Of a stretch of DNA of 64,000 nt, positions 1-64,000 are shown piece by piece; position 1 is the stretch's first letter, and each line of letters opens with the position of its first letter. A program made the position numbers and the translations under genes. Under the pieces are notes generated by a model. That model was not told the origin of the DNA and searched no databases. It saw only the letters and a program-made list of their open reading frames with translations. This stretch comes from a virus. The stretch is taken from IMG/VR virus record IMGVR_UViG_3300021371_000012, positions 1 to 64,000 of that record; one strand, 5' to 3'.

Positions 1-792
1 TGGTATGGTTGGTATACCAACGGTGGAGATATTAGTTATGGACGACTAAACAAAATACCGTTCCAAGAGATACAATGGTATCACGCAATGGCACCAGGAC
101 TATTATTAATACTTACACGAATAGGAGTACCAGTTAGTACTTCTTTTTTAGTATTAAGTGCCTTTGCAAGTACGTTTGTACTAGAGAAAATGCTTATGAA
201 AAGCATGATGGGCTATGCTGTCGCGGCAGTCGCAGCATATATCATTTGGATAGGAGTTACTAAACTACTAGATGAAGCAAAGCCTGTCAAAGAAGAACAT
301 AAAAACTATTGGCGAATAGCACAATGGGTAACAACTGGTTTCCTATGGTTTACTTGGCTAAGTCATGACATGGCTAACATTGCTGTGTTCCTTCCAAGAC
401 AAGTTCCATGGGATCTAATGATCCTAGTGAGTCTTGTGTTTGTTGTAGGACTTGCATTTATGTTTAAAGAGGGTGGTGGTAAGATCCAAAAGATTGTACT
501 AGAAAAACACAACACAAGATATGTGCGTTCAGCAACGATCATTGATGGAGTGTACTGGTTGATCTTATTCTTCTTTAAAGAGCTCAACGATATACCTATG
601 TCAACTACTTGGGTGTTCGTAGGACTACTGTGTGGACGTGAACTTGCTATGGCAACAATGACTGGCAAGGAAAAGTTTAAGACAGTGTTTCCTCTTGTAA
701 CTAAAGACTTCTTCAAGATGATGATTGGCTTAGGCGCATCAGTTGGAGTAGTATTAATGATACATTATGTTATAGTACCAAACGGACTATAA
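1..792 (+). CDS. PiT-like (PHO4 family) phosphate permease, 5' end outside window
   Basis: The frame is open from base 1, so the start lies to the left. An ATG at 88 exists but cuts into a membrane segment and is unlikely to be the start. About six or seven hydrophobic segments alternate with short loops. Two copies of a PVSTS/PMSTT-type motif are visible, at 130-145 and 597-612, along with SHDMAN at 361-378. These resemble the duplicated signature of PiT inorganic phosphate transporters (PVSTT and NDxAN). By family knowledge such proteins import phosphate with H+ or Na+ through the inner membrane. The fragment has 263 codons, shorter than full-length PiT proteins. Family assignment rests on motifs read by eye. 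Another multi-pass membrane protein is possible. Confidence 0.5.
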   Translation, partial: WYGWYTNGGDISYGRLNKIPFQEIQWYHAMAPGLLLILTRIGVPVSTSFLVLSAFASTFVLEKMLMKSMMGYAVAAVAAYIIWIGVTKLLDEAKPVKEEHKNYWRIAQWVTTGFLWFTWLSHDMANIAVFLPRQVPWDLMILVSLVFVVGLAFMFKEGGGKIQKIVLEKHNTRYVRSATIIDGVYWLILFFFKELNDIPMSTTWVFVGLLCGRELAMATMTGKEKFKTVFPLVTKDFFKMMIGLGASVGVVLMIHYVIVPNGL

Positions 793-804
793 TCAAATTA
801 CATA

Positions 805-860
805 TTGACAGATGCTCCTGATTAGCGTATTATTAATACATAACTAATCAGGAGTTTTTA
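805..860 (+). promoter_or_regulatory. Sigma-70-type promoter nested in a terminator-like hairpin
   Basis: The -35 box TTGACA (805-810) and -10 box TATTAT (828-833) are 17 bp apart. An 11-bp perfect inverted repeat, CTCCTGATTAG (815-825) and CTAATCAGGAG (844-854), surrounds the -10 box and is followed by TTTTTA (855-860). Transcripts reading in from the permease gene could fold the hairpin and stop. Transcripts starting near 840 contain only the 3' arm, whose GGAG is the Shine-Dalgarno for the start codon at 862. Confidence 0.8.
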
Positions 861-861
861 T

Positions 862-1932
862 ATGTACTTTAACAAAACGCAAACCGATTGGCGACTCTCT
901 CAGTGTTGTCAGTGGCATGATAAAACTTTAGCAAAAAGGTACAATTTTGGTACTACTACCAAAACTTACGCCCTCAAAGAAGGTGGTAAAGAAAAAGTAC
1001 AACAAAAAGCTATAGCAAATACTAAAAAATTACTCGATATACTGACAACATATTTTCCTAAGCAACCACAAAATTTGCGTGCGTTTAGAATTTCTAGTGA
1101 GCTATTTCCTTGCTACACTCTAGAGTTTACGCAACCGTGGTATGAAGAAATTTGGGAAGAACTATCAGAAATTCTTAAACTTGCAGGTAATGCCGCTAAA
1201 AAACATGGTATTCGTTTGTCTACTCATCCTGCTCAATACACAGTACTCGCATCTAATAATCCAGATGTTGTAACTAAGTCTATCGAAGATCTTGAGTATC
1301 ATGCTTTGTATGGCTCAATGATGGGATTGCCCGCTCAAGATTTTTCTATGAATATTCACTTACAAGGACTTTATGGAGGAAAACACGAAGATGGTATTAA
1401 ACGCTTTGCCACACACTTCCCCTACCTATCCGACTATGCCCAAGGATGCTTATCTGTCGAAAATGAAGATAAACCCAACGGATACGACATTAAACACACA
1501 CTTGAACTTGCCCAACGGATCCCTATCCGCTGTACCCTCGACACACACCACTATGCCTGTCATCGAATGGTTGAGACTGAGAGAGTTAAAGTTGGCGAGA
1601 AAACGATCAATAGGAAAGTGCGAGACGTGGATCATATCTCCCACACAGACGACTATTTCCGTGAAGCTGTCAAGTCATGGAGAGGTGTACGCCCGTTGTT
1701 CCACAAATCACAATCCTTTCACCCCGACAATTCAGCTTATTGGATGAAACCTAATGCACACTCAGAAACATATTGGGACGAAGAACTAATGGCAAGACAT
1801 GTGCCAATGCTTGAATATGCAGACTTTGATATTGAGGCAAAACACAAAGAAGTTGCCGTACAAGGTTTCTATGACTTTATCAAACAAGAAGAAGAGTTTG
1901 CAGGAGAAGAACTAAAAACAAAAACAATTTAA
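862..1932 (+). CDS. uvdE: UV damage endonuclease (UvdE family)
   Basis: This 356-aa TIM-barrel enzyme nicks DNA 5' of UV photoproducts and other lesions in an excision pathway independent of UvrABC. Diagnostic stretches are the N-terminal YFNKTQTDWRLSQC region, FRISSELFP (about residue 75), RLSTHPAQYTVLAS (about 118), NIHLQGLYGGK (about 162), LSVENED (about 197) and TLDTHHYACH (about 228). These supply the His, Glu and Asp metal ligands typical of the family. The start at 862 is fixed by GGAG seven bases upstream. A strong promoter lies directly before it, and the next gene follows after 9 bp. The middle of the gene (about 1390-1780) is much richer in GC than its ends. It probably repairs phage DNA in sunlit water. 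Confidence 0.92.
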   Translation: MYFNKTQTDWRLSQCCQWHDKTLAKRYNFGTTTKTYALKEGGKEKVQQKAIANTKKLLDILTTYFPKQPQNLRAFRISSELFPCYTLEFTQPWYEEIWEELSEILKLAGNAAKKHGIRLSTHPAQYTVLASNNPDVVTKSIEDLEYHALYGSMMGLPAQDFSMNIHLQGLYGGKHEDGIKRFATHFPYLSDYAQGCLSVENEDKPNGYDIKHTLELAQRIPIRCTLDTHHYACHRMVETERVKVGEKTINRKVRDVDHISHTDDYFREAVKSWRGVRPLFHKSQSFHPDNSAYWMKPNAHSETYWDEELMARHVPMLEYADFDIEAKHKEVAVQGFYDFIKQEEEFAGEELKTKTI

Positions 1933-1941
1933 GGAGGCGCA

Positions 1942-2796
1942 ATGATATTAGTCTGGATAACCTTCCTAACTGCTATTGCAATTTCTGCAGTAGCTGCATG
2001 GTTTAGTGTTATTGGATTGACGCAAATATTTGCGGCAGCTTTTTTGCCTGTCGCAATTATGGGTGGAGTATTAGAATTAGGTAAAGTGGTTGCAGCAGTA
2101 TGGACACACCAGCACTGGAGCGATTTACAACATATATCTAAAATAATATTAGTTCCAATTGTAGGCTTGTTAATGATAGTTACAAGTTTAGGTATTTTTG
2201 GCTTACTGTCCAAAGGGCATAGTGCTCAAGAAATGCCTATTATTATAGTAGAGCAAAAAGTAGCAGTTATTGACACTCAAATTGATTTTTCCACACAAAA
2301 AGTAGACAGACTTACACAAAGACTAGAAACTTTAAATAAAGCTATGGGAAAATATATAGAACTTGGAGCAGTATCAAAAGGACTAGATAAAACCCAAAAT
2401 GATATTTCTGACATTCAATCACAGATACAACAAGAATTAAACATAATTGCAAAGTTAGAACAAGAAAAACTAACAGAAAAATTATCAATTAGCAGTATTG
2501 AGGCAGAATTAGGGCCGATAAAATATGTTGCTAATTTAATTGGTGAATCAGATAATTTACAAAACGCTGTTACAATCGTAATATTTATTATTATTTTCTG
2601 TTTTGATCCATTAGCCCTAATGTTACTAATTTTATCAGTAGATAAGATTTTTAATAAACAAAAGCTGTTTAATGCAGAAAATCTTACAAAACTTAAAGCT
2701 ATAGAACTTGCAAAGAAAAGATTAGGACTAACTAGGACACAAGCAGAAAAAATGTCAAAAGAAGCGTTAGTTCAGTTACTAAATAATGCAAGATAA
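1942..2796 (+). CDS. Membrane protein with central coiled coil, unknown function
   Basis: This 284-aa protein has two or three hydrophobic N-terminal segments (about residues 2-25, 30-50 and 70-92). A charged heptad-like region follows (about 105-185) with many Gln, Lys and Glu, then another membrane segment near 212-232 rich in Ile and Phe. The C-terminus is basic and soluble. AAGGAGGCGC lies just before the ATG. It follows uvdE by 9 bp and is closed by the hairpin at 2819-2854, so the two probably share the promoter at 805. I do not recognise a catalytic motif; a role at the host membrane is a guess. Confidence 0.7.
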   Translation: MILVWITFLTAIAISAVAAWFSVIGLTQIFAAAFLPVAIMGGVLELGKVVAAVWTHQHWSDLQHISKIILVPIVGLLMIVTSLGIFGLLSKGHSAQEMPIIIVEQKVAVIDTQIDFSTQKVDRLTQRLETLNKAMGKYIELGAVSKGLDKTQNDISDIQSQIQQELNIIAKLEQEKLTEKLSISSIEAELGPIKYVANLIGESDNLQNAVTIVIFIIIFCFDPLALMLLILSVDKIFNKQKLFNAENLTKLKAIELAKKRLGLTRTQAEKMSKEALVQLLNNAR

Positions 2797-2809
2797 AGAT
2801 ATATTGTAT

Positions 2810-2860
2810 TTGACATCTACCCTCTATTTTGTTATAATATACAAAATGGAGGGTTTTTTA
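2810..2860 (+). promoter_or_regulatory. Perfect-consensus promoter nested in a terminator-like hairpin
   Basis: TTGACA (2810-2815), a 17-bp spacer and TATAAT (2833-2838) match the sigma-70 consensus exactly. A 13-bp inverted repeat with one mismatch, ACCCTCTATTTTG (2819-2831) and CAAAATGGAGGGT (2842-2854), encloses the -10 box and is followed by six T residues (2855-2859 region). The 3' arm carries GGAGGG, the Shine-Dalgarno for the ATG at 2862. The layout is the same as at 805-860: end of the upstream transcript and start of the next in one short element. Confidence 0.85.
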
Positions 2861-2861
2861 A

Positions 2862-3641
2862 ATGGCAAGAGCGAGAATAAATACAAACGAAATTCCTGAA
2901 GCAAAAATCAGACAAGTAATATGGATGATTAAATCAAACAAGACAAAAAAGGCTTGTTGTGATCACTTAGGTATTGCCTACAATACTAAACGATTAGATG
3001 CAATCATAGAAGACTTTAGACAAAAAGAAGAAAGACAAAAAGAACTAAAGAAAAAAGCTAGAGCAAAAACTCTTTCTGCAGGTGAAATTAAACAAATAGT
3101 TGGAGACTATCTTGATGGAGAAAATCAAAGCGCTATAGCAAAAAGACTTTACATTAGCCCCCAGCGTGTTAAAAAAGTTCTTATGGAAAACAATGTGCCT
3201 ATTCGTGCAAGAGGTAAAAATAAACCCGCACAAGTTAGTCATGTAGTGCAGAATTTAGATGCTTTGTTTAAAGCAGGAGATAGAGTGTTTGTACCCGAAA
3301 AAAATACATTTGCTAAAGTGTATGAAGTTTATGATGAAGAATGGGTAGAGTATTACCGCTCTCCGATTAGAAGAAAATATGTAGAACTTCACGCTATGAA
3401 ATCAGCAAAACAAAAACATGGTATTGATTTTGAAGGGTATCCTGATATTCATTATCAAATTTATTGGGAATATGATAACGGATCTTCCTGGAAAGAAGAC
3501 GCTATTATTAGATTAATTAAAAAAGTAGAAACATACATAGAAGAAACCGGTAGAGAAACTTACTTAGCATATATGGAAAGTGATCACGGTGGGTACTTTT
3601 CTGGAACTAGAGACAAATTTTATCCTGTAGCGAGCAAATAA
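2862..3641 (+). CDS. Putative helix-turn-helix DNA-binding protein
   Basis: This 259-aa protein has a very basic N-terminal half. Residues about 75-110 read as a helix-turn-helix (QSAIAKRLYISPQRVKKVL), preceded by a first possible one near residues 25-45 (KKACCDHLGIAYNTKRL). The C-terminal half (about 130-259) is mixed alpha/beta with many aromatic residues (YEVYDEEWVEYYRSP) and no motif I can name. It is the first gene after the strongest promoter in the window and sits directly before the replication genes. It could therefore regulate middle transcription or act at the origin; this is inference. The start is fixed by GGAGGG upstream. Confidence 0.65.
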   Translation: MARARINTNEIPEAKIRQVIWMIKSNKTKKACCDHLGIAYNTKRLDAIIEDFRQKEERQKELKKKARAKTLSAGEIKQIVGDYLDGENQSAIAKRLYISPQRVKKVLMENNVPIRARGKNKPAQVSHVVQNLDALFKAGDRVFVPEKNTFAKVYEVYDEEWVEYYRSPIRRKYVELHAMKSAKQKHGIDFEGYPDIHYQIYWEYDNGSSWKEDAIIRLIKKVETYIEETGRETYLAYMESDHGGYFSGTRDKFYPVASK

Positions 3642-3644
3642 TAT

Positions 3645-5045
3645 ATGAACATTGATCTTCAAAAACTGACAATAAAAAGATTATTGTCTGGACAAAATCA
3701 TGATTTTTTTACAAAACTAAGTCCTTACTTTTTTTCGGGGGCTAACTCTTCTATCTATAATAAAATTGAATCATATTATAAAGCTAACCTTAAAATACCT
3801 TCTGAAGAAGAGTTTTATCTAATAAATAAAGACGTTAATTCTCAAGAATATTTTGAGAACCAAATTGTGGCATCTGGTAAATATACTGATATTGATAATG
3901 ATTTTATTATTGCCCAGCTTCAAGACCATTTTGTAAGAGAAGAGACTATATCGTTTTTAGATGGTTATATAGACCAGCTAGAAGATTTGGAAAAGATTGA
4001 GATTGTAGATAAAATACAAAACCACTTATTAAAACTTAACAGTGCTTTACCTACTTCAGATGAATTATTTGACGTAGCAGATTTAGATTTCTTTCCTAGT
4101 GCAGACGATTTTAAACTTTATCCTTCTGGATTAAGTGCTGAATATGATTCTGTTAATGGCGGTTTTGGTTCTCAAGAACTAGTGCTTCTTGGAGGTAGAA
4201 GAGGCTCGGGTAAATCTATTATTTCTCTAAATTGTTCTATTAATAGATTCTTACAAGGATCAACCGTAGCTTTCTTTAGTATTGAGATGCGATATAAAGA
4301 AGTACATGACCGTCTTTTAAGTATAATCAGTGAAGTTCCGTTTCTTGATATTTATAAAAATAAACTAAATGAAGAACAAAAACTAAGATTAGCGAAATCA
4401 AAGCTAAACTATTTTTTTGATAATACAGATCAAAAAGCTATAGATTATTATAATGAACTAGAAAAAACAAAAGACTTTAAGGCTTTTGAACAAAAAATGA
4501 AGTTCGATAAGCCTGAATATAAAGAAAATCGTTTTTTTATTATAGATGATGCAGGTTTAACTCTTAATCGTATTGATCATTATTGTAATATGTTTCAAGC
4601 CAAATACCCAAGGTACACTATGGCTTGTGTAGATTATATTAATATTATTAGACATGAAGATCAAAAAGATTGGAAAAGTCAGATTACTATAGCAGAAAAT
4701 CTAAAATTAATGAGCCGTAAATATGACTTAACAATGTTTTCTCCTTATCAAATTGATGCGGGAGGAGAAGCACGTTTTGCTAAAGGTATTCTTGATTCTG
4801 CTGATCGTAGTTTTAACTTTTTTCCACCAGATGAGAATGGAGACAACAATCGAGTAGCTGTCCATACCACAAAAATACGTAACGGTAGAACTATGAATTT
4901 TGATATTGGTATGAATTGGGAGTGTACAAAAGTTGTAGCTTCAGACTCAAATCTTATCAATGAAAAACCTTTTGCGGCCGCAAAATATGGAAGTGAAGAA
5001 GATAAACAACCAAAACGTAAAAGAGAAATTGAACGTGATTTGTAA
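3645..5045 (+). CDS. Replicative DNA helicase, DnaB/gp41-like
   Basis: This 466-aa RecA-fold ATPase unwinds DNA at the fork. The Walker A motif GGRRGSGKS is at about residues 182-190. A DnaB-like FFSIEM segment follows it, and Walker B is MACVDYINII at about 325-334. The late segment SPYQIDAGGEARFAKG (near 365) and the basic HTTKIRNGRT stretch (near 410) fit DnaB motifs 3 and 4. The N-terminal 150 residues are the usual helical primase/loader-binding domain, poorly conserved. It starts 3 bp after the preceding stop with no clear Shine-Dalgarno, so translation is probably coupled. The primase lies 870 bp downstream. Confidence 0.85.
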   Translation: MNIDLQKLTIKRLLSGQNHDFFTKLSPYFFSGANSSIYNKIESYYKANLKIPSEEEFYLINKDVNSQEYFENQIVASGKYTDIDNDFIIAQLQDHFVREETISFLDGYIDQLEDLEKIEIVDKIQNHLLKLNSALPTSDELFDVADLDFFPSADDFKLYPSGLSAEYDSVNGGFGSQELVLLGGRRGSGKSIISLNCSINRFLQGSTVAFFSIEMRYKEVHDRLLSIISEVPFLDIYKNKLNEEQKLRLAKSKLNYFFDNTDQKAIDYYNELEKTKDFKAFEQKMKFDKPEYKENRFFIIDDAGLTLNRIDHYCNMFQAKYPRYTMACVDYINIIRHEDQKDWKSQITIAENLKLMSRKYDLTMFSPYQIDAGGEARFAKGILDSADRSFNFFPPDENGDNNRVAVHTTKIRNGRTMNFDIGMNWECTKVVASDSNLINEKPFAAAKYGSEEDKQPKRKREIERDL

Positions 5046-5418
5046 TAAAAAAATAGTTATAATATTATGTTTGTTTTCTACAAGTGTATATGCTGAAGGC
5101 CGTACATATACAGGTAATGAAGATAAATCACACTGTACATTATGGAACAGAGAAGTATTACGCTGGCCTCAAAAAATATTAGGACTAGAATCAATGGAGT
5201 GTAGACGTAAGGCAGTGCCTCCAACTGTTACTAATACTATAACTTGCAGACTTAAAAGACAATATGTAGACCCAGAAACTGATGAACGTATGTGTATATA
5301 CGAGCGGGGTGCTACAGGACACGCAGATTTAACTGTTGCTATGGACAAATATTTTCAATGTCCAAGAACACAACAGTGTACACAAAGCCCAGGTGGTGGA
5401 CATAACACACTAGATTAG
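5035..5418 (+). CDS. Small secreted cysteine-containing protein, unknown
   Basis: The frame is open from an ATG at 4960. A GTG at 5035 is the better start, because it gives a compact signal peptide (short basic start, IVIILCLFSTS core, cleavage after VYA) and overlaps the helicase stop by only 11 nt. The mature part of about 107 residues has seven Cys and looks like a disulphide-bonded periplasmic or surface protein. No family is recognised. A secreted product encoded among replication genes is unusual. Confidence 0.55.
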   Translation: MICNKKIVIILCLFSTSVYAEGRTYTGNEDKSHCTLWNREVLRWPQKILGLESMECRRKAVPPTVTNTITCRLKRQYVDPETDERMCIYERGATGHADLTVAMDKYFQCPRTQQCTQSPGGGHNTLD

Positions 5419-5427
5419 GAGAATTAT

Positions 5428-5718
5428 ATGAGTATTATGTGTAGAATATTTGGACACAACTATGCAATAACTAGTGCGCTTGGTAACTATACTTTTTGTA
5501 CTAAGTGTGGAAGTACGTTAACAATCAAAGAGCCGTATACCCTAACACCAGGTGAAAGACGTTACGTACACGGTATATTAATGGAAATGACTGAATTTGG
5601 ATTAGAGGAAGTGAAACATGCTGAAGAATCTATTAAAAAAGTTTACAAAGAAAAAACCAATGAAGACTTCGAAGAAGGAAACTACGCCGTTCAATCCAAG
5701 GACCCGCATGAACAGTGA
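5428..5718 (+). CDS. Small protein with zinc-ribbon-like N-terminus, unknown
   Basis: A 96-aa protein preceded by AGGAGAATTAT. Residues 5-31 contain CRIFGHNY followed by CTKCG, a Cys/His arrangement that could bind zinc. The rest is a charged helix rich in Glu and Lys. No function is assigned. Confidence 0.6.
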   Translation: MSIMCRIFGHNYAITSALGNYTFCTKCGSTLTIKEPYTLTPGERRYVHGILMEMTEFGLEEVKHAEESIKKVYKEKTNEDFEEGNYAVQSKDPHEQ

Positions 5719-5800
5719 AAATATGACTGATGAAGATAAGCTAAAACAAGGCTTTAATGGTAGTACTTATAGTATAAATGGAAGAGATGTTGACTTCTGA
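5618..5800 (+). CDS. Small hypothetical protein overlapping its neighbour
   Basis: Two starts are possible. The ATG at 5618 (60 aa) follows GAGGAAG but lies inside the preceding gene in another frame, and its Lys-rich N-terminus may be only a shadow of that gene. The ATG at 5708 follows AAGGA with good spacing, overlaps the preceding stop by 11 nt, and gives a 30-aa acidic peptide beginning MNSENMTDED. I favour 5708. No function is assigned. Confidence 0.4.
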   Translation: MLKNLLKKFTKKKPMKTSKKETTPFNPRTRMNSENMTDEDKLKQGFNGSTYSINGRDVDF

Positions 5801-5912
5801 TCGTACAGTTTGGATTATATGGATGATAATTGTACTAATCACGGTTGCAATACTGCCGTTTGTAGTACGTATACAAGGTGTATCAGAATTTTTAGCAAGG
5901 TGTTTGGGATAA
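5778..5912 (+). CDS. Very small single-pass membrane protein
   Basis: A 44-codon frame beginning MEEMLTSDR, with one membrane helix (about residues 11-30, IIWMIIVLITVAILPFVV) and a short basic tail ending in RCLG. A second ATG at 5787 is also possible; GGAAGAG lies directly before it. The stop TAA (5910-5912) is one base before the primase ATG, which fits a tightly packed operon. Small one-helix proteins in phages include holins and lysis inhibitors, but nothing here proves such a role. Confidence 0.5.
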   Translation: MEEMLTSDRTVWIIWMIIVLITVAILPFVVRIQGVSEFLARCLG

Positions 5913-5913
5913 A

Positions 5914-6777
5914 ATGGACTTAATTGATTTATTAAACGAAAAAAATGTATATTATAAAAAATCTAATAACCCAAGCGAGATACTTATTACGTGTACTTCT
6001 GGTGAGCATGTAGATAAAGATCCTAGCTTGAGTTATAATTTAGAAAAAGATATGTTCCATTGTTGGAGTTGTGGTTTTAAAGGAGGTAAAAGACGCTTTC
6101 TAGAAAGTATAGGTGTCAGTAGTGCAATAACTTTTGAGACTAAGCAGTCTTTTAAAATTCAAAAACTTAAAAATAAAATTCAAAGGTTGATGGAATTAAA
6201 TGAGTGTACTATGCCTATAGAATACAGAGCATGGACACAGACGTATAAAGGAATAAAAATAGAAACCTTGAAAGAGTTTAATTTTTTTACTACAGCAGAA
6301 ATGGGTTTTGAAGATTATATCTGTTTACCTATTTATCAATTTGGTAAATTAAAATTTATTGAAGGAAGATATAGATTTAATTCTAAAAATAAACCAAAAT
6401 ACAATCGTAAACCAAACGGTGTAAATGTTAATAATATAGCCTTCCCACTAGATAAATTAGAAGATAAATCTAAAGTTATTATCGTAGAGGGTATATTTGA
6501 TATGTTAAACTTATGGCAACACGGAATTAAAAATGTTTTATGCGTTTTTGGTACTCAAAACTTTGGAGAATCGAAAGTAAAATTGTTTGACGATGTAGGT
6601 ATTAGAAATGTACAAATAATGTTTGATGGAGACGCCGCAGGGCAAAGTGCGGCAGTAAAAATAAGAAATTTATTAACTAAAAATAATATATCATCAAATA
6701 TTATTAAACTACCTCTAGGAAAAGATCCTGGTCTATTAGTAGCAGATGAAATAAAATCTCTATTGTATAATGGATAA
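5914..6777 (+). CDS. DNA primase, CHC2 zinc finger plus TOPRIM
   Basis: This 287-aa protein makes RNA primers for lagging-strand synthesis. The zinc finger is formed by Cys27, His32, Cys50 and Cys53 (CTSGEH ... HCWSCGFKGG). The TOPRIM domain has VIIVEGIFD at about 187-195 (catalytic Glu) and IMFDGDAAGQ at about 233-242 (DxD metal site). It is shorter than DnaG and lacks a helicase-binding tail. That fits phages in which helicase and primase are separate genes; the DnaB-like helicase is just upstream. Confidence 0.88.
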   Translation: MDLIDLLNEKNVYYKKSNNPSEILITCTSGEHVDKDPSLSYNLEKDMFHCWSCGFKGGKRRFLESIGVSSAITFETKQSFKIQKLKNKIQRLMELNECTMPIEYRAWTQTYKGIKIETLKEFNFFTTAEMGFEDYICLPIYQFGKLKFIEGRYRFNSKNKPKYNRKPNGVNVNNIAFPLDKLEDKSKVIIVEGIFDMLNLWQHGIKNVLCVFGTQNFGESKVKLFDDVGIRNVQIMFDGDAAGQSAAVKIRNLLTKNNISSNIIKLPLGKDPGLLVADEIKSLLYNG

Positions 6778-6791
6778 AAAATTGCTATAAT
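6763..6791 (+). promoter_or_regulatory. Possible extended -10 promoter before DNA polymerase
   Basis: TATAAT at 6786-6791 is preceded by TGC, forming an extended -10 element. A poor -35 match, TTGTAT, is 17 bp upstream at 6763-6768. It lies across the end of the primase gene, about 30 bp before the polymerase start. Confidence 0.45.
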
Positions 6792-6820
6792 AATGTATAA
6801 ATTAAAAATGAGGAATGATA

Positions 6821-9070
6821 ATGAGTAAAAGAATTGCATTTGTTTATCCGGCAAAGATAAACAATCCAGAAAAAACACTAGCTAAATTTATGGATAAACA
6901 TATCAGCGATGAAGTTGACTATGTATTTCTTTGTTCTCAAGAAAAAGAAAAAATCCTAAAAAAAGACATAGATTGTGATATTGAAAAATTAAAACAAGAC
7001 TATGAGATAGTAGTACCTATTGGCGCAGAAGCTCTAAAATATGTCTGTGGCCTTACAGGTATTACAAAATACAATGGGGTGTTTATTGAAAAAAAATTCT
7101 TACCACTGATTAACCCTTCTATGATTGTATTTAAGCCACAATATGAAGAAGACATTATTAAAGCTTTTAATATGCTAAATAAAATTTTACTTGGCGAAGT
7201 AGACAATACTTCTCATAAAAAAGACTATAGATTTATTGATACTCGTTCAGAATTTGAAGAATATCTTAAAGCATTACAACAAGCAGATCCTATCGTTGTA
7301 GATATTGAAACTTCTGGTCTCAATCCAAGAAGTTCTAATATTCTTGGTATTGCTCTAAGTACTAAACCACACGAAGGCATATACGCCTCTGCAGAAGTAT
7401 GTCATGCCTATAAAGAACAACTACATGATTTGTTTAAAACTAGAAGATGTATTTTTCATAATGGCAAGTTTGATATGGGATTTTTAATTTATGAATTTGG
7501 GTTTGAATTTCCTAAATTTGATGACACAATGCTCATGCACTATTGTCTAGAAGAAGCTGTAGGTACTCACGGCCTCAAACCTTTAGCATTAAGATTTACA
7601 GATCTTGGGGATTACGAAAAAGAATTAGACGACTATAAAAAAGTATTTTGTCGCAAAAATAAAATCAAATTAGATCAATTTAATTATGGTATGATTCCTA
7701 TTGATATTCTAGCCCCTTATGCGGAAAAAGATGCAGACGCTACTTTTCAGTTATATAACAAATTTTGGCCTTTAATCGACCGTAGTGAAGGTTTTTCAAG
7801 TTTATATAGAGATATTATGTTACCCGCGACATCTGCTCTTATGCGTCTTGAAAAAAACGGAGGTTATATTGACACTTCTATGTTAGAAAAAGTAAAAGAA
7901 GGATATGAAATTGATATTGAAGAGTGTATCGAAGAAATATCAATGCATGAAGCAGTACAAAGATATGAAAAATTAAATGAAAAGACTTTTAACCCAAATA
8001 GCACTATGCAGTTAAGAGAAGTATTTTTCAAAATACTTAGACTAAAATCTACTAAAAAGACATCGACAGGGGCAGAATCTACAGATAAAGAAGTACTACA
8101 AGAATTAAACCACCCACTAGCAGAAGCAATTCTTGACTTACGTGAAAAAACTAAATTGACAAATACTTATTTATCTAATATTCAAAACGGCACTGATCAA
8201 GATAGTCGTCTGCGTTCTGGGTTTAATATTCACGGAACTACATCTGGGCGCTTATCGTCAAGCGGCAATCTTAATTATCAAAATATTCCTCGTGATAATA
8301 AAGATATTAAAAAAATGTTTAAAGCTAGACCAGGTTTTAGAATAATGCAATGTGATTTACAAACAGCTGAAGTTTATTATGCAGCAGCATTGAGTGGTGA
8401 TAAGTTTTTACAAAAAGCTTTTATTGAAAAGTTAGATTTCCATTCTTATATCGCTAAACAAATATTTAATCTTCCTTGTGAAGTTGCGCAAGTAAAAAAC
8501 ACTTTTGCGGATAAACGTCAACACGCTAAAGCTATTACTTTTGGTATTATGTATCAAGCAGGCCCTGCTAAAGTTGCTGAAACAGCTGGGGTTGGGTTTC
8601 AAGAAGCAAAATCTTTCATTAACAAATATTTTAATGAAGCTTATAACCTTAAACGCTGGATTGATTCTGCAAACAGACAAATTGAGAATAATGCTTATAT
8701 CTATTCTTACTTTGGTCGTAAACGTAGATTACCCGAATCTCGTTCTCCAAACCAAGGTGTTGCTAAACATGCAGTACGTTCTGGGGTAAACTTTCTAGTT
8801 CAGTCTGTCGCATCAGATATTAATGTATTAGGATTAATTGATGCTATGAAATGGATTGATAACAATAACTATCAAGACGATATTCTTCCGTTTACAGTAG
8901 TTCACGATTCAATTGTTGCCGAGGTTAGAGAAGATCTTTGCCATGATTGGGCTGTAAATTGTGTTAAAGCTTTACAAACTCCTAGAGGAGTAGAAATTGA
9001 TGGGTGTCCTATTGGAGTAGATTTTGAAATCGGGGACAGTTGGGGAGAATTAGAAGGATTCACAGTATGA
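6821..9070 (+). CDS. polA: DNA polymerase, family A, with 3'-5' exonuclease
   Basis: The replicative polymerase, about 749 aa. Exonuclease motifs are VVDIETSGL (about residue 160), CIFHNGKFDMG (about 212) and YAEKDADAT (about 302). In the polymerase domain, motif A reads CDLQTAEVYY (about 510), keeping the metal Asp and the sugar-gate Glu. Motif B reads RQHAKAITFGIMYQ (about 566), with Arg, Lys and Phe conserved but Gln where YG is usual. Motif C reads VHDSIVAEV (about 695), with Ser where most bacterial Pol I have Glu. The 5'-3' exonuclease is absent from this protein but present as a separate gene at 23252. An ATG at 6815 is too close to GAGGA (6810-6814), so 6821 is preferred. Confidence 0.93.
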   Translation: MSKRIAFVYPAKINNPEKTLAKFMDKHISDEVDYVFLCSQEKEKILKKDIDCDIEKLKQDYEIVVPIGAEALKYVCGLTGITKYNGVFIEKKFLPLINPSMIVFKPQYEEDIIKAFNMLNKILLGEVDNTSHKKDYRFIDTRSEFEEYLKALQQADPIVVDIETSGLNPRSSNILGIALSTKPHEGIYASAEVCHAYKEQLHDLFKTRRCIFHNGKFDMGFLIYEFGFEFPKFDDTMLMHYCLEEAVGTHGLKPLALRFTDLGDYEKELDDYKKVFCRKNKIKLDQFNYGMIPIDILAPYAEKDADATFQLYNKFWPLIDRSEGFSSLYRDIMLPATSALMRLEKNGGYIDTSMLEKVKEGYEIDIEECIEEISMHEAVQRYEKLNEKTFNPNSTMQLREVFFKILRLKSTKKTSTGAESTDKEVLQELNHPLAEAILDLREKTKLTNTYLSNIQNGTDQDSRLRSGFNIHGTTSGRLSSSGNLNYQNIPRDNKDIKKMFKARPGFRIMQCDLQTAEVYYAAALSGDKFLQKAFIEKLDFHSYIAKQIFNLPCEVAQVKNTFADKRQHAKAITFGIMYQAGPAKVAETAGVGFQEAKSFINKYFNEAYNLKRWIDSANRQIENNAYIYSYFGRKRRLPESRSPNQGVAKHAVRSGVNFLVQSVASDINVLGLIDAMKWIDNNNYQDDILPFTVVHDSIVAEVREDLCHDWAVNCVKALQTPRGVEIDGCPIGVDFEIGDSWGELEGFTV

Positions 9071-9588
9071 TTAGTAAAATGATAGATACAATAAAATATC
9101 CAGCGTTTGCTTTAAAAGACGTACCTTATAAAGTATACTATAATGATACTAGTATAGTAATTACAAAACAACCCGGTGGTAAAGAGTATATGTTTGATAT
9201 TATGGTTGATAATGTAAATTCTTATGTCGAAAGACTATTTTATATGGAAGAAGAAGTTGAAAACAGAATACAATTTGACTATACTATTCTAAATAGGGAA
9301 CAATTAGTGTTTAGCTATGAAAATATAGAATGGTGTGTAGATTCAGATGGGAAAATTTTTAATCTTGGACACAAACAAAACCTACCAGTAGAGTGTAGAA
9401 AAGTTAAAACAGTAAAAGAAGATAAAATATGGTTAGAGAAAGTTCTACACTCATTTGAATTAAAAGTTCCTTTAGAAGAAAGTAATATTGATGAACTATG
9501 GGCTACTATAGTAATGATTAATAATGAATGGTTTATAAAAAACTTTTCATATGAATATAAAAAGTATAGTAATTATTTAATTATATGA
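9067..9588 (+). CDS. Hypothetical protein in replication operon
   Basis: A 173-aa acidic protein whose ATG overlaps the polymerase stop (ATGA) and whose own stop overlaps the next start in the same way. AAGGA lies upstream. It has no signal peptide, membrane helix or motif I recognise. The tight coupling on both sides suggests a role in replication or recombination. A longer reading from 9040 would run inside the polymerase gene and is less likely. Confidence 0.65.
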   Translation: MISKMIDTIKYPAFALKDVPYKVYYNDTSIVITKQPGGKEYMFDIMVDNVNSYVERLFYMEEEVENRIQFDYTILNREQLVFSYENIEWCVDSDGKIFNLGHKQNLPVECRKVKTVKEDKIWLEKVLHSFELKVPLEESNIDELWATIVMINNEWFIKNFSYEYKKYSNYLII

Positions 9589-10883
9589 TAGATAAAATAA
9601 AAATAAAATATGCGGAACTGTCAGATAAAATATATATTAACGGTACTCATATCAAAGACATAGAAAAGTTTGAAAGAGCATATAGTTACATACTAGATGA
9701 TGTAACTTTTTATACCTATGAATATGATGAAGAAGAGGATATATATTCTGTTCCCTCAAACTCTTATTATAAATTAGATATTGAAGATTATATTGATAAT
9801 AGAAACTTTTTTCTTAACGAGAAAGATAAGCATTTTACTTTTGCAGGAGATCTTCGTCAGGAGCAACAAGACGTAGTTGATTCATTCTTTAAAATAGGCA
9901 GAGTACGTAGTGGGCTATTTCAAGCACCTTGTGGGTGGGGAAAAACCTATGCTGCTTGTTCATTAATATCGCAAGCAGATATGCCTACATTAATTATTGT
10001 TCATACTAAGTTGCTTTTTAAACAATGGCAACAAGAGTTAGAAAAATTAATTCCAAATTCTGTTATAGGATCTATAGGAGATGGGGAATTTAAAGTAACT
10101 AATCTTACAGTCGGTATATATAAAAGTGTTCATAATAATATGGAACAAATTAAAAATAAGTTTAGTTTAATATTTGTAGACGAAGCGCACCTGTGTCCTG
10201 CTGATTTATTTTCTACTACAGTTAACAATATCAATTGTAAAATTAAGATAGCTGTTACTGCTACACCCCGTAGAAAAGATGGTAAGCATATAGTATTAAA
10301 TGATTTTTTTACTCCGTTTCGTGTTGTAGCTAGAGATGAAAAAGAACATGAAACACCTAGAATACAGGTTATCAGTACAGACGTTTCTTTTAATGTTATT
10401 GAACCTAAAAGAGACTGGTCTAGACAAATGAATAAAGTAACCCAGAGTAAAGTGCTTCTTTCTCTTATAGCTAAAGAAGCAACTCAAGACATAGCTAATG
10501 GTAGATGTTTATTAATCTTATCAGAACGAGTAGATATGCTAAAAACTCTTCAAAAAATGATAAATAAAAGTGTACTACTTATTGGAGAAACAGGAGAAGA
10601 AGATAGAAAAGATATATTAAAAACAGCAGGTTCTAAATATAAAGCTATTCTATCTACAAAAATATTCGATGAAGGCATCTCTTGTCATAGATTAGATACT
10701 TTGTACTTAACTTGCCCTAATAATAATCCAATAAAATTAGAACAAAGAATAGGTAGAATTATTAGAGAACATCCAGATAAAAAAGTTCCTCTAATAAAAG
10801 ATTTCTGGTTTAAAGGAGCCATTGTTAATAATCAACAAAGAAAGCGGCTAGCATGGTATCAAAGTAGGAACTATATATTATGA
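9585..10883 (+). CDS. SF2 DNA helicase, UvsW-like
   Basis: This 432-aa helicase has its Walker A motif APCGWGKTYA at about residues 113-122. DEAH in LIFVDEAHLCP is at about 197, and motif III is TATPRRKDG at about 226. The second RecA domain ends with IFDEGIS and the arginine-finger motif QRIGRIIRE at about 383-395. The N-terminal 90 residues are an accessory domain before the QxxV motif (RQEQQDVVDSF). T4 UvsW and related enzymes resolve R-loops and branched intermediates and help switch replication to recombination-driven starts. The gene is translationally coupled on both sides. Confidence 0.85.
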   Translation: MIDKIKIKYAELSDKIYINGTHIKDIEKFERAYSYILDDVTFYTYEYDEEEDIYSVPSNSYYKLDIEDYIDNRNFFLNEKDKHFTFAGDLRQEQQDVVDSFFKIGRVRSGLFQAPCGWGKTYAACSLISQADMPTLIIVHTKLLFKQWQQELEKLIPNSVIGSIGDGEFKVTNLTVGIYKSVHNNMEQIKNKFSLIFVDEAHLCPADLFSTTVNNINCKIKIAVTATPRRKDGKHIVLNDFFTPFRVVARDEKEHETPRIQVISTDVSFNVIEPKRDWSRQMNKVTQSKVLLSLIAKEATQDIANGRCLLILSERVDMLKTLQKMINKSVLLIGETGEEDRKDILKTAGSKYKAILSTKIFDEGISCHRLDTLYLTCPNNNPIKLEQRIGRIIREHPDKKVPLIKDFWFKGAIVNNQQRKRLAWYQSRNYIL

Positions 10884-11326
10884 AGTATAAGTATAGCTGG
10901 TTTGACTTGAGAGTTAAATCCAACTACGAACCAGAAGCTATATTAATCTTGACATATGCCCTAACAAAAAGCTATAATTCTATTATAGCCTGGAATTCAA
11001 AACACCTAATGAATTCTTTAAAAATTAATAGCATACCTAGTATACTATTTAAAAAAAATTTATTAATCAATTCTAAAAAAGGCATCATAGGAAATTATAC
11101 AATTAAATTTCCCGATGCTTACTTTAAGAATAAGAAATTTTTATTCTTAAATATTCCCTTAGAATATAAGATTAATTACATATATTTATTAGGCCATAGA
11201 AAAATGTCTAATAATAATGATTATCTAAATTTAAATACTTTTAGAAACGAAATTGTAGCAAATTTAGATAATCCACTGTTAAAACACGGAAAAAACAACC
11301 TAAAATTCATATACGAAGGAGAATGA
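10880..11326 (+). CDS. Hypothetical protein
   Basis: A 148-aa basic protein, very rich in Asn, Lys, Ile and Tyr, starting at an ATGA overlap with the helicase. No motif is recognised. The stop is 3 bp before the SSB start codon, so all these genes are probably on one transcript. Confidence 0.6.
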   Translation: MKYKYSWFDLRVKSNYEPEAILILTYALTKSYNSIIAWNSKHLMNSLKINSIPSILFKKNLLINSKKGIIGNYTIKFPDAYFKNKKFLFLNIPLEYKINYIYLLGHRKMSNNNDYLNLNTFRNEIVANLDNPLLKHGKNNLKFIYEGE

Positions 11327-11329
11327 TAA

Positions 11330-11983
11330 ATGGTATCATGGGACAAAACACAAGGAATCAAATCACAAGGCTCTGGGGAGAGAAAAGAAATTCAAAGAAT
11401 TACTCTTCAAAACGGAGATAATAAAATTAGACTAGTTGGTGAAGTAATGCCTCGCTATGTTTATTGGCTTACTACTAAAGACGGAAAACGTATGCCTGTT
11501 GAATGTTTAAAATTTGATAGAAACAACGAACAATTTTCAGGGACAGAAGATCCTTTTGACGAAATATCTCAAGATATTTATGCTGATAAACCGCAATTTG
11601 CTTATGTATGTAACGTAATTGATCGTAACGACAATCAAGTAAAACTTTTTGATTTAAAAGCAACTATTTATCGTCAGATTGTTGATTTTGCAAAAGATTC
11701 AGAATATGGAAACCCTGCTGACGACACTAGCGGTTACGACATCACTATTGTGAAGGAGAAAACCGGACCTCTTCCTCAAAACGTAAAATATACTGTTAGA
11801 CCAGCTCGCGCCTCTACAGCATTAACTGATTCTGAGAAAGAAGCAGAACTTTTTGAATTAGATAGAATTTATAAAAGACCAGACTATACAGAACAAAAAC
11901 GTTGGCTACTAGAAAATACTACTCTATTTGCGGGTGATGATGATAATTCTTTCTCACCAGAAAGCGTTGAGGATCTAGACTAA
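11330..11983 (+). CDS. Single-stranded DNA-binding protein, gp32-like
   Basis: A 217-aa protein with the marks of phage gp32-type SSBs. It has an OB-fold-like N-terminal part (NKIRLVGEVMPRYVYW, about residues 28-43) and a basic middle, with a GYDITIVKE strand near 140. The C-terminal tail of about 15 residues is very acidic (GDDDNSFSPESVEDLD) and usually recruits helicase, polymerase and recombination proteins. No gp32-type CCCH zinc site is seen. It is well placed, between the helicase and the recombination nuclease genes. AAGGAG precedes the ATG. Confidence 0.75.
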   Translation: MVSWDKTQGIKSQGSGERKEIQRITLQNGDNKIRLVGEVMPRYVYWLTTKDGKRMPVECLKFDRNNEQFSGTEDPFDEISQDIYADKPQFAYVCNVIDRNDNQVKLFDLKATIYRQIVDFAKDSEYGNPADDTSGYDITIVKEKTGPLPQNVKYTVRPARASTALTDSEKEAELFELDRIYKRPDYTEQKRWLLENTTLFAGDDDNSFSPESVEDLD

Positions 11984-12834
11984 TGGCAAAAAAATATAAG
12001 CTCTCTGATATTTTAGAAGAGAATACAAAATCAAATAGTAAACAAACTCCAAAGAAAAATGACGGAGATTCGATGTCTTTACCTGCCGCAATTAAACACG
12101 TAGAAGGGAATCAAGTAACTATAGATACATCTCTGCTTAGGCAGCATAATATATTTTTCGCTACTCCTTGTTACGGAGGGCTTATAACTGACCAATTTTT
12201 CTTAAGCATGTTTAAAACGACACAAACATTAATACAACACGGTATTAATTTTAGACTTACTACTTTAAGAAATGAGAGTTTAATTTCTAGAGCAAGAAAC
12301 ATTCTTACAGCTATGTTTTTAGAGAGTAATTGTACTCATTTAATGTTTATTGATGCTGATATTGAATGGGAACAAGATGCTATCATTAGAATGTTAGCGA
12401 TGGATAAAGATCTTATTGCAGGAGCATATCCTAAAAAAACTTTACCAATTGATTATGCTATTAATCTAAAATTTGTTGATGAAGCACGTAAACAAGTAAG
12501 AGTAGAAAACGGCGCAGTTGAAGTACTAGATGCATCAACAGGGTTTTTCTTGGTTAAAAGAACAGTTATTGAACAGATGATTGAATCTTACCCAGAATTA
12601 TTCTATGTAAATGATAGTTCAATTGATCCTAAATATAATAAATATTGTTACTCTTTCTTTGATACTATTCACGATCCTGATGATAATAGATATTTATCTG
12701 AAGACTACACTTTCTGTCGTCGTTGGCAAAAAATTGGAGGAGAAATCTGGTTAGACCCTAATACCAAACTTAATCATGTTGGTAGTTACACTTTTCAAGG
12801 TGATGTTAATAAGGTTTTTAATTGGGATAGATAA
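11983..12834 (+). CDS. GT-A type glycosyltransferase
   Basis: A 283-aa protein whose ATG overlaps the SSB stop (TAATG). The core starts near residue 50 with FFATPCYGG. LMFIDADIEW (about 120-129) holds the DxD metal and nucleotide-sugar site, and STGFFLVKR and EDYTFCRRW (about 233) follow as in inverting GT-A enzymes. The acceptor is unknown. Its place among replication genes makes a DNA base, or a host factor met early in infection, as plausible as a surface glycan. The N-terminal 45 residues are Lys-rich and poorly ordered. Confidence 0.7.
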   Translation: MAKKYKLSDILEENTKSNSKQTPKKNDGDSMSLPAAIKHVEGNQVTIDTSLLRQHNIFFATPCYGGLITDQFFLSMFKTTQTLIQHGINFRLTTLRNESLISRARNILTAMFLESNCTHLMFIDADIEWEQDAIIRMLAMDKDLIAGAYPKKTLPIDYAINLKFVDEARKQVRVENGAVEVLDASTGFFLVKRTVIEQMIESYPELFYVNDSSIDPKYNKYCYSFFDTIHDPDDNRYLSEDYTFCRRWQKIGGEIWLDPNTKLNHVGSYTFQGDVNKVFNWDR

Positions 12835-13799
12835 TGACAAAAATATTACACTCAGCTGATTGGCATATTAATCTTCATAAGAAAAAAGTACCTATTGAGT
12901 GGCAAGAAAAACGCTTCAGGCTCATGTTTGAGAAACTGCATGAGCTTGAAGATTCTTGTGATATTCATATAATAGCAGGAGATGTTTTTGATAGAAAACC
13001 TGAACCTGATGAAATATGTTTATTTCTTTCTTATATAAATTGTGTTTCTATACCTACTTATATAATTCCAGGTAATCATGAAGCAACTAAAAAAGGCGAA
13101 ACTTTTCTAGAACATTTTTTAGAAGACGCTGTTATAACCAATACTAATGTAAGATTGTTTACAAAAAATAAAAGAATCAAAGAACCTGCCCAACCAGGAA
13201 TTCAGTTTTGGCCATACGGAGAGTTACAACTTGATAACTTACCAGAATATGTAGAAGGTGATATATTAGTTGGTCATATTAGAGGAGAAGTTCCTCCTCA
13301 TATCACTGCTGAATATGATTTTGAAAAACTTAGAAAATGGGGATTAATACTTCTCGGAGACATCCATTTTCATCACAGATATCAAGATTATGGGGCTTGG
13401 TATAGTGGAAGTCCTATAAATACTCATTTTGATAGAGACGAGTCTAAAGAATACGGAGTCAATGTTATAGATTTTATTGATAGTGCTAATTATGCAGTAA
13501 AGTTTGTAGATTTAAATCTTCCAAAATTAATTAGAAAAACTATTAAAATAGAAGAAGAAATGATTCCTAATGATTTTCATCATGTTATTTATGAAGTTGT
13601 TGGCTCTATTGATGAATTGTCTAAGATTAAAAACTCTGAATTATTAGACAAGAAAGTTTCGTATGAACCCACAGAAGAATCTAAATTAGATTTGAAAAAC
13701 TTAAATACTTATGAAGAATTAAAACTTTATTTAAAGTATATGAAAGTTTCGGATATTGAAGGAACTTTAAAAGAATACATTGATTTGAAAGCACAATAA
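12834..13799 (+). CDS. Recombination nuclease, gp47/SbcD-like metallophosphoesterase
   Basis: A 321-aa calcineurin-like phosphoesterase. Metal-binding motifs are in order: ILHSADWHIN (residues 4-13), IIAGDVFDRK (about 45), IIPGNHEA (about 78), VGHIRGE (about 145) and LLGDIHFHH (about 175). It pairs with the SMC-like ATPase at 14384 to form the gp46/gp47 (SbcCD, Mre11-Rad50) complex that resects DNA ends for recombination-dependent replication. One oxygenase gene separates the two subunits. Confidence 0.88.
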   Translation: MTKILHSADWHINLHKKKVPIEWQEKRFRLMFEKLHELEDSCDIHIIAGDVFDRKPEPDEICLFLSYINCVSIPTYIIPGNHEATKKGETFLEHFLEDAVITNTNVRLFTKNKRIKEPAQPGIQFWPYGELQLDNLPEYVEGDILVGHIRGEVPPHITAEYDFEKLRKWGLILLGDIHFHHRYQDYGAWYSGSPINTHFDRDESKEYGVNVIDFIDSANYAVKFVDLNLPKLIRKTIKIEEEMIPNDFHHVIYEVVGSIDELSKIKNSELLDKKVSYEPTEESKLDLKNLNTYEELKLYLKYMKVSDIEGTLKEYIDLKAQ

Positions 13800-14378
13800 A
13801 TGATTAACTTACAACCTTTATTATCTAATAATACACATTCAGATCCGTATTCCTTCTTTTTAGGTGCAAAAATACCTAAATGGGATATCTATAAAAACGA
13901 TGTTGTCAATTTTTCTGTCAAAACTTTTAAAAAAGATTATAATCCTACAAAAGGTTATAATGTTTTATTAGATCCTAACGAGTTAAATATTATCAATACT
14001 ATATATGATGATTTTTTAAAAATATGTTTTCATAATTTTGATAATATAAATGTAGTACCCCATAACAGAAAAATTATGTGGGCATACGTACAAAATAAAG
14101 AAAGATATAATTCAGTTTGGCACAATCATAAAAATACTACGACTATTAATGCAGTATGGTATCCAAGTGTTCCAGACGAGTCTGGGACTCTCTCTATAAG
14201 AGACGGAGAAGGAATAGGTGATATCGCTGTTAAAGAAGGTTGGATATATTTTTGGCCTTATTGGATGGATCACAAACCAAATCCTCAAAAACACTCTATG
14301 GATTGGAGAGTCAGTATAAATATTGAATTATTATCTGATACTCGCCCATCTTTTAAACCCACTAACACGCTATGGTAA
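13800..14378 (+). CDS. Putative 2OG-Fe(II) oxygenase
   Basis: A 192-aa protein starting directly after the gp47 stop codon. VWHNHKNTT (about residues 108-116), a following strand with PDESGTLSIRD, and WIYFWPYWMDHKPNP then WRVSINIELL (about 145-178) match the pattern of the short phage 2OG-Fe(II) oxygenases. In these a His near WH, a distal His and an Arg bind iron and 2-oxoglutarate. The acidic iron ligand is not obvious: HNH stands where HxD is usual. Substrate unknown. It lies between the two halves of the gp46/47 complex and near a glycosyltransferase. Confidence 0.6.
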   Translation: MINLQPLLSNNTHSDPYSFFLGAKIPKWDIYKNDVVNFSVKTFKKDYNPTKGYNVLLDPNELNIINTIYDDFLKICFHNFDNINVVPHNRKIMWAYVQNKERYNSVWHNHKNTTTINAVWYPSVPDESGTLSIRDGEGIGDIAVKEGWIYFWPYWMDHKPNPQKHSMDWRVSINIELLSDTRPSFKPTNTLW

Positions 14379-14383
14379 TTTAA

Positions 14384-16213
14384 ATGTCTATTATTTTAAA
14401 AGAATTAAAGTTCTCTAATATGTTTAGTTATGGAGAGAATAATAAAATAAGTTTTAATAAGAACAGAATAACTCAATTAACCGCCCCTAACGGAAGTGGA
14501 AAATCAAGCATTGCTTTAATTTTACAAGAAGTATTATATAATAAAAATATTAAAGGCATCAAAAAAGGAGATATTTTAAATAGACACAGTACTTCAAAAA
14601 ATTGGGGCGCGTCCTTATCTTTCTCAAGCCTTAATAAAGAATATGTTGTGGAAATAAAAAGAACAGGTGCAACTACTAAAGTAAAATTTCTTGAGAACGA
14701 GACAGACTTAAGTGAACACAAAGTGTTAGATACTTATAAAAAAATTAATGAAATTATTGGGTTAGACTTTGAAGTATTTTCACAACTTACTTATCAATCT
14801 TCTACTGATTTGTTAGAGTTTCTTAAAGCAACAGACACAAATAGAAAAAAATTCTTAATAAACCTATTTAATCTAGAAAAATATATTACTATTGGAGAAG
14901 CTATAAAAGTAAAATTAAATAGTTCTGATAGAGAACAACTAAAACTCGAAGGCGAACTAAAAGGTGTTGTTAATTTTTTAGAGAGTACTACTATTGAAGA
15001 AGAAAAAGAAACAATTAAGGTTCCTAATATAGACGATACTTTAAGAAACTCGGTTGCCAGATTAGAAAATGAATTAGCAGATTATAATGATTTATGTAAA
15101 AAAATTGATAAAAATAATATGCTAATAGATGAAAGAAATTCTTTGTCTTTTGATGTCGCAATGACAGAGCCAGAATACAAAATATATGATAATTTACAAT
15201 CTGAAATTACAAAAATACAAACAGAAATACAATCTATAGATAAAGATATAGCTAAAGGAAATAAAAGTTTATCTGATTTAGATACAGCAGATACTTGTTA
15301 CGCCTGTGGTCAAGCGCTTGATAATACTCATGCTGTTCAAATGAAAGAAAAACTTTGGAATGATATAAATGATTTTACTCAACACAGGAATGTAGCCAGA
15401 GAAAAATTATTTGAATTAAAAATTCAAAAAAACGAGATTCAATCAGAAATTGATGTGTTTTTAATTAATCAAAAAGCAGCTGAGAGATTTGAAAATCTTT
15501 CTCAGTTAATCGATTTTTCTTTACAAACTGATTATCCAGATTATTCTGATATTCAAAACAGATTAACAATTACAAAAGAAGAATTAAATAAACAAGAAAA
15601 AATTTATAAAGAAGCAACTGAGCATAACGAACAAGTAAAAATACATAATACTAAGGTTGAAGCTCTAAAAGAGCAAAAAATACAATTTACAAATAGACAA
15701 AAGCTATTAGATAATGATATTATTATTTTACAAAATAAAAATAAACATTTAAATATTCTTAAAAAAGCTTTCAGCACTACAGGTATTGTTGCTTTTAAAT
15801 TAGAGAATTTAACAAAAGAACTTGAAGAACAAATAAACCAGTATTTATCAGAACTATCTGATGGACAGTTTCAAGTTATTTTTAGATTAGCAGGTGAAAA
15901 ATTAAATATTGTTGTAATAAACAATGGTATTGAAACACCAATAGAAACTGTTTCAGGAGGAGAGTTCAGTCGAATTCAAACTTCCATACTATTAGCAATT
16001 AGAAAGGTTATGTCCAAGATCGGGGGTAATCACGTAAATCTATTATTCTTGGACGAAATAACAGGAGTACTAGACGATGAAGGTAAAGAAAAGTTAATAG
16101 AAGTACTAAGAGAAGAAGATGGTTTAAATGTTTTCTTAATATCTCACGATTTCACACACCCTTTAATTGATAAAATTCAAATTAAAAAAGAAAATAATGT
16201 AAGTACTATATAG
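14384..16213 (+). CDS. Recombination nuclease ATPase subunit, gp46/SbcC-like
   Basis: A 609-aa SMC-type ATPase. Walker A APNGSGKSS is at about residues 34-42. Long coiled-coil arms follow (about 190-300 and 315-465), and the zinc hook CYACGQ is at about 305-310. The ABC signature VSGGEFSRIQ is near 524, Walker B LLFLDEITGVLD near 556, and the H-loop LISHDF near 585. With gp47 it processes DNA ends. Length and layout match phage gp46 rather than the longer bacterial SbcC. Confidence 0.9.
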   Translation: MSIILKELKFSNMFSYGENNKISFNKNRITQLTAPNGSGKSSIALILQEVLYNKNIKGIKKGDILNRHSTSKNWGASLSFSSLNKEYVVEIKRTGATTKVKFLENETDLSEHKVLDTYKKINEIIGLDFEVFSQLTYQSSTDLLEFLKATDTNRKKFLINLFNLEKYITIGEAIKVKLNSSDREQLKLEGELKGVVNFLESTTIEEEKETIKVPNIDDTLRNSVARLENELADYNDLCKKIDKNNMLIDERNSLSFDVAMTEPEYKIYDNLQSEITKIQTEIQSIDKDIAKGNKSLSDLDTADTCYACGQALDNTHAVQMKEKLWNDINDFTQHRNVAREKLFELKIQKNEIQSEIDVFLINQKAAERFENLSQLIDFSLQTDYPDYSDIQNRLTITKEELNKQEKIYKEATEHNEQVKIHNTKVEALKEQKIQFTNRQKLLDNDIIILQNKNKHLNILKKAFSTTGIVAFKLENLTKELEEQINQYLSELSDGQFQVIFRLAGEKLNIVVINNGIETPIETVSGGEFSRIQTSILLAIRKVMSKIGGNHVNLLFLDEITGVLDDEGKEKLIEVLREEDGLNVFLISHDFTHPLIDKIQIKKENNVSTI

Positions 16214-16224
16214 GATTATATAAA

Positions 16225-18510
16225 ATGACTGAAATAATTAAAAGAGACGGAACAAAAGAACTATTAAATATTGAAAAATTACATAAAGTAGTATTTTTTG
16301 CTTGTGAAGATATTGCAGGAGTTTCTCCTAGTGAAGTAGAGATGCATAGTCAGCTTCAGTTTTATGATGGTATTAAAAGTTCTGATATTCAAGAAACCTT
16401 AATCAAATCAGCAGCGGATCTTATTAGTGAAGATACCCCAAACTATCAATATGTAGCTGGGCGTCTTATTACATATCACGTTCGTAAAATGGTTTATGGA
16501 CAGTATGAACCTATTTCTTTGCGTGAATTAGTAGAAAAAAATATTGAACGTGGTTTTTACGATCCTGAGATATTAAACTACTACACTAAAAAAGAATTTG
16601 ATATTCTAAATAAGCATATTAAACATAAGCGTGATGAAAATCTAACCTATGCTGCAATGGAGCAATTTAGAGGTAAATATTTAGTTCAAAACCGTGTAAC
16701 AAAGCAAATATTTGAAACACCTCAAATGGCTTATATGTTAATCGCAATGACTTTATTTAATAGCTATGATAAAGAAAATAGAATTAGATGGGTAAGAGAA
16801 TATTATGATGCAATTAGTAACTTTGATATTAGTCTTCCTACTCCTGTGATGGCCGGTGTGCGCACACCACAAAGACAATTTAGCTCTTGTGTACTTATCG
16901 AAACAGATGATTCACTTGATAGTATTAATGCTACTACTAGTAGTGTTGTTAAATATGTCAGCCAAAAAGCAGGCATTGGGATTGGAGCAGGTAGTATTAG
17001 AGCACTTGGTACTCCAATCCGGAATGGAGATGCTTACCACACAGGAGTTATTCCTTTTTATAAAATGTTTCAAGCAGCGACACGATCCTGTTCTCAAGGA
17101 GGAGTACGAAATGGTGCTGCTACTTTGTACTACCCAATTTGGCACTACGAAGTCGAAGATCTTTTAGTATTAAAAAATAATAAAGGTACAGAAGATAATA
17201 GGGTACGTCACATGGATTACGGAGTACAATTTAATAAATTAATGTACGAGCGTTTATTACAAGGAGGTGATATTACACTATTCTCTCCAAGTGACGTCCC
17301 ACACCTATATCATTCTTTTTTTAATGATCAAGAATTGTTTAAAATTGTATATGAAAAAGCAGAAAAAAATCCTGATATTCGTAAAAAAACTATTAAAGCA
17401 ATTGATTTGTTTTCTATGTTTATGGAAGAACGTAAAAATACAGGACGCATTTATTTAATGAATGTAGACCATGCTAATACACACTCTTCTTTTGATGAAA
17501 AATTAGCTCCGATACATCAATCTAATCTATGTTGTGAAATTGACTTACCAACAAAACCTTTACGTGATTTTAATGATCCTGACGGAGAAATTGCTCTATG
17601 TACTCTTTCAGCAATCAATTGGGGTAATATTCGTAAACCAGAAGATTTTGCAAAACCTTGTGAACTTGCTGTTCGTGGATTAGACGCTTTGTTATCTTAT
17701 CAACACTACCCTGTTTTGGCAGCAGAAATTTCTACAGATCTTAGAAGACCTCTAGGTATTGGTATTATCAACCTAGCATATTGGTTGGCTAAAAATAATA
17801 CAACATATCAAAATCCAGATTTAGAGCTTATTGACGAATATGCAGAAGCATGGAGTTATTATTTAATTAAAGCTTCTAATGATTTAGCAATTGAACAAGG
17901 TTTTTGTCCTGGCTATGTGGAAACAAAATACGGTAAAGGTATTACTCCAAATCAAACATATAAAAAAGATGTTGATGAATTAGTACCTCATGTAGAGCGC
18001 ATGGATTGGGAATCTCTAAGAAAAAGTTTAAAAGAGCATGGTATTAGAAATTCTACTTTAATGGCTTTGATGCCTGCAGAAACCTCAGCTCAGATTTCTA
18101 ATGCTACAAACGGCATTGAGCCTCCTCGTAGTTTTGTAAGTATTAAACAATCAAAAGATGGAGTATTAAAGCAGGTTGTTCCGGGTATCCATAAACTAAA
18201 GAAAAAATATGATCTACTATGGGATCAAAAATCACCAGAAGGTTATTTAAAAATTATGGCAGTGTTACAAAAATACATTGACCAAGGCATTAGCGTAAAC
18301 ACCAGTTATAATCCGGTGCATTATGAAGATGAGAAAATTCCAATGAGTACTATGATTCAGCATTTATTGATGTTTTATAAATACGGTGGAAAACAATTAT
18401 ACTATTTTAATACTTACGATGGACAGGGAGAAATAGATATAAATAAATTAGATGAAGAATTACCTTTAGAAGATATTGATGAAGGAGAATGTGAAAGTTG
18501 CGTGATATGA
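16225..18510 (+). CDS. nrdA: Ribonucleotide reductase class Ia, alpha subunit
   Basis: This 761-aa protein reduces ribonucleoside diphosphates to deoxy forms together with NrdB. It has an ATP-cone at residues 1-90. The redox Cys in SSCVLIETDD (about 220) and the active-site segment NLCCEIDLPT (about 431-440) are present, as is the paired Tyr in QLYYFNTYDG near the end. The C-terminal CESCVI shuttles electrons from glutaredoxin or thioredoxin. It supplies dNTPs from host ribonucleotides. AGGA precedes the ATG. nrdB follows after one small gene and glutaredoxin lies 4 kb downstream. Confidence 0.95.
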   Translation: MTEIIKRDGTKELLNIEKLHKVVFFACEDIAGVSPSEVEMHSQLQFYDGIKSSDIQETLIKSAADLISEDTPNYQYVAGRLITYHVRKMVYGQYEPISLRELVEKNIERGFYDPEILNYYTKKEFDILNKHIKHKRDENLTYAAMEQFRGKYLVQNRVTKQIFETPQMAYMLIAMTLFNSYDKENRIRWVREYYDAISNFDISLPTPVMAGVRTPQRQFSSCVLIETDDSLDSINATTSSVVKYVSQKAGIGIGAGSIRALGTPIRNGDAYHTGVIPFYKMFQAATRSCSQGGVRNGAATLYYPIWHYEVEDLLVLKNNKGTEDNRVRHMDYGVQFNKLMYERLLQGGDITLFSPSDVPHLYHSFFNDQELFKIVYEKAEKNPDIRKKTIKAIDLFSMFMEERKNTGRIYLMNVDHANTHSSFDEKLAPIHQSNLCCEIDLPTKPLRDFNDPDGEIALCTLSAINWGNIRKPEDFAKPCELAVRGLDALLSYQHYPVLAAEISTDLRRPLGIGIINLAYWLAKNNTTYQNPDLELIDEYAEAWSYYLIKASNDLAIEQGFCPGYVETKYGKGITPNQTYKKDVDELVPHVERMDWESLRKSLKEHGIRNSTLMALMPAETSAQISNATNGIEPPRSFVSIKQSKDGVLKQVVPGIHKLKKKYDLLWDQKSPEGYLKIMAVLQKYIDQGISVNTSYNPVHYEDEKIPMSTMIQHLLMFYKYGGKQLYYFNTYDGQGEIDINKLDEELPLEDIDEGECESCVI

Positions 18511-18911
18511 AAAAATTAATTATGATAGGATTATTAGTCTCTACCCCTGTTTTTGCAGAAGATGCTATCGTCAACGACCATTATAAAACAGTTATTGAGC
18601 AAAAACCTTACAAAGTAGAAGTTTGTAAAGATGTTACAGTATCAGGAGATAAAACAAAAGACACTTTAATGGGAGCCATTATAGGCGGAGCAATAGGAAA
18701 TAATGTTACTAAAAATGTTGAAAATGGTGGCGCCGTTGGAGCATTGTTAGGAGGTATTATTGCTAATCAAAACAGCGATGCTACTGGAGGAACAACCAGA
18801 CAGTGTTCTATAGAAACTCGTTACCAAGAAGAGTCAAAACAAGTATATAGTCATAGCACTGTTACTTTTTGGTCAAATGGAAAAAAATACAACTTAAGAT
18901 TTGATAGGTGA
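18507..18911 (+). CDS. Secreted glycine-zipper protein between nrdA and nrdB
   Basis: About 134 aa. The ATG overlaps the nrdA stop (ATGA). A TTG at 18498 lies better placed from GAAGGAG (18481-18487) and is an alternative. It has a signal peptide (KKLIMIGLLVSTPVFA) and a Gly-rich pair of helices (LMGAIIGGAIGNNV ... GGAVGALLGGIIANQ, about residues 55-90). This resembles the glycine-zipper 2TM domain of bacterial outer-membrane-associated proteins. Two Cys flank the zipper. Function unknown; it probably inserts in or associates with the cell envelope. Confidence 0.65.
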   Translation: MKKLIMIGLLVSTPVFAEDAIVNDHYKTVIEQKPYKVEVCKDVTVSGDKTKDTLMGAIIGGAIGNNVTKNVENGGAVGALLGGIIANQNSDATGGTTRQCSIETRYQEESKQVYSHSTVTFWSNGKKYNLRFDR

Positions 18912-18915
18912 TAGG

Positions 18916-20040
18916 ATGACAATATTAAACACAAAACAGAATGATCATACAAAAGCAAAAATGTTTTTTGATGACGAAGATTTAGGTATGCAAAGATATG
19001 ATACTCTCAAATATCGTGCATTTGATAAGCTTACTGACAAACAACTTGGTTTTTTCTGGAGGCCAGAAGAAATAGATATTTTACGTGATGCAGCTGATTT
19101 TAAAAATCTTACAGAACACGAGCAGCATATTTTTACATCTAATTTAAAGCGTCAAATTGTTTTAGACTCTGTACAAGGTCGTGCTCCTGCAGAATCCTTT
19201 GGCTCTATCGTAGGAATACCTGAACTTGAAAATTGGATTATTACTTGGACTTTTTCTGAGACTATTCATTCACGTTCTTATACTCATATTATTCGTAATA
19301 TCTACCCTAATCCATCAATAGTGTTCGATGAAATGATGAATATTAGTGAAATTATAGACTGTGCAGATAGTATTTCTAAACATTATGATAAATTAATTGA
19401 AATGACTAAATGGTATCAACTATTAGGAGAAGGTACTCACGAAGTCAATGGTAAAACAATCAAGATAGATCTTTATGAGCTTAAAAAATTACTATACTTA
19501 TGTATTGCCAGTGTAAATATTCTTGAAGGAGTTCGTTTCTATGTAAGTTTTGCTTGTAGTTGGGCATTTGCTGAATTGAAGAAAATGGAAGGTAATGCTA
19601 AAATTATTAAACTCATTGCCAGAGATGAAAATGTACACCTAGGCAGTACGCAACAAATACTAAAACTGCTTCCACAAGACGATCCCGAATTTATTAAAAT
19701 CGCAAAAGAATGTGAAAAAGAAGTTATTAATATGTTTATCGAAGCAGTTGATCAAGAGAAACAATGGGCAGACTATTTGTTCAAGGACGGTTCAATGATT
19801 GGTCTTAATTCGCAACTACTAAAAGACTATATTGAATGGATTGGTAATAAGAGAATAACAGCTATAGGACTTAGCTCACCTTATTCTGTTCCTAGAGCCA
19901 ATCCATTACCTTGGACACAAAAATGGATTAGTGGTGCTGAAGTACAAGTAGCACCACAAGAAACGGAAATTTCTTCATACGTAATCGGAGGTACTAAGCA
20001 AGATGTAACTAATGATTCGTTTAAGGGATTTTCACTTTAA
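18916..20040 (+). CDS. nrdB: Ribonucleotide reductase class Ia, beta subunit
   Basis: A 374-aa ferritin-like diiron protein that holds the tyrosyl radical. The segment FSETIHSRSYTHI (about residues 112-124) supplies Glu and His ligands and, four residues after the His, the radical Tyr. The second half gives ARDENVHLG (about 235) with Glu and His ligands. The presence of Tyr and both iron sites supports class Ia. An earlier TTG at 18901 is in frame; the ATG at 18916 preceded by GATAGG is preferred. Confidence 0.94.
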   Translation: MTILNTKQNDHTKAKMFFDDEDLGMQRYDTLKYRAFDKLTDKQLGFFWRPEEIDILRDAADFKNLTEHEQHIFTSNLKRQIVLDSVQGRAPAESFGSIVGIPELENWIITWTFSETIHSRSYTHIIRNIYPNPSIVFDEMMNISEIIDCADSISKHYDKLIEMTKWYQLLGEGTHEVNGKTIKIDLYELKKLLYLCIASVNILEGVRFYVSFACSWAFAELKKMEGNAKIIKLIARDENVHLGSTQQILKLLPQDDPEFIKIAKECEKEVINMFIEAVDQEKQWADYLFKDGSMIGLNSQLLKDYIEWIGNKRITAIGLSSPYSVPRANPLPWTQKWISGAEVQVAPQETEISSYVIGGTKQDVTNDSFKGFSL

Positions 20041-20056
20041 TAGAAAAGGAAAAAAA

Positions 20057-21136
20057 ATGAAGTATTTTGAAAAAGTGTTTCATACTATAGTAATCAGTAT
20101 ATTTTTAGGTTTTATGTCAGCAATTGCTGTAGCATCAGAGCCTGTTAAGGTAGGTTTTGTATATGTCGGGCCTATCGGTGATCATGGCTGGACATATCGT
20201 CATGACATTGGTCGTCAACAAGTAGAAGAAGCATACGGAGACAAAGTTAAAACAATCTACGCCGAAAGCGTACAATATGGCCCTGATGCAGAACGTGTAA
20301 TCCGGCAGATGGCAAAAGAAGGTGCTGACATCATCTTTGCTACAAGTTTTGGTTATATGGAACCAATGCTTAAAGTTGCTAAAGACTTTCCAAATGTAAA
20401 GTTTGAACATGCGACAGGTTATAAACGTGCAGACAATATGAGTACATACGGATTGCGCTTGTATCAAGCACGCCATGTGCAAGGTGTTATTGCAGGACTA
20501 ATGACAAAGACAAACAAGATTTGTTATGTTGGTGCGTACCCTATTCCAGAAGTCATCCGTGAAATTAATACCTATTATATGGGTGCAAAGAGTGTAAATC
20601 CTAAAGTTGACATTGATGTCATTTGGGTAAACACTTGGTACGATCCTAGTAAAGAAGCAGATGCTGCCAACGTTATGATGGCAGAAGGCTGTGACATGAT
20701 GGCACAACACACTGATTCACCTGCTCCATTACAGGCTGCACAACTAAAAGGCAAGTTAGGTTTTGGTCAAGCAAGTGATCAGATCAAGTTTGCTCCTAAA
20801 GCACAACTTACAGCAACTATTGACAACTGGGGTCCTTACTACATTAAGAAAGTAGGGCAGGTTATTGATGGTAACTGGCAAGTTGAAGATTACTTTGGTC
20901 ATATGAATGAAGATGCTGTGCAAATGGCGCCTTTTACAAATATGCCAGCAGACGTAGAAGCAAAAGCACAAGCAATTAAAGATGCTATTTCTAAAGGCGA
21001 GTACTTTGCATTTACAGGCCCAATTAAAGACAACACTGGTAAACTGCAACTTGCAGACGGCGTTGTTGCTGACGATGCACACCTTAACAGCATGATGTAT
21101 TATGTTGAAGGTATTGACGCAACGGTACCTAAGTAA
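20057..21136 (+). CDS. BMP-family ABC transporter substrate-binding protein
   Basis: A 359-aa periplasmic protein with a clear signal peptide cleaved near AVAS. The mature part begins VKVGFVYVGPIGDHGWTYRHD, followed by ADIIFATSFGYMEPM (about 85) and MAEGCDMMAQHTDSPAPLQAA (about 200), as in BMP/PnrA/Med-type binding proteins. Known members bind purine nucleosides or related bases and feed an ABC permease. No permease or ATPase is encoded here, so it would have to use host transporter parts. AAAAGGAAAAAAA precedes the ATG. Sampled lines here have about 48% GC against about 33% in nrdB. This indicates recent transfer, probably from a bacterium. Confidence 0.87.
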   Translation: MKYFEKVFHTIVISIFLGFMSAIAVASEPVKVGFVYVGPIGDHGWTYRHDIGRQQVEEAYGDKVKTIYAESVQYGPDAERVIRQMAKEGADIIFATSFGYMEPMLKVAKDFPNVKFEHATGYKRADNMSTYGLRLYQARHVQGVIAGLMTKTNKICYVGAYPIPEVIREINTYYMGAKSVNPKVDIDVIWVNTWYDPSKEADAANVMMAEGCDMMAQHTDSPAPLQAAQLKGKLGFGQASDQIKFAPKAQLTATIDNWGPYYIKKVGQVIDGNWQVEDYFGHMNEDAVQMAPFTNMPADVEAKAQAIKDAISKGEYFAFTGPIKDNTGKLQLADGVVADDAHLNSMMYYVEGIDATVPK

Positions 21137-21993
21137 TGATTCCAGTTATTGATTTCACATGTGAATCAGTATTGGAAGAGATTCGCGAAGCCTACACAAC
21201 TGTGGGCTTCGCTGTTTTTACTAATACACTAAATCCCAAAGATAAACAAACCATGCATCACTGGTTTGATTACATGAAGCAGTTCTTTGAATTGGACTTA
21301 GATACAAAAAAGAAATACAGTTATCAAGCAGAAAATAACTTAGGATACAGTGTAATGGGTGCAGAAAATGTAGACCCAACTGCTCCTAAAGATATGAAAG
21401 AAAGTTTTAATTACAATAATACTCGTATGCCTGACTCCCTATGGCCAGAGGAAGTTGACCTTCGTACAACAGGATTACAAACTATTCGTATTGCAGATGA
21501 TCTAACACTGCGTATACTTGCTAAGTTTGATACTATCCTAGACTGCGGTACTACACTAGTAGATGCGCATCAGGATCCATATAATACAACACGAGTAATT
21601 CACTACCCTGCATACACTGGTCCACTAGAAGACAAGCAAATGCGTATAGGTGAACACAGTGACTACGGCACCATCACACTGTTATGGCAGATCAATGATG
21701 TGCCAGGGCTTCAAGTACAGGATTTAGGAGGTGTCTGGCATCCTGTTCCCTATGCAGAAGATGGTGTCGTAGTTAACATTGGTGATTTGCTACAGCGTTG
21801 GACTAATGATTATTTCGTTAGTACAAAGCACAGAGTAGTTAACACACACATTGACCAAACACGCTACAGTATGCCACACTTTGTAGATCCTACACCAGGA
21901 ACTATTGTAAGTAACCTGCGTGATGAACCTGCAAAGTATGATCCCATTGAAAGCAAAGCATACCTGATGTGGCGACTAGCACAGAGTTATTAA
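21136..21993 (+). CDS. 2OG-Fe(II) oxygenase, isopenicillin N synthase-like
   Basis: A 285-aa protein, coupled by TAATG overlaps to the genes on both sides. The N-terminal half has the IPNS-type start (IPVIDFT ... GFAVFTN). The iron site is HSDYGTITLL (His and Asp, about residues 174-183) and STKHRVVN (distal His, about 230). RYSMPHFVDP (about 243) supplies the Arg and Ser that bind 2-oxoglutarate. Bacterial relatives near BMP transporters may act on purines or other small nitrogen compounds, but the substrate cannot be read from sequence. GC is near 50% in places. Confidence 0.85.
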   Translation: MIPVIDFTCESVLEEIREAYTTVGFAVFTNTLNPKDKQTMHHWFDYMKQFFELDLDTKKKYSYQAENNLGYSVMGAENVDPTAPKDMKESFNYNNTRMPDSLWPEEVDLRTTGLQTIRIADDLTLRILAKFDTILDCGTTLVDAHQDPYNTTRVIHYPAYTGPLEDKQMRIGEHSDYGTITLLWQINDVPGLQVQDLGGVWHPVPYAEDGVVVNIGDLLQRWTNDYFVSTKHRVVNTHIDQTRYSMPHFVDPTPGTIVSNLRDEPAKYDPIESKAYLMWRLAQSY

Positions 21994-22508
21994 TGATTAA
22001 ACAGTATATTAAAAGTTACCCAGACTTCCCTGTTGCAGACGTGGACTTTAAATGCACAGCAAGTTTATGTGCAAGTGAAGGATTTAAACTTACAAACAAC
22101 TACATGTATGATAACCTACTCAAGTATTGTCCTGTGGATAAAATTGTAGGTTTAGATGCAAGAGGTTTTATATTTGGTGCAGTGCTTGCACATAGAACAG
22201 GAAGCAGTCTTGTACTATGCCGTAAACAAGGCAAACTACCTGGTGCTACAGTAAGCAACACATTTGAACTAGAGTATGGTACTGCTACAATGGAAATACA
22301 AAAAGATAGTATCAACAGAGGCGATAGAGTTATTATTATAGACGACTTAATAGCTACTGGAGGTACTATGCAAGCCGCTATAGACATGATTTATGAACTA
22401 CACGCTACTCCTATTGCAGTAGCAGTAGCAATGGATTTAAATTTTTTAGGTGGTAGTAAAAAAATAAAAGAACAAGGTATAAATTTTTATGCTGCAACAA
22501 AGTATTAA
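21993..22508 (+). CDS. apt: Adenine phosphoribosyltransferase
   Basis: A 171-aa type I phosphoribosyltransferase. GLDARGFIFGAVLAHR, CRKQGKLPGATVS, LEYGTATMEIQ and the PRPP loop IIIDDLIATGGTMQAA (about residues 112-127) match APRT closely. It converts adenine and PRPP to AMP. The ATG overlaps the oxygenase stop. With the binding protein upstream and ribonucleotide reductase it completes a route from imported purine to deoxynucleotide. GC content (about 40% in a sampled line) lies between the insert and the flanking genes. Confidence 0.9.
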   Translation: MIKQYIKSYPDFPVADVDFKCTASLCASEGFKLTNNYMYDNLLKYCPVDKIVGLDARGFIFGAVLAHRTGSSLVLCRKQGKLPGATVSNTFELEYGTATMEIQKDSINRGDRVIIIDDLIATGGTMQAAIDMIYELHATPIAVAVAMDLNFLGGSKKIKEQGINFYAATKY

Positions 22509-22519
22509 AGGAGAACACA

Positions 22520-22744
22520 ATGAAAGCTATAATTTATTCAACCCCTGCTTGTGGGTATTGTAAAATGGCTAAAACTCTTATGGATAAACGTGGAATAAAA
22601 TATGAAGAGTTTATTATAGGACAAGACCTTACTAAAGAGGAACTAGTTGAAACACTTGGTAAGGAAGTCCGAACAGTCCCCCAGATTTTAGTTGACAATA
22701 ATTATGTAGGAGGTTATACTGAATTATCAAAATTTTTAGGATAA
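22520..22744 (+). CDS. Glutaredoxin
   Basis: A 74-aa thioredoxin-fold protein. The active site is TPACGYCKMA (CxxC at about residues 11-14), with the cis-Pro loop TVPQILVDN and a C-terminal GGYTEL that binds glutathione. It most likely reduces NrdA, whose C-terminal CESC tail is encoded upstream. AAAGGAGAACACA gives a good Shine-Dalgarno. The sampled line has about 27% GC, so the GC-rich insert ends before this gene. Confidence 0.93.
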   Translation: MKAIIYSTPACGYCKMAKTLMDKRGIKYEEFIIGQDLTKEELVETLGKEVRTVPQILVDNNYVGGYTELSKFLG

Positions 22745-22750
22745 TATAGT

Positions 22751-23197
22751 ATGGCAAGTAAAAGTAAAATAAAAGGTAGCGCGTATGAAGCTAAAATACG
22801 TGATCTGCTTACAAAAGAATTAAAAATTGAATTTAAACGTATGCCACTAAGCGGATCGCTTGAGTATTTAAAGGGAGACCTTTGGACACCATTTGATACC
22901 GCTGCGTGGCCTTATTGTATAGAATGTAAACATTATGCTGAAATAAATTGGAATAATTTATTAACTGCTAAATCTACAGAGCTTTATCAATTTTGGACAC
23001 AAACTATTCGTGAAGCAGAGGTGATGAAAAAGAAACCCTTATTAATTTATAGATGGAATCGTTCAAAAGATTTTGTTTGTTGGAACGATGATTTAGAAAT
23101 AGATCAATATATTTATGTAAACGCTTTTGAGCATGAGTTTAAAATGGGACTATTATCAGATTGGTTAGTCAAGTATAAAAAGCTAAATAATATTTGA
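22751..23197 (+). CDS. PD-(D/E)xK nuclease, Holliday junction resolvase-like
   Basis: A 148-aa protein with the order of residues seen in Hjc-like resolvases. They are KGSAYEAKIRDLL (Glu near residue 13), a conserved KGDLWTP (Asp near 38) and YCIECKHYAEINW (ExK near 57-59), then a helix with Gln in YQFWTQ. Such enzymes cut branched recombination products before packaging. Other small nucleases of the same fold are possible. Confidence 0.7.
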   Translation: MASKSKIKGSAYEAKIRDLLTKELKIEFKRMPLSGSLEYLKGDLWTPFDTAAWPYCIECKHYAEINWNNLLTAKSTELYQFWTQTIREAEVMKKKPLLIYRWNRSKDFVCWNDDLEIDQYIYVNAFEHEFKMGLLSDWLVKYKKLNNI

Positions 23198-23222
23198 CCG
23201 TTGCTTATTCTTATGTTATTAT
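23194..23222 (+). promoter_or_regulatory. Sigma-70-type promoter before exonuclease and dUTPase
   Basis: TTGACC (23194-23199) and TATTAT (23217-23222) are 17 bp apart. The predicted start near 23229 leaves a leader of about 23 nt with GGAGAG as Shine-Dalgarno. An imperfect inverted repeat (23205-23215 and 23227-23236) again flanks the -10 box, but no T-run follows it. Confidence 0.7.
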
Positions 23223-23251
23223 TAATCATAAAATAAACATGGAGAGTTCTA

Positions 23252-24106
23252 ATGAACAACGCAAAAGGCTGGAATGATCTTGCAGAGATGCAAGAGGACT
23301 ATAATAATGGAAATAACCTACTTTTAGTAGATGGTAACAACTTAGCGTACCGCTGGATTCAAAGACGTAATTATGACGACTTTGAGGATGATTATATAAA
23401 AACAGTTGAAAGCTTAAGTAAAAGTTACTCAGCTGGTCGTGTTATTGTATGTTTTGATTTTGGTAAAAGTTATTTTCGCTCAGATATGAGTGATGAGTAT
23501 AAATCTACACGTAAAAAACCTAAAGAACCAGAAGAAATTGCAAAGTATGAAGCGTTTTTTAATTGTCTAAACGCAACATATGAAAATATGCCTTTTGAAA
23601 AAATGAAATATAGAGGTATCGAAGCTGATGACCTTATTACTTATTTTGTTGAAAATTGTAAGGCTGACCACGACCATACTTGGATTGTTTCATCAGATAG
23701 AGATTTGTATCAACTTCTAGCCGATAATGTTTCTATTTTTAATATGTTTTCTCGCAGAGAAATTGATTTAGATTACTTAGATGAGACTATGGATATTAGT
23801 CCAGAACTATACCTATTTTCAAGATATATTGAAGGTGATAAATCTGACGCTATTTTCGGAGTAGAAGGGATTGGCCCAAAACGAGCCCAAGCTTTGTCTA
23901 AAGAATATAAAACACTAGAAGCTTTATTAGAAGCATTACCTTTAAAAGGACGTTCTAAATATATTCATAATCTGAATGATAGTACTGATCTTTTGCAAAA
24001 GAATGAACAGATGATAAACTTAAAACGATATAATAAAGATGCCATTCTTGCAGGTAAAGATGGTGAAGAAGTATGGAAGGAATTACAAAATTATGTCAAT
24101 GGTTGA
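23252..24106 (+). CDS. 5'-3' exonuclease, FEN/RNase H-like
   Basis: A 284-aa flap nuclease that would remove RNA primers. Metal-binding stretches are LLLVDGNNLAYR (about residues 23-34), VIVCFDFGKSYFR (about 65), YRGIEADDLITYF (about 118) and IVSSDRDLYQLL (about 140). A helix-hairpin-helix reads GDKSDAIFGVEGIGPKRA (about 190-207). It supplies the domain missing from the polymerase at 6821. It stands under its own promoter. Confidence 0.88.
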   Translation: MNNAKGWNDLAEMQEDYNNGNNLLLVDGNNLAYRWIQRRNYDDFEDDYIKTVESLSKSYSAGRVIVCFDFGKSYFRSDMSDEYKSTRKKPKEPEEIAKYEAFFNCLNATYENMPFEKMKYRGIEADDLITYFVENCKADHDHTWIVSSDRDLYQLLADNVSIFNMFSRREIDLDYLDETMDISPELYLFSRYIEGDKSDAIFGVEGIGPKRAQALSKEYKTLEALLEALPLKGRSKYIHNLNDSTDLLQKNEQMINLKRYNKDAILAGKDGEEVWKELQNYVNG

Positions 24107-24635
24107 TATTAAAATCGAAATTACTAAAGAAGCACAGTATTTAATTGATAGCCCTATGTTTCCTAATATTAGAAATTGGGAAATTACCCAAAATTACCCT
24201 CACGATGCTGGTTTTGATCTTCCTGCTTGTGTTAAAGATATATGGACTTTACGTCCTGGAGGGGTACATTTATTTCCAACAGGTATAAAAGTACAGCTTC
24301 CAATAGGGTGGGAGCTTCAAGTACGTCCTCGTAGCGGTTTAGCTTTAAAAAATGGAATTACTATTTTAAACACTCCTGGAACTGTAGACTATGCTTACAG
24401 AAGTGAAATTGGAGTAATGTTATATAATACAAGCAATAAACCTTTTGAAATTAGACCGGGCGATAGAATCGCACAAGCATGTATTCGTGCAGTTCCTACT
24501 GTGAATATCTCATATGTTGATGAGATTTCGGAAACTATTGAAGAAGAAGTTAAAGAATCTGGAACAGATCTTAAAGCTGAGATGGCTGCAAAATTAAATA
24601 AGAAACGTGGGGGATTTGGATCTTCGGGAGTTTAG
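24093..24635 (+). CDS. dut: dUTPase
   Basis: About 180 aa; hydrolyses dUTP to dUMP. All five trimeric dUTPase motifs are visible: DAGFDLPA, RPRSGLALK, GTVDYAYRSEIGV, RPGDRIAQA and C-terminal RGGFGSSG. Between motifs 4 and 5 there is an acidic linker of about 35 residues longer than usual. The ATG at 24093 overlaps the exonuclease end by 14 nt. Its stop overlaps the stop of the convergent fibre gene. Confidence 0.93.
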   Translation: MSMVDIKIEITKEAQYLIDSPMFPNIRNWEITQNYPHDAGFDLPACVKDIWTLRPGGVHLFPTGIKVQLPIGWELQVRPRSGLALKNGITILNTPGTVDYAYRSEIGVMLYNTSNKPFEIRPGDRIAQACIRAVPTVNISYVDEISETIEEEVKESGTDLKAEMAAKLNKKRGGFGSSGV

Positions 24636-25693
24636 TATTGTATATTTCCAGTAGTTCTATAATTGGCAGTTCCTTTTCCTGTATTTCCTATATTTGTTGA
24701 TGTTTGATCAGAAGCAAAGGGAAATTTGTCTATTCTATTATTAGTTGGATATCCATGTGTCATATATCCCGATATATTTGAACTAGTTCCTCCATGCATA
24801 GAATTTCCAGTAGAAAGTTCTGCAATGTCCGAAGAAGGTGTGTCAGCCGCATAAGTAAATTTTTGTAGTACATCTGCGTCAGTAATTCCTCCACTTACAT
24901 AAATATGTGTCTCAGACTGGTGTCCGTGTTGTGATCTATTAACTGCAACTAATGTAGCAGGTTGGTTTGAAGAAGAATTAGAAGCAAAAGGGAACTTTTC
25001 GATCGCGTTTGTATCTGCAGGAGTCTCTCCGCCGATAACATAGCCAGCAGTTTCTGAACAAGAACCAGCTCCCCAATATCTAGGAGTGCTTAAACTTGCT
25101 ACATTTGTTGCATTTCCAGGAGATACTGTTGGATAACGATTCATCATAGACATATTTGTACCTAAACCACCAACATTATACCCACGATCATTAGCCAGAT
25201 CTGCAATACCACCACACGATAAACGAGTAGCTGCTGTTAGTTGTCCGACATCAGCAGCTACACCTGCCGGATTAGCAAATGGAAAACGTAATATATTGTT
25301 AGAGGCAGCTAACGATGCAGTTCCTTGCTGACCTCCTACAACATACCCATATGAACCAGAAGCTGTACCAGTGGACTCAAATACTTTATAACCAGAAGGG
25401 CTGCCAGGTCCTAGCTGTCCTACATTTATTGTGTCTGTATCAGAAGAAAAAGGATATGCGTAAATAAATTCCCCATTTGTTGAGCTGCCTCCTACATCAT
25501 AACCAAAATTAGTTCCTGAGTAGTAAGCTCCAGAAGGTGCAGGCGCTCCTCCACCTCCTCCTGCTAAAGGAGCTGAAGGTCCGAAAATAGTTTGAATAGC
25601 TCCATTTGCTCCGACAGCAAGATTAGATTGATGAATAGCAGCATTAGCTGTTCTAAATTGTATATATGCTAAATCAATTTTTTTATCTGCCAT
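24632..25693 (-). CDS. Kelch-like beta-propeller adhesin, copy 1
   Basis: A 353-aa protein, last of three tandem relatives at the end of the late transcript. Six degenerate units carry a F/YPF-type core (YPFSSD, FPFANP, RYPTVS, FPFASN, FTYAAD, FPFASD) with a GGY-like or GYxxGG turn. This fits a six-bladed kelch-type propeller. The N-terminus (KKIDLAYIQFRTANAAIHQSN) differs from the other two and may be the attachment part. Probably a fibre or receptor-binding protein; the receptor is unknown. AGAGGTAATT precedes the ATG. Confidence 0.7.
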   Translation of the reverse strand: MADKKIDLAYIQFRTANAAIHQSNLAVGANGAIQTIFGPSAPLAGGGGGAPAPSGAYYSGTNFGYDVGGSSTNGEFIYAYPFSSDTDTINVGQLGPGSPSGYKVFESTGTASGSYGYVVGGQQGTASLAASNNILRFPFANPAGVAADVGQLTAATRLSCGGIADLANDRGYNVGGLGTNMSMMNRYPTVSPGNATNVASLSTPRYWGAGSCSETAGYVIGGETPADTNAIEKFPFASNSSSNQPATLVAVNRSQHGHQSETHIYVSGGITDADVLQKFTYAADTPSSDIAELSTGNSMHGGTSSNISGYMTHGYPTNNRIDKFPFASDQTSTNIGNTGKGTANYRTTGNIQY

Positions 25694-25702
25694 AATTACC
25701 TC

Positions 25703-26716
25703 TTATACCTGTGTTCCTGATGATCCATAAACAGCTACAGTTAATTCTCCTACATCTATAGCACTAACATCAGAAGAGTGGGGATTTTTATCTATAGTAG
25801 TTGATCCTGTATTATTACCTCCCCCCATTACAAATCCGTCTGTAGTAGAGTTAGCTCCAGCAACATAAGTTCTAGCTTCTGTTGATGCTCCTGCTACAGT
25901 ACTTCGTATTACGTCTGAAGAAAATGGAAATTTGGATCGGTTGCTGGTTCCACCAAAAGCACTAGTAATATATCCATCAGTTTCACTACTGTGTCCTGTT
26001 CCCTGATATAAACTCGGACCGGCAGGGTTAATTAACGTCCAAGAAGTATCCGATGCAAAAGATGATTTTCTATCTCTACCGCTATAACCAGTTACATAAA
26101 AATTTTCATTACTATTTGACCCTTGAGCCCAGACAGCTTCTTCATTTGCAGATTCAGCTATATCTGTAGCATTAGTATCAGAAGAAAAAGGATATTTATC
26201 TACAGTAGAAGTTCTTCCTGATGTGCTCGAGTTAGTAGAGCCTGTAAGAGCATATCCGTGTGTTGAGCTTTGCGAACCTACTACTCCTGTACGAGCAGAA
26301 GTCATATTACCTATACTTAGAACAGGTGTACCTGAAGAAAAAGGAAATTTTGTTATTGTAGAATAAACAGTAGGGCCAGGAAAGTAATTGCCTCCTGCCA
26401 TATACCCATCAGTTCTAGAAGCTGTTGATTGTGCTCCTATATAATAAAGTTGAAATAAACCACTAGTAGTTACTGCAGTAGTTGTACCAGAAGCAAAAGA
26501 AAATGAGTCTAGTCTATTTTGAATAGTACCTGGCCCAGTTCTTCCACCCATATTATACCCATCAGCAGAACCTTGTGCATATGGAGGCAAGGGTGCAGCA
26601 GTAAAAGTATCAGTACTTAAACGCACAGCACCACTATAAAAATCATAAGAAAGTTTAGTACCATCTACTGTTGTATTAGCTACTTTTAACGCGTGAATAG
26701 GAAATTTTTGTGTCAT
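25703..26716 (-). CDS. Kelch-like beta-propeller adhesin, copy 2
   Basis: A 337-aa relative of its two neighbours. Six units are seen (FSFASG, FPFSSG, YPFSSD, SSFASD, FPFSSD, NPHSSD), each followed by a short strand and a GY(x)2-3GG turn. The N-terminus is FPIHALKVANTTVDGTKLSYDF. The ATG overlaps the stop of copy 3 (ATGA), so the copies are co-translated. Blades differ strongly from copy 3, so the duplications are old or the genes diversify fast. Confidence 0.7.
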   Translation of the reverse strand: MTQKFPIHALKVANTTVDGTKLSYDFYSGAVRLSTDTFTAAPLPPYAQGSADGYNMGGRTGPGTIQNRLDSFSFASGTTTAVTTSGLFQLYYIGAQSTASRTDGYMAGGNYFPGPTVYSTITKFPFSSGTPVLSIGNMTSARTGVVGSQSSTHGYALTGSTNSSTSGRTSTVDKYPFSSDTNATDIAESANEEAVWAQGSNSNENFYVTGYSGRDRKSSFASDTSWTLINPAGPSLYQGTGHSSETDGYITSAFGGTSNRSKFPFSSDVIRSTVAGASTEARTYVAGANSTTDGFVMGGGNNTGSTTIDKNPHSSDVSAIDVGELTVAVYGSSGTQV

Positions 26717-27789
26717 ACTTGAGTTCCTGCCGCATAATATCTTAATTGAGTTAAATTACCAATGTCGGTTGCATCTGTGTCTGAAGTAAATGGAAAAATG
26801 TCAATTATATTAGTAATTCCACTAGGGCCAGTACCACCACTAGCATATCCATGAGTAGTACTTGATTGTCCAGCTACTTGATACCTTGATGCAGTTATAT
26901 CGCCAATATTGGTTGCGTCTTCGTCTGCGGTAAAACTAAACTTATCAATAGTGGTTGTAAAGGGAGAAATTCCATTTTCAGTACCCCCACTAGTGTATCC
27001 ATGCGTAACGCTTGATTGTCCAGCCATACCGTGCCTTTTAACAGAAGTATCACCAACATCGGTTGCATCTACATCTGAGCTAAAAGAAAATTTATCAATT
27101 GTGTTCACAGAGTCTGATGATGCCACGCTAAAACCCCCTGAAGAGTACCCATGAGTACCGCTTGTCTGCCCAGCGTGTTGGTATCTTATTACAGTTAGAT
27201 CGCCAACATCAGTTGCGTTTGTATCTGAGCTAAAAGGAAATTTATCAATTATATTATACGACGAAGCACCTTCGCCCCCAGTATTGTACCCATGAGTAGT
27301 GCTTGACTGTCCTGTTGTACCATATCTACCTGTTTGCAAATCACCAACGTCTGATGCGTTTGTATCTGAGCTGAAAGGAAACTTATCAATTGTTAAGTAT
27401 GTGTATGATGTTTCAAAACCCCCACTAGTGTATCCATGAGTAGTGCTTGACTGTCCTGTTACGTAATATCTTGATAAAGTTACATCACCGACATCAGTTG
27501 CGTCTGTATTTGAGCTAAAAGGAAACTTATCAATTACATTACTTACTGCACTGGATTGGCCTGTTGCGGTGTATCCAGCAGTACTTCCCGGAAAATGATT
27601 AGTGAGTGACTCTGGCACATCATCAACAAATGTACCTCTATACAAACCTGCTCGTTTTTGGTATAATCCCACACCAGTATTAAAAGTAGTATTGCCCAAG
27701 AATACTACATTAGCACCATTAAGAGTATTAGCAGTATTATTAGCGAGCCTAAAATTAATTAGTGATACTGGAACAGTAGTTAAACTCAT
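26713..27789 (-). CDS. Kelch-like beta-propeller adhesin, copy 3, most regular
   Basis: A 358-aa protein with six units of about 47-50 residues. The consensus per unit is I-D-K-F-P-F-S-S-D-T-N-A-T-D-V-G-D, then RY, AGQSSTTHGY and SGG. The N-terminal strand (STAGYTATGQSS) and the last strand (RYYAAGTQV) would close one blade, as in many propellers. The first 55 residues (VSLINFRLANNT ...) probably dock to the virion. Near identity between blades at the DNA level (for example the ATGAGTAGTGCTTGACTGTCC-like segments) makes blade exchange by recombination likely. Expected role: host attachment. Confidence 0.75.
   Translation of the reverse strand: MSLTTVPVSLINFRLANNTANTLNGANVVFLGNTTFNTGVGLYQKRAGLYRGTFVDDVPESLTNHFPGSTAGYTATGQSSAVSNVIDKFPFSSNTDATDVGDVTLSRYYVTGQSSTTHGYTSGGFETSYTYLTIDKFPFSSDTNASDVGDLQTGRYGTTGQSSTTHGYNTGGEGASSYNIIDKFPFSSDTNATDVGDLTVIRYQHAGQTSGTHGYSSGGFSVASSDSVNTIDKFSFSSDVDATDVGDTSVKRHGMAGQSSVTHGYTSGGTENGISPFTTTIDKFSFTADEDATNIGDITASRYQVAGQSSTTHGYASGGTGPSGITNIIDIFPFTSDTDATDIGNLTQLRYYAAGTQV
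26720..27560 (-). repeat. Tandem kelch-blade DNA repeat, six units
   Basis: Units of roughly 140-160 bp repeat with high DNA identity inside the preceding adhesin gene. The recurring words encode GQSSTTHGYTSGG and DKFPFSSDTNATDVGD. Spacing varies by a few codons between units, at the loop before the IDKF strand. Confidence 0.75.
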
Positions 27790-27941
27790 TTTTTTCTTAC
27801 CTGTTTACGAATAGGAGCATTAGCAATTCCATAAGAAAAACTAGGGCTTTTAGTAGATCTCTTACGGGCATTATATAGTTTTTTAATTTGTTTTTTAGAA
27901 GCTATAGTAGAAGTAAAAGCATCTACACTAGTGATTGACAT
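27786..27941 (-). CDS. Small basic protein
   Basis: A 51-aa frame beginning MSITSVDAFTST and ending RKQVRKK, with 15 Lys or Arg. AAGGAG lies 5 bases before the ATG. The stop overlaps the ATG of kelch copy 3 (ATGA), which supports a real gene. It starts just after the terminator-like hairpin at 27953-27993. Function unknown. Confidence 0.65.
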   Translation of the reverse strand: MSITSVDAFTSTIASKKQIKKLYNARKRSTKSPSFSYGIANAPIRKQVRKK

Positions 27942-27952
27942 GTTTTCTCCTT

Positions 27953-27993
27953 AAAAAAATATAGAGGAAATGCCTTTCGACAGTTCCTCTATA
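27953..27993 (-). terminator. Rho-independent terminator or attenuator before the adhesin genes
   Basis: Read on the - strand, TATAGAGGAA pairs with TTCCTCTATA (27984-27993 with 27960-27969), then seven T residues (27959-27953). Inside the 10-bp stem, TGTC-GAAA-GGCA forms a further short stem with a GAAA tetraloop. The Shine-Dalgarno of the next small gene begins directly after the T-run. Read-through must feed the adhesins unless another promoter exists. Confidence 0.75.
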
Positions 27994-28015
27994 TGAACTA
28001 CTGTTAAAGCACTTC

Positions 28016-28309
28016 TTATTTACTGAAGTTTTTGTGTTTTACAACTTTTGGCTTATATACAGTACCATCTGATGAAGAAAATTCTCCGACCATAGTAACA
28101 TTTTCAAGAGAAGCTCTATTATTCATAACTCTATTAGCTTCATCATATTTCAAAATATTTTCAAGATCTTTATTAACTTCATTACCTGCAATAGTTCTAT
28201 ACAAACTGCCGCCAACCGGTTCTACTTTTCCTTCTCCTCTGAGTTTTTTAGAACGCTCTAAACGCTGTTCAAAAGACTCTCTTTCAGGTCCTGCATATTT
28301 TTCAGCCAT
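28016..28309 (-). CDS. Hypothetical protein
   Basis: A 97-aa charged, probably helical protein (ERESFEQRLERSKKLRGEG start, basic end KVVKHKNFSK). One base separates it from the previous gene. It is the last gene before the terminator at 27953. No family recognised. Confidence 0.6.
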   Translation of the reverse strand: MAEKYAGPERESFEQRLERSKKLRGEGKVEPVGGSLYRTIAGNEVNKDLENILKYDEANRVMNNRASLENVTMVGEFSSSDGTVYKPKVVKHKNFSK

Positions 28310-28310
28310 T

Positions 28311-28595
28311 TTACTTCATATCCTTAATCATGTTAGGAAATTTACCACGACCGTTTCCACCCATATTACGAGAACCACTTGATCCTCCAACAGATGATTT
28401 TTTAGTCATTGCGCCTTCTGCCTCAACACCGTCTACAGTAGCAGAATAACCTGACATTCCAGAATTTCCGTAATTAGTTGCTTGTTTCATTTTTTTGTTT
28501 GTATTCATTGGTCCTTTATCGGTTCCACCGATTGGGGCACCTGGTTGTGATTTAAGACCTAAATCTACACCCTGTCCACTTACCATTCTAGCCAT
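28311..28595 (-). CDS. Gly/Ser-rich small protein
   Basis: A 94-aa low-complexity protein with many Gly, Ser, Met and Lys (for example SVGGSSGSRNMGGNGRG near the end). No motif. GGAGATAAATT precedes the ATG. Function unknown; likely disordered. Confidence 0.6.
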   Translation of the reverse strand: MARMVSGQGVDLGLKSQPGAPIGGTDKGPMNTNKKMKQATNYGNSGMSGYSATVDGVEAEGAMTKKSSVGGSSGSRNMGGNGRGKFPNMIKDMK

Positions 28596-28598
28596 AAT

Positions 28599-28844
28599 TT
28601 ATCTCCTTTTTCTTTTGTAGAATTCTTTTCTACTCATTGCTTGATTTTTAAAAGGTGTGTAATACGCACACCATTCTTCGTTTGATAATCCAGAACCACT
28701 AGGACGTCTTTTATGAGGTCGAGTTACCATTCTACCTGCTGGAGTATAAAAAGCACATAAAGGAGGTCTGTCAAATGCTCGTACATCTGAACTCATTCTC
28801 TCCCAAGCCTTAGTTCCGTTTGTTACTTTTCTTCTTATTCTCAT
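28599..28844 (-). CDS. Small Arg-rich protein, probably leaderless mRNA
   Basis: An 81-aa protein, strongly basic at both ends (MRIRRKV ... KEFYKRKRR), with two YTP motifs (CAFYTPAGR and CAYYTPFKN) that look like a small internal repeat. No Shine-Dalgarno is seen. A promoter -10 box (28850-28855) ends five bases before the ATG, so its mRNA may have no leader. Confidence 0.6.
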   Translation of the reverse strand: MRIRRKVTNGTKAWERMSSDVRAFDRPPLCAFYTPAGRMVTRPHKRRPSGSGLSNEEWCAYYTPFKNQAMSRKEFYKRKRR

Positions 28845-28849
28845 AGCTT

Positions 28850-28878
28850 ATTATGACTTATTTATCATGAGTTGACAA
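28850..28878 (-). promoter_or_regulatory. - strand promoter placed for a leaderless transcript
   Basis: TTGTCA (28878-28873 on the - strand), a 17-bp spacer and CATAAT (28855-28850). The next five bases are AAGCT and then ATG at 28844. The expected transcription start falls on or beside the A of the start codon. Confidence 0.6.
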
Positions 28879-28902
28879 ATATTTTATTTAAATTTTGCTC
28901 TA

Positions 28903-29076
28903 CTAATATAAAAAAGTTTTAGCTATGACTATATTATTTTTTATACTCTCTATTTTTATATCTAAATTAGTTTTTTCATAAGGAATATAAAAATTTTCTA
29001 CTTTGTCGTAAGCATATGCACCATAAAATATTAGTCCTATTAAATAAATTAGAGCTATTAAGAAAAGATATATCAT
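28903..29076 (-). CDS. Small membrane protein
   Basis: A 57-aa protein whose ATG overlaps the preceding stop (ATGA). One hydrophobic helix (residues 2-22, IYLFLIALIYLIGLIFYGAY) is followed by a charged tail of about 35 residues. A topology like this is shared by some holins and inner-membrane spanins, but no lysis partner is identified. Confidence 0.6.
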   Translation of the reverse strand: MIYLFLIALIYLIGLIFYGAYAYDKVENFYIPYEKTNLDIKIESIKNNIVIAKTFLY

Positions 29077-29546
29077 GATGCAAACAGTGCTACAAAAAAA
29101 GCACCACACCCAAGAACAACACAACCGCCAACAATTAAAAATAATTTAACTTGTTCCCAGAATTCTGATTCTTCTTGACGTTTTTTAATCCTAGCTAATC
29201 TTGCTGCTTCTTTCTGTTCTGTTATTCGTTTTGCTCTTTCATCAATAATAGATTGCCAAGTTCCAGGGCCAAATCGCATATCAACAAGAGTTTTTACTTC
29301 TTGCATTTTTTCTTGGGCTATTTTAGCATCTATCATTTCTTGGGCAACAGAATCAATGCCGAATTGGTCTTTGAGACCTATTCCTGCTTTTTTATTTCTT
29401 TGCTTATCAAGTTCTTGTTGACCTTGAAATACGCTGTCTATAGCTCCTGCTATTTCTCCAATATCTTTAGCAGTGTCTATATTAGATTTAATAAAATCTA
29501 CACCAGCCTTTAAAAGAGATAACGCAGCTAATCCTTCTGCTATCAT
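29073..29546 (-). CDS. Tail-anchored coiled-coil membrane protein, unknown
   Basis: A 157-aa protein. Residues 1-50 form an amphipathic Ala-rich part and 60-125 a charged helix ending in a Lys/Arg-rich stretch. Residues 130-155 are one membrane helix (KLFLIVGGCVVLGCGAFFVAL) near the C-terminus. GAGGAAAA precedes the ATG. Function unknown; a late envelope role is possible. Confidence 0.65.
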   Translation of the reverse strand: MIAEGLAALSLLKAGVDFIKSNIDTAKDIGEIAGAIDSVFQGQQELDKQRNKKAGIGLKDQFGIDSVAQEMIDAKIAQEKMQEVKTLVDMRFGPGTWQSIIDERAKRITEQKEAARLARIKKRQEESEFWEQVKLFLIVGGCVVLGCGAFFVALFAS

Positions 29547-29630
29547 TTTTCCTCATCCAATTTCTCCCCTTCATTTTTATTATATTCTGTACAACTTTTT
29601 AGGGTGTACTAAGTTCTAGAAACGATATAA

Positions 29631-30146
29631 TTATCTATTAGCAAGAGGGTTATCTAAAGCTCTTTGAAGTTGCTTTTCCATATCAGATTCTAGGGTTTCA
29701 ATTTTCGTTTCAAGTATATCACGTGTTGCTGTATTTTCACGAATCAGAAGATCTTTCTGTGCTACATACTGATTGAGCAGATCTTGTCTTTTAACTTCAA
29801 ATCTTTCTTCTGCATCATCAATTGTAGTACGTACATCATCCTCTACATTGTTAATATCATCTTCAACCTTATCTACTATACGCTCAATACGAACAATATC
29901 ATCTCTTAAACCATTCTTAATGTCGCGTGAATATTCCAATGCTTCGTCTAGTTTAGTTTCAAGTACATCATTACGTGCGTCAATTGCGGCTGTATCAATA
30001 TTCTGAATAATCTCTTTCATATTCATATAATCTTTATAGAACTCAAAACCAGCCCACAAGCCGCCACCAAGTGTTCCTATTAGTGGAAGTATAAGCAGTA
30101 GTTTAGAACCTCCAACTTTTATTCCCCCATATTCTATTTCTGCCAT
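29631..30146 (-). CDS. Membrane-anchored coiled-coil protein
   Basis: A 171-aa protein. A Gly-rich membrane helix lies at about residues 15-37 (LLLILPLIGTLGGGLWAGF). The rest is a long coiled coil (about 40-165) rich in Asp, Glu, Ile and Leu. It ends NPLANR. The shape (short inside part, one helix, long rod) resembles spanin-like or other envelope-spanning proteins. No direct evidence for lysis. Confidence 0.65.
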   Translation of the reverse strand: MAEIEYGGIKVGGSKLLLILPLIGTLGGGLWAGFEFYKDYMNMKEIIQNIDTAAIDARNDVLETKLDEALEYSRDIKNGLRDDIVRIERIVDKVEDDINNVEDDVRTTIDDAEERFEVKRQDLLNQYVAQKDLLIRENTATRDILETKIETLESDMEKQLQRALDNPLANR

Positions 30147-30154
30147 CGTGTCTC

Positions 30155-32239
30155 CTATTGGTATTGTAAGTTTTCCATTGCAGCAAAACCAGGATCATTT
30201 AAGAACCATCTTGCAAATGCGTGATCTACAGTTGGTTTTGGTGGGTAGAAATTAATTTGATTTATTTGTTCTTTCTCTGCATATGTCTTGAAATCTGGTA
30301 CAAAGGATATCAAAGCAAGTAATCTACGCTGTATTTCCATTTGTTGTTCTAATGTAACAGCAGCTTCAAGTTCTTTTACAGTTTCTATAGCTTTCATTGC
30401 AATAAGTAACCTCATCTTATTATTTTTCGAAGTAACAGGATCAACTTTAGGCATTGCCTTGCCCGGTATATTCTCAACGTATTCAGGTTTAGAATTTTCT
30501 AACTCAGCTAATTCTTTTTCAATGTCGTCTTCTTGATTAGTATTACCCACACCTGTCTCTGAACTATCACCTTTATTACTAGATTCTTCTTCTAATTTAG
30601 CTAGCTCTGCATCGATGTCATCCATCATTTCGAGCTCGCCCAGCTCCTCATTTATATCATCATCCACAGTTTGAAAACCTGAATCTGCTTCTGCTTGCTC
30701 CTGTTCAATAACTATTTCTTCTTGAGCTACTGTATCAACAGGTGTTTCATATATCTCTGGTTGAATAGATTCAGCATTAATTATATCATCTACAAGAGGA
30801 GATAAAACTGTAAACTCTCCATCATTACCAGACAAATCAACATAACCAGGGCATGTATTGTCGTACTGAGGATCTAACGAACACTGCTGATTAAAGTAAG
30901 CAACATCATAATCAACACAACCCCTATCATATAATGGATCTTCTTTACACATTGCAATATAGTAATCAGGGCATTGAGGATCTGATTTAGGATTTGTATT
31001 ACACTGTTGTGTAAATTGAGCATTGTTATAACCACTACAATTAGGATCATATAAAGGGTTCAAACTACACTGCTGATTAAAATATGCAGTAGCATAACCT
31101 GAACAGTTAGTATCAATTAAAGGATTGATAGTACATGCGTTAAAGTTATTAGTGTAGTCAGGACATAAACTATCGTTAAGATGGTAGTTTGTAACACATG
31201 TGTTATAAGCAGTCTTATAACCATAACAATTACTATCATACAATGCATTGATTACACAGTTTTGTGTATTAGTAGCATAGTTAGGACACTTGCTATCATT
31301 CAAGTGATAGTTAGTATTACACGTAGCTAAAGCTGTTTGATAACCTGGACATCCTACATCATATAGCGGGTCTATTATACACTGTTGATTGTAATACGCT
31401 ACTGCATAACCTGGGCAGGTTGGATCAACTAAAGGGTTTGCTGCGCATTGCTGTTGCAACCATGCTGCTTGATACCCTGGACAGCTTGGATCATATAGCG
31501 GGTTCTGTGTACATTGCTGATTAAATAACGCTTGTGCATAACCCGGACAGGCAGGATCATATAGTTGATTATTATAACAAGGATCAGCTGAATAGTTCAC
31601 GTAGATATATGACTCGTCTGCTCTGAACTCAGGCCCCCAATAACCAGCCTGCCCAGCAATATCTTGTCCAGTAACCAGTATTTCCACGTTACCAAAATAA
31701 CTTGGTGTCAGAAAGTTCTGATTGAAAGTTTCTGTGCCTTGGTCATACGTCCAGTTTGCAAAATTCTGTCCATAGTCATACTTGTAACTTTTGAATAGAT
31801 TACCGTTTGAGTCGTATACGTTGACAACAATCTCAAAAGGGTCTACTCCACCACCGCCGGGTTGTCCAGAAAAATAGTTTGAGTTACCATTTTTGTAAAC
31901 CCATTGATAGTCAAACCCATCAACTTGAATACCGGCTGCCTGTAGTGCTTGATTTATTGCGATTGTATTTGAAAGGGTTTGTTGTGTACCACTCCAATAG
32001 TAAGTAGTACCATTGGCAGTTTGTTGTGCCTCGTGAATGTCACCTTGATCAGTAGTACCTGCCCAACAATCGACATTTTGAGTACACTGACTCAATGTTC
32101 CTGTCCAGCCATTTCCTAATACTATTATATCCCCAGTTTGACCACTAGTTGTTGCTTGTTGTGCACTAGAGGAGGAGTAGTAACAGAGCGAGAGAAATAC
32201 CGCCAGCAGCAATCGCGCCATTGCGTTTCTGAACATCAC
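30155..32239 (-). CDS. Secreted protein with 12 Cys-rich PLYD repeats
   Basis: A 694-aa protein with a signal peptide (RLLLAVFLSLCYYSSSSA). A beta-rich N-terminal domain follows (about 30-215, Gly, Asn and Tyr rich). Twelve tandem units of 20-24 residues lie at 221-468, each with the pattern C-x4-PLYDP-x-CPGY. An acidic disordered stretch follows (about 470-590), then a helical C-terminus. Each unit has two Cys, suggesting one disulphide per unit and folding outside the cytoplasm. Its start lies inside the end of the next upstream gene. GGAGA precedes the ATG at 32239; a second ATG follows at once. Function unknown; cell-surface or virion adhesion is a guess. GC is locally raised. Confidence 0.75.
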   Translation of the reverse strand: MMFRNAMARLLLAVFLSLCYYSSSSAQQATTSGQTGDIIVLGNGWTGTLSQCTQNVDCWAGTTDQGDIHEAQQTANGTTYYWSGTQQTLSNTIAINQALQAAGIQVDGFDYQWVYKNGNSNYFSGQPGGGGVDPFEIVVNVYDSNGNLFKSYKYDYGQNFANWTYDQGTETFNQNFLTPSYFGNVEILVTGQDIAGQAGYWGPEFRADESYIYVNYSADPCYNNQLYDPACPGYAQALFNQQCTQNPLYDPSCPGYQAAWLQQQCAANPLVDPTCPGYAVAYYNQQCIIDPLYDVGCPGYQTALATCNTNYHLNDSKCPNYATNTQNCVINALYDSNCYGYKTAYNTCVTNYHLNDSLCPDYTNNFNACTINPLIDTNCSGYATAYFNQQCSLNPLYDPNCSGYNNAQFTQQCNTNPKSDPQCPDYYIAMCKEDPLYDRGCVDYDVAYFNQQCSLDPQYDNTCPGYVDLSGNDGEFTVLSPLVDDIINAESIQPEIYETPVDTVAQEEIVIEQEQAEADSGFQTVDDDINEELGELEMMDDIDAELAKLEEESSNKGDSSETGVGNTNQEDDIEKELAELENSKPEYVENIPGKAMPKVDPVTSKNNKMRLLIAMKAIETVKELEAAVTLEQQMEIQRRLLALISFVPDFKTYAEKEQINQINFYPPKPTVDHAFARWFLNDPGFAAMENLQYQ
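30836..31579 (-). repeat. Array of 12 Cys-rich coding repeats
   Basis: Units of 60-72 bp. Two subtypes alternate in the middle: NPLYDPxCPGY units and NYHLNDSxCPxY units (units 5 and 7). That pattern suggests duplication of a two-unit block. Confidence 0.75.
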
Positions 32240-32777
32240 TTTTTGTCTCCATATCTTCTATGGGCGGAATACGGCCTGGATTAGCTTCCCAACTATCAGC
32301 AGCTTTATCGCCAATTTTACCAAGATATGGACAAGGCGTTCCAGCCATTTCCATTGCATCATATACTCTACGATCTTGACAAAGTACAGATACAGCTGCA
32401 ACTTTCATCCCCATATCATATAATGTCTTACTTATTTTAAGTCTTTCACAGTTTTTATCCCTGACCATCTCACCTGATGAGATACCAAGTATTTGAGTTT
32501 GTACTGCGCCAGAAACTCCGGACAGACATAGATCTGATGATGAAGAACCTACACCAGGCGATATAGCACTTGGCGGTGGAGATACAACTATAGTACGAGA
32601 ACTTGCATCTGTTTCAACTTTTGAATTTGATTTAGAATCTGTAATAACTGTTGATGCAGTCTGCGCAATTGCTTGATTTTCATTAGCAAAGACCAGAATG
32701 AAAAATACTACGACAAGCAAACTTATCATAGTACATAATGGTAATACTACCTCTGTCTTTTCTCTTATTTTTACCAT
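32166..32777 (-). CDS. Membrane or secreted protein, unknown
   Basis: A 203-aa protein with an N-terminal hydrophobic segment (TMISLLVVVFFILVFA, about 17-32) that may be a signal anchor. A Ser-rich linker follows. The central domain has four Cys (LCLSGVSG, KNCERL, LCQDRR, TPCPYLG), and the C-terminal helix ends in six Leu. Its last 74 bp overlap the start of the Cys-repeat gene in another frame. The two secreted proteins are probably made together and may interact. Confidence 0.65.
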   Translation of the reverse strand: MVKIREKTEVVLPLCTMISLLVVVFFILVFANENQAIAQTASTVITDSKSNSKVETDASSRTIVVSPPPSAISPGVGSSSSDLCLSGVSGAVQTQILGISSGEMVRDKNCERLKISKTLYDMGMKVAAVSVLCQDRRVYDAMEMAGTPCPYLGKIGDKAADSWEANPGRIPPIEDMETKSDVQKRNGAIAAGGISLALLLLLL

Positions 32778-32796
32778 TTATTAGCATTTTCCCCAT

Positions 32797-33045
32797 TCAT
32801 CTATGCGATCTAGTTTTCTTTGCTATTTTCTTAGGCTGTTTAACAAACTGCTTACCAGCTTTGGAACCTTTGCGTTTAGCACTATTAGTAGCAGCTTTTT
32901 CGCCAGAAGATAACGAAGACCAAGCAGATTTAGGTAAATACCTACCTCGCTTTTTACGAGGTTTTTTACTTTCATCTTTATTAGAGTATCCCCATTCTTG
33001 GCGAGTCCAATTAACTAAAGATTGTTGAGTAGGTTTTCTAGCCAT
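32797..33045 (-). CDS. Small Lys-rich protein
   Basis: An 82-aa protein, very basic. The segment GRYLPKSAWSSLSSGEKAATNSAKRKGSKAG resembles a small domain (DUF5872-like, from memory) seen in some phages and large viruses. The stop of the previous gene overlaps its ATG. It could bind nucleic acid; function not known. Confidence 0.65.
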   Translation of the reverse strand: MARKPTQQSLVNWTRQEWGYSNKDESKKPRKKRGRYLPKSAWSSLSSGEKAATNSAKRKGSKAGKQFVKQPKKIAKKTRSHR

Positions 33046-33230
33046 TATTTTTTATACCCTCCACCAGCTGACTTATATGCTTTAGCTAGCATTTGTGCTT
33101 TACGTGCGCTCCATTGTCCTGGTGCGCCGCCTTTTCCGCCTGATTTAATTCTTTGAAATAAGCGTTTTCTCATGGTTGGTTTAGTATAAACTTTAGCTTC
33201 GTTAACTCTAGACTTAGGTTTTTTTGCCAT
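33045..33230 (-). CDS. Small Lys/Gly-rich protein
   Basis: A 61-aa basic protein. The end GGKGGAPGQWSARKAQML followed by AKAYKSAGGGYKK looks like a conserved small domain in marine phage proteins (from memory). Start and stop overlap both neighbours. Function unknown. Confidence 0.65.
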   Translation of the reverse strand: MAKKPKSRVNEAKVYTKPTMRKRLFQRIKSGGKGGAPGQWSARKAQMLAKAYKSAGGGYKK

Positions 33231-33345
33231 TTTCTTTTCTCTTTTTCATTCGCTCAATAAACTTTTTTCTAACTGTATCTTCCCACTCTTTTTCAGCAGT
33301 TTTAGTTTCTTTAGTTTTAAATATATTTTTTAATTTATCAATCAT
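33214..33345 (-). CDS. Very small Lys-rich protein
   Basis: A 43-aa frame starting MIDKLKNIFKTKE and ending ENGKKT. Its ATG overlaps the stop of the gene at 33342 (ATGA), and its end overlaps the next start by 17 nt. That packing, plus a third of residues being Lys or Arg as in its neighbours, supports a real gene. Confidence 0.55.
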   Translation of the reverse strand: MIDKLKNIFKTKETKTAEKEWEDTVRKKFIERMKKRKENGKKT

Positions 33346-33947
33346 TTTATAAAAGCACCTATTCTACCGTGTAAATCTGGATATTCAACATATTTCCAAT
33401 CTTCAGGGGGTTGGGTATTATCATCTTCCCATACCGGAATAAAATCAGAATTATCCCATTGAAAATCTAAATTACGTCTTAATTGACATTCAATTAATTT
33501 ATTACCAATAAACTCACAATTTATATAATCATAAGGTATATTATTAAGTATAGTCGGGAAACTAACTATTTTTTCTAAGGCTGGAAAGTCATCAACTTTA
33601 GACCAAGCATCCCAATACATTAGTTCTTCTGGATCTTTAAAACCTTCTACACACAATACTACTTTTTTATTTCTATAATCAACAGATAAATGTCTACCCT
33701 TAAACCACTCACACCAAAAATATCCTATTGGTAAATTATCAGTATCTTTATCAATCCAAACACGCTCTGCTCCAAATCCTAATCCCATAAGATTCATTAT
33801 AGGTCTGACTATATACCAGCCAGGTTTTGGAACATCAACTCCTATAGGTCCACATACGTATCCTAATTTTTTAGATAAGATTAACTTATCATAAATCCAA
33901 ATATCTTCAGGCTTTAAAATAGCCCACACCTCGTCTTCAGTATTCAC
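33342..33947 (-). CDS. Hypothetical soluble protein, conserved-looking
   Basis: A 201-aa protein starting with GTG in a GTGA overlap. Trp, Tyr and Gly-rich stretches such as PGWYIVRPIMNLMGLGFG (about 42-59) and GYFWCEWFKGRHLS (about 74-87) suggest a folded, perhaps nucleotide- or metal-binding enzyme. I cannot name the family. It is the only clearly globular neutral protein in this block of small basic genes. Confidence 0.6.
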   Translation of the reverse strand: MNTEDEVWAILKPEDIWIYDKLILSKKLGYVCGPIGVDVPKPGWYIVRPIMNLMGLGFGAERVWIDKDTDNLPIGYFWCEWFKGRHLSVDYRNKKVVLCVEGFKDPEELMYWDAWSKVDDFPALEKIVSFPTILNNIPYDYINCEFIGNKLIECQLRRNLDFQWDNSDFIPVWEDDNTQPPEDWKYVEYPDLHGRIGAFIK

Positions 33948-34120
33948 TTCTTTTTCTTTTTTGCTAAAATAGCTTTCTGAAGTGCAGGAGGAAGTTTCTT
34001 TTGGGCAGCGCTTAATCCTGCACCATTAGGTTTTTTCTTAGCATCAGCTTTTTTAGAGGTATTTTTACTCATAAAAGCTGGTTTACCGTTCTTCATCGGC
34101 ATCTTTTTATGTTTAGCCAT
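33944..34120 (-). CDS. Small, extremely Lys-rich protein
   Basis: A 58-aa frame, about 20 of them Lys, starting MAKHKKMPMKNGKPAF and ending AILAKKKKK. GGAGAATAAACA precedes the ATG. The stop overlaps the GTG of the next gene. Composition suggests binding to DNA or RNA. Its leader may hold the three hairpins at 34167-34217. Confidence 0.65.
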   Translation of the reverse strand: MAKHKKMPMKNGKPAFMSKNTSKKADAKKKPNGAGLSAAQKKLPPALQKAILAKKKKK

Positions 34121-34166
34121 TGTTTATTCTCCAATCTCAAGTCAAAATTATCACGTAAATAAAGTA

Positions 34167-34217
34167 GCGGAGACTCCGTCTCCGCGTTGTGCCACTTCGT
34201 GGCATCTTGTTGCAACA
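34167..34217 (-). ncRNA. Three tandem hairpins in the longest intergenic gap
   Basis: The gap 34121-34335 holds three adjacent structures, in - strand order. First is a 10-bp palindrome TGTTGCAACA (34208-34217). Second is TGCCAC-GAA-GTGGCA (34190-34204). Third is GCGGAGAC-GGA-GTCTCCGC (34167-34185). They are GC-rich in an AT-rich gap and no U-run follows, so they are not standard terminators. They may be a structured leader of the gene at 33944 or an RNA-processing site. Nothing else is recognised in the gap except a weak promoter candidate. Confidence 0.5.
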
Positions 34218-34263
34218 TAGGGGAAAGCCATGTTCATTCTATGTTCAATTAAGTAAAAATAAA

Positions 34264-34291
34264 ATTTTATGTTGATTGCATCTAAGTTCAA
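34264..34291 (-). promoter_or_regulatory. Weak - strand promoter candidate
   Basis: TTGAAC (34291-34286), a 16-bp spacer and TAAAAT (34269-34264). It would give a leader of about 135 nt containing the three hairpins before the gene at 34120. In such AT-rich DNA this could occur by chance. Confidence 0.3.
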
Positions 34292-34335
34292 ACTAATAGT
34301 AACACAAATTTTGCTATTCTGCAAACATAATATTT

Positions 34336-34548
34336 TTACTTTCGTTTTTTACTCTGAGCACTAGACTTTCCTGCTGCGCTTAGTGCGATTGCTACAGCCT
34401 GCCTACGGCGAGCCTTGCTTGTAGATTCGCCAGTGCGCTTTGCTAGTGTGCTAATAGATTTTGAACGAGTTTTAGAAGGGCTCTTTTTAATTAGCTCACG
34501 AATATTAGTAGAAATTGTTTTTTGAGATTTACCACGTTTTAAAGGCAT
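34336..34548 (-). CDS. Small basic protein with conserved-looking SQK...AVAIAL motif
   Basis: A 70-aa protein: MPLKRGKSQKTISTNIREL, a Ser/Lys/Arg-rich middle, then RRRQAVAIALSAAGKS and a basic end. I have seen similar short proteins in phage genomes, without known function. GAGGA lies seven bases before the ATG. Confidence 0.65.
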   Translation of the reverse strand: MPLKRGKSQKTISTNIRELIKKSPSKTRSKSISTLAKRTGESTSKARRRQAVAIALSAAGKSSAQSKKRK

Positions 34549-35223
34549 TTAGCAATCCTCTGTTTTTATTTCTACAATCATTTCTTTTGTATCTTCTTCG
34601 TCAGACTCATTCATACCAGCAAGTTCACGAATTTTCGCTACATGTGTTGCCTCAACGTAAGCATGCTCTTCACGAAGACCCATCATACCTGCTAAAAACA
34701 TTATTTCATCTGCTATGTTTTCTGCCATTTGAACATCTGAAACATTAGCTTGATCATTTTCAATAGCCATCTTTTCCATATAGAAGAGTACGTCTTGTAA
34801 TTTTGCAGTACGCTCTGCGACATCCATAGAATCTGAATCTATCTGACTTTCAATAGATTTATAAAGTGTTTCAGCACTAGGACAAATATCAAAATGTTTT
34901 GTGGTATAAGATCCGACTTCTATACCTCCATCTTCGTTTACAACTTCAAACCTCATATCATCATTTTTTACAGAGAATAGAGATTTTGGCGGTGCTACTA
35001 AGTCAGTATTATCACGAGTTTCTTCAATATCTGACGAATACATAAGATAATCTCTAGCAGAATTTAAATAGGCTGAAGAAACGGCAAGTTTATTAGTCCA
35101 CCAAGTTGGAAGCTCAGCTTCGCCGTCTTGTGGAAGTGTTCTCATAATATCTCCTACATCTTCCATAATGGTTCTACACATTCTACGAGAAGATGCTACA
35201 TCTGTATGTCCGTCTTTTTTCAT
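34549..35223 (-). CDS. Hypothetical acidic protein, possibly structural
   Basis: A 224-aa mostly helical protein starting MKKDGHTDVASSRRMCRTI, with ELPTWWTNKLAVSSAYLNSARDYL as its most conserved-looking stretch (about residues 37-60). The C-terminus is acidic (SDEEDTKEMIVEIKTEDC). AGAGGAAAAA precedes the ATG. It lies between fibre and small basic genes, so a virion role is possible. Function not recognised. Confidence 0.6.
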   Translation of the reverse strand: MKKDGHTDVASSRRMCRTIMEDVGDIMRTLPQDGEAELPTWWTNKLAVSSAYLNSARDYLMYSSDIEETRDNTDLVAPPKSLFSVKNDDMRFEVVNEDGGIEVGSYTTKHFDICPSAETLYKSIESQIDSDSMDVAERTAKLQDVLFYMEKMAIENDQANVSDVQMAENIADEIMFLAGMMGLREEHAYVEATHVAKIRELAGMNESDEEDTKEMIVEIKTEDC

Positions 35224-35417
35224 TTTTTCCTCTTTCTAAATCCAATTGGTTTGGAATATTTAATTGGCCATCCACTATTACGAGACTTTGTAATAAAGGT
35301 TTCAAGTTCTTTTTCAGTTAAAACACCTGACGTAGCTTTACGACGTATTCTTTCATTTCTAGGAATACGTGGTGCTGTCGGTCTAACAAAAGTAAATTTT
35401 CCAACTTTCTTTTTCAT
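35220..35417 (-). CDS. Small basic protein, probably leaderless mRNA
   Basis: A 65-aa protein, basic throughout (MKKKVGKFTFVRPTAPRIPR ... FRKRKK). No Shine-Dalgarno is visible. A good promoter has its -10 box ending five bases before the ATG. It starts a run of small genes downstream of the fibre gene. Confidence 0.6.
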   Translation of the reverse strand: MKKKVGKFTFVRPTAPRIPRNERIRRKATSGVLTEKELETFITKSRNSGWPIKYSKPIGFRKRKK

Positions 35418-35422
35418 GCTTT

Positions 35423-35451
35423 ATTATAACTTTTATCTTAGTAGTGCGCAA
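35423..35451 (-). promoter_or_regulatory. - strand promoter placed for a leaderless transcript
   Basis: TTGCGC (35451-35446), a 17-bp spacer and a perfect TATAAT (35428-35423), then AAAGC and the ATG at 35417. The predicted start site coincides with the start codon. It would drive the small-protein block separately from the tail genes. Confidence 0.65.
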
Positions 35452-35461
35452 ATATTAATTT

Positions 35462-36766
35462 TTAAACTTTCAACACACATTCTACTAGTTTTTCCTCTGA
35501 ATTACTGTTAGATTCTAAAGCAACTCCTACTAACATACCTTTACCTTCTGCTTTAGCAACTCCTGACGAGCTTGTAAAAATTCTAGAACCCTTAGTAACT
35601 TCACCTATAATTCTAATTGGCAGACGTCCTTTAAGACCAATATATTGACCTTCTGTATCTGCGTTCATTTTAAAGGCAGGATTTTCAGAAATAACACCAA
35701 TAGCGCATCCTCCTTCACTACAAGCCTCTGTCTCAAATTTATTAGAAGTAGAAACCATCATCACTGTTCCAATAGAATACTCTTCATCAGTAGTATATTT
35801 CTCAGCCAAGTCAGCATATTTGGCAGTAGTTGCTAATCCAAAAAATTCACCACTAGCATACATATTTCTAAACTGATTACCAGTAGCCCCAACATCAATT
35901 GTTGCAGTAGTTGGAAGTAAATTAACAGCAAAATCAACACTATTAGAGTCAATGCTCATACGTTTAGTACCACCAGTAGTAAATCCTATATCATCTGTTC
36001 CTTCACGGAAAATACCAGTATCAGTATCATCTTCAAAAGTTATAGAAGGGGCTGCTTGAGTACCATCTTGAAATTGGGCTCCGTCTAATTGTAAAAAACC
36101 ACCAGTAGCATTTAGAGAAATATGATCTACAGAAGTACCAATTAGCACTGCATTTGAAAAATAACCATCTCTGTATCTATATGTCCAGTCTCCAAAATCA
36201 ACAGTAGCATCTGTAATAGGTTCTACTTTTGCATCAAGAGCTAAATGATGAGGCTTAACCGACCCTGGATAAGGGATACCTACATCAATAAATCCAGTTT
36301 GTGCTGCTCCGTTTGATACTTTCATATATAAACGGTTATTAGAAGAAGCTCCTAGTCCAGACTCAGAAACTCTTCTTATACTAGTCTGAGTTGTGTCTGA
36401 AGAATTTACTACAGCAACTAGTTCTCCAATTTCATAATCTCTCATGTCCATAGTAGAAAGTTGAGTAGTAAAACTTGTTGCTATTCCATATCTAGTAAAA
36501 TTGTTTCCCGGCCATAATCCCGTTCCTCCAGAAGGAGGTTTAGCGTGATTTGTATCCTTTATATATAATCTACCATTTATAGAATCTCTCCAAAAAACCC
36601 CATTAGGGATAGTTCCTGTTGACCCTTCATCGTTAAAATCAGTTCCTAACGGTTGTTCTTGCCCATAAAAATTTCTACTAATTGCTCTTAAACTAGAATT
36701 AAAGTCATTCCTTGAAAGAGCAATTGTTCTAGAAAAAGCAGGCAATAAAAATTGTTCATTTGACAT
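35462..36766 (-). CDS. Tail fibre protein
   Basis: A 434-aa protein. The N-terminal part holds NGRLYIKDT and a beta-rich region. The middle has SITFEDDTDTGIFREGTDD followed by IGFTTGGTKRMSID (about 240-275), a stretch often seen in marine phage fibres. Near residue 320, ATTAKYADLAEKYTTDEEY begins a C-terminal domain like those of fibre or chaperone-type ends. Located at the end of the tail operon, after the two J-like genes. AAGGAGAAAATAA precedes the ATG. Confidence 0.75.
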   Translation of the reverse strand: MSNEQFLLPAFSRTIALSRNDFNSSLRAISRNFYGQEQPLGTDFNDEGSTGTIPNGVFWRDSINGRLYIKDTNHAKPPSGGTGLWPGNNFTRYGIATSFTTQLSTMDMRDYEIGELVAVVNSSDTTQTSIRRVSESGLGASSNNRLYMKVSNGAAQTGFIDVGIPYPGSVKPHHLALDAKVEPITDATVDFGDWTYRYRDGYFSNAVLIGTSVDHISLNATGGFLQLDGAQFQDGTQAAPSITFEDDTDTGIFREGTDDIGFTTGGTKRMSIDSNSVDFAVNLLPTTATIDVGATGNQFRNMYASGEFFGLATTAKYADLAEKYTTDEEYSIGTVMMVSTSNKFETEACSEGGCAIGVISENPAFKMNADTEGQYIGLKGRLPIRIIGEVTKGSRIFTSSSGVAKAEGKGMLVGVALESNSNSEEKLVECVLKV

Positions 36767-36781
36767 TTATTTTCTCCTTAA

Positions 36782-39700
36782 TTATATTCCTCTAGCTTCA
36801 AATTGTATATCCTGACCAGTAACAGTACTTCCTGTTTCGTCATATACACTTACATTACAGCTTGTTGTTGTTATATCTCTCATCATTATTGTATAAGATC
36901 CTGCTGGTGCATTTATCATTTGCCCATTAACAAATGGAACTCCTAAAAACTCAGCGCTACTATAATCTATATTCCAGTTTTCACCATCTACACCTACATC
37001 CCTAATAAATAATTTATCTTTAAGATCCACACTATATCTAAACTTATCTAAGTTAAAACTACCGATTGACGGATCAAAATTTTCTACATTATATCTAATT
37101 TGAAAAAACTGAAATTCTTTATCAAAGCCGCCTACTGTTAGATAACCATCTTTGGTAGCAGTGTTAGCACTAAACGTGCTAATATTTACGTTTCCATTAG
37201 CATAAAAAGGATTAGATACAGCATATCTTATTTGTACGTTCTGATTAATAATACTCGGATCTATACCTACAAAAGTAGATTCTAAGTCATCTCTGTACTG
37301 CCCTAAATTAACTAATTGATAAGTAGCCCCAGAATCTGAAGTAGCTGTAGTTAGATTAGGCAAGGCATTAGTTACTGAATAGTTAGCCCCTATTTCATGA
37401 GCTAATTTACCAGCACTATCTTTAATAGGATTACCATTAGCAAAATATGCTTGTCCTAAAGAAAGAGCATTTGCATTAGCAATTCCCGATATTAAAGCGT
37501 AAGAATTCGTATTTGAAATGTCTCCTGTAAATTGCCCCGGATTCCACACAGCATAAACTGACCCTCTAAAGTTAGCTGCTGTAATAGTAGAAACTAAATC
37601 TAAAGCATCAGTACCAGTTCTAGAAGTAATAGTATTATTAATTAGACTATCATATATAACAGTAGACTCTCCAGAATCTAATACTCCGTGCGGAGATTCT
37701 ACTTGAAAATATGTTCCTACACCATTAGCACTAGGACTACCTATAGTACCACTTATATTTCTATCAACTAATATAGTACTATCATTAGATACTTCTGTGG
37801 AGCTGGTGTTTACGATCTCATATTCACTATGCCAAGATCTAGTACCGAAAGGCTGACCTGAAGTATCAAGAATTACTTTTCCTTTAATGATAGAGCCTAC
37901 ATCTCTAATCTGAGTTACATATGAAGCATTTGCAGAGGCTTGTAAATCAGTCACATCTGAAACAGTTGCCCAACCAGAAGCAAAACCGTTCGATAAATCA
38001 ATTAAAGTAGCTCCTGGAGCAGAAGTACCTCCTGTTAAAGTATTTTGGCTTGGAAAATTACCATGTTGAAGTTCTTCGGATTCATTATTATTAGTAATAC
38101 TTTGTCCTCTATAATTAACTGCAAAATCTAGATCTGGATTATCCTCACTAAAAGCTAGAAAAGTATGTAAGTCTGCTGGTCTAGCAGGTGTAAACACTGT
38201 CGCTACAATACTACTTTTATTACCACTAGTATCGATTGCTTGAGCCATATAAGTAGAAGTACCAAATGTAGGAATCGGTATACTAGCAGAGCTAGAAGGT
38301 GAAGAAACAGAAACAAGAATAGCTCCTGCACCAAATTCTTGTAAAACTATTTCTGGGCTACTTACATCAATAGATTTTCCTACGCGTCTAATTTCAATTT
38401 TTTCTAAATCTAAGTCTCTTAAACTTCCTGAAACATCTCGTTGTAGCTGCCACGAAAATACTAATTGATCTAATAACTGACCTACTTGAAACTCTCTTAC
38501 TGGTAGAGGAGGAGTTCTTTTACCAGGTAAAGAGGTAAATACTTCTACAGGTTCTCCTCTAATACTACCATTTAAAGGAGTTACTTTTACTAAAATTCTA
38601 TTTGGATTATTTCTTGGACCTCTATCTAAATTATTAATAGTAAAACTTATTTTTTCTATACCTGCTTCTGTAGATGTAGTATTATTTGGTACTTTCACTA
38701 CATTAAAATTAGTTAAATTAATAATAGTATTATTATCACCTTCTAAAGTAGTTCTTGTAGAGCCTGCCAGTTTATAAGCTATTTCATAATCGGTCACATC
38801 TCTAAAATTAATCTTATCAAATTTAACTGTTACTCTTAAACTAACTCCTCTAAGTACGTCGATATATAAGGAATCGTCAACAACTAGATTTTGTACTCTA
38901 GGAATAGGAATATTTCTAATAAATACTGATTGAGTATTATATTCACTTCTTCTTCTAGCTGTATTTATATTTCTAGCACGTACTAAAGTTAACCCAATCG
39001 GATTATCTTTTATTATTCTCTGACCGGTTGAACCGAAAAAAAGATCTTCAAAATCTGCGGTGCTACTTAAAGAGTATCCACCGGTATTAGCCAAGTTAAA
39101 GTAACCAGGATACGTAGTAGCTTCGTAACCAAAACTTACAGTTCCTTTCTTACTACCTGCAACAGCAACTACATTAGAAATAGTTCCCAAAGGATCTTCT
39201 GTTATATTAGTAGCCGTTCTTCCAGATAAAATAGCTCTTGGAGCTTCTGAAAGTTTGACTCGATAAATTGAGTTTGCTGTTAAAGCAGCATTGTAACTTG
39301 GATCAGTAGGATCATAGCTTACATTAGCTATAGAATAAGTATTACCCGAAAGAATTGATATATTATCGCCTTTTTCTATTAAAGGCTCACTATAATGATC
39401 AACCTCTGTTCTAATCTTATTTGCTGAGATAGCCGCTCCTGGTGTTCTAAAAGCATCTAAGTTTACTGTTACATACTTAGTATTAGGTATGTGTGTAAAA
39501 GAACTATCTTCTACCCCATCAATAAATACTTTAATAAAACTTGAATCTTTAGGCACAACACCAAGTGGTTGGTTAAAGGCTGCAGAGCTTATAGTAGAAA
39601 CTGAATTTTCTTTAATTACTTTTCTTTTATTTCCTCTTATGTAAACTGAATTATTAGCTGCTAAGTTTACCTCTACTAATTGTGAAATACTAACATAAAA

Positions 39701-40141
39701 AGGAGGATCAGGAAGTTTGTCTATTAAAGATCCTGTACCACTCGTATCATTATTAATTTCAACAAAACCAAGAGTAGTATTATAATTAACTATTTCTGAA
39801 GTATATTGAGTAACTTTTGGTCTAAAGGCTGAAAATTTTTCAACAAACGAATCTGTTAGTTTTTCATTTATTGGAAAAGCTAAGAAGTCTTCTCCTTTTA
39901 ATCTGTCAGGAAATAAATTAACATCATTTACTTCTAGTACGTGTTTATGAAAATTTTCATCAAAACAATTATCAAGAGAATTAATCGTAAATCTAACATT
40001 ACTATTTACTATTTCAAAAGAATCACAAAGTAATCTAATATCTCCAACAGTAGTTGTAAAACCATTTTTACCAAACAAAACAGCAGTTTCTGTGTTTGAA
40101 AAAGGTTCAATATTTGCAACTGTAAAATTTAAAATGGTCAT
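36782..40141 (-). CDS. Tail tip / central fibre protein, J-like second part
   Basis: An 1119-aa protein whose ATG overlaps the stop of the J-like gene (TAATG). After about 330 residues of mixed beta structure, fibronectin-III-like units are suggested at about 415-620 (VQNLVVDDSLYIDVL ... VSLRVTVKFDKINFRDVTDYEIAY; later REFQVGQLLDQLVFSWQL). The rest is Asn/Ser-rich beta structure and may reach the receptor. In lambda these regions belong to the single J protein; here they seem to be a separate subunit. Confidence 0.7.
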   Translation of the reverse strand: MTILNFTVANIEPFSNTETAVLFGKNGFTTTVGDIRLLCDSFEIVNSNVRFTINSLDNCFDENFHKHVLEVNDVNLFPDRLKGEDFLAFPINEKLTDSFVEKFSAFRPKVTQYTSEIVNYNTTLGFVEINNDTSGTGSLIDKLPDPPFYVSISQLVEVNLAANNSVYIRGNKRKVIKENSVSTISSAAFNQPLGVVPKDSSFIKVFIDGVEDSSFTHIPNTKYVTVNLDAFRTPGAAISANKIRTEVDHYSEPLIEKGDNISILSGNTYSIANVSYDPTDPSYNAALTANSIYRVKLSEAPRAILSGRTATNITEDPLGTISNVVAVAGSKKGTVSFGYEATTYPGYFNLANTGGYSLSSTADFEDLFFGSTGQRIIKDNPIGLTLVRARNINTARRRSEYNTQSVFIRNIPIPRVQNLVVDDSLYIDVLRGVSLRVTVKFDKINFRDVTDYEIAYKLAGSTRTTLEGDNNTIINLTNFNVVKVPNNTTSTEAGIEKISFTINNLDRGPRNNPNRILVKVTPLNGSIRGEPVEVFTSLPGKRTPPLPVREFQVGQLLDQLVFSWQLQRDVSGSLRDLDLEKIEIRRVGKSIDVSSPEIVLQEFGAGAILVSVSSPSSSASIPIPTFGTSTYMAQAIDTSGNKSSIVATVFTPARPADLHTFLAFSEDNPDLDFAVNYRGQSITNNNESEELQHGNFPSQNTLTGGTSAPGATLIDLSNGFASGWATVSDVTDLQASANASYVTQIRDVGSIIKGKVILDTSGQPFGTRSWHSEYEIVNTSSTEVSNDSTILVDRNISGTIGSPSANGVGTYFQVESPHGVLDSGESTVIYDSLINNTITSRTGTDALDLVSTITAANFRGSVYAVWNPGQFTGDISNTNSYALISGIANANALSLGQAYFANGNPIKDSAGKLAHEIGANYSVTNALPNLTTATSDSGATYQLVNLGQYRDDLESTFVGIDPSIINQNVQIRYAVSNPFYANGNVNISTFSANTATKDGYLTVGGFDKEFQFFQIRYNVENFDPSIGSFNLDKFRYSVDLKDKLFIRDVGVDGENWNIDYSSAEFLGVPFVNGQMINAPAGSYTIMMRDITTTSCNVSVYDETGSTVTGQDIQFEARGI

Positions 40142-42693
40142 TAGTTTATACTTTCAATTTCTGAAAAACCATCAGGTCTGGCTAGTTGATACTCTGTAGC
40201 TATTTGAATAGGGTAATCAGTAACGTCTGTTCCTTGTGATACTAAAAGGTCGTATCTTACTGTACCGTCTTGATTTTTTCTAACTACTAAATCTAAATCT
40301 AAATCCGGAGTAGGCGGAGGCTTTCCTGGGCTAAATACTTGTTTATATGCAACTGGTTTATAAGATATTGTAGATTCAGAATCAATATACACATTAGATA
40401 TATATTCTACGGCGTCTATTTTAATAGTTTCAACACTATCTCTTTGCAGTTGTACTATTTTAAAAAGCTTGTCATTTGTTCCTCTATAGAAATTAGAAGG
40501 GTCAGTCTCGCCTAAACTCCAAATATCGCCTCTAGTTGGTTTATTAGTACTATCAAAACCAGAAAAATTATCAAAAGTTTTTGTAGAAGGATTAAATTGT
40601 TTAACTACAGTAAAATCAACAAAATCTAATCCACTACTTACATTTTGATTAGTTAATTCTGTTGACTGATAGCTTTGTCCGTTAGAATAAACTCCTTTAT
40701 GTATATTTTTAACATACGTTGTAGTGCCAGATTGAAAGTTAGTATTTGACAAAATATATAAATCTGTTTTATCTGTTTCAAACTTAGTAACTCTTAAAGC
40801 TAAAGGAAGAGTGTTACTGGTTATTGTATTATTTGTAAGAGCAGGGCTAGAAAAGTGCTCTATGTAAACATTAGAAGTGCTTATAGTACTATTTGATCTT
40901 ACTTTTCCACCATAACCCCACGCAAGACCTTGAGTTTGTTGCTGCACAGCGATAATATCTCCAGGGATTAAATCCAAAGCAGTTACATCAGTACCAAAAG
41001 CAATAGACCTTCTTAAATATTTATTTACAGCAAGTAAATACTGACCATACCTAATAGCCTGACTTCTACGAGTAACTCCGTGTAAATCTATGGAAGTAAT
41101 ATTTTCTACCATATTTCTTTCTCTTAGAGCTTTATCATCATCTAATTGTATACTTTCTCTTTTATAGTGATTAGATGGATTAATAAAAGTGACTTCAACC
41201 CCTGTTAGTTGAGCACTTTCCATAGTTCCTGAAATAGTAAAACTGTCTTTTAATATGTTAGTTTCATTAAAAATAACCGAAGGAATCTCTCCTGGTTTAT
41301 CTATGTTGATAGAAAGTCCTCTTGGGGTATAAACTAAAATAGCTCTTAATGTCGCACATATTTTCTCTAATAATTCAAATCCTTGACTCCTATCAGCTAT
41401 AATACCATCATATATAAAACGCCTTTCTAATACAGAGGTTCCTTCGCTTAATCCTTGTAATTTTTGACGAGGAGCCGAAAAATAGGTTCTTGGTTTATAT
41501 CTATAACTTCCGTCAGCTATTCCAGATACTCCTACAAACTGTCCAGTAACAGGGTCACAAGCATCACAATATTGAGCAATCTCATAAAACTTATATTTAT
41601 CAATATTTTCTTCGTTTATTCCAAGACCATAAGAATCATTAGTTAATAAATCATAGATAACCCAAACAGGATTTTGAGTCCACGAATAGACAAAAGTTCC
41701 ATCCCAAGCACCTCTGTAAATAACAGGGGTACTATATTTAATTGTGCTTCCAGTACTTGCTTGTCGATATCCTACGTAGCTATAAGAAAGATTACCACTG
41801 CTAGGCACCTCTACTTCTCTCCAATCAATTTCTCCATCTGATAAAGTAGGTTGATCATAATTAGAAGGTACTTTTACTAATAATCCCTTAATGACAGAAG
41901 TAAATCTAGGAATTTGTCCAGTATACTCATTATGCGCCTCTAAAGAATAACCAACTATAGCTGTTCTAGGATACGCTACAGGATCATTTTCTATTTCTGT
42001 CCAACCTAGTACTGCTATATTTTCTTGAGTTCTACTACTATCCGTATCATTACTGGTTTTTTCTATTGTAAATTTATAACCATTGCTATCAAAGTTTTTT
42101 ATAACGACATCAACATCTACTTTATATGCAACATTAGTTTTTCCAGATATTCTATAAGGTACGGGATCAGCAGCTAAAGTTAACCCATCACTTTTAAATA
42201 CTGTAATTTTAAAAGTCACGCTATGGTCAAGAATATTACCGTCATCGTCCATTTTTTGTAGAGAATTAAGCAAAAACTTAAAACGTATTGCATCCCAAGC
42301 AAATGAAGAAGTAGGCTGAAGCACTACTTTTGTAGCAGGAACACCTTCAAGATTACCTTTTTTAAGTACTATTGCACTGCCGAATTGTTGTACTTGTGTA
42401 GTTTCCTCACCAAAAAGAGGTAAAGCAGATTGATTTACGGTACCGTTTCTACTAACATATATGAACCTATCAGTAATCATAGTGCCATCATCATAATTAA
42501 TAAAAGCGTCTGGACTAGATTCATTTATTTCTATATCAAAAACACCATTAGGATTAACTTTATAAACAGGTCCTTCACTGACACCAGTAGTAAGTAGCAT
42601 TAAGTCTTGTGAAAACAGGTTATTATCAGCCTCAAAATTACCTCCTGAGCCTCCTTTACCTCCTTTATGTCCACTTACTTCAAATACTTTCAT
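40141..42693 (-). CDS. Tail tip attachment protein, lambda J-like first part
   Basis: An 850-aa protein. The N-terminus GGKGGSGGNFEADNNLFSQD followed by LLTTGVSEGPVYKV matches the start of lambda J-type proteins (GGKGGS ... SEGPI). The middle (LLTNDSYGLGINEENIDKY; then CDACDPVTG; AILVYTPRGLSINIDKPGE) fits the hub domains that close the tail tip. It lies directly after the I-like gene, as in lambda. AGGTG precedes the ATG. Confidence 0.85.
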   Translation of the reverse strand: MKVFEVSGHKGGKGGSGGNFEADNNLFSQDLMLLTTGVSEGPVYKVNPNGVFDIEINESSPDAFINYDDGTMITDRFIYVSRNGTVNQSALPLFGEETTQVQQFGSAIVLKKGNLEGVPATKVVLQPTSSFAWDAIRFKFLLNSLQKMDDDGNILDHSVTFKITVFKSDGLTLAADPVPYRISGKTNVAYKVDVDVVIKNFDSNGYKFTIEKTSNDTDSSRTQENIAVLGWTEIENDPVAYPRTAIVGYSLEAHNEYTGQIPRFTSVIKGLLVKVPSNYDQPTLSDGEIDWREVEVPSSGNLSYSYVGYRQASTGSTIKYSTPVIYRGAWDGTFVYSWTQNPVWVIYDLLTNDSYGLGINEENIDKYKFYEIAQYCDACDPVTGQFVGVSGIADGSYRYKPRTYFSAPRQKLQGLSEGTSVLERRFIYDGIIADRSQGFELLEKICATLRAILVYTPRGLSINIDKPGEIPSVIFNETNILKDSFTISGTMESAQLTGVEVTFINPSNHYKRESIQLDDDKALRERNMVENITSIDLHGVTRRSQAIRYGQYLLAVNKYLRRSIAFGTDVTALDLIPGDIIAVQQQTQGLAWGYGGKVRSNSTISTSNVYIEHFSSPALTNNTITSNTLPLALRVTKFETDKTDLYILSNTNFQSGTTTYVKNIHKGVYSNGQSYQSTELTNQNVSSGLDFVDFTVVKQFNPSTKTFDNFSGFDSTNKPTRGDIWSLGETDPSNFYRGTNDKLFKIVQLQRDSVETIKIDAVEYISNVYIDSESTISYKPVAYKQVFSPGKPPPTPDLDLDLVVRKNQDGTVRYDLLVSQGTDVTDYPIQIATEYQLARPDGFSEIESIN

Positions 42694-42707
42694 TTATTTC
42701 ACCTGTT

Positions 42708-43427
42708 TTAAAAGCTTAAGCCGGGGTATTTATTCTCAAAAATTCTTTTCATTATATATTCTGTGCTTCTCTCGGGGCCTTTGTCTATAGTTCTTACTTC
42801 TCCACTTAATAAATGTCCGGCTACTCTGTGTCTACCATATACTAAAGGAATAGGAGTTCCAGAATTTAGGGTGTGTTGTAAGGGGCCAAAAGCATCGTTT
42901 TGTCTAGCAGCAGCATCTCCTGAACCATCTGATTTTGGGGGTTTCATAATTTCCATCATCACAGCACCAATCATCATTGATACACCGACTGTCATTACAG
43001 CGGTGCCTAATGCGGTTGCGGTACCACCAGCGGCAACCGCTGTTCCGCTTACCGCTGCTCCCTCTACCATTGTCGCTCCTAATTGAGGAGCATAAATAGC
43101 TACAGCAATAATTGCAGCAGCAACAAGGGCTGTTTCTAAACTAGATTTACTGCCTGCAATAATAGGGAGTAAACAAAGTTTTGCACTTTTAATCTTTTTA
43201 GAAAAATAGTCTTGAAAAGTTAGTATCTTATTATTAACTAAATCTACTATACTAAAATTATCTGTAATTTGCTTATTTTTAATCTGATTAATAACCGTCT
43301 TTAATTTAGGGAAAGTAGCTTCAAGAGCAGATATAAGTTGTCCATAAGTTGCTACATCAAAAGTTATTTCCCTAACTTCATCAGTATATTTTAACAAACT
43401 TTTATGAAAACGCATTTCTACTTTCAT
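42708..43427 (-). CDS. Tail assembly protein, lambda I-like
   Basis: A 239-aa protein. The N-terminal part is a ubiquitin-like fold candidate (MRFHKSLLKYTDEVREITFD). The central region is strongly hydrophobic and Ala/Gly-rich (about 100-160). The C-terminal segment NSGTPIPLVYGRHRVAGHLLSG is typical of gpI. It helps assemble the tail tip and is not always kept in the virion. ATGA overlap with the JAB gene. Confidence 0.8.
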   Translation of the reverse strand: MKVEMRFHKSLLKYTDEVREITFDVATYGQLISALEATFPKLKTVINQIKNKQITDNFSIVDLVNNKILTFQDYFSKKIKSAKLCLLPIIAGSKSSLETALVAAAIIAVAIYAPQLGATMVEGAAVSGTAVAAGGTATALGTAVMTVGVSMMIGAVMMEIMKPPKSDGSGDAAARQNDAFGPLQHTLNSGTPIPLVYGRHRVAGHLLSGEVRTIDKGPERSTEYIMKRIFENKYPGLSF

Positions 43428-43789
43428 TTTAACATATCTTCCTGTAACTTTTTAAACCTTGTACTTTGAATATCTTTATCATACCAATAAACAAAAACAT
43501 TCTCTTCCCAACCTACTAAATAAGTATATTCTTCGTCTGCTATCTTTTTTCCATCTAAAATTGAAGGAGTAGGGGCTTCATCTGGGTGTGAATGAAAAAA
43601 CCCCCAACAATCATCTTCATACTCTAACAAAGCTAAAGGGTCTAATATAAAATTATTTATTGGGTCTTTACTAATATTTTTACAAGGAATATATTTAAAA
43701 TCTTTTGTGATAATACCACATGCTTCTTTTGGATACTCCTTAAAAGAGTGTTTTCTAAATTCTTCTTTTAGAAATTGAAGTTTTTCCAT
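43424..43789 (-). CDS. JAB/MPN metallopeptidase, lambda K N-domain equivalent
   Basis: A 121-aa protein. The JAMM motif is WGFFHSHPDEAPTPSILD (HxH, Ser, Asp; about residues 62-79), with an upstream Glu in EACGIIT. In lambda this domain is fused to an NlpC/P60 domain in gpK; here the two are separate, overlapping genes in reversed order. Probable role: processing during tail tip assembly. Confidence 0.8.
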   Translation of the reverse strand: MEKLQFLKEEFRKHSFKEYPKEACGIITKDFKYIPCKNISKDPINNFILDPLALLEYEDDCWGFFHSHPDEAPTPSILDGKKIADEEYTYLVGWEENVFVYWYDKDIQSTRFKKLQEDMLK

Positions 43790-44265
43790 CTATATACCCC
43801 CACTGTATATCTTTTGTACCATTTTCCATATGGCGCAATCCACGAAGTATGGTCTACCATAGTTTGTAGCATTTTATTATTACCAATATACAAAGCGCAA
43901 TGATTTGCTATATTTGAACTTCCTATATTCATTACTATTATATCAAAAGGTTGCAAAATGTCAACCTCTACAAAATTATTTTTTTCATTTTTGAAAAAAT
44001 TTTCCATCACTCTTTCATGGGTTTTATTGTACCACGTTTCTTCTACAATATTACAATGATCCCAAGTATGTACTTTAAAATCTTCGCCAGTTTGATCAAA
44101 AATTACTTTAGCGCATAAATTACCACAATCTATACCAACGGTTAAATCATTTCCTAAATGTCTGTACGGTATTCCTAAATAAGTAGTAATCCAATCAGGC
44201 ATACTACGTAAAGCTTTTTCATAACTATTGCGGCAAGTTTCTTCCTGTTGCAATGAATCCCCCAA
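43768..44265 (-). CDS. NlpC/P60 peptidase, lambda K C-domain equivalent
   Basis: Up to 165 aa. The frame opens at a TTG (44265) inside the end of the L-like gene; the ATG at 44199 (MPDWITTYLGIPYRHLG) is the more likely start. The catalytic Cys is in GIDCGNLCAK and the His in NHCALYIGNNKML, with the family spacing. It may cut peptidoglycan cross-links so the tail can enter the cell, or act in assembly. It is the only peptidoglycan-directed enzyme I recognise in this window. Confidence 0.8.
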   Translation of the reverse strand: MGDSLQQEETCRNSYEKALRSMPDWITTYLGIPYRHLGNDLTVGIDCGNLCAKVIFDQTGEDFKVHTWDHCNIVEETWYNKTHERVMENFFKNEKNNFVEVDILQPFDIIVMNIGSSNIANHCALYIGNNKMLQTMVDHTSWIAPYGKWYKRYTVGVYRWKNFNF

Positions 44266-45742
44266 AATGAATTTGATTATTTCTCAAAGAGCATGCTTCG
44301 TAATTTTTAGCACAAACATCCTGTGCTGAATCGCCTGTTGTAGAATTACTTACTGTAAAAAACCCATTAGCTGATTTAGTTTTACCATTAGGATAACCAG
44401 GAATAGTGCCAGTACCATCTGTAGGATATTGACACTCTTCTCCTTTATATACCCATTGACAACTGTTTTTATAAAATCTTCTTTTTGGCAATACAAACTT
44501 AAAAAATTCTAACCAATTACTAAGACTAAACTGAGCTGCTACTCTATTCAAGCCCGCTAAACTTTCTATTTTAAACACATCTTCGACATATGCATGGGGG
44601 TCTCTAGTAGGATTTACGATATAAAGTTTATCTCCTATAATAGTATCTATTGAATTTTTAAGTTGCAAAAAGTTTCCTCTAACTTCTCTAACTTCTGAAT
44701 GTTGAGTAGAGCTACCGGCTACGATAACATTATCACCTACTCTATAGGGTAATGTAGAATATACTTCTACTACGTTTGCTCTAGTTTCTCTAACAGTACT
44801 ATATTCTGGCCAATAATCTAAACAAGCTGAAAAAGTAGTTTTTACTTCTACTATTCCTCCTAATAAGTCTCTAGAATCTTGTTTTAGTTGCTGCCATTCT
44901 CCGTTTACTGCTAAGGTTTGTTCGTATGTAAAAGCAGAATTAGCTTTTCCAGCATATATAGAGTTTAAAATTGTTTCATCATAATCTGTATGGGTTGGGT
45001 TAGTTCTTGGATCAATATTAGATACTACTTGACCACCTACAGTAGCAAATACAGAATTACTAGTATTATTACCAGAAATATATGGATTTTCTACAATTGA
45101 GGCAACCAAATTATCATAATTGGAAATCTCAAGAGTAGTTTGATTAACTCGGCCATCAGAAGAAACATCTACACCACCAAAATTAAGAGGATAAACTAAA
45201 TACTCTACCCCGCCGTGGTGCGCTCTATAGTCAATATCGGATAAAAAATCTCCTTGAATAGAAGCAAAATGATATGGAAAATCTAAAGGCCACGCTAGGC
45301 CCTCTCCATCATTAGAAGGGTTACCAAATTGATTAGGTGGGTAAAACTCTCCAGGATAATATATCGAAACAAGCCTAACTAGAGGAGATTGCTCAGTAGC
45401 ATTTTTAAATGCAGCAAACCCTGTTTCTTCTATAGCATCAACAGTTCTAGAATAAAAACTTGAAGTACTAGAGTAAGCTGGAACACTAAAATCAAGATCT
45501 CCGAAAGATAGATTAGTATTACCACTACTACTAACAATAGATTGAATACTGACTGATTCCGCATCAGTAAAAGTGTGATTAGTATTTGCTACTTTAACTT
45601 TAATTTTACTATTAGCTTTATCAACATCTACTATTCTTCCTTCGGTAGAAGAACTACTACCTACAACAACGTTTCCGGAAAAATAATTATCTAAACTTCC
45701 CCCAGATAGTGTTAAAGTATAATCATAAACACGTGTGGACAT
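44225..45742 (-). CDS. Minor tail protein, lambda L-like, Fe-S type
   Basis: A 505-aa protein. The C-terminal quarter has CQWVYKGEECQYP and CAKNYEACSLRNNQIHFGGF, the four-Cys arrangement of gpL that in relatives binds an iron-sulphur cluster. The N-terminal part is longer than lambda L and beta-rich. It has an early GGSLDNYFSGNVVVGSSSS stretch that may be an inserted domain. It sits in the tail tip between the M-like and K-like proteins. Confidence 0.8.
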   Translation of the reverse strand: MSTRVYDYTLTLSGGSLDNYFSGNVVVGSSSSTEGRIVDVDKANSKIKVKVANTNHTFTDAESVSIQSIVSSSGNTNLSFGDLDFSVPAYSSTSSFYSRTVDAIEETGFAAFKNATEQSPLVRLVSIYYPGEFYPPNQFGNPSNDGEGLAWPLDFPYHFASIQGDFLSDIDYRAHHGGVEYLVYPLNFGGVDVSSDGRVNQTTLEISNYDNLVASIVENPYISGNNTSNSVFATVGGQVVSNIDPRTNPTHTDYDETILNSIYAGKANSAFTYEQTLAVNGEWQQLKQDSRDLLGGIVEVKTTFSACLDYWPEYSTVRETRANVVEVYSTLPYRVGDNVIVAGSSTQHSEVREVRGNFLQLKNSIDTIIGDKLYIVNPTRDPHAYVEDVFKIESLAGLNRVAAQFSLSNWLEFFKFVLPKRRFYKNSCQWVYKGEECQYPTDGTGTIPGYPNGKTKSANGFFTVSNSTTGDSAQDVCAKNYEACSLRNNQIHFGGFIATGRNLPQ

Positions 45743-46752
45743 TAATCAAATACCTCAACTAGATCAAAACTAACACTATAGAAATTATCAATAGGGTTAT
45801 TTCCTGACGATAATACTTGTTCAATTTGTAAACTACCATCAAACCTTACTGTAACAGTTCCTGGTTCGTTTATATGAGTTAGTTCAAATAAAAATGCTTG
45901 AAATCCTCCTGATCTTGCTCTATAAAACTCTTCAATAGCTGATTTTACTATTCCAGTAATATTAGTGTAACTAATTGAATATTTTCTTTTAGGGCGTCGG
46001 CTTACCAATCTTCTTTTTTCATAACCTACTTGTGATTCTGCTACGCTATAGTTAAAATTTTCTTCATAGTTAATACCTAACCTATCTGGTTTTCTATCTT
46101 TCATTGATTCTAGTCTTGAAATACTAAAGTTTTTATTAAAAGTGGTAATAGACATAGTTTCAATACCACCAGAAGGATCAGCAGCAACATTAGAATAAGG
46201 AATAGTACCTGCAGCATTTGTTCCTATAGTTATTCCCTGTTTTCCTAAAGTAGTAGAAGGAAAAATAAATTCGGAAGCATTTTGAGTAACACCACCAATA
46301 CTAACTATAAGATCGTCTTTTGCGTCTATTCTACTATTTCTTGGAAGAGCAAAATTTAACTGGTTTCCGTCTATTGCATAGCTGTTAGAGTTAACACTAA
46401 CATTGGCTCCTGAATAAGTAATTGATTTAACATCTGGAAAACTTCTTAATATTGCCATAGAGGGAGGTATTCTAATTACTCTTAATTCTACATCTAAGCT
46501 AGAAATAGGGGCTTCATCAAAAACAACTGTATTTTTTAAACTTGCATTTAAAGAATTTACATTGCTTAAAGTATATGTGTCAGTAGATTGAACAACACCG
46601 TTTATGAGAGCAATAACTTCTCCTACTTTTTCTGCTGGTTCAGCTAAGTTAAAATTAGTCTGGGTACCAGAAGCGGTATGATTAATTCTAGAAAGAGCAG
46701 GAATTAATATTGGATTAAAAAGTGCGTCATTAGGATATCTTGCTATTGCCAT
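45742..46752 (-). CDS. Minor tail protein, lambda M-like
   Basis: A 336-aa protein directly after the tape measure gene, as in lambda. The last 110 residues (RRPKRKYSISYTNI ... FRARSGG-type region, FELTHINEPGTVTVRF) match gpM-like distal tail proteins. The first 220 residues hold two similar beta modules (GTQTNFNLAEP ... IALINGVVQS, and IDGNQLNFALPRN ... VSIGGVTQN). These look like duplicated add-on domains absent from lambda M. Confidence 0.75.
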   Translation of the reverse strand: MAIARYPNDALFNPILIPALSRINHTASGTQTNFNLAEPAEKVGEVIALINGVVQSTDTYTLSNVNSLNASLKNTVVFDEAPISSLDVELRVIRIPPSMAILRSFPDVKSITYSGANVSVNSNSYAIDGNQLNFALPRNSRIDAKDDLIVSIGGVTQNASEFIFPSTTLGKQGITIGTNAAGTIPYSNVAADPSGGIETMSITTFNKNFSISRLESMKDRKPDRLGINYEENFNYSVAESQVGYEKRRLVSRRPKRKYSISYTNITGIVKSAIEEFYRARSGGFQAFLFELTHINEPGTVTVRFDGSLQIEQVLSSGNNPIDNFYSVSFDLVEVFD

Positions 46753-46754
46753 AA

Positions 46755-49700
46755 TTAACCTCTCATCGCTTTTCTTACACGACCATTATTTTTAATATCT
46801 TTAACAACCAAATCAATAATCATTTGACCTGTATCAGTCCTCACTTGAGTAGTTTCTACTTGCTGAGGTGTTCCATTATTTTGAACATTTACAACTACAT
46901 TATTACCAGAATTCATTTTGCCAGTTGCATTAAGTTGATTAAGAGCTGATCCTCCAATAGCTTTAGCAGCTGGTTTTCTTATAACAAACTCTCCAGGCTC
47001 TAGTAAAGCAGGCACTCTGTCTCTTCTAGCAACAACAGAACCACCCCCAGCGTATCCCTGAACTTTATTACCAAAAGGTACTGAGCCGCCGTGTGCTGCT
47101 CCAGCCCCAAAAGAAGCTACTGCTTTTTGAATAGCAATTTCTAAAAACATTTGTGCAAAAGTAGCAATCATAGCAGTTTTGAAATCACCAGTAGCCGCCG
47201 CAACTGTAGCAAAAGTAGCTACTGTAGCTCCAGATATATTATCTAAAAACCCAGTAGTTTGTTCTTGTGTGCCTTGTAATAAATCAGCAGTTTTTTTCTT
47301 TTCTGCATTAACATCAAGACCTCTATCAGAACCGACTATTGTGCCTCCATGTCTTAAAGCAATAGGATCAGTGACAGCACTCGATGCTCCGCCGGTTAAT
47401 CTAGCAGAAGCGTCAGCTGATCTACCTGTGTTAGTTCCTGATGCAGCACTAATTCCGCCAGAAAGTGTTTGGTTTAGTTGTTTTAAGGTCATATTAAGAT
47501 CTTCTAGAACTTTACGTTGTTGGGCTTCCAACTGATCTTTAGCTTTATCTGCAAACCCTGATAATCCAGGAAGCTTGGTAATACTTTCTTTAAGATAATC
47601 AGTAATAGGAGTTACAAGACCTTCTTGAATAATGCTCTTTTGAATATCCGCTAATATATTGTATAGAAATTGATTAAAGCCATCTCTGAAACCTTTTAAA
47701 GTTAGAGTACCTTTAGCAATTGATTCAAATAAAGATTCTAAAGACCCTTGCAAATTAGTTTCAAATGATTGAACAAATGTAGAAACTACAGCAGCTAACA
47801 TACTATTACTTGCTTCTATTTGAGCAAGAAAAACACTAAAACCTACTGTAAGATTTTGTATAGCCGCTTCAGTTTCCTTATATTTTATTTCAACACTTTT
47901 TAATAGAGCAGCTCTTTCTTCTTCTAAAGCATTTGTTCTTGCTTGCCCTTTGTTTGCATTAATTTGTGCTTGAGCAGCATTATTTGTAGCATTAGCACTT
48001 GCCCTGACAGCTTTTTCATATTTAGTAATAGCAACCTGATAATCTTTTTGAAGATCATTGCTTATACGTTGTGCACCGCTTAAGTCATTTAAAGCAGCTA
48101 TTCCCCCAGTTTGAATTCTTACAAATTCTTTTCTGACTTCCTCAAGACTGTCAGCTTTAAAGTCCTGTAATCCTAAAGTCTTACCTAGCTGCGTTGGGCT
48201 TGTTTTTGGGTCTACTTTAGCAAATGCTTCCTGAAATCTAGATTGGGCTAAAGCCTCAGCGATACCTTTAACATGTCCTTTATAAAGCTCTCCCTCTTGT
48301 ATAATGAAATTAGCTCTTCTTTCAAAACTTTCTCTTTGTAATCTTGACGAGGCTATCTGTGCTTCTGCTGTTTTTTGAGCAACATCTGCTTGTTTCTCAA
48401 AAGCTACTTTTTGTAATCTTTGAGTCTCTATCTCTACTTTAATTTTATTATCTAATATTTTTGCTTGAAGAGCAGTAGATTTTGCAAAAGAATTAAATTC
48501 AGCTATTAAATCAGCTAAAGAGTCTTCAAAAGCTCTTGTTTCAAGTTCAATTTTTAATTCTCTTTTTTGTGAAGAACTTAATAATGCTCCTAAAGGAGTA
48601 CCGCTCAAAGCTTCTTGAAGTGTTAACTCAAAATCTCTAGCTGTTCTATTAACTTCATTTAAAGCTGAGGCTAATTGTCTACTTTGTTGAACTTGTTTAA
48701 TTTGAACAGTCAATGATTGATTTCTGAGATCATAATTAGATTTTAATAGTTCTTGTGCCTGTTTATTTAAAGTAATAAATGTTTTATCATTAAGCTCTCT
48801 AGCTTGTTTTGTTAATTGACTGGTTTGTTTTTTAAGTTCATCTGTAATTTTTTTCTGTGCTTGGAAATTTTTCTCAGCTGCACCAACTAAGGCTTTTCTC
48901 GTAGTTAACAGCAATACTTCTAAATCTTTGGTTCTTTGACCTTCATCACCGCTTTCTTTAGCGATGGCTAATTCAAGTTGTGCGTTTGCTACTGTTTCTT
49001 TTAAATACCTGACCTGATTTAACCTTCTCTCTTCAGCCGTTGCAGCAAACTTACCTTCTTTGTCAGCATAACCAAGTAAAGATTCATAAGCTTTTATTTC
49101 GGCACCAAATACTTGTACTATTTTTTTTCTTTCTGTAACAAGCACACTAGTTTGTTCAGTCTGAATTTTTAATATTTCTGCCGCTTGTTTAAGAGTAGAT
49201 AGTGCCTTTTGATTTTCTTCATTTAAATTACCTAAAGACTCAAGCTCTTTAATTCTTGTTAATATACCTGATAGTTGTCTTGCAGAATCTTCCGCGTTAG
49301 TTAATCCTTTTTGAAAATCTCCAGCTAGTTTAGTCACAGAAACAAGTGTTTCTTGTATTTTTTTACTTCCAGTAGCGTCTGTTTCAAATTTAAAACCTTT
49401 TTGAAGAGTCTCTGCAATTGCGTCAGTAAAAGCTGGTGCTAATTCATTTTTTATAGCTAATCTAAATTTGTCACTATTAGCACCTACACCTTTGATAAGC
49501 TCAGTTTCAAATTTGTCAGTAATTTGTTGACCTGCAATACCTAGAGAATCTGCTAAGGCTCCTATTTGCTCTACTCCAGCTCCTTCAGCATTTTTAACCG
49601 CGTTTATAATTGCTAGTTGTATAGCGCTAGCAAGAGGTTTTTCTGCTTCACTAAAATCTTTTGCACTTTTTCCAAGAAGTGATTCAATAGCGTCTTGTGC

Positions 49701-51482
49701 TATTTTTGCAGTTTGGGTGTTGTCTGCTCCTGATTTTATAGCAGTAGAAACACTAGATTGAATGGTTTTTTCTATATCGTCTGCTTTAATTTGTTCTGTA
49801 ATTGTTTTACTAAATGGTCCGAATCCTATATCTATTTTTATTTCCATACCATCAAAGTTTTTTAATTCTTTTTGTGCTTGTATTGCGCTGTTTGTAATAG
49901 CTGTTATACCTTCTGCTGCTTCTTTCGACCCGCCGTTAGCTGTTTTTAAATATCTACCAAATGTTGTTAAAACTCTGTTTAGTTTTTCTGTAACACCTAA
50001 CCAGTCAGAGAGTACTGACACTACAGCTGCTATAGCAGTACCGAATAGAACAAGAAAGTTAACTATTCTTCCTATAATACCTAAAGCTTTACCGATACCT
50101 CTTATACTTTTTTCTACAAATAGTAGACTTTTAGCAGTGGTTCTTGCAATAATACCTTGTCTTTTTAGAACTACGTTTGTTCTTTGAATAGCTGCGGCTA
50201 ATTGTATTTCAGAAGCTGTTCTTGATTTTAATTGGCCTTCTAATGTCTTAGTACTTCTACCAGCCGCTTTAGCTGTTGCTATGCGTTTTTCTAAATCTTT
50301 AATTGTTTTTTTAACAGCAGCTTGTTCTCTTAGCAAAGCTTTTTCTAATCTATTAACTCCTGCTATATCTAAATTACCTTCTCTGCCTTTTTGTACAAGG
50401 CCTGAAATATCTGCTTTACCGTCTTTAGTAAGTCTAGACAATTCAAAACTTTTAGGGTCTAATCCTTTTTGAAGATTTTTTAGAGAAGCGGTAGCTTTTT
50501 TAGTACTTGTAGTCCAGGCATTAATCTTATTAATACCTGTATCTATGTAAGCAGACATGCCAGCAAAAGTTTTTGTACCGAAACTGCCAAGTTCTCTTAA
50601 TGCGACACCAAAAACTTTTACTCCTACAACAGCGAATAAAGTAACTTTGGCTAATAGATTTTCTGTAAAAAATTCTGCTAGTGGAGCTAAATATTTAGTT
50701 AACACGCTGCCTATATTATAACCCAGATCTATAAAAGAAGCAGAAAAAGCTTCAAATGCCTCTGCAGTAGTAGGAGTTACAGTATTAATAGCTCCAAATT
50801 TACGCTGACCTTCTTCGATAGCCGCGTTTACAAAAGCCTGTCTTCTTTCAAATGATGTAAGGGAAGCGGCGGATTTGCCTAAAGATACCGCGTAAGCTTC
50901 TACGGCTGGTTCTATTCTAGTAAAAATACCAAGTTCGTCCAAAAGTTCTGGTTCTAGTTTCGCAGTACCTCTAGTTAATCGGGTAAGAGCATCAGTTAAA
51001 TTTCTTCCTAAAGCTCTTGATGCTTTAAGAGAAACCTGTGTTAATCCTTCAATTTGTGTTTGATTGAATCCCGCTGATAAAGCGATGTTTACAGATCTAG
51101 AAGCCTCAATTAATGTTAATTGTCCTTTAGTAATTTCTCTAACACTATTAAGAATTTCTGTACCATTAGCACCTACAGCGGCTGCTAAAGTATTAGTACC
51201 TTGAATAATTTGATCAAATTGAGCAGCCGCAGATAGAGCTGAAAAAGCTTGTTGAAGTGCGAAAACTGTTGCAGCAGCACCAGCATAAGCAGACACTAAA
51301 CCACCTAAACCTTGAGATTGGGCAGCAAATTGTCTTCCTGAAGAAGCAGATGCTTTACCTAGATTTTGTTGAGCCCTAATAGTTTTATTTTGTGAATCAC
51401 CTAAAGTTTTAACTTCACTAGCAGCTTTTTTAAAACCTTTAGCTTCTGCTTTTATAGTAACTTTTTGTATTTTAGCTGCCAT
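46755..51482 (-). CDS. Tail tape measure protein
   Basis: A 1575-aa protein, the longest in the window. Long Ala/Gln/Lys-rich coiled coils (about 320-460 and 780-1200) surround hydrophobic stretches near 260-300 and 465-495 (VNFLVLFGTAIAAVVSVLSDW). The C-terminus has Gly-rich GAAHGGSVPFGNKVQGYAGG followed by RRDRVPALLEPGEFVIRK, the usual tape measure ending. By the rough rule of 1.5 angstrom per residue it predicts a tail near 230 nm. It sets tail length and is injected with the DNA. Confidence 0.93.
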   Translation of the reverse strand: MAAKIQKVTIKAEAKGFKKAASEVKTLGDSQNKTIRAQQNLGKASASSGRQFAAQSQGLGGLVSAYAGAAATVFALQQAFSALSAAAQFDQIIQGTNTLAAAVGANGTEILNSVREITKGQLTLIEASRSVNIALSAGFNQTQIEGLTQVSLKASRALGRNLTDALTRLTRGTAKLEPELLDELGIFTRIEPAVEAYAVSLGKSAASLTSFERRQAFVNAAIEEGQRKFGAINTVTPTTAEAFEAFSASFIDLGYNIGSVLTKYLAPLAEFFTENLLAKVTLFAVVGVKVFGVALRELGSFGTKTFAGMSAYIDTGINKINAWTTSTKKATASLKNLQKGLDPKSFELSRLTKDGKADISGLVQKGREGNLDIAGVNRLEKALLREQAAVKKTIKDLEKRIATAKAAGRSTKTLEGQLKSRTASEIQLAAAIQRTNVVLKRQGIIARTTAKSLLFVEKSIRGIGKALGIIGRIVNFLVLFGTAIAAVVSVLSDWLGVTEKLNRVLTTFGRYLKTANGGSKEAAEGITAITNSAIQAQKELKNFDGMEIKIDIGFGPFSKTITEQIKADDIEKTIQSSVSTAIKSGADNTQTAKIAQDAIESLLGKSAKDFSEAEKPLASAIQLAIINAVKNAEGAGVEQIGALADSLGIAGQQITDKFETELIKGVGANSDKFRLAIKNELAPAFTDAIAETLQKGFKFETDATGSKKIQETLVSVTKLAGDFQKGLTNAEDSARQLSGILTRIKELESLGNLNEENQKALSTLKQAAEILKIQTEQTSVLVTERKKIVQVFGAEIKAYESLLGYADKEGKFAATAEERRLNQVRYLKETVANAQLELAIAKESGDEGQRTKDLEVLLLTTRKALVGAAEKNFQAQKKITDELKKQTSQLTKQARELNDKTFITLNKQAQELLKSNYDLRNQSLTVQIKQVQQSRQLASALNEVNRTARDFELTLQEALSGTPLGALLSSSQKRELKIELETRAFEDSLADLIAEFNSFAKSTALQAKILDNKIKVEIETQRLQKVAFEKQADVAQKTAEAQIASSRLQRESFERRANFIIQEGELYKGHVKGIAEALAQSRFQEAFAKVDPKTSPTQLGKTLGLQDFKADSLEEVRKEFVRIQTGGIAALNDLSGAQRISNDLQKDYQVAITKYEKAVRASANATNNAAQAQINANKGQARTNALEEERAALLKSVEIKYKETEAAIQNLTVGFSVFLAQIEASNSMLAAVVSTFVQSFETNLQGSLESLFESIAKGTLTLKGFRDGFNQFLYNILADIQKSIIQEGLVTPITDYLKESITKLPGLSGFADKAKDQLEAQQRKVLEDLNMTLKQLNQTLSGGISAASGTNTGRSADASARLTGGASSAVTDPIALRHGGTIVGSDRGLDVNAEKKKTADLLQGTQEQTTGFLDNISGATVATFATVAAATGDFKTAMIATFAQMFLEIAIQKAVASFGAGAAHGGSVPFGNKVQGYAGGGSVVARRDRVPALLEPGEFVIRKPAAKAIGGSALNQLNATGKMNSGNNVVVNVQNNGTPQQVETTQVRTDTGQMIIDLVVKDIKNNGRVRKAMRG

Positions 51483-51493
51483 TTGTTACATCC

Positions 51494-51793
51494 CTACCTC
51501 GTTTTACTTTTAGCTCTAGCTTCTGCTTGTTTACGTTGTTGTTCGTAATGTTTACCATATTCCTGAATACAGATTTGTAGCATTTCAAAAGTATCTTTCC
51601 AATCTATCATCTGATATATATTCATTATATCTGTTAAACCTGCATATTCTTTTCCAAGCCAAACACCACTCATTCCCTCAACTTTATCTGGCAAGATATT
51701 CATAAGAATTAAGGCTTGTTGAGCAGATATTGACAAATCGCTAGGGTCTAAAGGCTCATCATCAAAATCAGTCCAACCCATTTGATCAGCCAT
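51494..51793 (-). CDS. Tail assembly chaperone, T part of G/GT frameshift pair
   Basis: The ATG frame encodes 99 aa (MADQMGWTDFDDEPLDPSD start). The same frame stays open upstream for 21 codons to the slippery site at 51856-51862. It is therefore most likely made only as the C-terminal part of a G-T fusion (143 + 21 + 99 residues). Located just before the tape measure gene, where lambda-type chaperones always lie. The first 40 residues are acidic and the end is basic. Confidence 0.85.
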   Translation of the reverse strand: MADQMGWTDFDDEPLDPSDLSISAQQALILMNILPDKVEGMSGVWLGKEYAGLTDIMNIYQMIDWKDTFEMLQICIQEYGKHYEQQRKQAEARAKSKTR

Positions 51794-51852
51794 TTGCCAG
51801 TATACTTCTTTACTAATACCACCCCCAACAAAACTAGTTTGAAGGTAGTGTA

Positions 51853-52284
51853 TTAGTTTTTTTCCGCAGTCTCTTTCTTCTTAGTAGAAAAAGTTTCTAA
51901 ATCACTCATACAATCAGTAACAAACTGATCAAAAAGTGAAGAGTTTTTAATTAAGAATAAAGCTTCTTCTTCTGAATAAGGAATTGTTTCATCTAATTTA
52001 GAACTAGATAAATCAACTGGCAATAAGTTAGGAAGATCTTTCATTTTTAAACCTTTCCAACCTCTAATAGCTTTTTTTGTATACGCTTCTAAGAATTTAT
52101 CGTTATCGATTTCTTCTTCTCTTTGACGAGTGCGTTTATTAAAAGCGTATTTTAAACTTGCATTTCTAATTTTAACTAAGTCTTCTCTATTTAGATAAGC
52201 AATCTTAATAAAAAAACCTTCAATATCTGGATATTCTACTTCTGAAATTGTTTCAGTTGCAATTAAATTTTGAATTTTACTCAT
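51853..52284 (-). CDS. Tail assembly chaperone, G part
   Basis: A 143-aa protein ending in KKKETAEKN and a TAA directly after the slippery heptamer. Position (after tail tube, before tape measure), size and the frameshift signal identify it as gpG-like. G and the G-T fusion coat the tape measure protein before the tube polymerises on it. AGGGGGAAAA precedes the ATG. Confidence 0.85.
   Translation of the reverse strand: MSKIQNLIATETISEVEYPDIEGFFIKIAYLNREDLVKIRNASLKYAFNKRTRQREEEIDNDKFLEAYTKKAIRGWKGLKMKDLPNLLPVDLSSSKLDETIPYSEEEALFLIKNSSLFDQFVTDCMSDLETFSTKKKETAEKN
51856..51862 (-). promoter_or_regulatory. Programmed -1 ribosomal frameshift site, A AAA AAC
   Basis: In the G frame the codons are GAA AAA AAC TAA. 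The heptamer A AAA AAC is a canonical X XXY YYZ slippery sequence in correct phase, directly before the stop. A -1 shift continues CTA ATA CAC and so on with no stop for 21 codons into the T frame. Confidence 0.9.
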
Positions 52285-52304
52285 TTTTCCCCCTAGTTAG
52301 GTTA

Positions 52305-52405
52305 TAAAAAAAGGGTGTTCATCATATATTAGCTTAGGCTAAGCTGAGGGGGAAGCTTGCTTTCGCTGATGATGAACACCCACATGAAATTTATTACCCC
52401 CTCAG
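52305..52405 (-). terminator. Terminator after the tail tube gene with a competing pairing
   Basis: On the - strand a 13-bp stem (52381-52369 with 52325-52313, GGGTGTTCATCAT type) is followed by seven U residues (52312-52306). Its large loop contains AGCTTA-GCC-TAAGCT, a GC-GAAA-GC mini hairpin and CCCCCTCAG (52352-52344). That last segment is a perfect 9-nt complement of CTGAGGGGG at 52405-52397, just upstream of the stem. The two pairings could form a pseudoknot or exclude one another. It probably reduces read-through from tube to chaperone genes. Confidence 0.75.
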
Positions 52406-52418
52406 ATAATATCATATA

Positions 52419-53723
52419 TTAATTATTGTCACTCTTTACAAAGAACTGAATTTCGTCTCCACCACCTCTTTGCTTTTCTTGTGCAAGAAAATCAACTGAC
52501 ATTCCGAGAACATCATCAATTTGATGAACTGGGAAATTAAACTGAACAGCCGGCATATTGATATGTAAATATGGAGCTACACCACCGCCAATTTGGATAT
52601 TGGCAGAACTGGTAGACGCATGTGACACACGAGAATCGTTAACAACTTTATTCAAGAACTGTGCTGAGTTAGCTCTAACAGAGGTCTCAGAGGCAGATCT
52701 TAGATATGCTGTAAATGAACCAGTAATTGTTCTAGATCCAGTAAACTGTCCAATTGGAGTATTCAATGCTGCTAGCTCTTCAGGTGTTAAGTATGTAACA
52801 TCATTTGAATAGCTGAAAGATAGTCCTGTTACTGGGAACGAGTAAATATTCGCTCCTTCTATAGCACTTCCTTGGTGACTAATAGAAATCGCACTTAAGC
52901 GGTTTTTAATAAAGTCAACAGTATAAGTACTACCCTCTACATTCATAGTAGCATAAGGATGATGAGCAGCTTCTGCGTCCATACTAATACTAGCATTAGG
53001 AGTAACAGTAGATCCATCGTTTCCAACACCACCAAATACTGCAATAGCCTTAGCTCTTGCATCTCCAGTAAGTTCTACCATCTCGGTACCAAAACCGCTC
53101 CAGGTAGTAGTAGCAATTCCATCAACAGAAGCGTCGATTTCACCAGTATTAACAATAGCACTTTTAACTTGGTATACAAGGTTATCAAGCTTAAAATACA
53201 TATGATTTTCTTGTGCAATAGCGAAGTTTGATCTACTTGAGTGGGTATTAGCAGAACCTGCTGTATTAGCAGATGCTAACTTAGCAGAACTAGTAGCTGT
53301 ATCATAGTGCCAAATAGATTGCTCTCCGCCGTTAGAAGATGCGGGCTTAGTGTTACTTACAAGAGCTTGCCAGAGATACCAATCAGCAACAGGTTTAGTA
53401 TTGCCTGTTTCTGCAAGACCAGTTCCTTGTGAGCCATTGTTTACTTCTGCTCCTGTAGGGCGTAAATATGTTTGGAAATTCCATTCCACGGGGTTTCTTG
53501 CTGTGTTAAAGCGCTGAACGCTTCTATCTGGGTCTAATCCACTTTCTAATGAAGTGATATCTTGCACCGCAGAATCAGCAGAAAGTGCATATCCAGCTAG
53601 AACCTCAATTCTCCAAGTATTTTGAGGGGTAAGGTCAGTAGCTGCGGTAGCACTTAGACTTAGATCTTCTACAGAGTAGAAGACTTTAGTATTTCTTTGT
53701 AGGTTTAGCTGAGTACCTGCCAT
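52419..53723 (-). CDS. Major tail tube protein
   Basis: A 434-aa beta-rich protein upstream of the chaperone pair, as in lambda (gpV position). It starts GTQLNLQRNTKVFYSVEDL. Later regions such as SFSYSNDVTYLTPEELAALN and FTGSRTITGSFTAYLR (about 310-350) fit a tube fold. At 434 aa it is longer than lambda V, so an extra surface domain is likely. Codons here are less AT-rich than nearby genes, as often seen for highly expressed proteins. Followed by a strong terminator. Confidence 0.8.
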   Translation of the reverse strand: MAGTQLNLQRNTKVFYSVEDLSLSATAATDLTPQNTWRIEVLAGYALSADSAVQDITSLESGLDPDRSVQRFNTARNPVEWNFQTYLRPTGAEVNNGSQGTGLAETGNTKPVADWYLWQALVSNTKPASSNGGEQSIWHYDTATSSAKLASANTAGSANTHSSRSNFAIAQENHMYFKLDNLVYQVKSAIVNTGEIDASVDGIATTTWSGFGTEMVELTGDARAKAIAVFGGVGNDGSTVTPNASISMDAEAAHHPYATMNVEGSTYTVDFIKNRLSAISISHQGSAIEGANIYSFPVTGLSFSYSNDVTYLTPEELAALNTPIGQFTGSRTITGSFTAYLRSASETSVRANSAQFLNKVVNDSRVSHASTSSANIQIGGGVAPYLHINMPAVQFNFPVHQIDDVLGMSVDFLAQEKQRGGGDEIQFFVKSDNN

Positions 53724-53733
53724 TTTTAACTCC

Positions 53734-54186
53734 TTAGTTTTCTATATCTAATTCATAATCAATTATAATTTCTATTTCTGATATTCCGTAAGGTTTTACT
53801 AATCCCTCATCAGTATCTATACTAGAAATAATTATATCACGGATACTGTAAACTCCAGTATCTAAGTTGTATATTATGTGTTCTATGTCTTGAATCAAAC
53901 TATCTAAACTACCAGACGATTCTTCATCATTGACATAAATTCTAAGAGTTAGTGGTATTAAACCTGTGGTATTACCTGAAGTATTGTATACCCTAACTTC
54001 TTCTCCGACTTGAAAAAATATTGATGGAAAGTCATTTACTTCATCTAAAAATTTTACTTTTCTAAATACATTGCTAAATATATTGTTTTGAAAAGTATAA
54101 TTAGAGTTTAATGAAGAAATAGACCCATCTATAAGTTTTAAATTTGTAAGAATATGGTTTATTATGTTTCTTCTTTGATTCGACAT
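53734..54186 (-). CDS. Tail terminator protein, lambda U-like
   Basis: A 150-aa acidic protein. The arrangement PSIFFQVGEEVRVYN ... IPLTLRIYVND ... SLIQDIEHIIY and a C-terminal ISEIEIIIDYEL strand fit tail terminators that cap the tube. The location, just before the tube gene, agrees. A promoter -10 box ends four bases before its ATG. Confidence 0.7.
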   Translation of the reverse strand: MSNQRRNIINHILTNLKLIDGSISSLNSNYTFQNNIFSNVFRKVKFLDEVNDFPSIFFQVGEEVRVYNTSGNTTGLIPLTLRIYVNDEESSGSLDSLIQDIEHIIYNLDTGVYSIRDIIISSIDTDEGLVKPYGISEIEIIIDYELDIEN

Positions 54187-54190
54187 TATT

Positions 54191-54219
54191 AGTATAACAC
54201 CTTAAACTTGTGCTGGCAA
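54191..54219 (-). promoter_or_regulatory. Late internal promoter placed for a leaderless transcript
   Basis: TTGCCA (54219-54214), a 17-bp spacer and TATACT (54196-54191), then AATA and the ATG at 54186. The start site would fall at the start codon. It lies in the short gap before the tail terminator gene and would boost the tail genes. Confidence 0.6.
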
Positions 54220-54230
54220 ATTAAAAATTT

Positions 54231-55544
54231 TTAAGTCTTAATTATTCTAAACTGTCTTCCAAATAATTCTTGAACAGTTTTTCTTATAGTAGGTCTTATC
54301 AATCTTTGTCCTACTGCGTATGGCCGTCTATGAAATTTATCAAAATATTCTGATACAGGGGGTTTGGCAAAGTAACTTACTAGCTGCCTTTTATAATCTA
54401 TTGTAAATTGTAAAGAATTTACAAAACGTCCTGTTCTATATTTTAATCCTTCAGTAGGGTTTGCGGGGCCAAGCTTTGGCATTTTATTTTCAATCCTATC
54501 CTGAAGTATACTTGTAAACTGCGCAGAAGATATTAACTTAGTAGTAGTTTCTTTACCTTCTCTTTCTTGACTTACATATTTGCCTGTTTTTACTTTACCA
54601 GTTACTCTCGGTATAGAACCTCCAGTAGGTACGCCATATAATATTTCGTAATCTAAGGGAGGCGCTCCTGCAAATTCTTTTGAGGTTAGTTTCTTTTTTC
54701 CGCTAATTGAATCTAAAATTTTTGTAAACTCATCAGCAGATTTAGCTATAATAGGAGGACCTGTTTCTCCTAATTGCCTATATAAATCTTTTTCAAAAGC
54801 ATCACCTAAGTTATACTGAATTCCTGCAGATTTACCTTTTCCTTTTAATTCCGTAGTAAAAGGGGGAGATCTAAAGTTAGAAAAAGGAAAATAAATATTA
54901 ATTACATCAACAGAAGTAACTTTGTTGCCTACTATATTTGCTTTCGATATCAAAAGATTTTTAGCTTTGTTATAAAAGGCTTTGTGTAAATCTGGATCGT
55001 ATTTTGCAATTAAATCGAAAAAACCTCTACCACCTATTTTAGCTCTGACTGCTTTTAAAACTTCTTCAGGATTATTAACGTCAAAAGTTTCTATACCCTT
55101 TTTTCCAAAGTCTTTATCTGTTTTTAATAAACCTTCTTCTTGTGATTGTGTAGCTAACAATTTAAGTTGGTCTAGATAACCGCTGCCAAAAGCAGAATAA
55201 GCTCTTTGACCTATTGTAGATCCTGGAGATCCACCTCTTTTTGCTTTAACTTCTGGAGTTAAAACATCTTCTATATCAGCCCCAAAAGATCTAGCTAAGG
55301 CTTTTGCTACTCGATCACTAGTTATTTCTAAGTCTGGTACAGCGGCTACGTTCTTTTCAGCTTGTTGAGATACTCGACCTCCATAATATTTAGCTAAACT
55401 TTGCTCAATAGCATCTCCCCAATATTTTTCACTTCTTCTTGTGCCTTTACCTGCTGTTATTTTACCTACAGATTGTAAAAGACCTGTATAATTATTTATT
55501 AGTTCAGGGTCTGTTACAGAAATTTTATAAGCTACTACAGTCAC
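54231..55544 (-). CDS. Neck or head-tail joining protein, uncertain
   Basis: A 437-aa protein starting with GTG in a TAGTG overlap. The last 80 residues (LKYRTGRFVNSLQF ... YFDKFHRRPYAVGQRLIRPT) resemble the HK97-gp10/lambda Z type of joining protein. The first 340 residues are Lys- and Gly-rich and unfamiliar. Position between connector and tail terminator supports a neck role. The protein is about three times the usual length for that family, so it may be a fusion. Confidence 0.55.
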   Translation of the reverse strand: MTVVAYKISVTDPELINNYTGLLQSVGKITAGKGTRRSEKYWGDAIEQSLAKYYGGRVSQQAEKNVAAVPDLEITSDRVAKALARSFGADIEDVLTPEVKAKRGGSPGSTIGQRAYSAFGSGYLDQLKLLATQSQEEGLLKTDKDFGKKGIETFDVNNPEEVLKAVRAKIGGRGFFDLIAKYDPDLHKAFYNKAKNLLISKANIVGNKVTSVDVINIYFPFSNFRSPPFTTELKGKGKSAGIQYNLGDAFEKDLYRQLGETGPPIIAKSADEFTKILDSISGKKKLTSKEFAGAPPLDYEILYGVPTGGSIPRVTGKVKTGKYVSQEREGKETTTKLISSAQFTSILQDRIENKMPKLGPANPTEGLKYRTGRFVNSLQFTIDYKRQLVSYFAKPPVSEYFDKFHRRPYAVGQRLIRPTIRKTVQELFGRQFRIIKT

Positions 55545-56860
55545 TACATTACCACACGATACATTTCAAGAACCCTACGAATATGTGGAGGAAAGTTAGC
55601 ACTTAATCCGTGTGATTTACCACTTTCTCCTTGTAAAGAGAATCCAGCGTTTTCTTGTGTTTGCTTATGTAATATCTTAATATAATCTAATGTAGCTACT
55701 TTAATATCACGAGGTATAATACTAAATCCAGCATCATAAGTAACTTTTATCCCTCTAGGATAATTTCTAAAGATGGTTTCGGGAATAACAGAAATATTTG
55801 TTATACCCTGTACTCCAGCTGTGTATCTTCTAATTCCTCCAGTTTCTGAATTCCAAATATATTCTGGAGTAGTTCTAGAATCGTCTTTCAACGTACTATC
55901 GTTATTTTTTCCATTAAAATGTAAAAGTAATACTGTATTTTCATCTGTTGCGTTAGGAGTAGTAGGAACAGAAAATGATTTATCATATTTTGAATCTATA
56001 GTAATTCTAAATTCATCTAAATATCCTTTAAAATAGTTTTCACTACCTGTTACTCCGGTTTTACCTAAATACAGAGGAGTACTAACAGATATAGTAGGAA
56101 GAGAGTTTGAAGTAGTCTGAGTATTGACTAAAGTACCATCAATAAACATACGTATATCATTATCTTTTCTACTTACTGCGTAATGATTAAATGAATTAGC
56201 TTTAGGTAAATAATAACTTGAAGTAGAAGAAGTACTAGTAAAATGGTGTACATTAGCTACTTCAGTATCGGAATTTAAAGCTCTAAAGTTAACTCCTAGA
56301 TAAGGACTATAACCTAATTCTATTTTAGTGTTAGCATCTCCTCTAGATACCATTGCTTTAGTACTAGAAAGGTCTTCAAACCTAAACCATCCTTCAATAG
56401 TAAAATCATCAGTTTGAAAATCAAATTTAGGATTACTGGTTTCTGGATCATTTGATGATACAAAAGCTGATCCATCAAAATAGACAGAACTTTCTCCAAA
56501 TTTTTTTCTTCTTGTTTTTAAGGTAGCTGTAGAAGTAATAGTTGAAGTATCAAAGTCCCCACTTACAAAAGATCCATCAGAACTAGGGCCTATTAGTGTT
56601 TTATGAGTACTTCCGTCATATTCAGTAATTGTCTTTACGCCGTTTAAAGGCAATCTAGAAACAAATACCTGAGAAGCTCCTCCATTAAAAACCTCTGTAT
56701 AAACGTTGTTTTTAATTTCTCTACCTACATAACTTTCTACCACTGAACAAGCATAAGAAATTAGATTACTTATTCTAGTATCATAAGTATTACTATTTAT
56801 CTGTAGATATTCTTTAACTTCGCCTAAAGATACATAAGGAACTGTTACAGGTTGTGCCAT
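55544..56860 (-). CDS. Head-tail connector with inserted LamG-like lectin domain
   Basis: A 438-aa protein. Residues 1-85 (VSLGEVKEYLQINS ... LISYACSVVESYVG ... RLPLNGVKTITEY) and about 365-438 (YPRGIKVTYDAGF ... IPRDIKVATLDYIKILH) read as the two halves of a gp6-type connector ring protein. Between them, about residues 118-320, lies a concanavalin/LamG-type domain: KFGESSVYFDGS, DDFTIEGWFRFED, NHYAVSRKDNDIRMFIDG, PLYLGKTG, GYLDEFRIT and TVLLLHFNG. Such a domain would project from the neck. Both parts are in one frame without stops. Confidence 0.75.
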   Translation of the reverse strand: MAQPVTVPYVSLGEVKEYLQINSNTYDTRISNLISYACSVVESYVGREIKNNVYTEVFNGGASQVFVSRLPLNGVKTITEYDGSTHKTLIGPSSDGSFVSGDFDTSTITSTATLKTRRKKFGESSVYFDGSAFVSSNDPETSNPKFDFQTDDFTIEGWFRFEDLSSTKAMVSRGDANTKIELGYSPYLGVNFRALNSDTEVANVHHFTSTSSTSSYYLPKANSFNHYAVSRKDNDIRMFIDGTLVNTQTTSNSLPTISVSTPLYLGKTGVTGSENYFKGYLDEFRITIDSKYDKSFSVPTTPNATDENTVLLLHFNGKNNDSTLKDDSRTTPEYIWNSETGGIRRYTAGVQGITNISVIPETIFRNYPRGIKVTYDAGFSIIPRDIKVATLDYIKILHKQTQENAGFSLQGESGKSHGLSANFPPHIRRVLEMYRVVM

Positions 56861-56863
56861 GTT

Positions 56864-57088
56864 CTACTCCTCATCAAGAGTATTTGATACTGATGTCTCT
56901 GTCACTACTTTTTTTGTGGAAAACGCTGACTGCATTGATCTATTAGTTGTAGAAGGTACAGGTTTTCTTTTTTCTTTCCACTTTTTTTTCATTTCTTCAT
57001 TATCTACGCTGTAAGATTTTAATTTAAGTAAAAATTCTTGATAGTCATCGATGGAAAGTAATCTCTCTATAGGATCTCTTTTTGCCAT
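56864..57088 (-). CDS. Small hypothetical protein after capsid gene
   Basis: A 74-aa protein with a helical N-terminal part (DPIERLLSIDDYQEFLLKL), a basic middle and a Thr/Ser-rich end. AAGGAG precedes the ATG, just after the hairpin at 57113-57139. It may be a head or connector accessory protein. No family recognised. Confidence 0.6.
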   Translation of the reverse strand: MAKRDPIERLLSIDDYQEFLLKLKSYSVDNEEMKKKWKEKRKPVPSTTNRSMQSAFSTKKVVTETSVSNTLDEE

Positions 57089-57112
57089 TATAAATTCTCC
57101 TTTTAGTAAAAT

Positions 57113-57139
57113 AGGGCAGGCGTTGTATACACCTGCCCT
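57113..57139 (-). terminator. Hairpin after capsid gene, weak terminator or attenuator
   Basis: AGGGCAGG (57139-57132 on the - strand) pairs with CCTGCCCT (57120-57113); two more pairs may form inside. It is followed by ATTTTAC, a short U-stretch, then the AAGGAG of the next gene. Partial termination or 3'-end protection after the most expressed gene is likely. Confidence 0.65.
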
Positions 57140-57181
57140 GTTGCATTAACGCTTTTTTACGCTATATGACTAGTTTTAAAA

Positions 57182-59932
57182 TTAGCCAGCTGCGATATTA
57201 CAAGCGAATGAGTAAGATGAGCTCAAAGTTGGGCTTGAAGCAGTTCCTGCAGTAGTCAAGGCTTTAAAGTCAAAGCGTGTTGACATATACATTGCAGTTA
57301 CCTGCTGGCGTGGTTCGTACTCACTTTCGATTTCCATTCCACGTCTCTCACCGATAACAAATCCCGGCTTGTAAACAAGAGTTCCAAGAGTGTTCCATGA
57401 AGTTCCTGCGTTATCCATAAATTCAGAGATAACAACTGGAATTCCATAAATAGCTCCAAGAGCACCTGTTAAATAAGTGGCATTAGGGCCGAACTTATCT
57501 ACAGTACGGAAGTCTGACTCAGCTACAAGTGAGTTATAACCTTCAACACCAGTGATATATACTAATTGATCACCTAACTGAAGACCATACTTACCAAGAG
57601 TTGCACGTGCATCTGCGATTTCAGCAGGAGCAGCTTTAGCAGTAGAAGAACCGGTCTGTTGTTGTAACGCAGCAGCATTAGCAAGCTTAGTAATACCAGT
57701 AATTACAGAAGCAAAACCAGTACCTGCTGTAATTGCGGCAGCGTTAGCAGTAAAGCCTGAGCTAGCACCAGTACCACGAAGGATTGATTTATCGATAGCA
57801 CGGGCAATACGACGAGTTGTCGAAGCACGTAAGAAATCAATAAGAGGAAGAATTGTATCTTCTTCTTCATCCTTAGCAAGATGGGTTGAAGTCATAAACT
57901 TATGTGGTGTTAAATCAATTGATTTAATCACGTTCTGATGTGAATCAGGAACGTTGCTGCTATCACCAATACCGGTAGCATATGTTCCAGACTCAAATTG
58001 AGCTACACCATCATTACTACCTGAGAAACCGTCATCTTCGTCAGCGACTGGGATACGGAAAGTTTTTGCATCAACTTGTACACGGTTGAACATTGGAGCA
58101 ACAACTAATTGCTGCTGCATTTCTTCATAGATGTTAGTTGAGAAGTTAGAAATAAAGTTCTCACCAGATTGAACAACAGCTTTCATTTTAGTACCAAGTC
58201 TAGTGTCCATTACATCACGTCTGTTAAGAGCGTATCCAAGCATAACAGCGTTAGCCATTTCTTTAGCAGAATATGGGTTTTCTTTACGCTGTGACTCTTG
58301 CCACACCATTTTGCTATTTTGAAGAGCAGCAATTTCGTCTCTGTACTTCTCCATTTGAGCTTTAAGTTCAGCAACAGCTTCGTTTTCACGAGGTGTATAT
58401 GCTGATTTTTCTTCAACAAGTTCTTGTCTATCACGAACGTCTGCTTGTTCCATGATAGCTTCACCAGTCTTTTGAACTAATTCGGCCACTCTAGGCTCTT
58501 GTACCTCTATAGTGGCGGCTTTAGCTTCTGCTTGATTATTTTCGGCTGCACCAGTATCAATAGTTAGTACATCGCCTGCAGTTTGAGTAGCCATATCGTC
58601 TTTCTCCTTTGTTTCGACAATCATTTGCCCATGTAATTTTAGGGCTAGATCTCTATGATCATTTGGGTTCATTTTATTCAATTCATGAATAATATTATTT
58701 AAGTAATTTGCAAAAACATAATCAGAATCTGACCAATCTTCGCCGTTTGCTTTTAGATTTAAAAGTTTGTTTAATTTCTCTTGTAAGTCTAAACTGTTAG
58801 TAATAGATTCTTCGTCTTTTAAAGAGAATAAATATTGTTCAGTTGCATTATTTGTATTTTTATATGCTTCTTTAATTTCTTCTCTTACAGAATCGGATAA
58901 TCTTGGTGTATTAGTATTAATTACATGAATATCATATTTTGTACCGATATCCCAAGTATTTACTACAGCCATTTCCTCTGCCGGAACTGTATCTATATTA
59001 TCCACTGTTTTTCCATTTACGTCAACCTCTAAAAATTTAAAATTTGGAGATTCGGCAGTAGCAATCTTAGTAATTTTAAATCTTTTTCCTTCGTATTTTA
59101 TAAAGGTATCAGTACTCAATGAAGAGGTTTCAGCAGATAAAAGATTTACAAAAGGAATTGGATCCATAGGATTAATTTCTTCTAATTCTTCTTCAGAAAG
59201 CTCTAAAGATGTTTCTTCCAAAATATCTTTAGTTTCTTCTGCTAGTTCTACTGTAATTTCTTCAGAGAGATCTTCATTTGAAGAATCATTTGTAGCTTTT
59301 TCTTCAACTTCAATCGCTTCTGCAGTTTCTACAGATTCAACAATGTCTGTTTCGGAAATGGCTTCAGACTTTTCTTCAATAGTATTATCTTCTGTGTCCA
59401 TTTCTTCCTCGCTTTCTCCGTTTTTAAAGCTTTTTACAAATTCTTCATACTCAGAATCACCTTCAAAGCTTTTTCTAACACTAAATAGTGAGTTTTGATT
59501 AGCAGGTACACTAACCACGCTAATTTCTAACAACTCTACTTCTGTAATAGTCATAGAATCGTTATTTGCATCATACTTACCGTCTTTAACGCGAAAACCT
59601 ACTGAAAAACTTTTTAAAGCACCATCTTTAATTAAAGTTTGTACTCCGTGTAATTTTTCAGCAGCATCACTGACCATAGCATCTACATAAATTCCTTTTT
59701 TATCAACAGTGACCTTATCTACTTTTCCAATAGGTTGATCATGTTTATGTTGATATAATAAAACAGGGTTTTTTCTATAATTTGCAACGCCTTTTGCCCA
59801 TGCTTGAGCAGTTACTACGTCTCCGACCCTGTCTTTATCCGTAGTATTAGCATAGCCAGCAATTTTTAAACCATTAGAGTTTTTAATTCTTTTAGTTTCA
59901 AAAGCACTGTTCAGATAAAATGTTTTTTCCAT
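57182..59932 (-). CDS. Prohead protease fused to major capsid protein (HK97 type)
   Basis: A 916-aa protein. Residues about 20-155 are an HK97-type serine protease: LLYQHKHDQPIGKV holds the His, ALKSFSVGFRV the Ser, and LLEISVVSVPANQNS the conserved end. A very acidic, Glu-rich linker follows (about 160-440). From residue 447 the capsid part has a coiled-coil scaffold-like delta region (about 465-550). The HK97-fold body starts with NPYSAKEMANAVMLGY and has QQQLVVAPMFNRV, VQVDAKTFRIP and VISEFMDN. A strong internal Shine-Dalgarno and ATG at 58594 could give capsid protein alone (470 aa). Confidence 0.88.
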   Translation of the reverse strand: MEKTFYLNSAFETKRIKNSNGLKIAGYANTTDKDRVGDVVTAQAWAKGVANYRKNPVLLYQHKHDQPIGKVDKVTVDKKGIYVDAMVSDAAEKLHGVQTLIKDGALKSFSVGFRVKDGKYDANNDSMTITEVELLEISVVSVPANQNSLFSVRKSFEGDSEYEEFVKSFKNGESEEEMDTEDNTIEEKSEAISETDIVESVETAEAIEVEEKATNDSSNEDLSEEITVELAEETKDILEETSLELSEEELEEINPMDPIPFVNLLSAETSSLSTDTFIKYEGKRFKITKIATAESPNFKFLEVDVNGKTVDNIDTVPAEEMAVVNTWDIGTKYDIHVINTNTPRLSDSVREEIKEAYKNTNNATEQYLFSLKDEESITNSLDLQEKLNKLLNLKANGEDWSDSDYVFANYLNNIIHELNKMNPNDHRDLALKLHGQMIVETKEKDDMATQTAGDVLTIDTGAAENNQAEAKAATIEVQEPRVAELVQKTGEAIMEQADVRDRQELVEEKSAYTPRENEAVAELKAQMEKYRDEIAALQNSKMVWQESQRKENPYSAKEMANAVMLGYALNRRDVMDTRLGTKMKAVVQSGENFISNFSTNIYEEMQQQLVVAPMFNRVQVDAKTFRIPVADEDDGFSGSNDGVAQFESGTYATGIGDSSNVPDSHQNVIKSIDLTPHKFMTSTHLAKDEEEDTILPLIDFLRASTTRRIARAIDKSILRGTGASSGFTANAAAITAGTGFASVITGITKLANAAALQQQTGSSTAKAAPAEIADARATLGKYGLQLGDQLVYITGVEGYNSLVAESDFRTVDKFGPNATYLTGALGAIYGIPVVISEFMDNAGTSWNTLGTLVYKPGFVIGERRGMEIESEYEPRQQVTAMYMSTRFDFKALTTAGTASSPTLSSSYSFACNIAAG
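58592..58609 (-). promoter_or_regulatory. Internal Shine-Dalgarno and start codon inside protease-capsid gene
   Basis: AAGGAG (58609-58604) lies nine bases before an in-frame ATG (58594-58592) that begins MATQTAGDVLTIDTG. The site is exactly at the junction between acidic linker and capsid scaffold region. Independent translation of the capsid part is therefore likely. Confidence 0.65.
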
Positions 59933-59944
59933 TTTTTATTCCTT

Positions 59945-61180
59945 TTACTCGCTTGTACCGGAATCAGAAGACTCAGGTCTTCCTCCTATTGCTGGGTTAA
60001 CAGCACTTCCAGTTATGTTTTGAGGTATTCGTATTTGATCATTCTCTTCACCCTCTAAGAAACTAAACCCAAGACCTTCTCTAGCCTCATTAACTGTTAT
60101 AATACCAGTATTGACTAATGTAGAAAAATACACCGCTTGAGTTTTATTATCTGGTTGTAAAGCAGGTATAGATGTTTTATCAGGTTTAATTAAAACACCC
60201 CCATTGAAATAATGGGAAAAAGCACTACAAAACATATTTAAAAGAGGTAATACTGTAAGGTTATAAAACATAACTTCATTTGCATGAATATTAGCATTAT
60301 TACCACTTTTTAATAGTACGTAAGGTACACCAATTGATTTAGCAATATCTTGTTGAATTCTTTCAATCGAGTTTTCAAAATCTAATTCATTAAAATTAAT
60401 ATTAGAAAACCTATCTATCTTTAATCCGCCATCTAAAATTGCAGGGTTCCTAGCACCTTTAAATAAAGAAGAATAATTTGATCTCCAAGCTTCTAATAAT
60501 CTTTCTTTTACTTTTGGACTTAATACACTGTCTGTTTGTAAAACTAACCCTGGAACAGCATTATTCTTAAAAAATAATCTCTGAAACTCGGTCATTTGAT
60601 AATAGAGTTCAAATAGTCTTTCTAGATTTTTTAGTCTACTAACTCCTCTAAAAATACTATCTTCATTATCTGCTTTTACATGAATAATCTCATCAGGGGT
60701 AAAAGTTATTTTTTCTTGTTTAGAAGATTGGCTTTGTCCAAAACCAAAATAAGCAGAAGTATTAGTATTATGAATTAGAAAATTATAATGACTTACAAAT
60801 GTTTTTGAATCTGCAACTACTTCAACATCGTTAGCAGGGAGTAAATATAATCCACCGTTCTCTTTATCATAATAGAAAAATGCATTACCGTCAAGATAAA
60901 AATCTAAAATTGCCCTTCTAAATAAACGTGTTCTATCCTCAAAAGGATTAGGTTTGGCGTTCATAATTTTATGAATTTTTTTAGCTGCACCACCCTCTAC
61001 AAGTAAAGGAACACTAACAGCCGCATTAATAATAACCTCTACCGACCTATGAACAATTTCTATCTCTCTATAGGCAGATTCAAATTCTACAATATTCTCT
61101 GGAAGATTGTATGGATCTCTAGAAGCTATATAAGACTGCGCAGGGTTTAATTTTTCTACTAACCATTCTCTAATTGCCAT
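59945..61180 (-). CDS. Portal protein, HK97 family
   Basis: A 411-aa protein that forms the ring through which DNA enters the head. Family stretches include NAAVSVPLLV, KPNPFEDRTRLFRRAILDFY (about 75-95), LDGNAFFYY and LYLLPANDVEVV, FTPDEIIHVKADN (about 160) and IAKSIGVPYVLLKSG (about 280-294). Position between TerL/HNH and protease-capsid agrees. It starts 11 nt inside the end of the HNH gene. Confidence 0.9.
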   Translation of the reverse strand: MAIREWLVEKLNPAQSYIASRDPYNLPENIVEFESAYREIEIVHRSVEVIINAAVSVPLLVEGGAAKKIHKIMNAKPNPFEDRTRLFRRAILDFYLDGNAFFYYDKENGGLYLLPANDVEVVADSKTFVSHYNFLIHNTNTSAYFGFGQSQSSKQEKITFTPDEIIHVKADNEDSIFRGVSRLKNLERLFELYYQMTEFQRLFFKNNAVPGLVLQTDSVLSPKVKERLLEAWRSNYSSLFKGARNPAILDGGLKIDRFSNINFNELDFENSIERIQQDIAKSIGVPYVLLKSGNNANIHANEVMFYNLTVLPLLNMFCSAFSHYFNGGVLIKPDKTSIPALQPDNKTQAVYFSTLVNTGIITVNEAREGLGFSFLEGEENDQIRIPQNITGSAVNPAIGGRPESSDSGTSE

Positions 61181-61544
61181 TATGTTTCTCTTTTTGAATA
61201 TTTATCCAGTTAATTATTTTTTTGTCAAAAGAAATAGGGTAAACTTGACCGTATAAATTGTGTAATAAAGCATGATGAAAATTACATAAAGTAAACAGAT
61301 TTTTGCTGCTTAGATATTCATCATAATCTTCTTTAAATTTAATTCTTATTTCTTTAATGTACGCTACATCTTCTATTTTGTCAATTTTATTTTCTTTACA
61401 CCAGCGTTGAAACAGTTCAGAAATAGAATATACATGATGTAGTTCTAATTTATCTTTAGATCCGCATATGTAACAACAAGTATCATATTTATACTCTTTT
61501 TTTATGTAATCTCTTATATATTTAATAGGTATTCTTTTAAGCAT
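61170..61544 (-). CDS. HNH endonuclease between terminase and portal
   Basis: About 124 aa from the ATG at 61544, which overlaps the TerL stop; an ATG at 61583 in the same frame lies deeper inside TerL and is less likely. CYICGSKDKLELHHVYSIS (CxxC and HH, about residues 23-42) and NLFTLCNFHHALLHNL (CxxHH, about 80-95) form the zinc-bound HNH fold. HNH proteins next to terminase genes in HK97-type phages assist DNA cutting during packaging. A homing nuclease is the alternative. Confidence 0.8.
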   Translation of the reverse strand: MLKRIPIKYIRDYIKKEYKYDTCCYICGSKDKLELHHVYSISELFQRWCKENKIDKIEDVAYIKEIRIKFKEDYDEYLSSKNLFTLCNFHHALLHNLYGQVYPISFDKKIINWINIQKEKHNGN

Positions 61545-62811
61545 AAATACTAACTTGACCCCTAAGATCGGAATAGATTGCATACCTTATAGCATCACAA
61601 CAGTGAGAGGTCCAATCATGAATAGGTTTTTGCTTTTCTGTTCTCTCATTCCACCTATATGCTGCCATGGAATCAAAAGAGTGCCTAGCATTATCTATAT
61701 CAAAACTAAGACTATCATGATCTACTAAATTTGCTATAGACAAAATTCCATCATTAACACTTTTTTGAGCATTTTCACAATATATATCATAATCATATGC
61801 TAAATCTGCTTTGGTTTGCTGCGCTGCAGAGTCAATGTAAATAGCATCTACATCCCATTTATCTGCAATTTCTTTTATGTGTATAGCATGAGTAGAAGTA
61901 GTTCCCTCTTTTGCTACATATTCATCAACTACATAAAACTTACCTTCAGAATCCTTTGCAAGAACTACAAAAGCGGTCTCATCTCTATACCCAATATCTA
62001 AACCACCAATAAATTCATATCTGTAGTCTCCAGGAACAACTTCTTCTATTTGTCGTAGATGTTTATTTTCGTCAATATTATATACTTTACCTTCAAGAGT
62101 TATCCAGTCACATTCATATTCTTGTCCAAATAGATTTTTACTCATACTTTTACGAGCTTCATCTATATCAATTTGATTTAATAAAGGGTTAGCTCTCCAA
62201 GTGAATCTTGCACTGCCCCAAGTTTCAAACTCAGGATCTTGGCCTCTTAAATAATATTCATATAAATAATTTCCCTTACCTCTAGGAGTAGAAATCCATA
62301 AACAACGTGAGTCAGGAAAGGTTGATAAAGCAGGACGTAAATCTCTAGTAAAATATTCTTCGTTAGGTATAATCGCTGCTTCGTCTACAATTAACAAGTT
62401 AGCAGCTCTACCAATTAAACTATCTCTATTATTCGCAGATAATAATCTAAAAGTGCTTCCATTAACAAGCCTAATTACTTTATCTTTTTGATTAAAGCGT
62501 TCAGTCTCTAAAGATAAGTCTCTAATTATTTGAGTAGTATAATCCCAAATAATTGAAGATAAAGAGAAATTTGGAGCAACAACCATAACTTGAGTTCCTG
62601 GCTCTAATAATTTAGCAAAAGCTAAAATAGCCGCTGCATAAGATTTACCAGTACGTCTCGCAGATATATGTACCCAAAAACGATTGTTTTCAAGACCTTC
62701 TACCATACCCCACTGGCTTTCATTCAACTTAAGATCAAGTTGATTAACCATAGGTATTTTTTGTAATAGTTTTTCTAAGTTTATTTTAAAAAATTTATCT
62801 TTATCGCTCAT
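61537..62811 (-). CDS. terL: Terminase large subunit
   Basis: A 424-aa packaging motor and nuclease. Walker A is ARRTGKSYA (residues 51-59) and Walker B is LLIVDEAAI with the catalytic Glu (near 140). The coupling motif region has LWISTPRGKGN. In the nuclease domain, IGGLDIGYRDETAF (about 267) and DAIYIDSAAQQ (about 318) supply acidic residues, and the last Asp lies in TSHCCDAIRYAIY. The start overlaps the previous gene by 4 nt (ATGA). Confidence 0.93.
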   Translation of the reverse strand: MSDKDKFFKINLEKLLQKIPMVNQLDLKLNESQWGMVEGLENNRFWVHISARRTGKSYAAAILAFAKLLEPGTQVMVVAPNFSLSSIIWDYTTQIIRDLSLETERFNQKDKVIRLVNGSTFRLLSANNRDSLIGRAANLLIVDEAAIIPNEEYFTRDLRPALSTFPDSRCLWISTPRGKGNYLYEYYLRGQDPEFETWGSARFTWRANPLLNQIDIDEARKSMSKNLFGQEYECDWITLEGKVYNIDENKHLRQIEEVVPGDYRYEFIGGLDIGYRDETAFVVLAKDSEGKFYVVDEYVAKEGTTSTHAIHIKEIADKWDVDAIYIDSAAQQTKADLAYDYDIYCENAQKSVNDGILSIANLVDHDSLSFDIDNARHSFDSMAAYRWNERTEKQKPIHDWTSHCCDAIRYAIYSDLRGQVSIYA

Positions 62812-63107
62812 TTAAAAACACTAATTGTAGTATAAATAAAACTAAGTAGTCCTGCAATAAAAACTCCTATAAACACTAAAGTTTTAAGGCTTGTTTTACC
62901 TTGTGTCGCAAGTTTTTTTAAATCTTGAACTTCTTCAAAAGTATATTGTATCTGTTCTTGAAGTCTTTCAAAATTTTCCATTATTTTTTCATATCTTGCA
63001 GCACAAACGGCTTCATGAGTAGCAAACTCAGACTTAGTAAGTTGAGTTCTTTCGTGAAGAGTTTCAATATCTTTATGAATTTGATCGAGTTCTCTCTCAG
63101 TACCCAT
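62808..63107 (-). CDS. Coiled-coil protein with C-terminal membrane helix
   Basis: About 99 aa. Helical and charged (about 1-75), then one membrane helix (TLVFIGVFIAGLLSFIYTTI) next to the end. ATGs at 63110 and 63107 both follow GGAG; the second has better spacing. It lies directly upstream of TerL. Small membrane proteins there are lysis proteins in some phages, so a holin or spanin role is possible but unproven. Confidence 0.55.
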   Translation of the reverse strand: MGTERELDQIHKDIETLHERTQLTKSEFATHEAVCAARYEKIMENFERLQEQIQYTFEEVQDLKKLATQGKTSLKTLVFIGVFIAGLLSFIYTTISVFK

Positions 63108-63151
63108 CATTTTCTCCAAAAACTCCCCCTCAAGTTTTATCTAATTGTTAA

Positions 63152-63499
63152 TTATTGACTGGCAGTAAATGTATCCCACCAAGAACCCATCGCTGTTATT
63201 AGCTCCTCATCTGTGTAAGGAACAGGGTCAGCGTCAAAATCAGGACTACCATCTTCTAACAAGGCAGGTTCGCTGTATATAGGGTAACTGGCATGAATAG
63301 TTTGCATACGGGTAATAAAAGAATCTTTAGTTTGTACCTCCAAAGTAGAAGGTATATAGTATTCTACGTCATCCCTAATATAGCCAATATAACTATTGTT
63401 AATTTGACTATACCAATGCCCACCGTTATCAATCCAAATTGGGGTTTTCTTTGCGTCAGAACGGGCTCTTACTTTTTGTAATTTATATTCTACAATCAT
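63152..63499 (-). CDS. Hypothetical protein
   Basis: A 115-aa protein, Trp/Tyr-rich in the first half (TPIWIDNGGHWYSQINNS) and acidic with many Pro in the second. GAGGAGAATTAAC precedes the ATG. No family recognised. Confidence 0.6.
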   Translation of the reverse strand: MIVEYKLQKVRARSDAKKTPIWIDNGGHWYSQINNSYIGYIRDDVEYYIPSTLEVQTKDSFITRMQTIHASYPIYSEPALLEDGSPDFDADPVPYTDEELITAMGSWWDTFTASQ

Positions 63500-63501
63500 T
63501 G

Positions 63502-64000
63502 TTAATTCTCCTCTGAATTGCTTTCAGACTTTTTAGGGAGAAATATAGCATCATTGTCATGATGATTTCGTAGTCCTTGAAGCTGCATACGGACATCATC
63601 TACTTTTAATTGATCAAGAAGTTTTACGCACATATCTTCTAAAAATTCATACATAGGTCTTACAGTATAATCATCTATTTTTTGTTCATAGTCTAAAAAA
63701 CCAAGCATATCTAAAGTAATTTTTCCAGGATTAACACCTATCTGTTCTAAATATTCTTGTTCTCCTTTAGTGATTCTACCACTTTGCCTAACATCTCTTA
63801 GACACTGTACTAAACTTCTCTTTAAATGAGACCTTGCTTCTTCTTTTTCAAAATCTTCTTCATTATAATCACTATATTTTTCCTTTAAGTCATCGTAAAG
63901 GTTAGAAAGAGTCAATACATCTTTCATTGCTCCTTCAACATATTTCATTCCATTAGCCATTCCACTTTTTAACTGAGCTATATCTATCTCAAGTAATTGT
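63502..64000 (-). CDS. Possible terminase small subunit, 5' end outside window
   Basis: The frame is open to the right edge of the window: before the ATG at 63960 it continues (LLEIDIAQLKSG) with no stop, and that ATG has only a poor Shine-Dalgarno. The gene is therefore probably cut by the window edge. The part seen is helical and charged, with a segment LKRSLVQCLRDVRQSGRITKGEQEYL and an acidic end. Location upstream of TerL suggests TerS, but no helix-turn-helix is clear. Confidence 0.45.
   Translation of the reverse strand, partial: QLLEIDIAQLKSGMANGMKYVEGAMKDVLTLSNLYDDLKEKYSDYNEEDFEKEEARSHLKRSLVQCLRDVRQSGRITKGEQEYLEQIGVNPGKITLDMLGFLDYEQKIDDYTVRPMYEFLEDMCVKLLDQLKVDDVRMQLQGLRNHHDNDAIFLPKKSESNSEEN

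Follow-up and report, generated by a model that had tools for sequence, protein, structure and literature searches.

Genes at the locus

The DNA analysed here (the window) is a stretch of 64,000 nucleotides, positions 1 to 64,000 of the 70,838-base IMG/VR viral record IMGVR_UViG_3300021371_000012. The record, which is the window plus another 6.8 kb, is that of a tailed phage, with genes for terminase, portal, head protease, tape measure, tail, DNA polymerase, helicase and primase. Downstream of a ribonucleotide reductase gene, nrdA (16225-18510 in the ORF list), and of the gene for its small subunit, nrdB (18901-20040, plus strand; PF00268, E 3.6e-48), we observed three plus-strand genes. Directly after nrdB, the first (20057-21136) encodes a BMP-family periplasmic substrate-binding protein of 359 residues (PF02608, E 2.7e-53; 181.3 bits against a cut-off of 24.1, residues 30-296). 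The second (21136-21993) encodes a 285-residue Fe(II)/2-oxoglutarate (2OG) oxygenase of the DIOX_N/2OG-FeII_Oxy family, both Pfam domains (PF03171 and PF14226) scoring above cut-off, and its codons 12-30 hold a conserved RNA stem-loop (21169-21227, plus strand). The third (21993-22508), an accessory gene, encodes an adenine phosphoribosyltransferase (APRT) of 171 residues, and a glutaredoxin gene (22520-22744, plus strand; PF00462, E 1e-15) follows directly. An earlier reading of this DNA, made from its letters and open reading frames (the sequence-only reading), had named the same three products and had described their genes as joined by TAATG; the Pfam and NF002636 matches agree with the former, and both junctions are indeed TAATG one-base overlaps.

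The GC values given in that reading, about 48-50% for the first two genes and 40% for the third, did not stand. We measured 40.6% for the BMP gene, 40.4% for the oxygenase gene and 35.5% for the APRT gene, against 33% in nrdA, nrdB and glutaredoxin and 34% in the window. GC was set aside as a sign of foreign origin, since the quoted values were wrong, the hump is small (about 7 points above the neighbours) and other genes of this phage reach 40%.

Between nrdA and nrdB (18498-18911) lies a gene for a small secreted glycine-rich protein, relatives of which occur near the BMP-oxygenase pair in other contigs. Three tandem kelch-like repeat genes, with a GC content of about 40%, are found on the minus strand at 24632-27789.

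The BMP protein has a predicted purine site

The best solved relatives of the BMP protein were 3S99 (E 2e-118, with adenine modelled) and AtzT, 6PI5 (E 3e-105, with guanine). AtzT binds guanine with a KD of 110 nM and adenine with one of 2.5 uM, whereas non-purine nucleobases are bound weakly (KD at least 620 uM; PMC6834077). We took nine aligned ligand-site positions from the AtzT paper (PMC6834077) and observed that they were invariant in 95/95 phage BMPs, eight being equal to those of 3S99. The site residues in the window and in all 95 copies are W45, S97, F98, E165, W194, H218 and D220; they are the residues of 3S99 and include the aromatic pair W45/W194 together with E165. The phage protein is homologous to AtzT and 3S99 over its full length and uses the same ligand-contact positions; it differs from them in having E169 in place of a second-shell N169 or G, and in being encoded by a phage without a linked permease. 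We predict a purine-type ligand site from these residues. The purine ligand proposed in the sequence-only reading is supported by this site and also by host operons linked to xdhC: four Rhodobacteraceae genomes encode BMPs that share 63-73% identity with that of the window, within complete ABC operons that have xdhC as a neighbour. Vitamin B6 was rejected as a ligand, the model for a putative B6 ABC binding protein (NF047927) scoring 60.5 bits against a threshold of 400. Downstream of one Rhodobacteraceae purine-type ABC operon (locus L088, 11242-13481) we also saw two Rieske-like oxygenase ORFs and a GST-like gene, a cluster that by eye is like N-methylpurine demethylase clusters.

The window BMP has an N-terminal signal sequence, as do 71/75 phage BMPs by a signal-like N-terminus. 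A tblastn search of the window and the other 6.8 kb of the record returned no ABC ATPase or permease, in agreement with the earlier claim of a signal peptide without a permease. BMP-type permease homologues were present in 113/136 SAR116-order genomes, including all five that carry the pair, which supports the proposal that the protein uses a host ABC transporter in the manner of phage PstS. Like the PstS of Synechococcus viruses (PMC10976474), which serves phosphate, it is a secreted binding protein encoded without a permease and expected to work with the host's transporter, and PstS genes lie near the BMP-oxygenase pair in several contigs (cluster 72). It differs from PstS in having a purine-type site instead of a phosphate site, in being obligately paired with an oxygenase, and in belonging to uncultivated phages whose hosts are probably alphaproteobacterial. 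The features of a PstS-like auxiliary binding protein are all present, namely the signal sequence, the lack of a phage permease and a permease in SAR116-order genomes. By analogy, we infer that the phage BMP would deliver its ligand to a host permease.

The BMP-oxygenase pair is conserved in viral loci

In IMG/VR we found 241 stretches with a BMP relative and 193 with an oxygenase relative; both counts are lower bounds, because the search patterns were drawn from the window protein. After removal of duplicates, the two genes were adjacent, with the BMP gene first, in 92 of the 94 distinct loci that hold both. Among BMP-led viral loci, the oxygenase was present in 78/80, and the remaining two end 16 bases or less from the BMP gene; in one of the 78 (L029) it lies 3.5 kb downstream. 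The core unit is the BMP-oxygenase pair, not the three genes of the window. The neighbours of the pair vary and include genes for ribonucleotide reductase, thyX, GTP cyclohydrolase I, lysozyme, PstS and class II tRNA-synthetase-like proteins, and two contigs of more than 300 kb carry a terminase gene together with the pair. Purifying selection is strong, with a dN/dS of 0.06-0.12 for the BMP and oxygenase genes (0.07-0.12 for BMP alone).

Among 50,697 GenBank phages there was no close relative of either protein, the best matches (39.8% identity for BMP and 27.9% for the oxygenase) being unannotated human gut records. A literature search for a phage BMP or IPNS-like module returned no report; a match obtained for APRT was rejected, as it concerned a Pta/Ack pair.

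Several other genes were seen around the pair. One contig (L055, 6874-8964) has a second, diverged BMP gene (26% identity) after the oxygenase. Two viral contigs (L029, 9114-11528; L219, 4536-6991) hold a complete ABC importer, consisting of an NMT1/THI5-type binding protein, ATPase and permease, then an arylsulfotransferase-like gene and then the oxygenase. In a few contigs a TauD-family dioxygenase gene adjoins the pair and a short phosphoribosyltransferase (PRTase) gene (L220, 4674-5657). This neighbour (cluster 109) was considered as a xanthine dioxygenase and rejected, since its best solved relatives were TfdA, CarC and ScoE, none of them a xanthine enzyme. A truncated class II (D, K, N) tRNA-synthetase-like protein, corresponding to PHROG 29758, is encoded near the pair in about 49 loci (cluster 4; for example L210, 6323-7168).

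The oxygenase is related to thymine-7-hydroxylase

The oxygenase carries the HxD...H metal triad and the RxS motif for 2OG and fits the DIOX-type Fe(II)/2OG family. The metal ligands H174, D176 and H232, the 2OG residues R153, Y157, R243 and S245, and an aromatic sandwich of Y177 and F249 were invariant in 90 oxygenase copies. By sequence, the nearest solved relative was thymine-7-hydroxylase (T7H; E 3e-25, residues 15-285). Isopenicillin N synthase (IPNS) was matched with an E of 4.7e-5 over residues 168-258 only, and we rejected the assignment as IPNS proper, T7H being the closer of the two among solved structures. Structure comparison gave the same order: with an AlphaFold2 model of pLDDT 96.5, Foldseek placed eleven T7H chains first (E 1.9e-24), and the next protein had an E of 1e-21.

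T7H is a fungal enzyme (5C3P-5C3S) that holds the free base sandwiched between F292 and Y217 (PMC4787775). Its pocket positions N87, R190, Y217 and F292 are retained in the phage oxygenases, along with the metal and 2OG residues and Y324 and R328 of the C-terminal helix. However, identity is only about 30%, the context is phage or bacterial rather than fungal, and in every one of the 90 phage copies N92 and D251 stand in place of E122 and N294 of T7H. With these two pocket residues replaced, the enzyme was rejected as a thymine-7-hydroxylase proper. The aromatic sandwich is not diagnostic, because it is present in bacterial relatives of unknown function too. We read the phage protein as a predicted free-base oxygenase with altered edge recognition. 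The earlier suggestion that it converts a modified base is plausible and gains support from the T7H kinship, the particular base and the reaction remaining putative.

Identity to the bacterial relatives that we sampled did not exceed about 41%. A complete BMP-type ABC transporter adjoins 5/23 of the sampled distant bacterial homologue loci, and one of these five (L290) also has genes for cytidine deaminase (cdd) and uracil PRTase (upp).

APRT is one of several accessory genes

The third gene of the window scored 164.7 bits with NF002636 (cut-off 125) and 155.6 bits with TIGR01090, which is under that model's own cut-off of 185.85. Its best PDB matches were APRTs (E 8e-36) and it contains the PRPP-binding motif IIIDDLIATGGT. 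The salvage role given to it in the sequence-only reading is supported. APRT was found in a minority of the loci. We surveyed PRPP-motif ORFs in the 66 loci with enough downstream sequence, and within a span of 2.5 kb downstream such an ORF was present in 21/66, about a third. They come from four unrelated families, namely APRTs, XGPRT-like proteins, short PRTase-like proteins and a PRPP synthetase that was seen once. The motif was found in 36/348 downstream ORFs and in 8/1024 ORFs elsewhere in the same loci, an odds ratio of 15 that is uncorrected for phage relatedness. The short PRTase-like family had no Pfam match; its predicted fold is closest, with moderate confidence, to orotate phosphoribosyltransferases (pLDDT 77, E 4e-5). 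The accessory genes are interchangeable, and APRT is one among them.

A hairpin is maintained inside the oxygenase gene

The terminator scan of the window found a 12-bp stem at 21185-21212, the core of the stem-loop, which begins 33 nt past the BMP stop. We evaluated codon choice at this position in 67 thinned phage oxygenase genes. The synonymous codon that allows pairing was chosen for Ala in 66/67, Gly in 67/67 and Val in 66/67 genes (p 4e-31, 2e-13 and 3e-16). At the hairpin Ala, GCC was used 59 times, while GCC makes up 3.6% of the Ala codons elsewhere in these genes. In a gene-wide scan, the nine most constrained of 270 codons all fell in codons 11-25. When codons were resampled with the protein fixed, the mean folding energy was -25.3 kcal/mol for the natural genes as compared to -11.0 kcal/mol (mean z -4.2), and by the same synonymous-codon null there was no comparable structure elsewhere in the oxygenase gene. 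In the outer stem, double changes at one pair were seen in 22 sequences, and some outer pairs are often broken. A specific long core pattern occurred in 79 IMG/VR stretches, and over all loci examined 151/151 sites of the core pattern lay inside the oxygenase gene; a short pattern (14 fixed bases) returned mostly unrelated palindromes from IMG/VR and was set aside. Rfam 15 had no match at the gathering score, the best being 16.3 bits against 47. The hairpin is a clear case of an RNA element maintained inside a coding sequence.

The strength of the hairpin follows the position of the BMP gene. Of 97 genes, the three weakest stems were those of L223, L029 and L222, where the BMP gene ends 49, 3,472 and 1,062 bases upstream. 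The hairpin z was below -2.3 in each of the 92 other genes that BMP directly precedes. One locus (L211) keeps the hairpin without BMP directly upstream, so that it is weak or lost in 3/4 loci lacking a directly upstream BMP gene. L222 and L223 have their own intergenic hairpin after BMP, and L029 has no replacement after its detached BMP gene. The four Rhodobacteraceae BMP genes also have their own intergenic hairpin downstream. Since the hairpin is weak or lost in most loci with a detached BMP gene, and since BMP in L222, L223 and the Rhodobacteraceae has a hairpin of its own, we take the stem-loop to be a 3' hairpin that belongs to the BMP message and that genome compaction has pushed into the following reading frame.

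In ABC operons, 3' stem-loops raise the binding protein over the permease, the REP element of malE-malF being an example. The strong hairpin just after the binding-protein stop, as in the Rhodobacteraceae BMP genes, resembles these, but in the phages it is encoded in the coding sequence of the next gene and kept by synonymous codons. That the stem-loop is not an mRNA stabiliser but works on the oxygenase, as an attenuator or as an intrinsic terminator of partial effect, is a possibility that we take seriously and rate below an even chance. The window stem is followed by TGTTTTTACT, which scored as terminator-like, and any 3' hairpin that lowers the oxygenase would show the same link to BMP adjacency. 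However, the T-run is not selected, because the Val codon after the stem is spread over GTC (27), GTT (19), GTA (12) and GTG (9) in the 67 genes; its third base covaries instead with column 96 of the outer stem (22 double changes). The missing selection for T after the stem leans towards a putative mRNA stabiliser over a partial terminator. Few detached loci stand behind the stabiliser role, and against it are L211, which keeps the hairpin, and L029, which has no replacement.

A possible route from outside purines to phage DNA

Phages are usually thought to take nucleotides from degraded host DNA and from host synthesis. The presence of the BMP-oxygenase pair in many uncultivated marine phages suggests a previously unreported way to use outside purines. 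As judged from its site residues, the secreted BMP would bind a purine base in the host periplasm and pass it on to a BMP-type ABC permease of the host, in the way expected of phage PstS for phosphate. The T7H-related oxygenase would then oxidise the imported base; the likeliest chemistry would be demethylation of a methylated purine, or some other oxidation through which the base becomes fit for salvage, and to demethylation, which we prefer, we would give roughly one chance in three. A phosphoribosyltransferase, here APRT, would join the base to PRPP, yielding AMP beside the phage ribonucleotide reductase. In two thirds of the loci no PRPP-motif gene lies within 2.5 kb, and there host PRTases must therefore serve. 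If the stem-loop in the first oxygenase codons closes the BMP message at its 3' end, BMP would be made in excess over the oxygenase. As a whole, a phage nucleobase-capture module, with purine uptake, oxidation, phosphoribosylation and a hairpin-set excess of BMP, seems to us moderately probable, its substrate and chemistry being predictions. The more specific proposal, a new salvage route in a widespread marine phage module that imports a modified purine (a methylated one, for example), converts it to an ordinary base by a dedicated 2OG oxygenase and phosphoribosylates it for phage DNA at a stoichiometry set by the hairpin, is tentative and in our view falls short of probable. It is an argument against the capture module that APRT can act without an oxygenase, and that adenine would need none.

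Three other explanations have to be weighed against purine capture for nucleotides. As T7H does with thymine, the oxygenase might act on a pyrimidine or another N-heterocycle, making the module a general nucleobase scavenger. T7H is its nearest solved relative, a distant bacterial homologue (L290) belongs to a BMP-ABC cluster that also encodes cytidine deaminase and uracil phosphoribosyltransferase, and in L029 and L219 the oxygenase stands behind a complete NMT1/THI5-type ABC importer. However, the BMP site is of the purine type and AtzT binds non-purine nucleobases weakly (PMC6834077), while two of the T7H residues in contact with thymine (E122 and N294) have given way to N92 and D251 in 90/90 phage copies; we consider a pyrimidine substrate unlikely. 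Somewhat less likely again is that the module serves the nitrogen or carbon supply of the infected cell, by an oxidative opening of purine catabolism, and not its nucleotide pool. This would agree with host BMP operons adjoining xdhC, part of xanthine catabolism, and with the nutrient-uptake gene PstS near the pair in several loci (cluster 72), but the neighbouring genes for ribonucleotide reductase, thyX, GTP cyclohydrolase and phosphoribosyltransferase belong to nucleotide synthesis, and the window had no recognisable urate or allantoin genes. That the genes are passengers, chance-captured cellular DNA or mis-binned contigs with no role in infection, is very improbable. The record with the window has terminase, portal and tail genes, two contigs above 300 kb hold terminase and the pair, dN/dS is low for both genes, and the pair recurs beside different neighbours; against these stand its absence from GenBank isolate phages and the fragmentary state of many contigs.

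We favour purine capture, and if it is true, the phages would re-equip infected cells to draw on dissolved purines. It also yields a testable prediction for a so far uncharacterised family of oxygenases, through an uptake-plus-oxygenase pair that is conserved in hundreds of uncultivated marine contigs and absent from isolates.

Origin of the pair

We found a close copy in only 6/136 SAR116-order genomes; one of the six is a MAG and the other five are SAR116 genomes. In both the BMP and the oxygenase tree, the copies of these five are placed among phage branches, and a topology in which the phage oxygenases form a single clade separate from the bacterial ones was rejected (AU p 0.0003). The sequence-only reading had proposed that the three genes came as a block from a bacterium. 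This is unsupported, because the close SAR116 copies nest inside the phage clade; moreover, the pair is the unit and APRT is interchangeable. Phage-to-bacterium transfer is the simpler reading. The Rhodobacteraceae BMPs mix with phage BMPs in the tree, and therefore BMP itself has been exchanged with hosts.

The five SAR116 genomes with the phage-like pair are represented by L083 (9986-12864), L082 and L084-L086. Downstream of the pair in L083, at a distance of about 450 bases, there is an XGPRT-like gene, and L082 has an amidohydrolase gene on the other strand.
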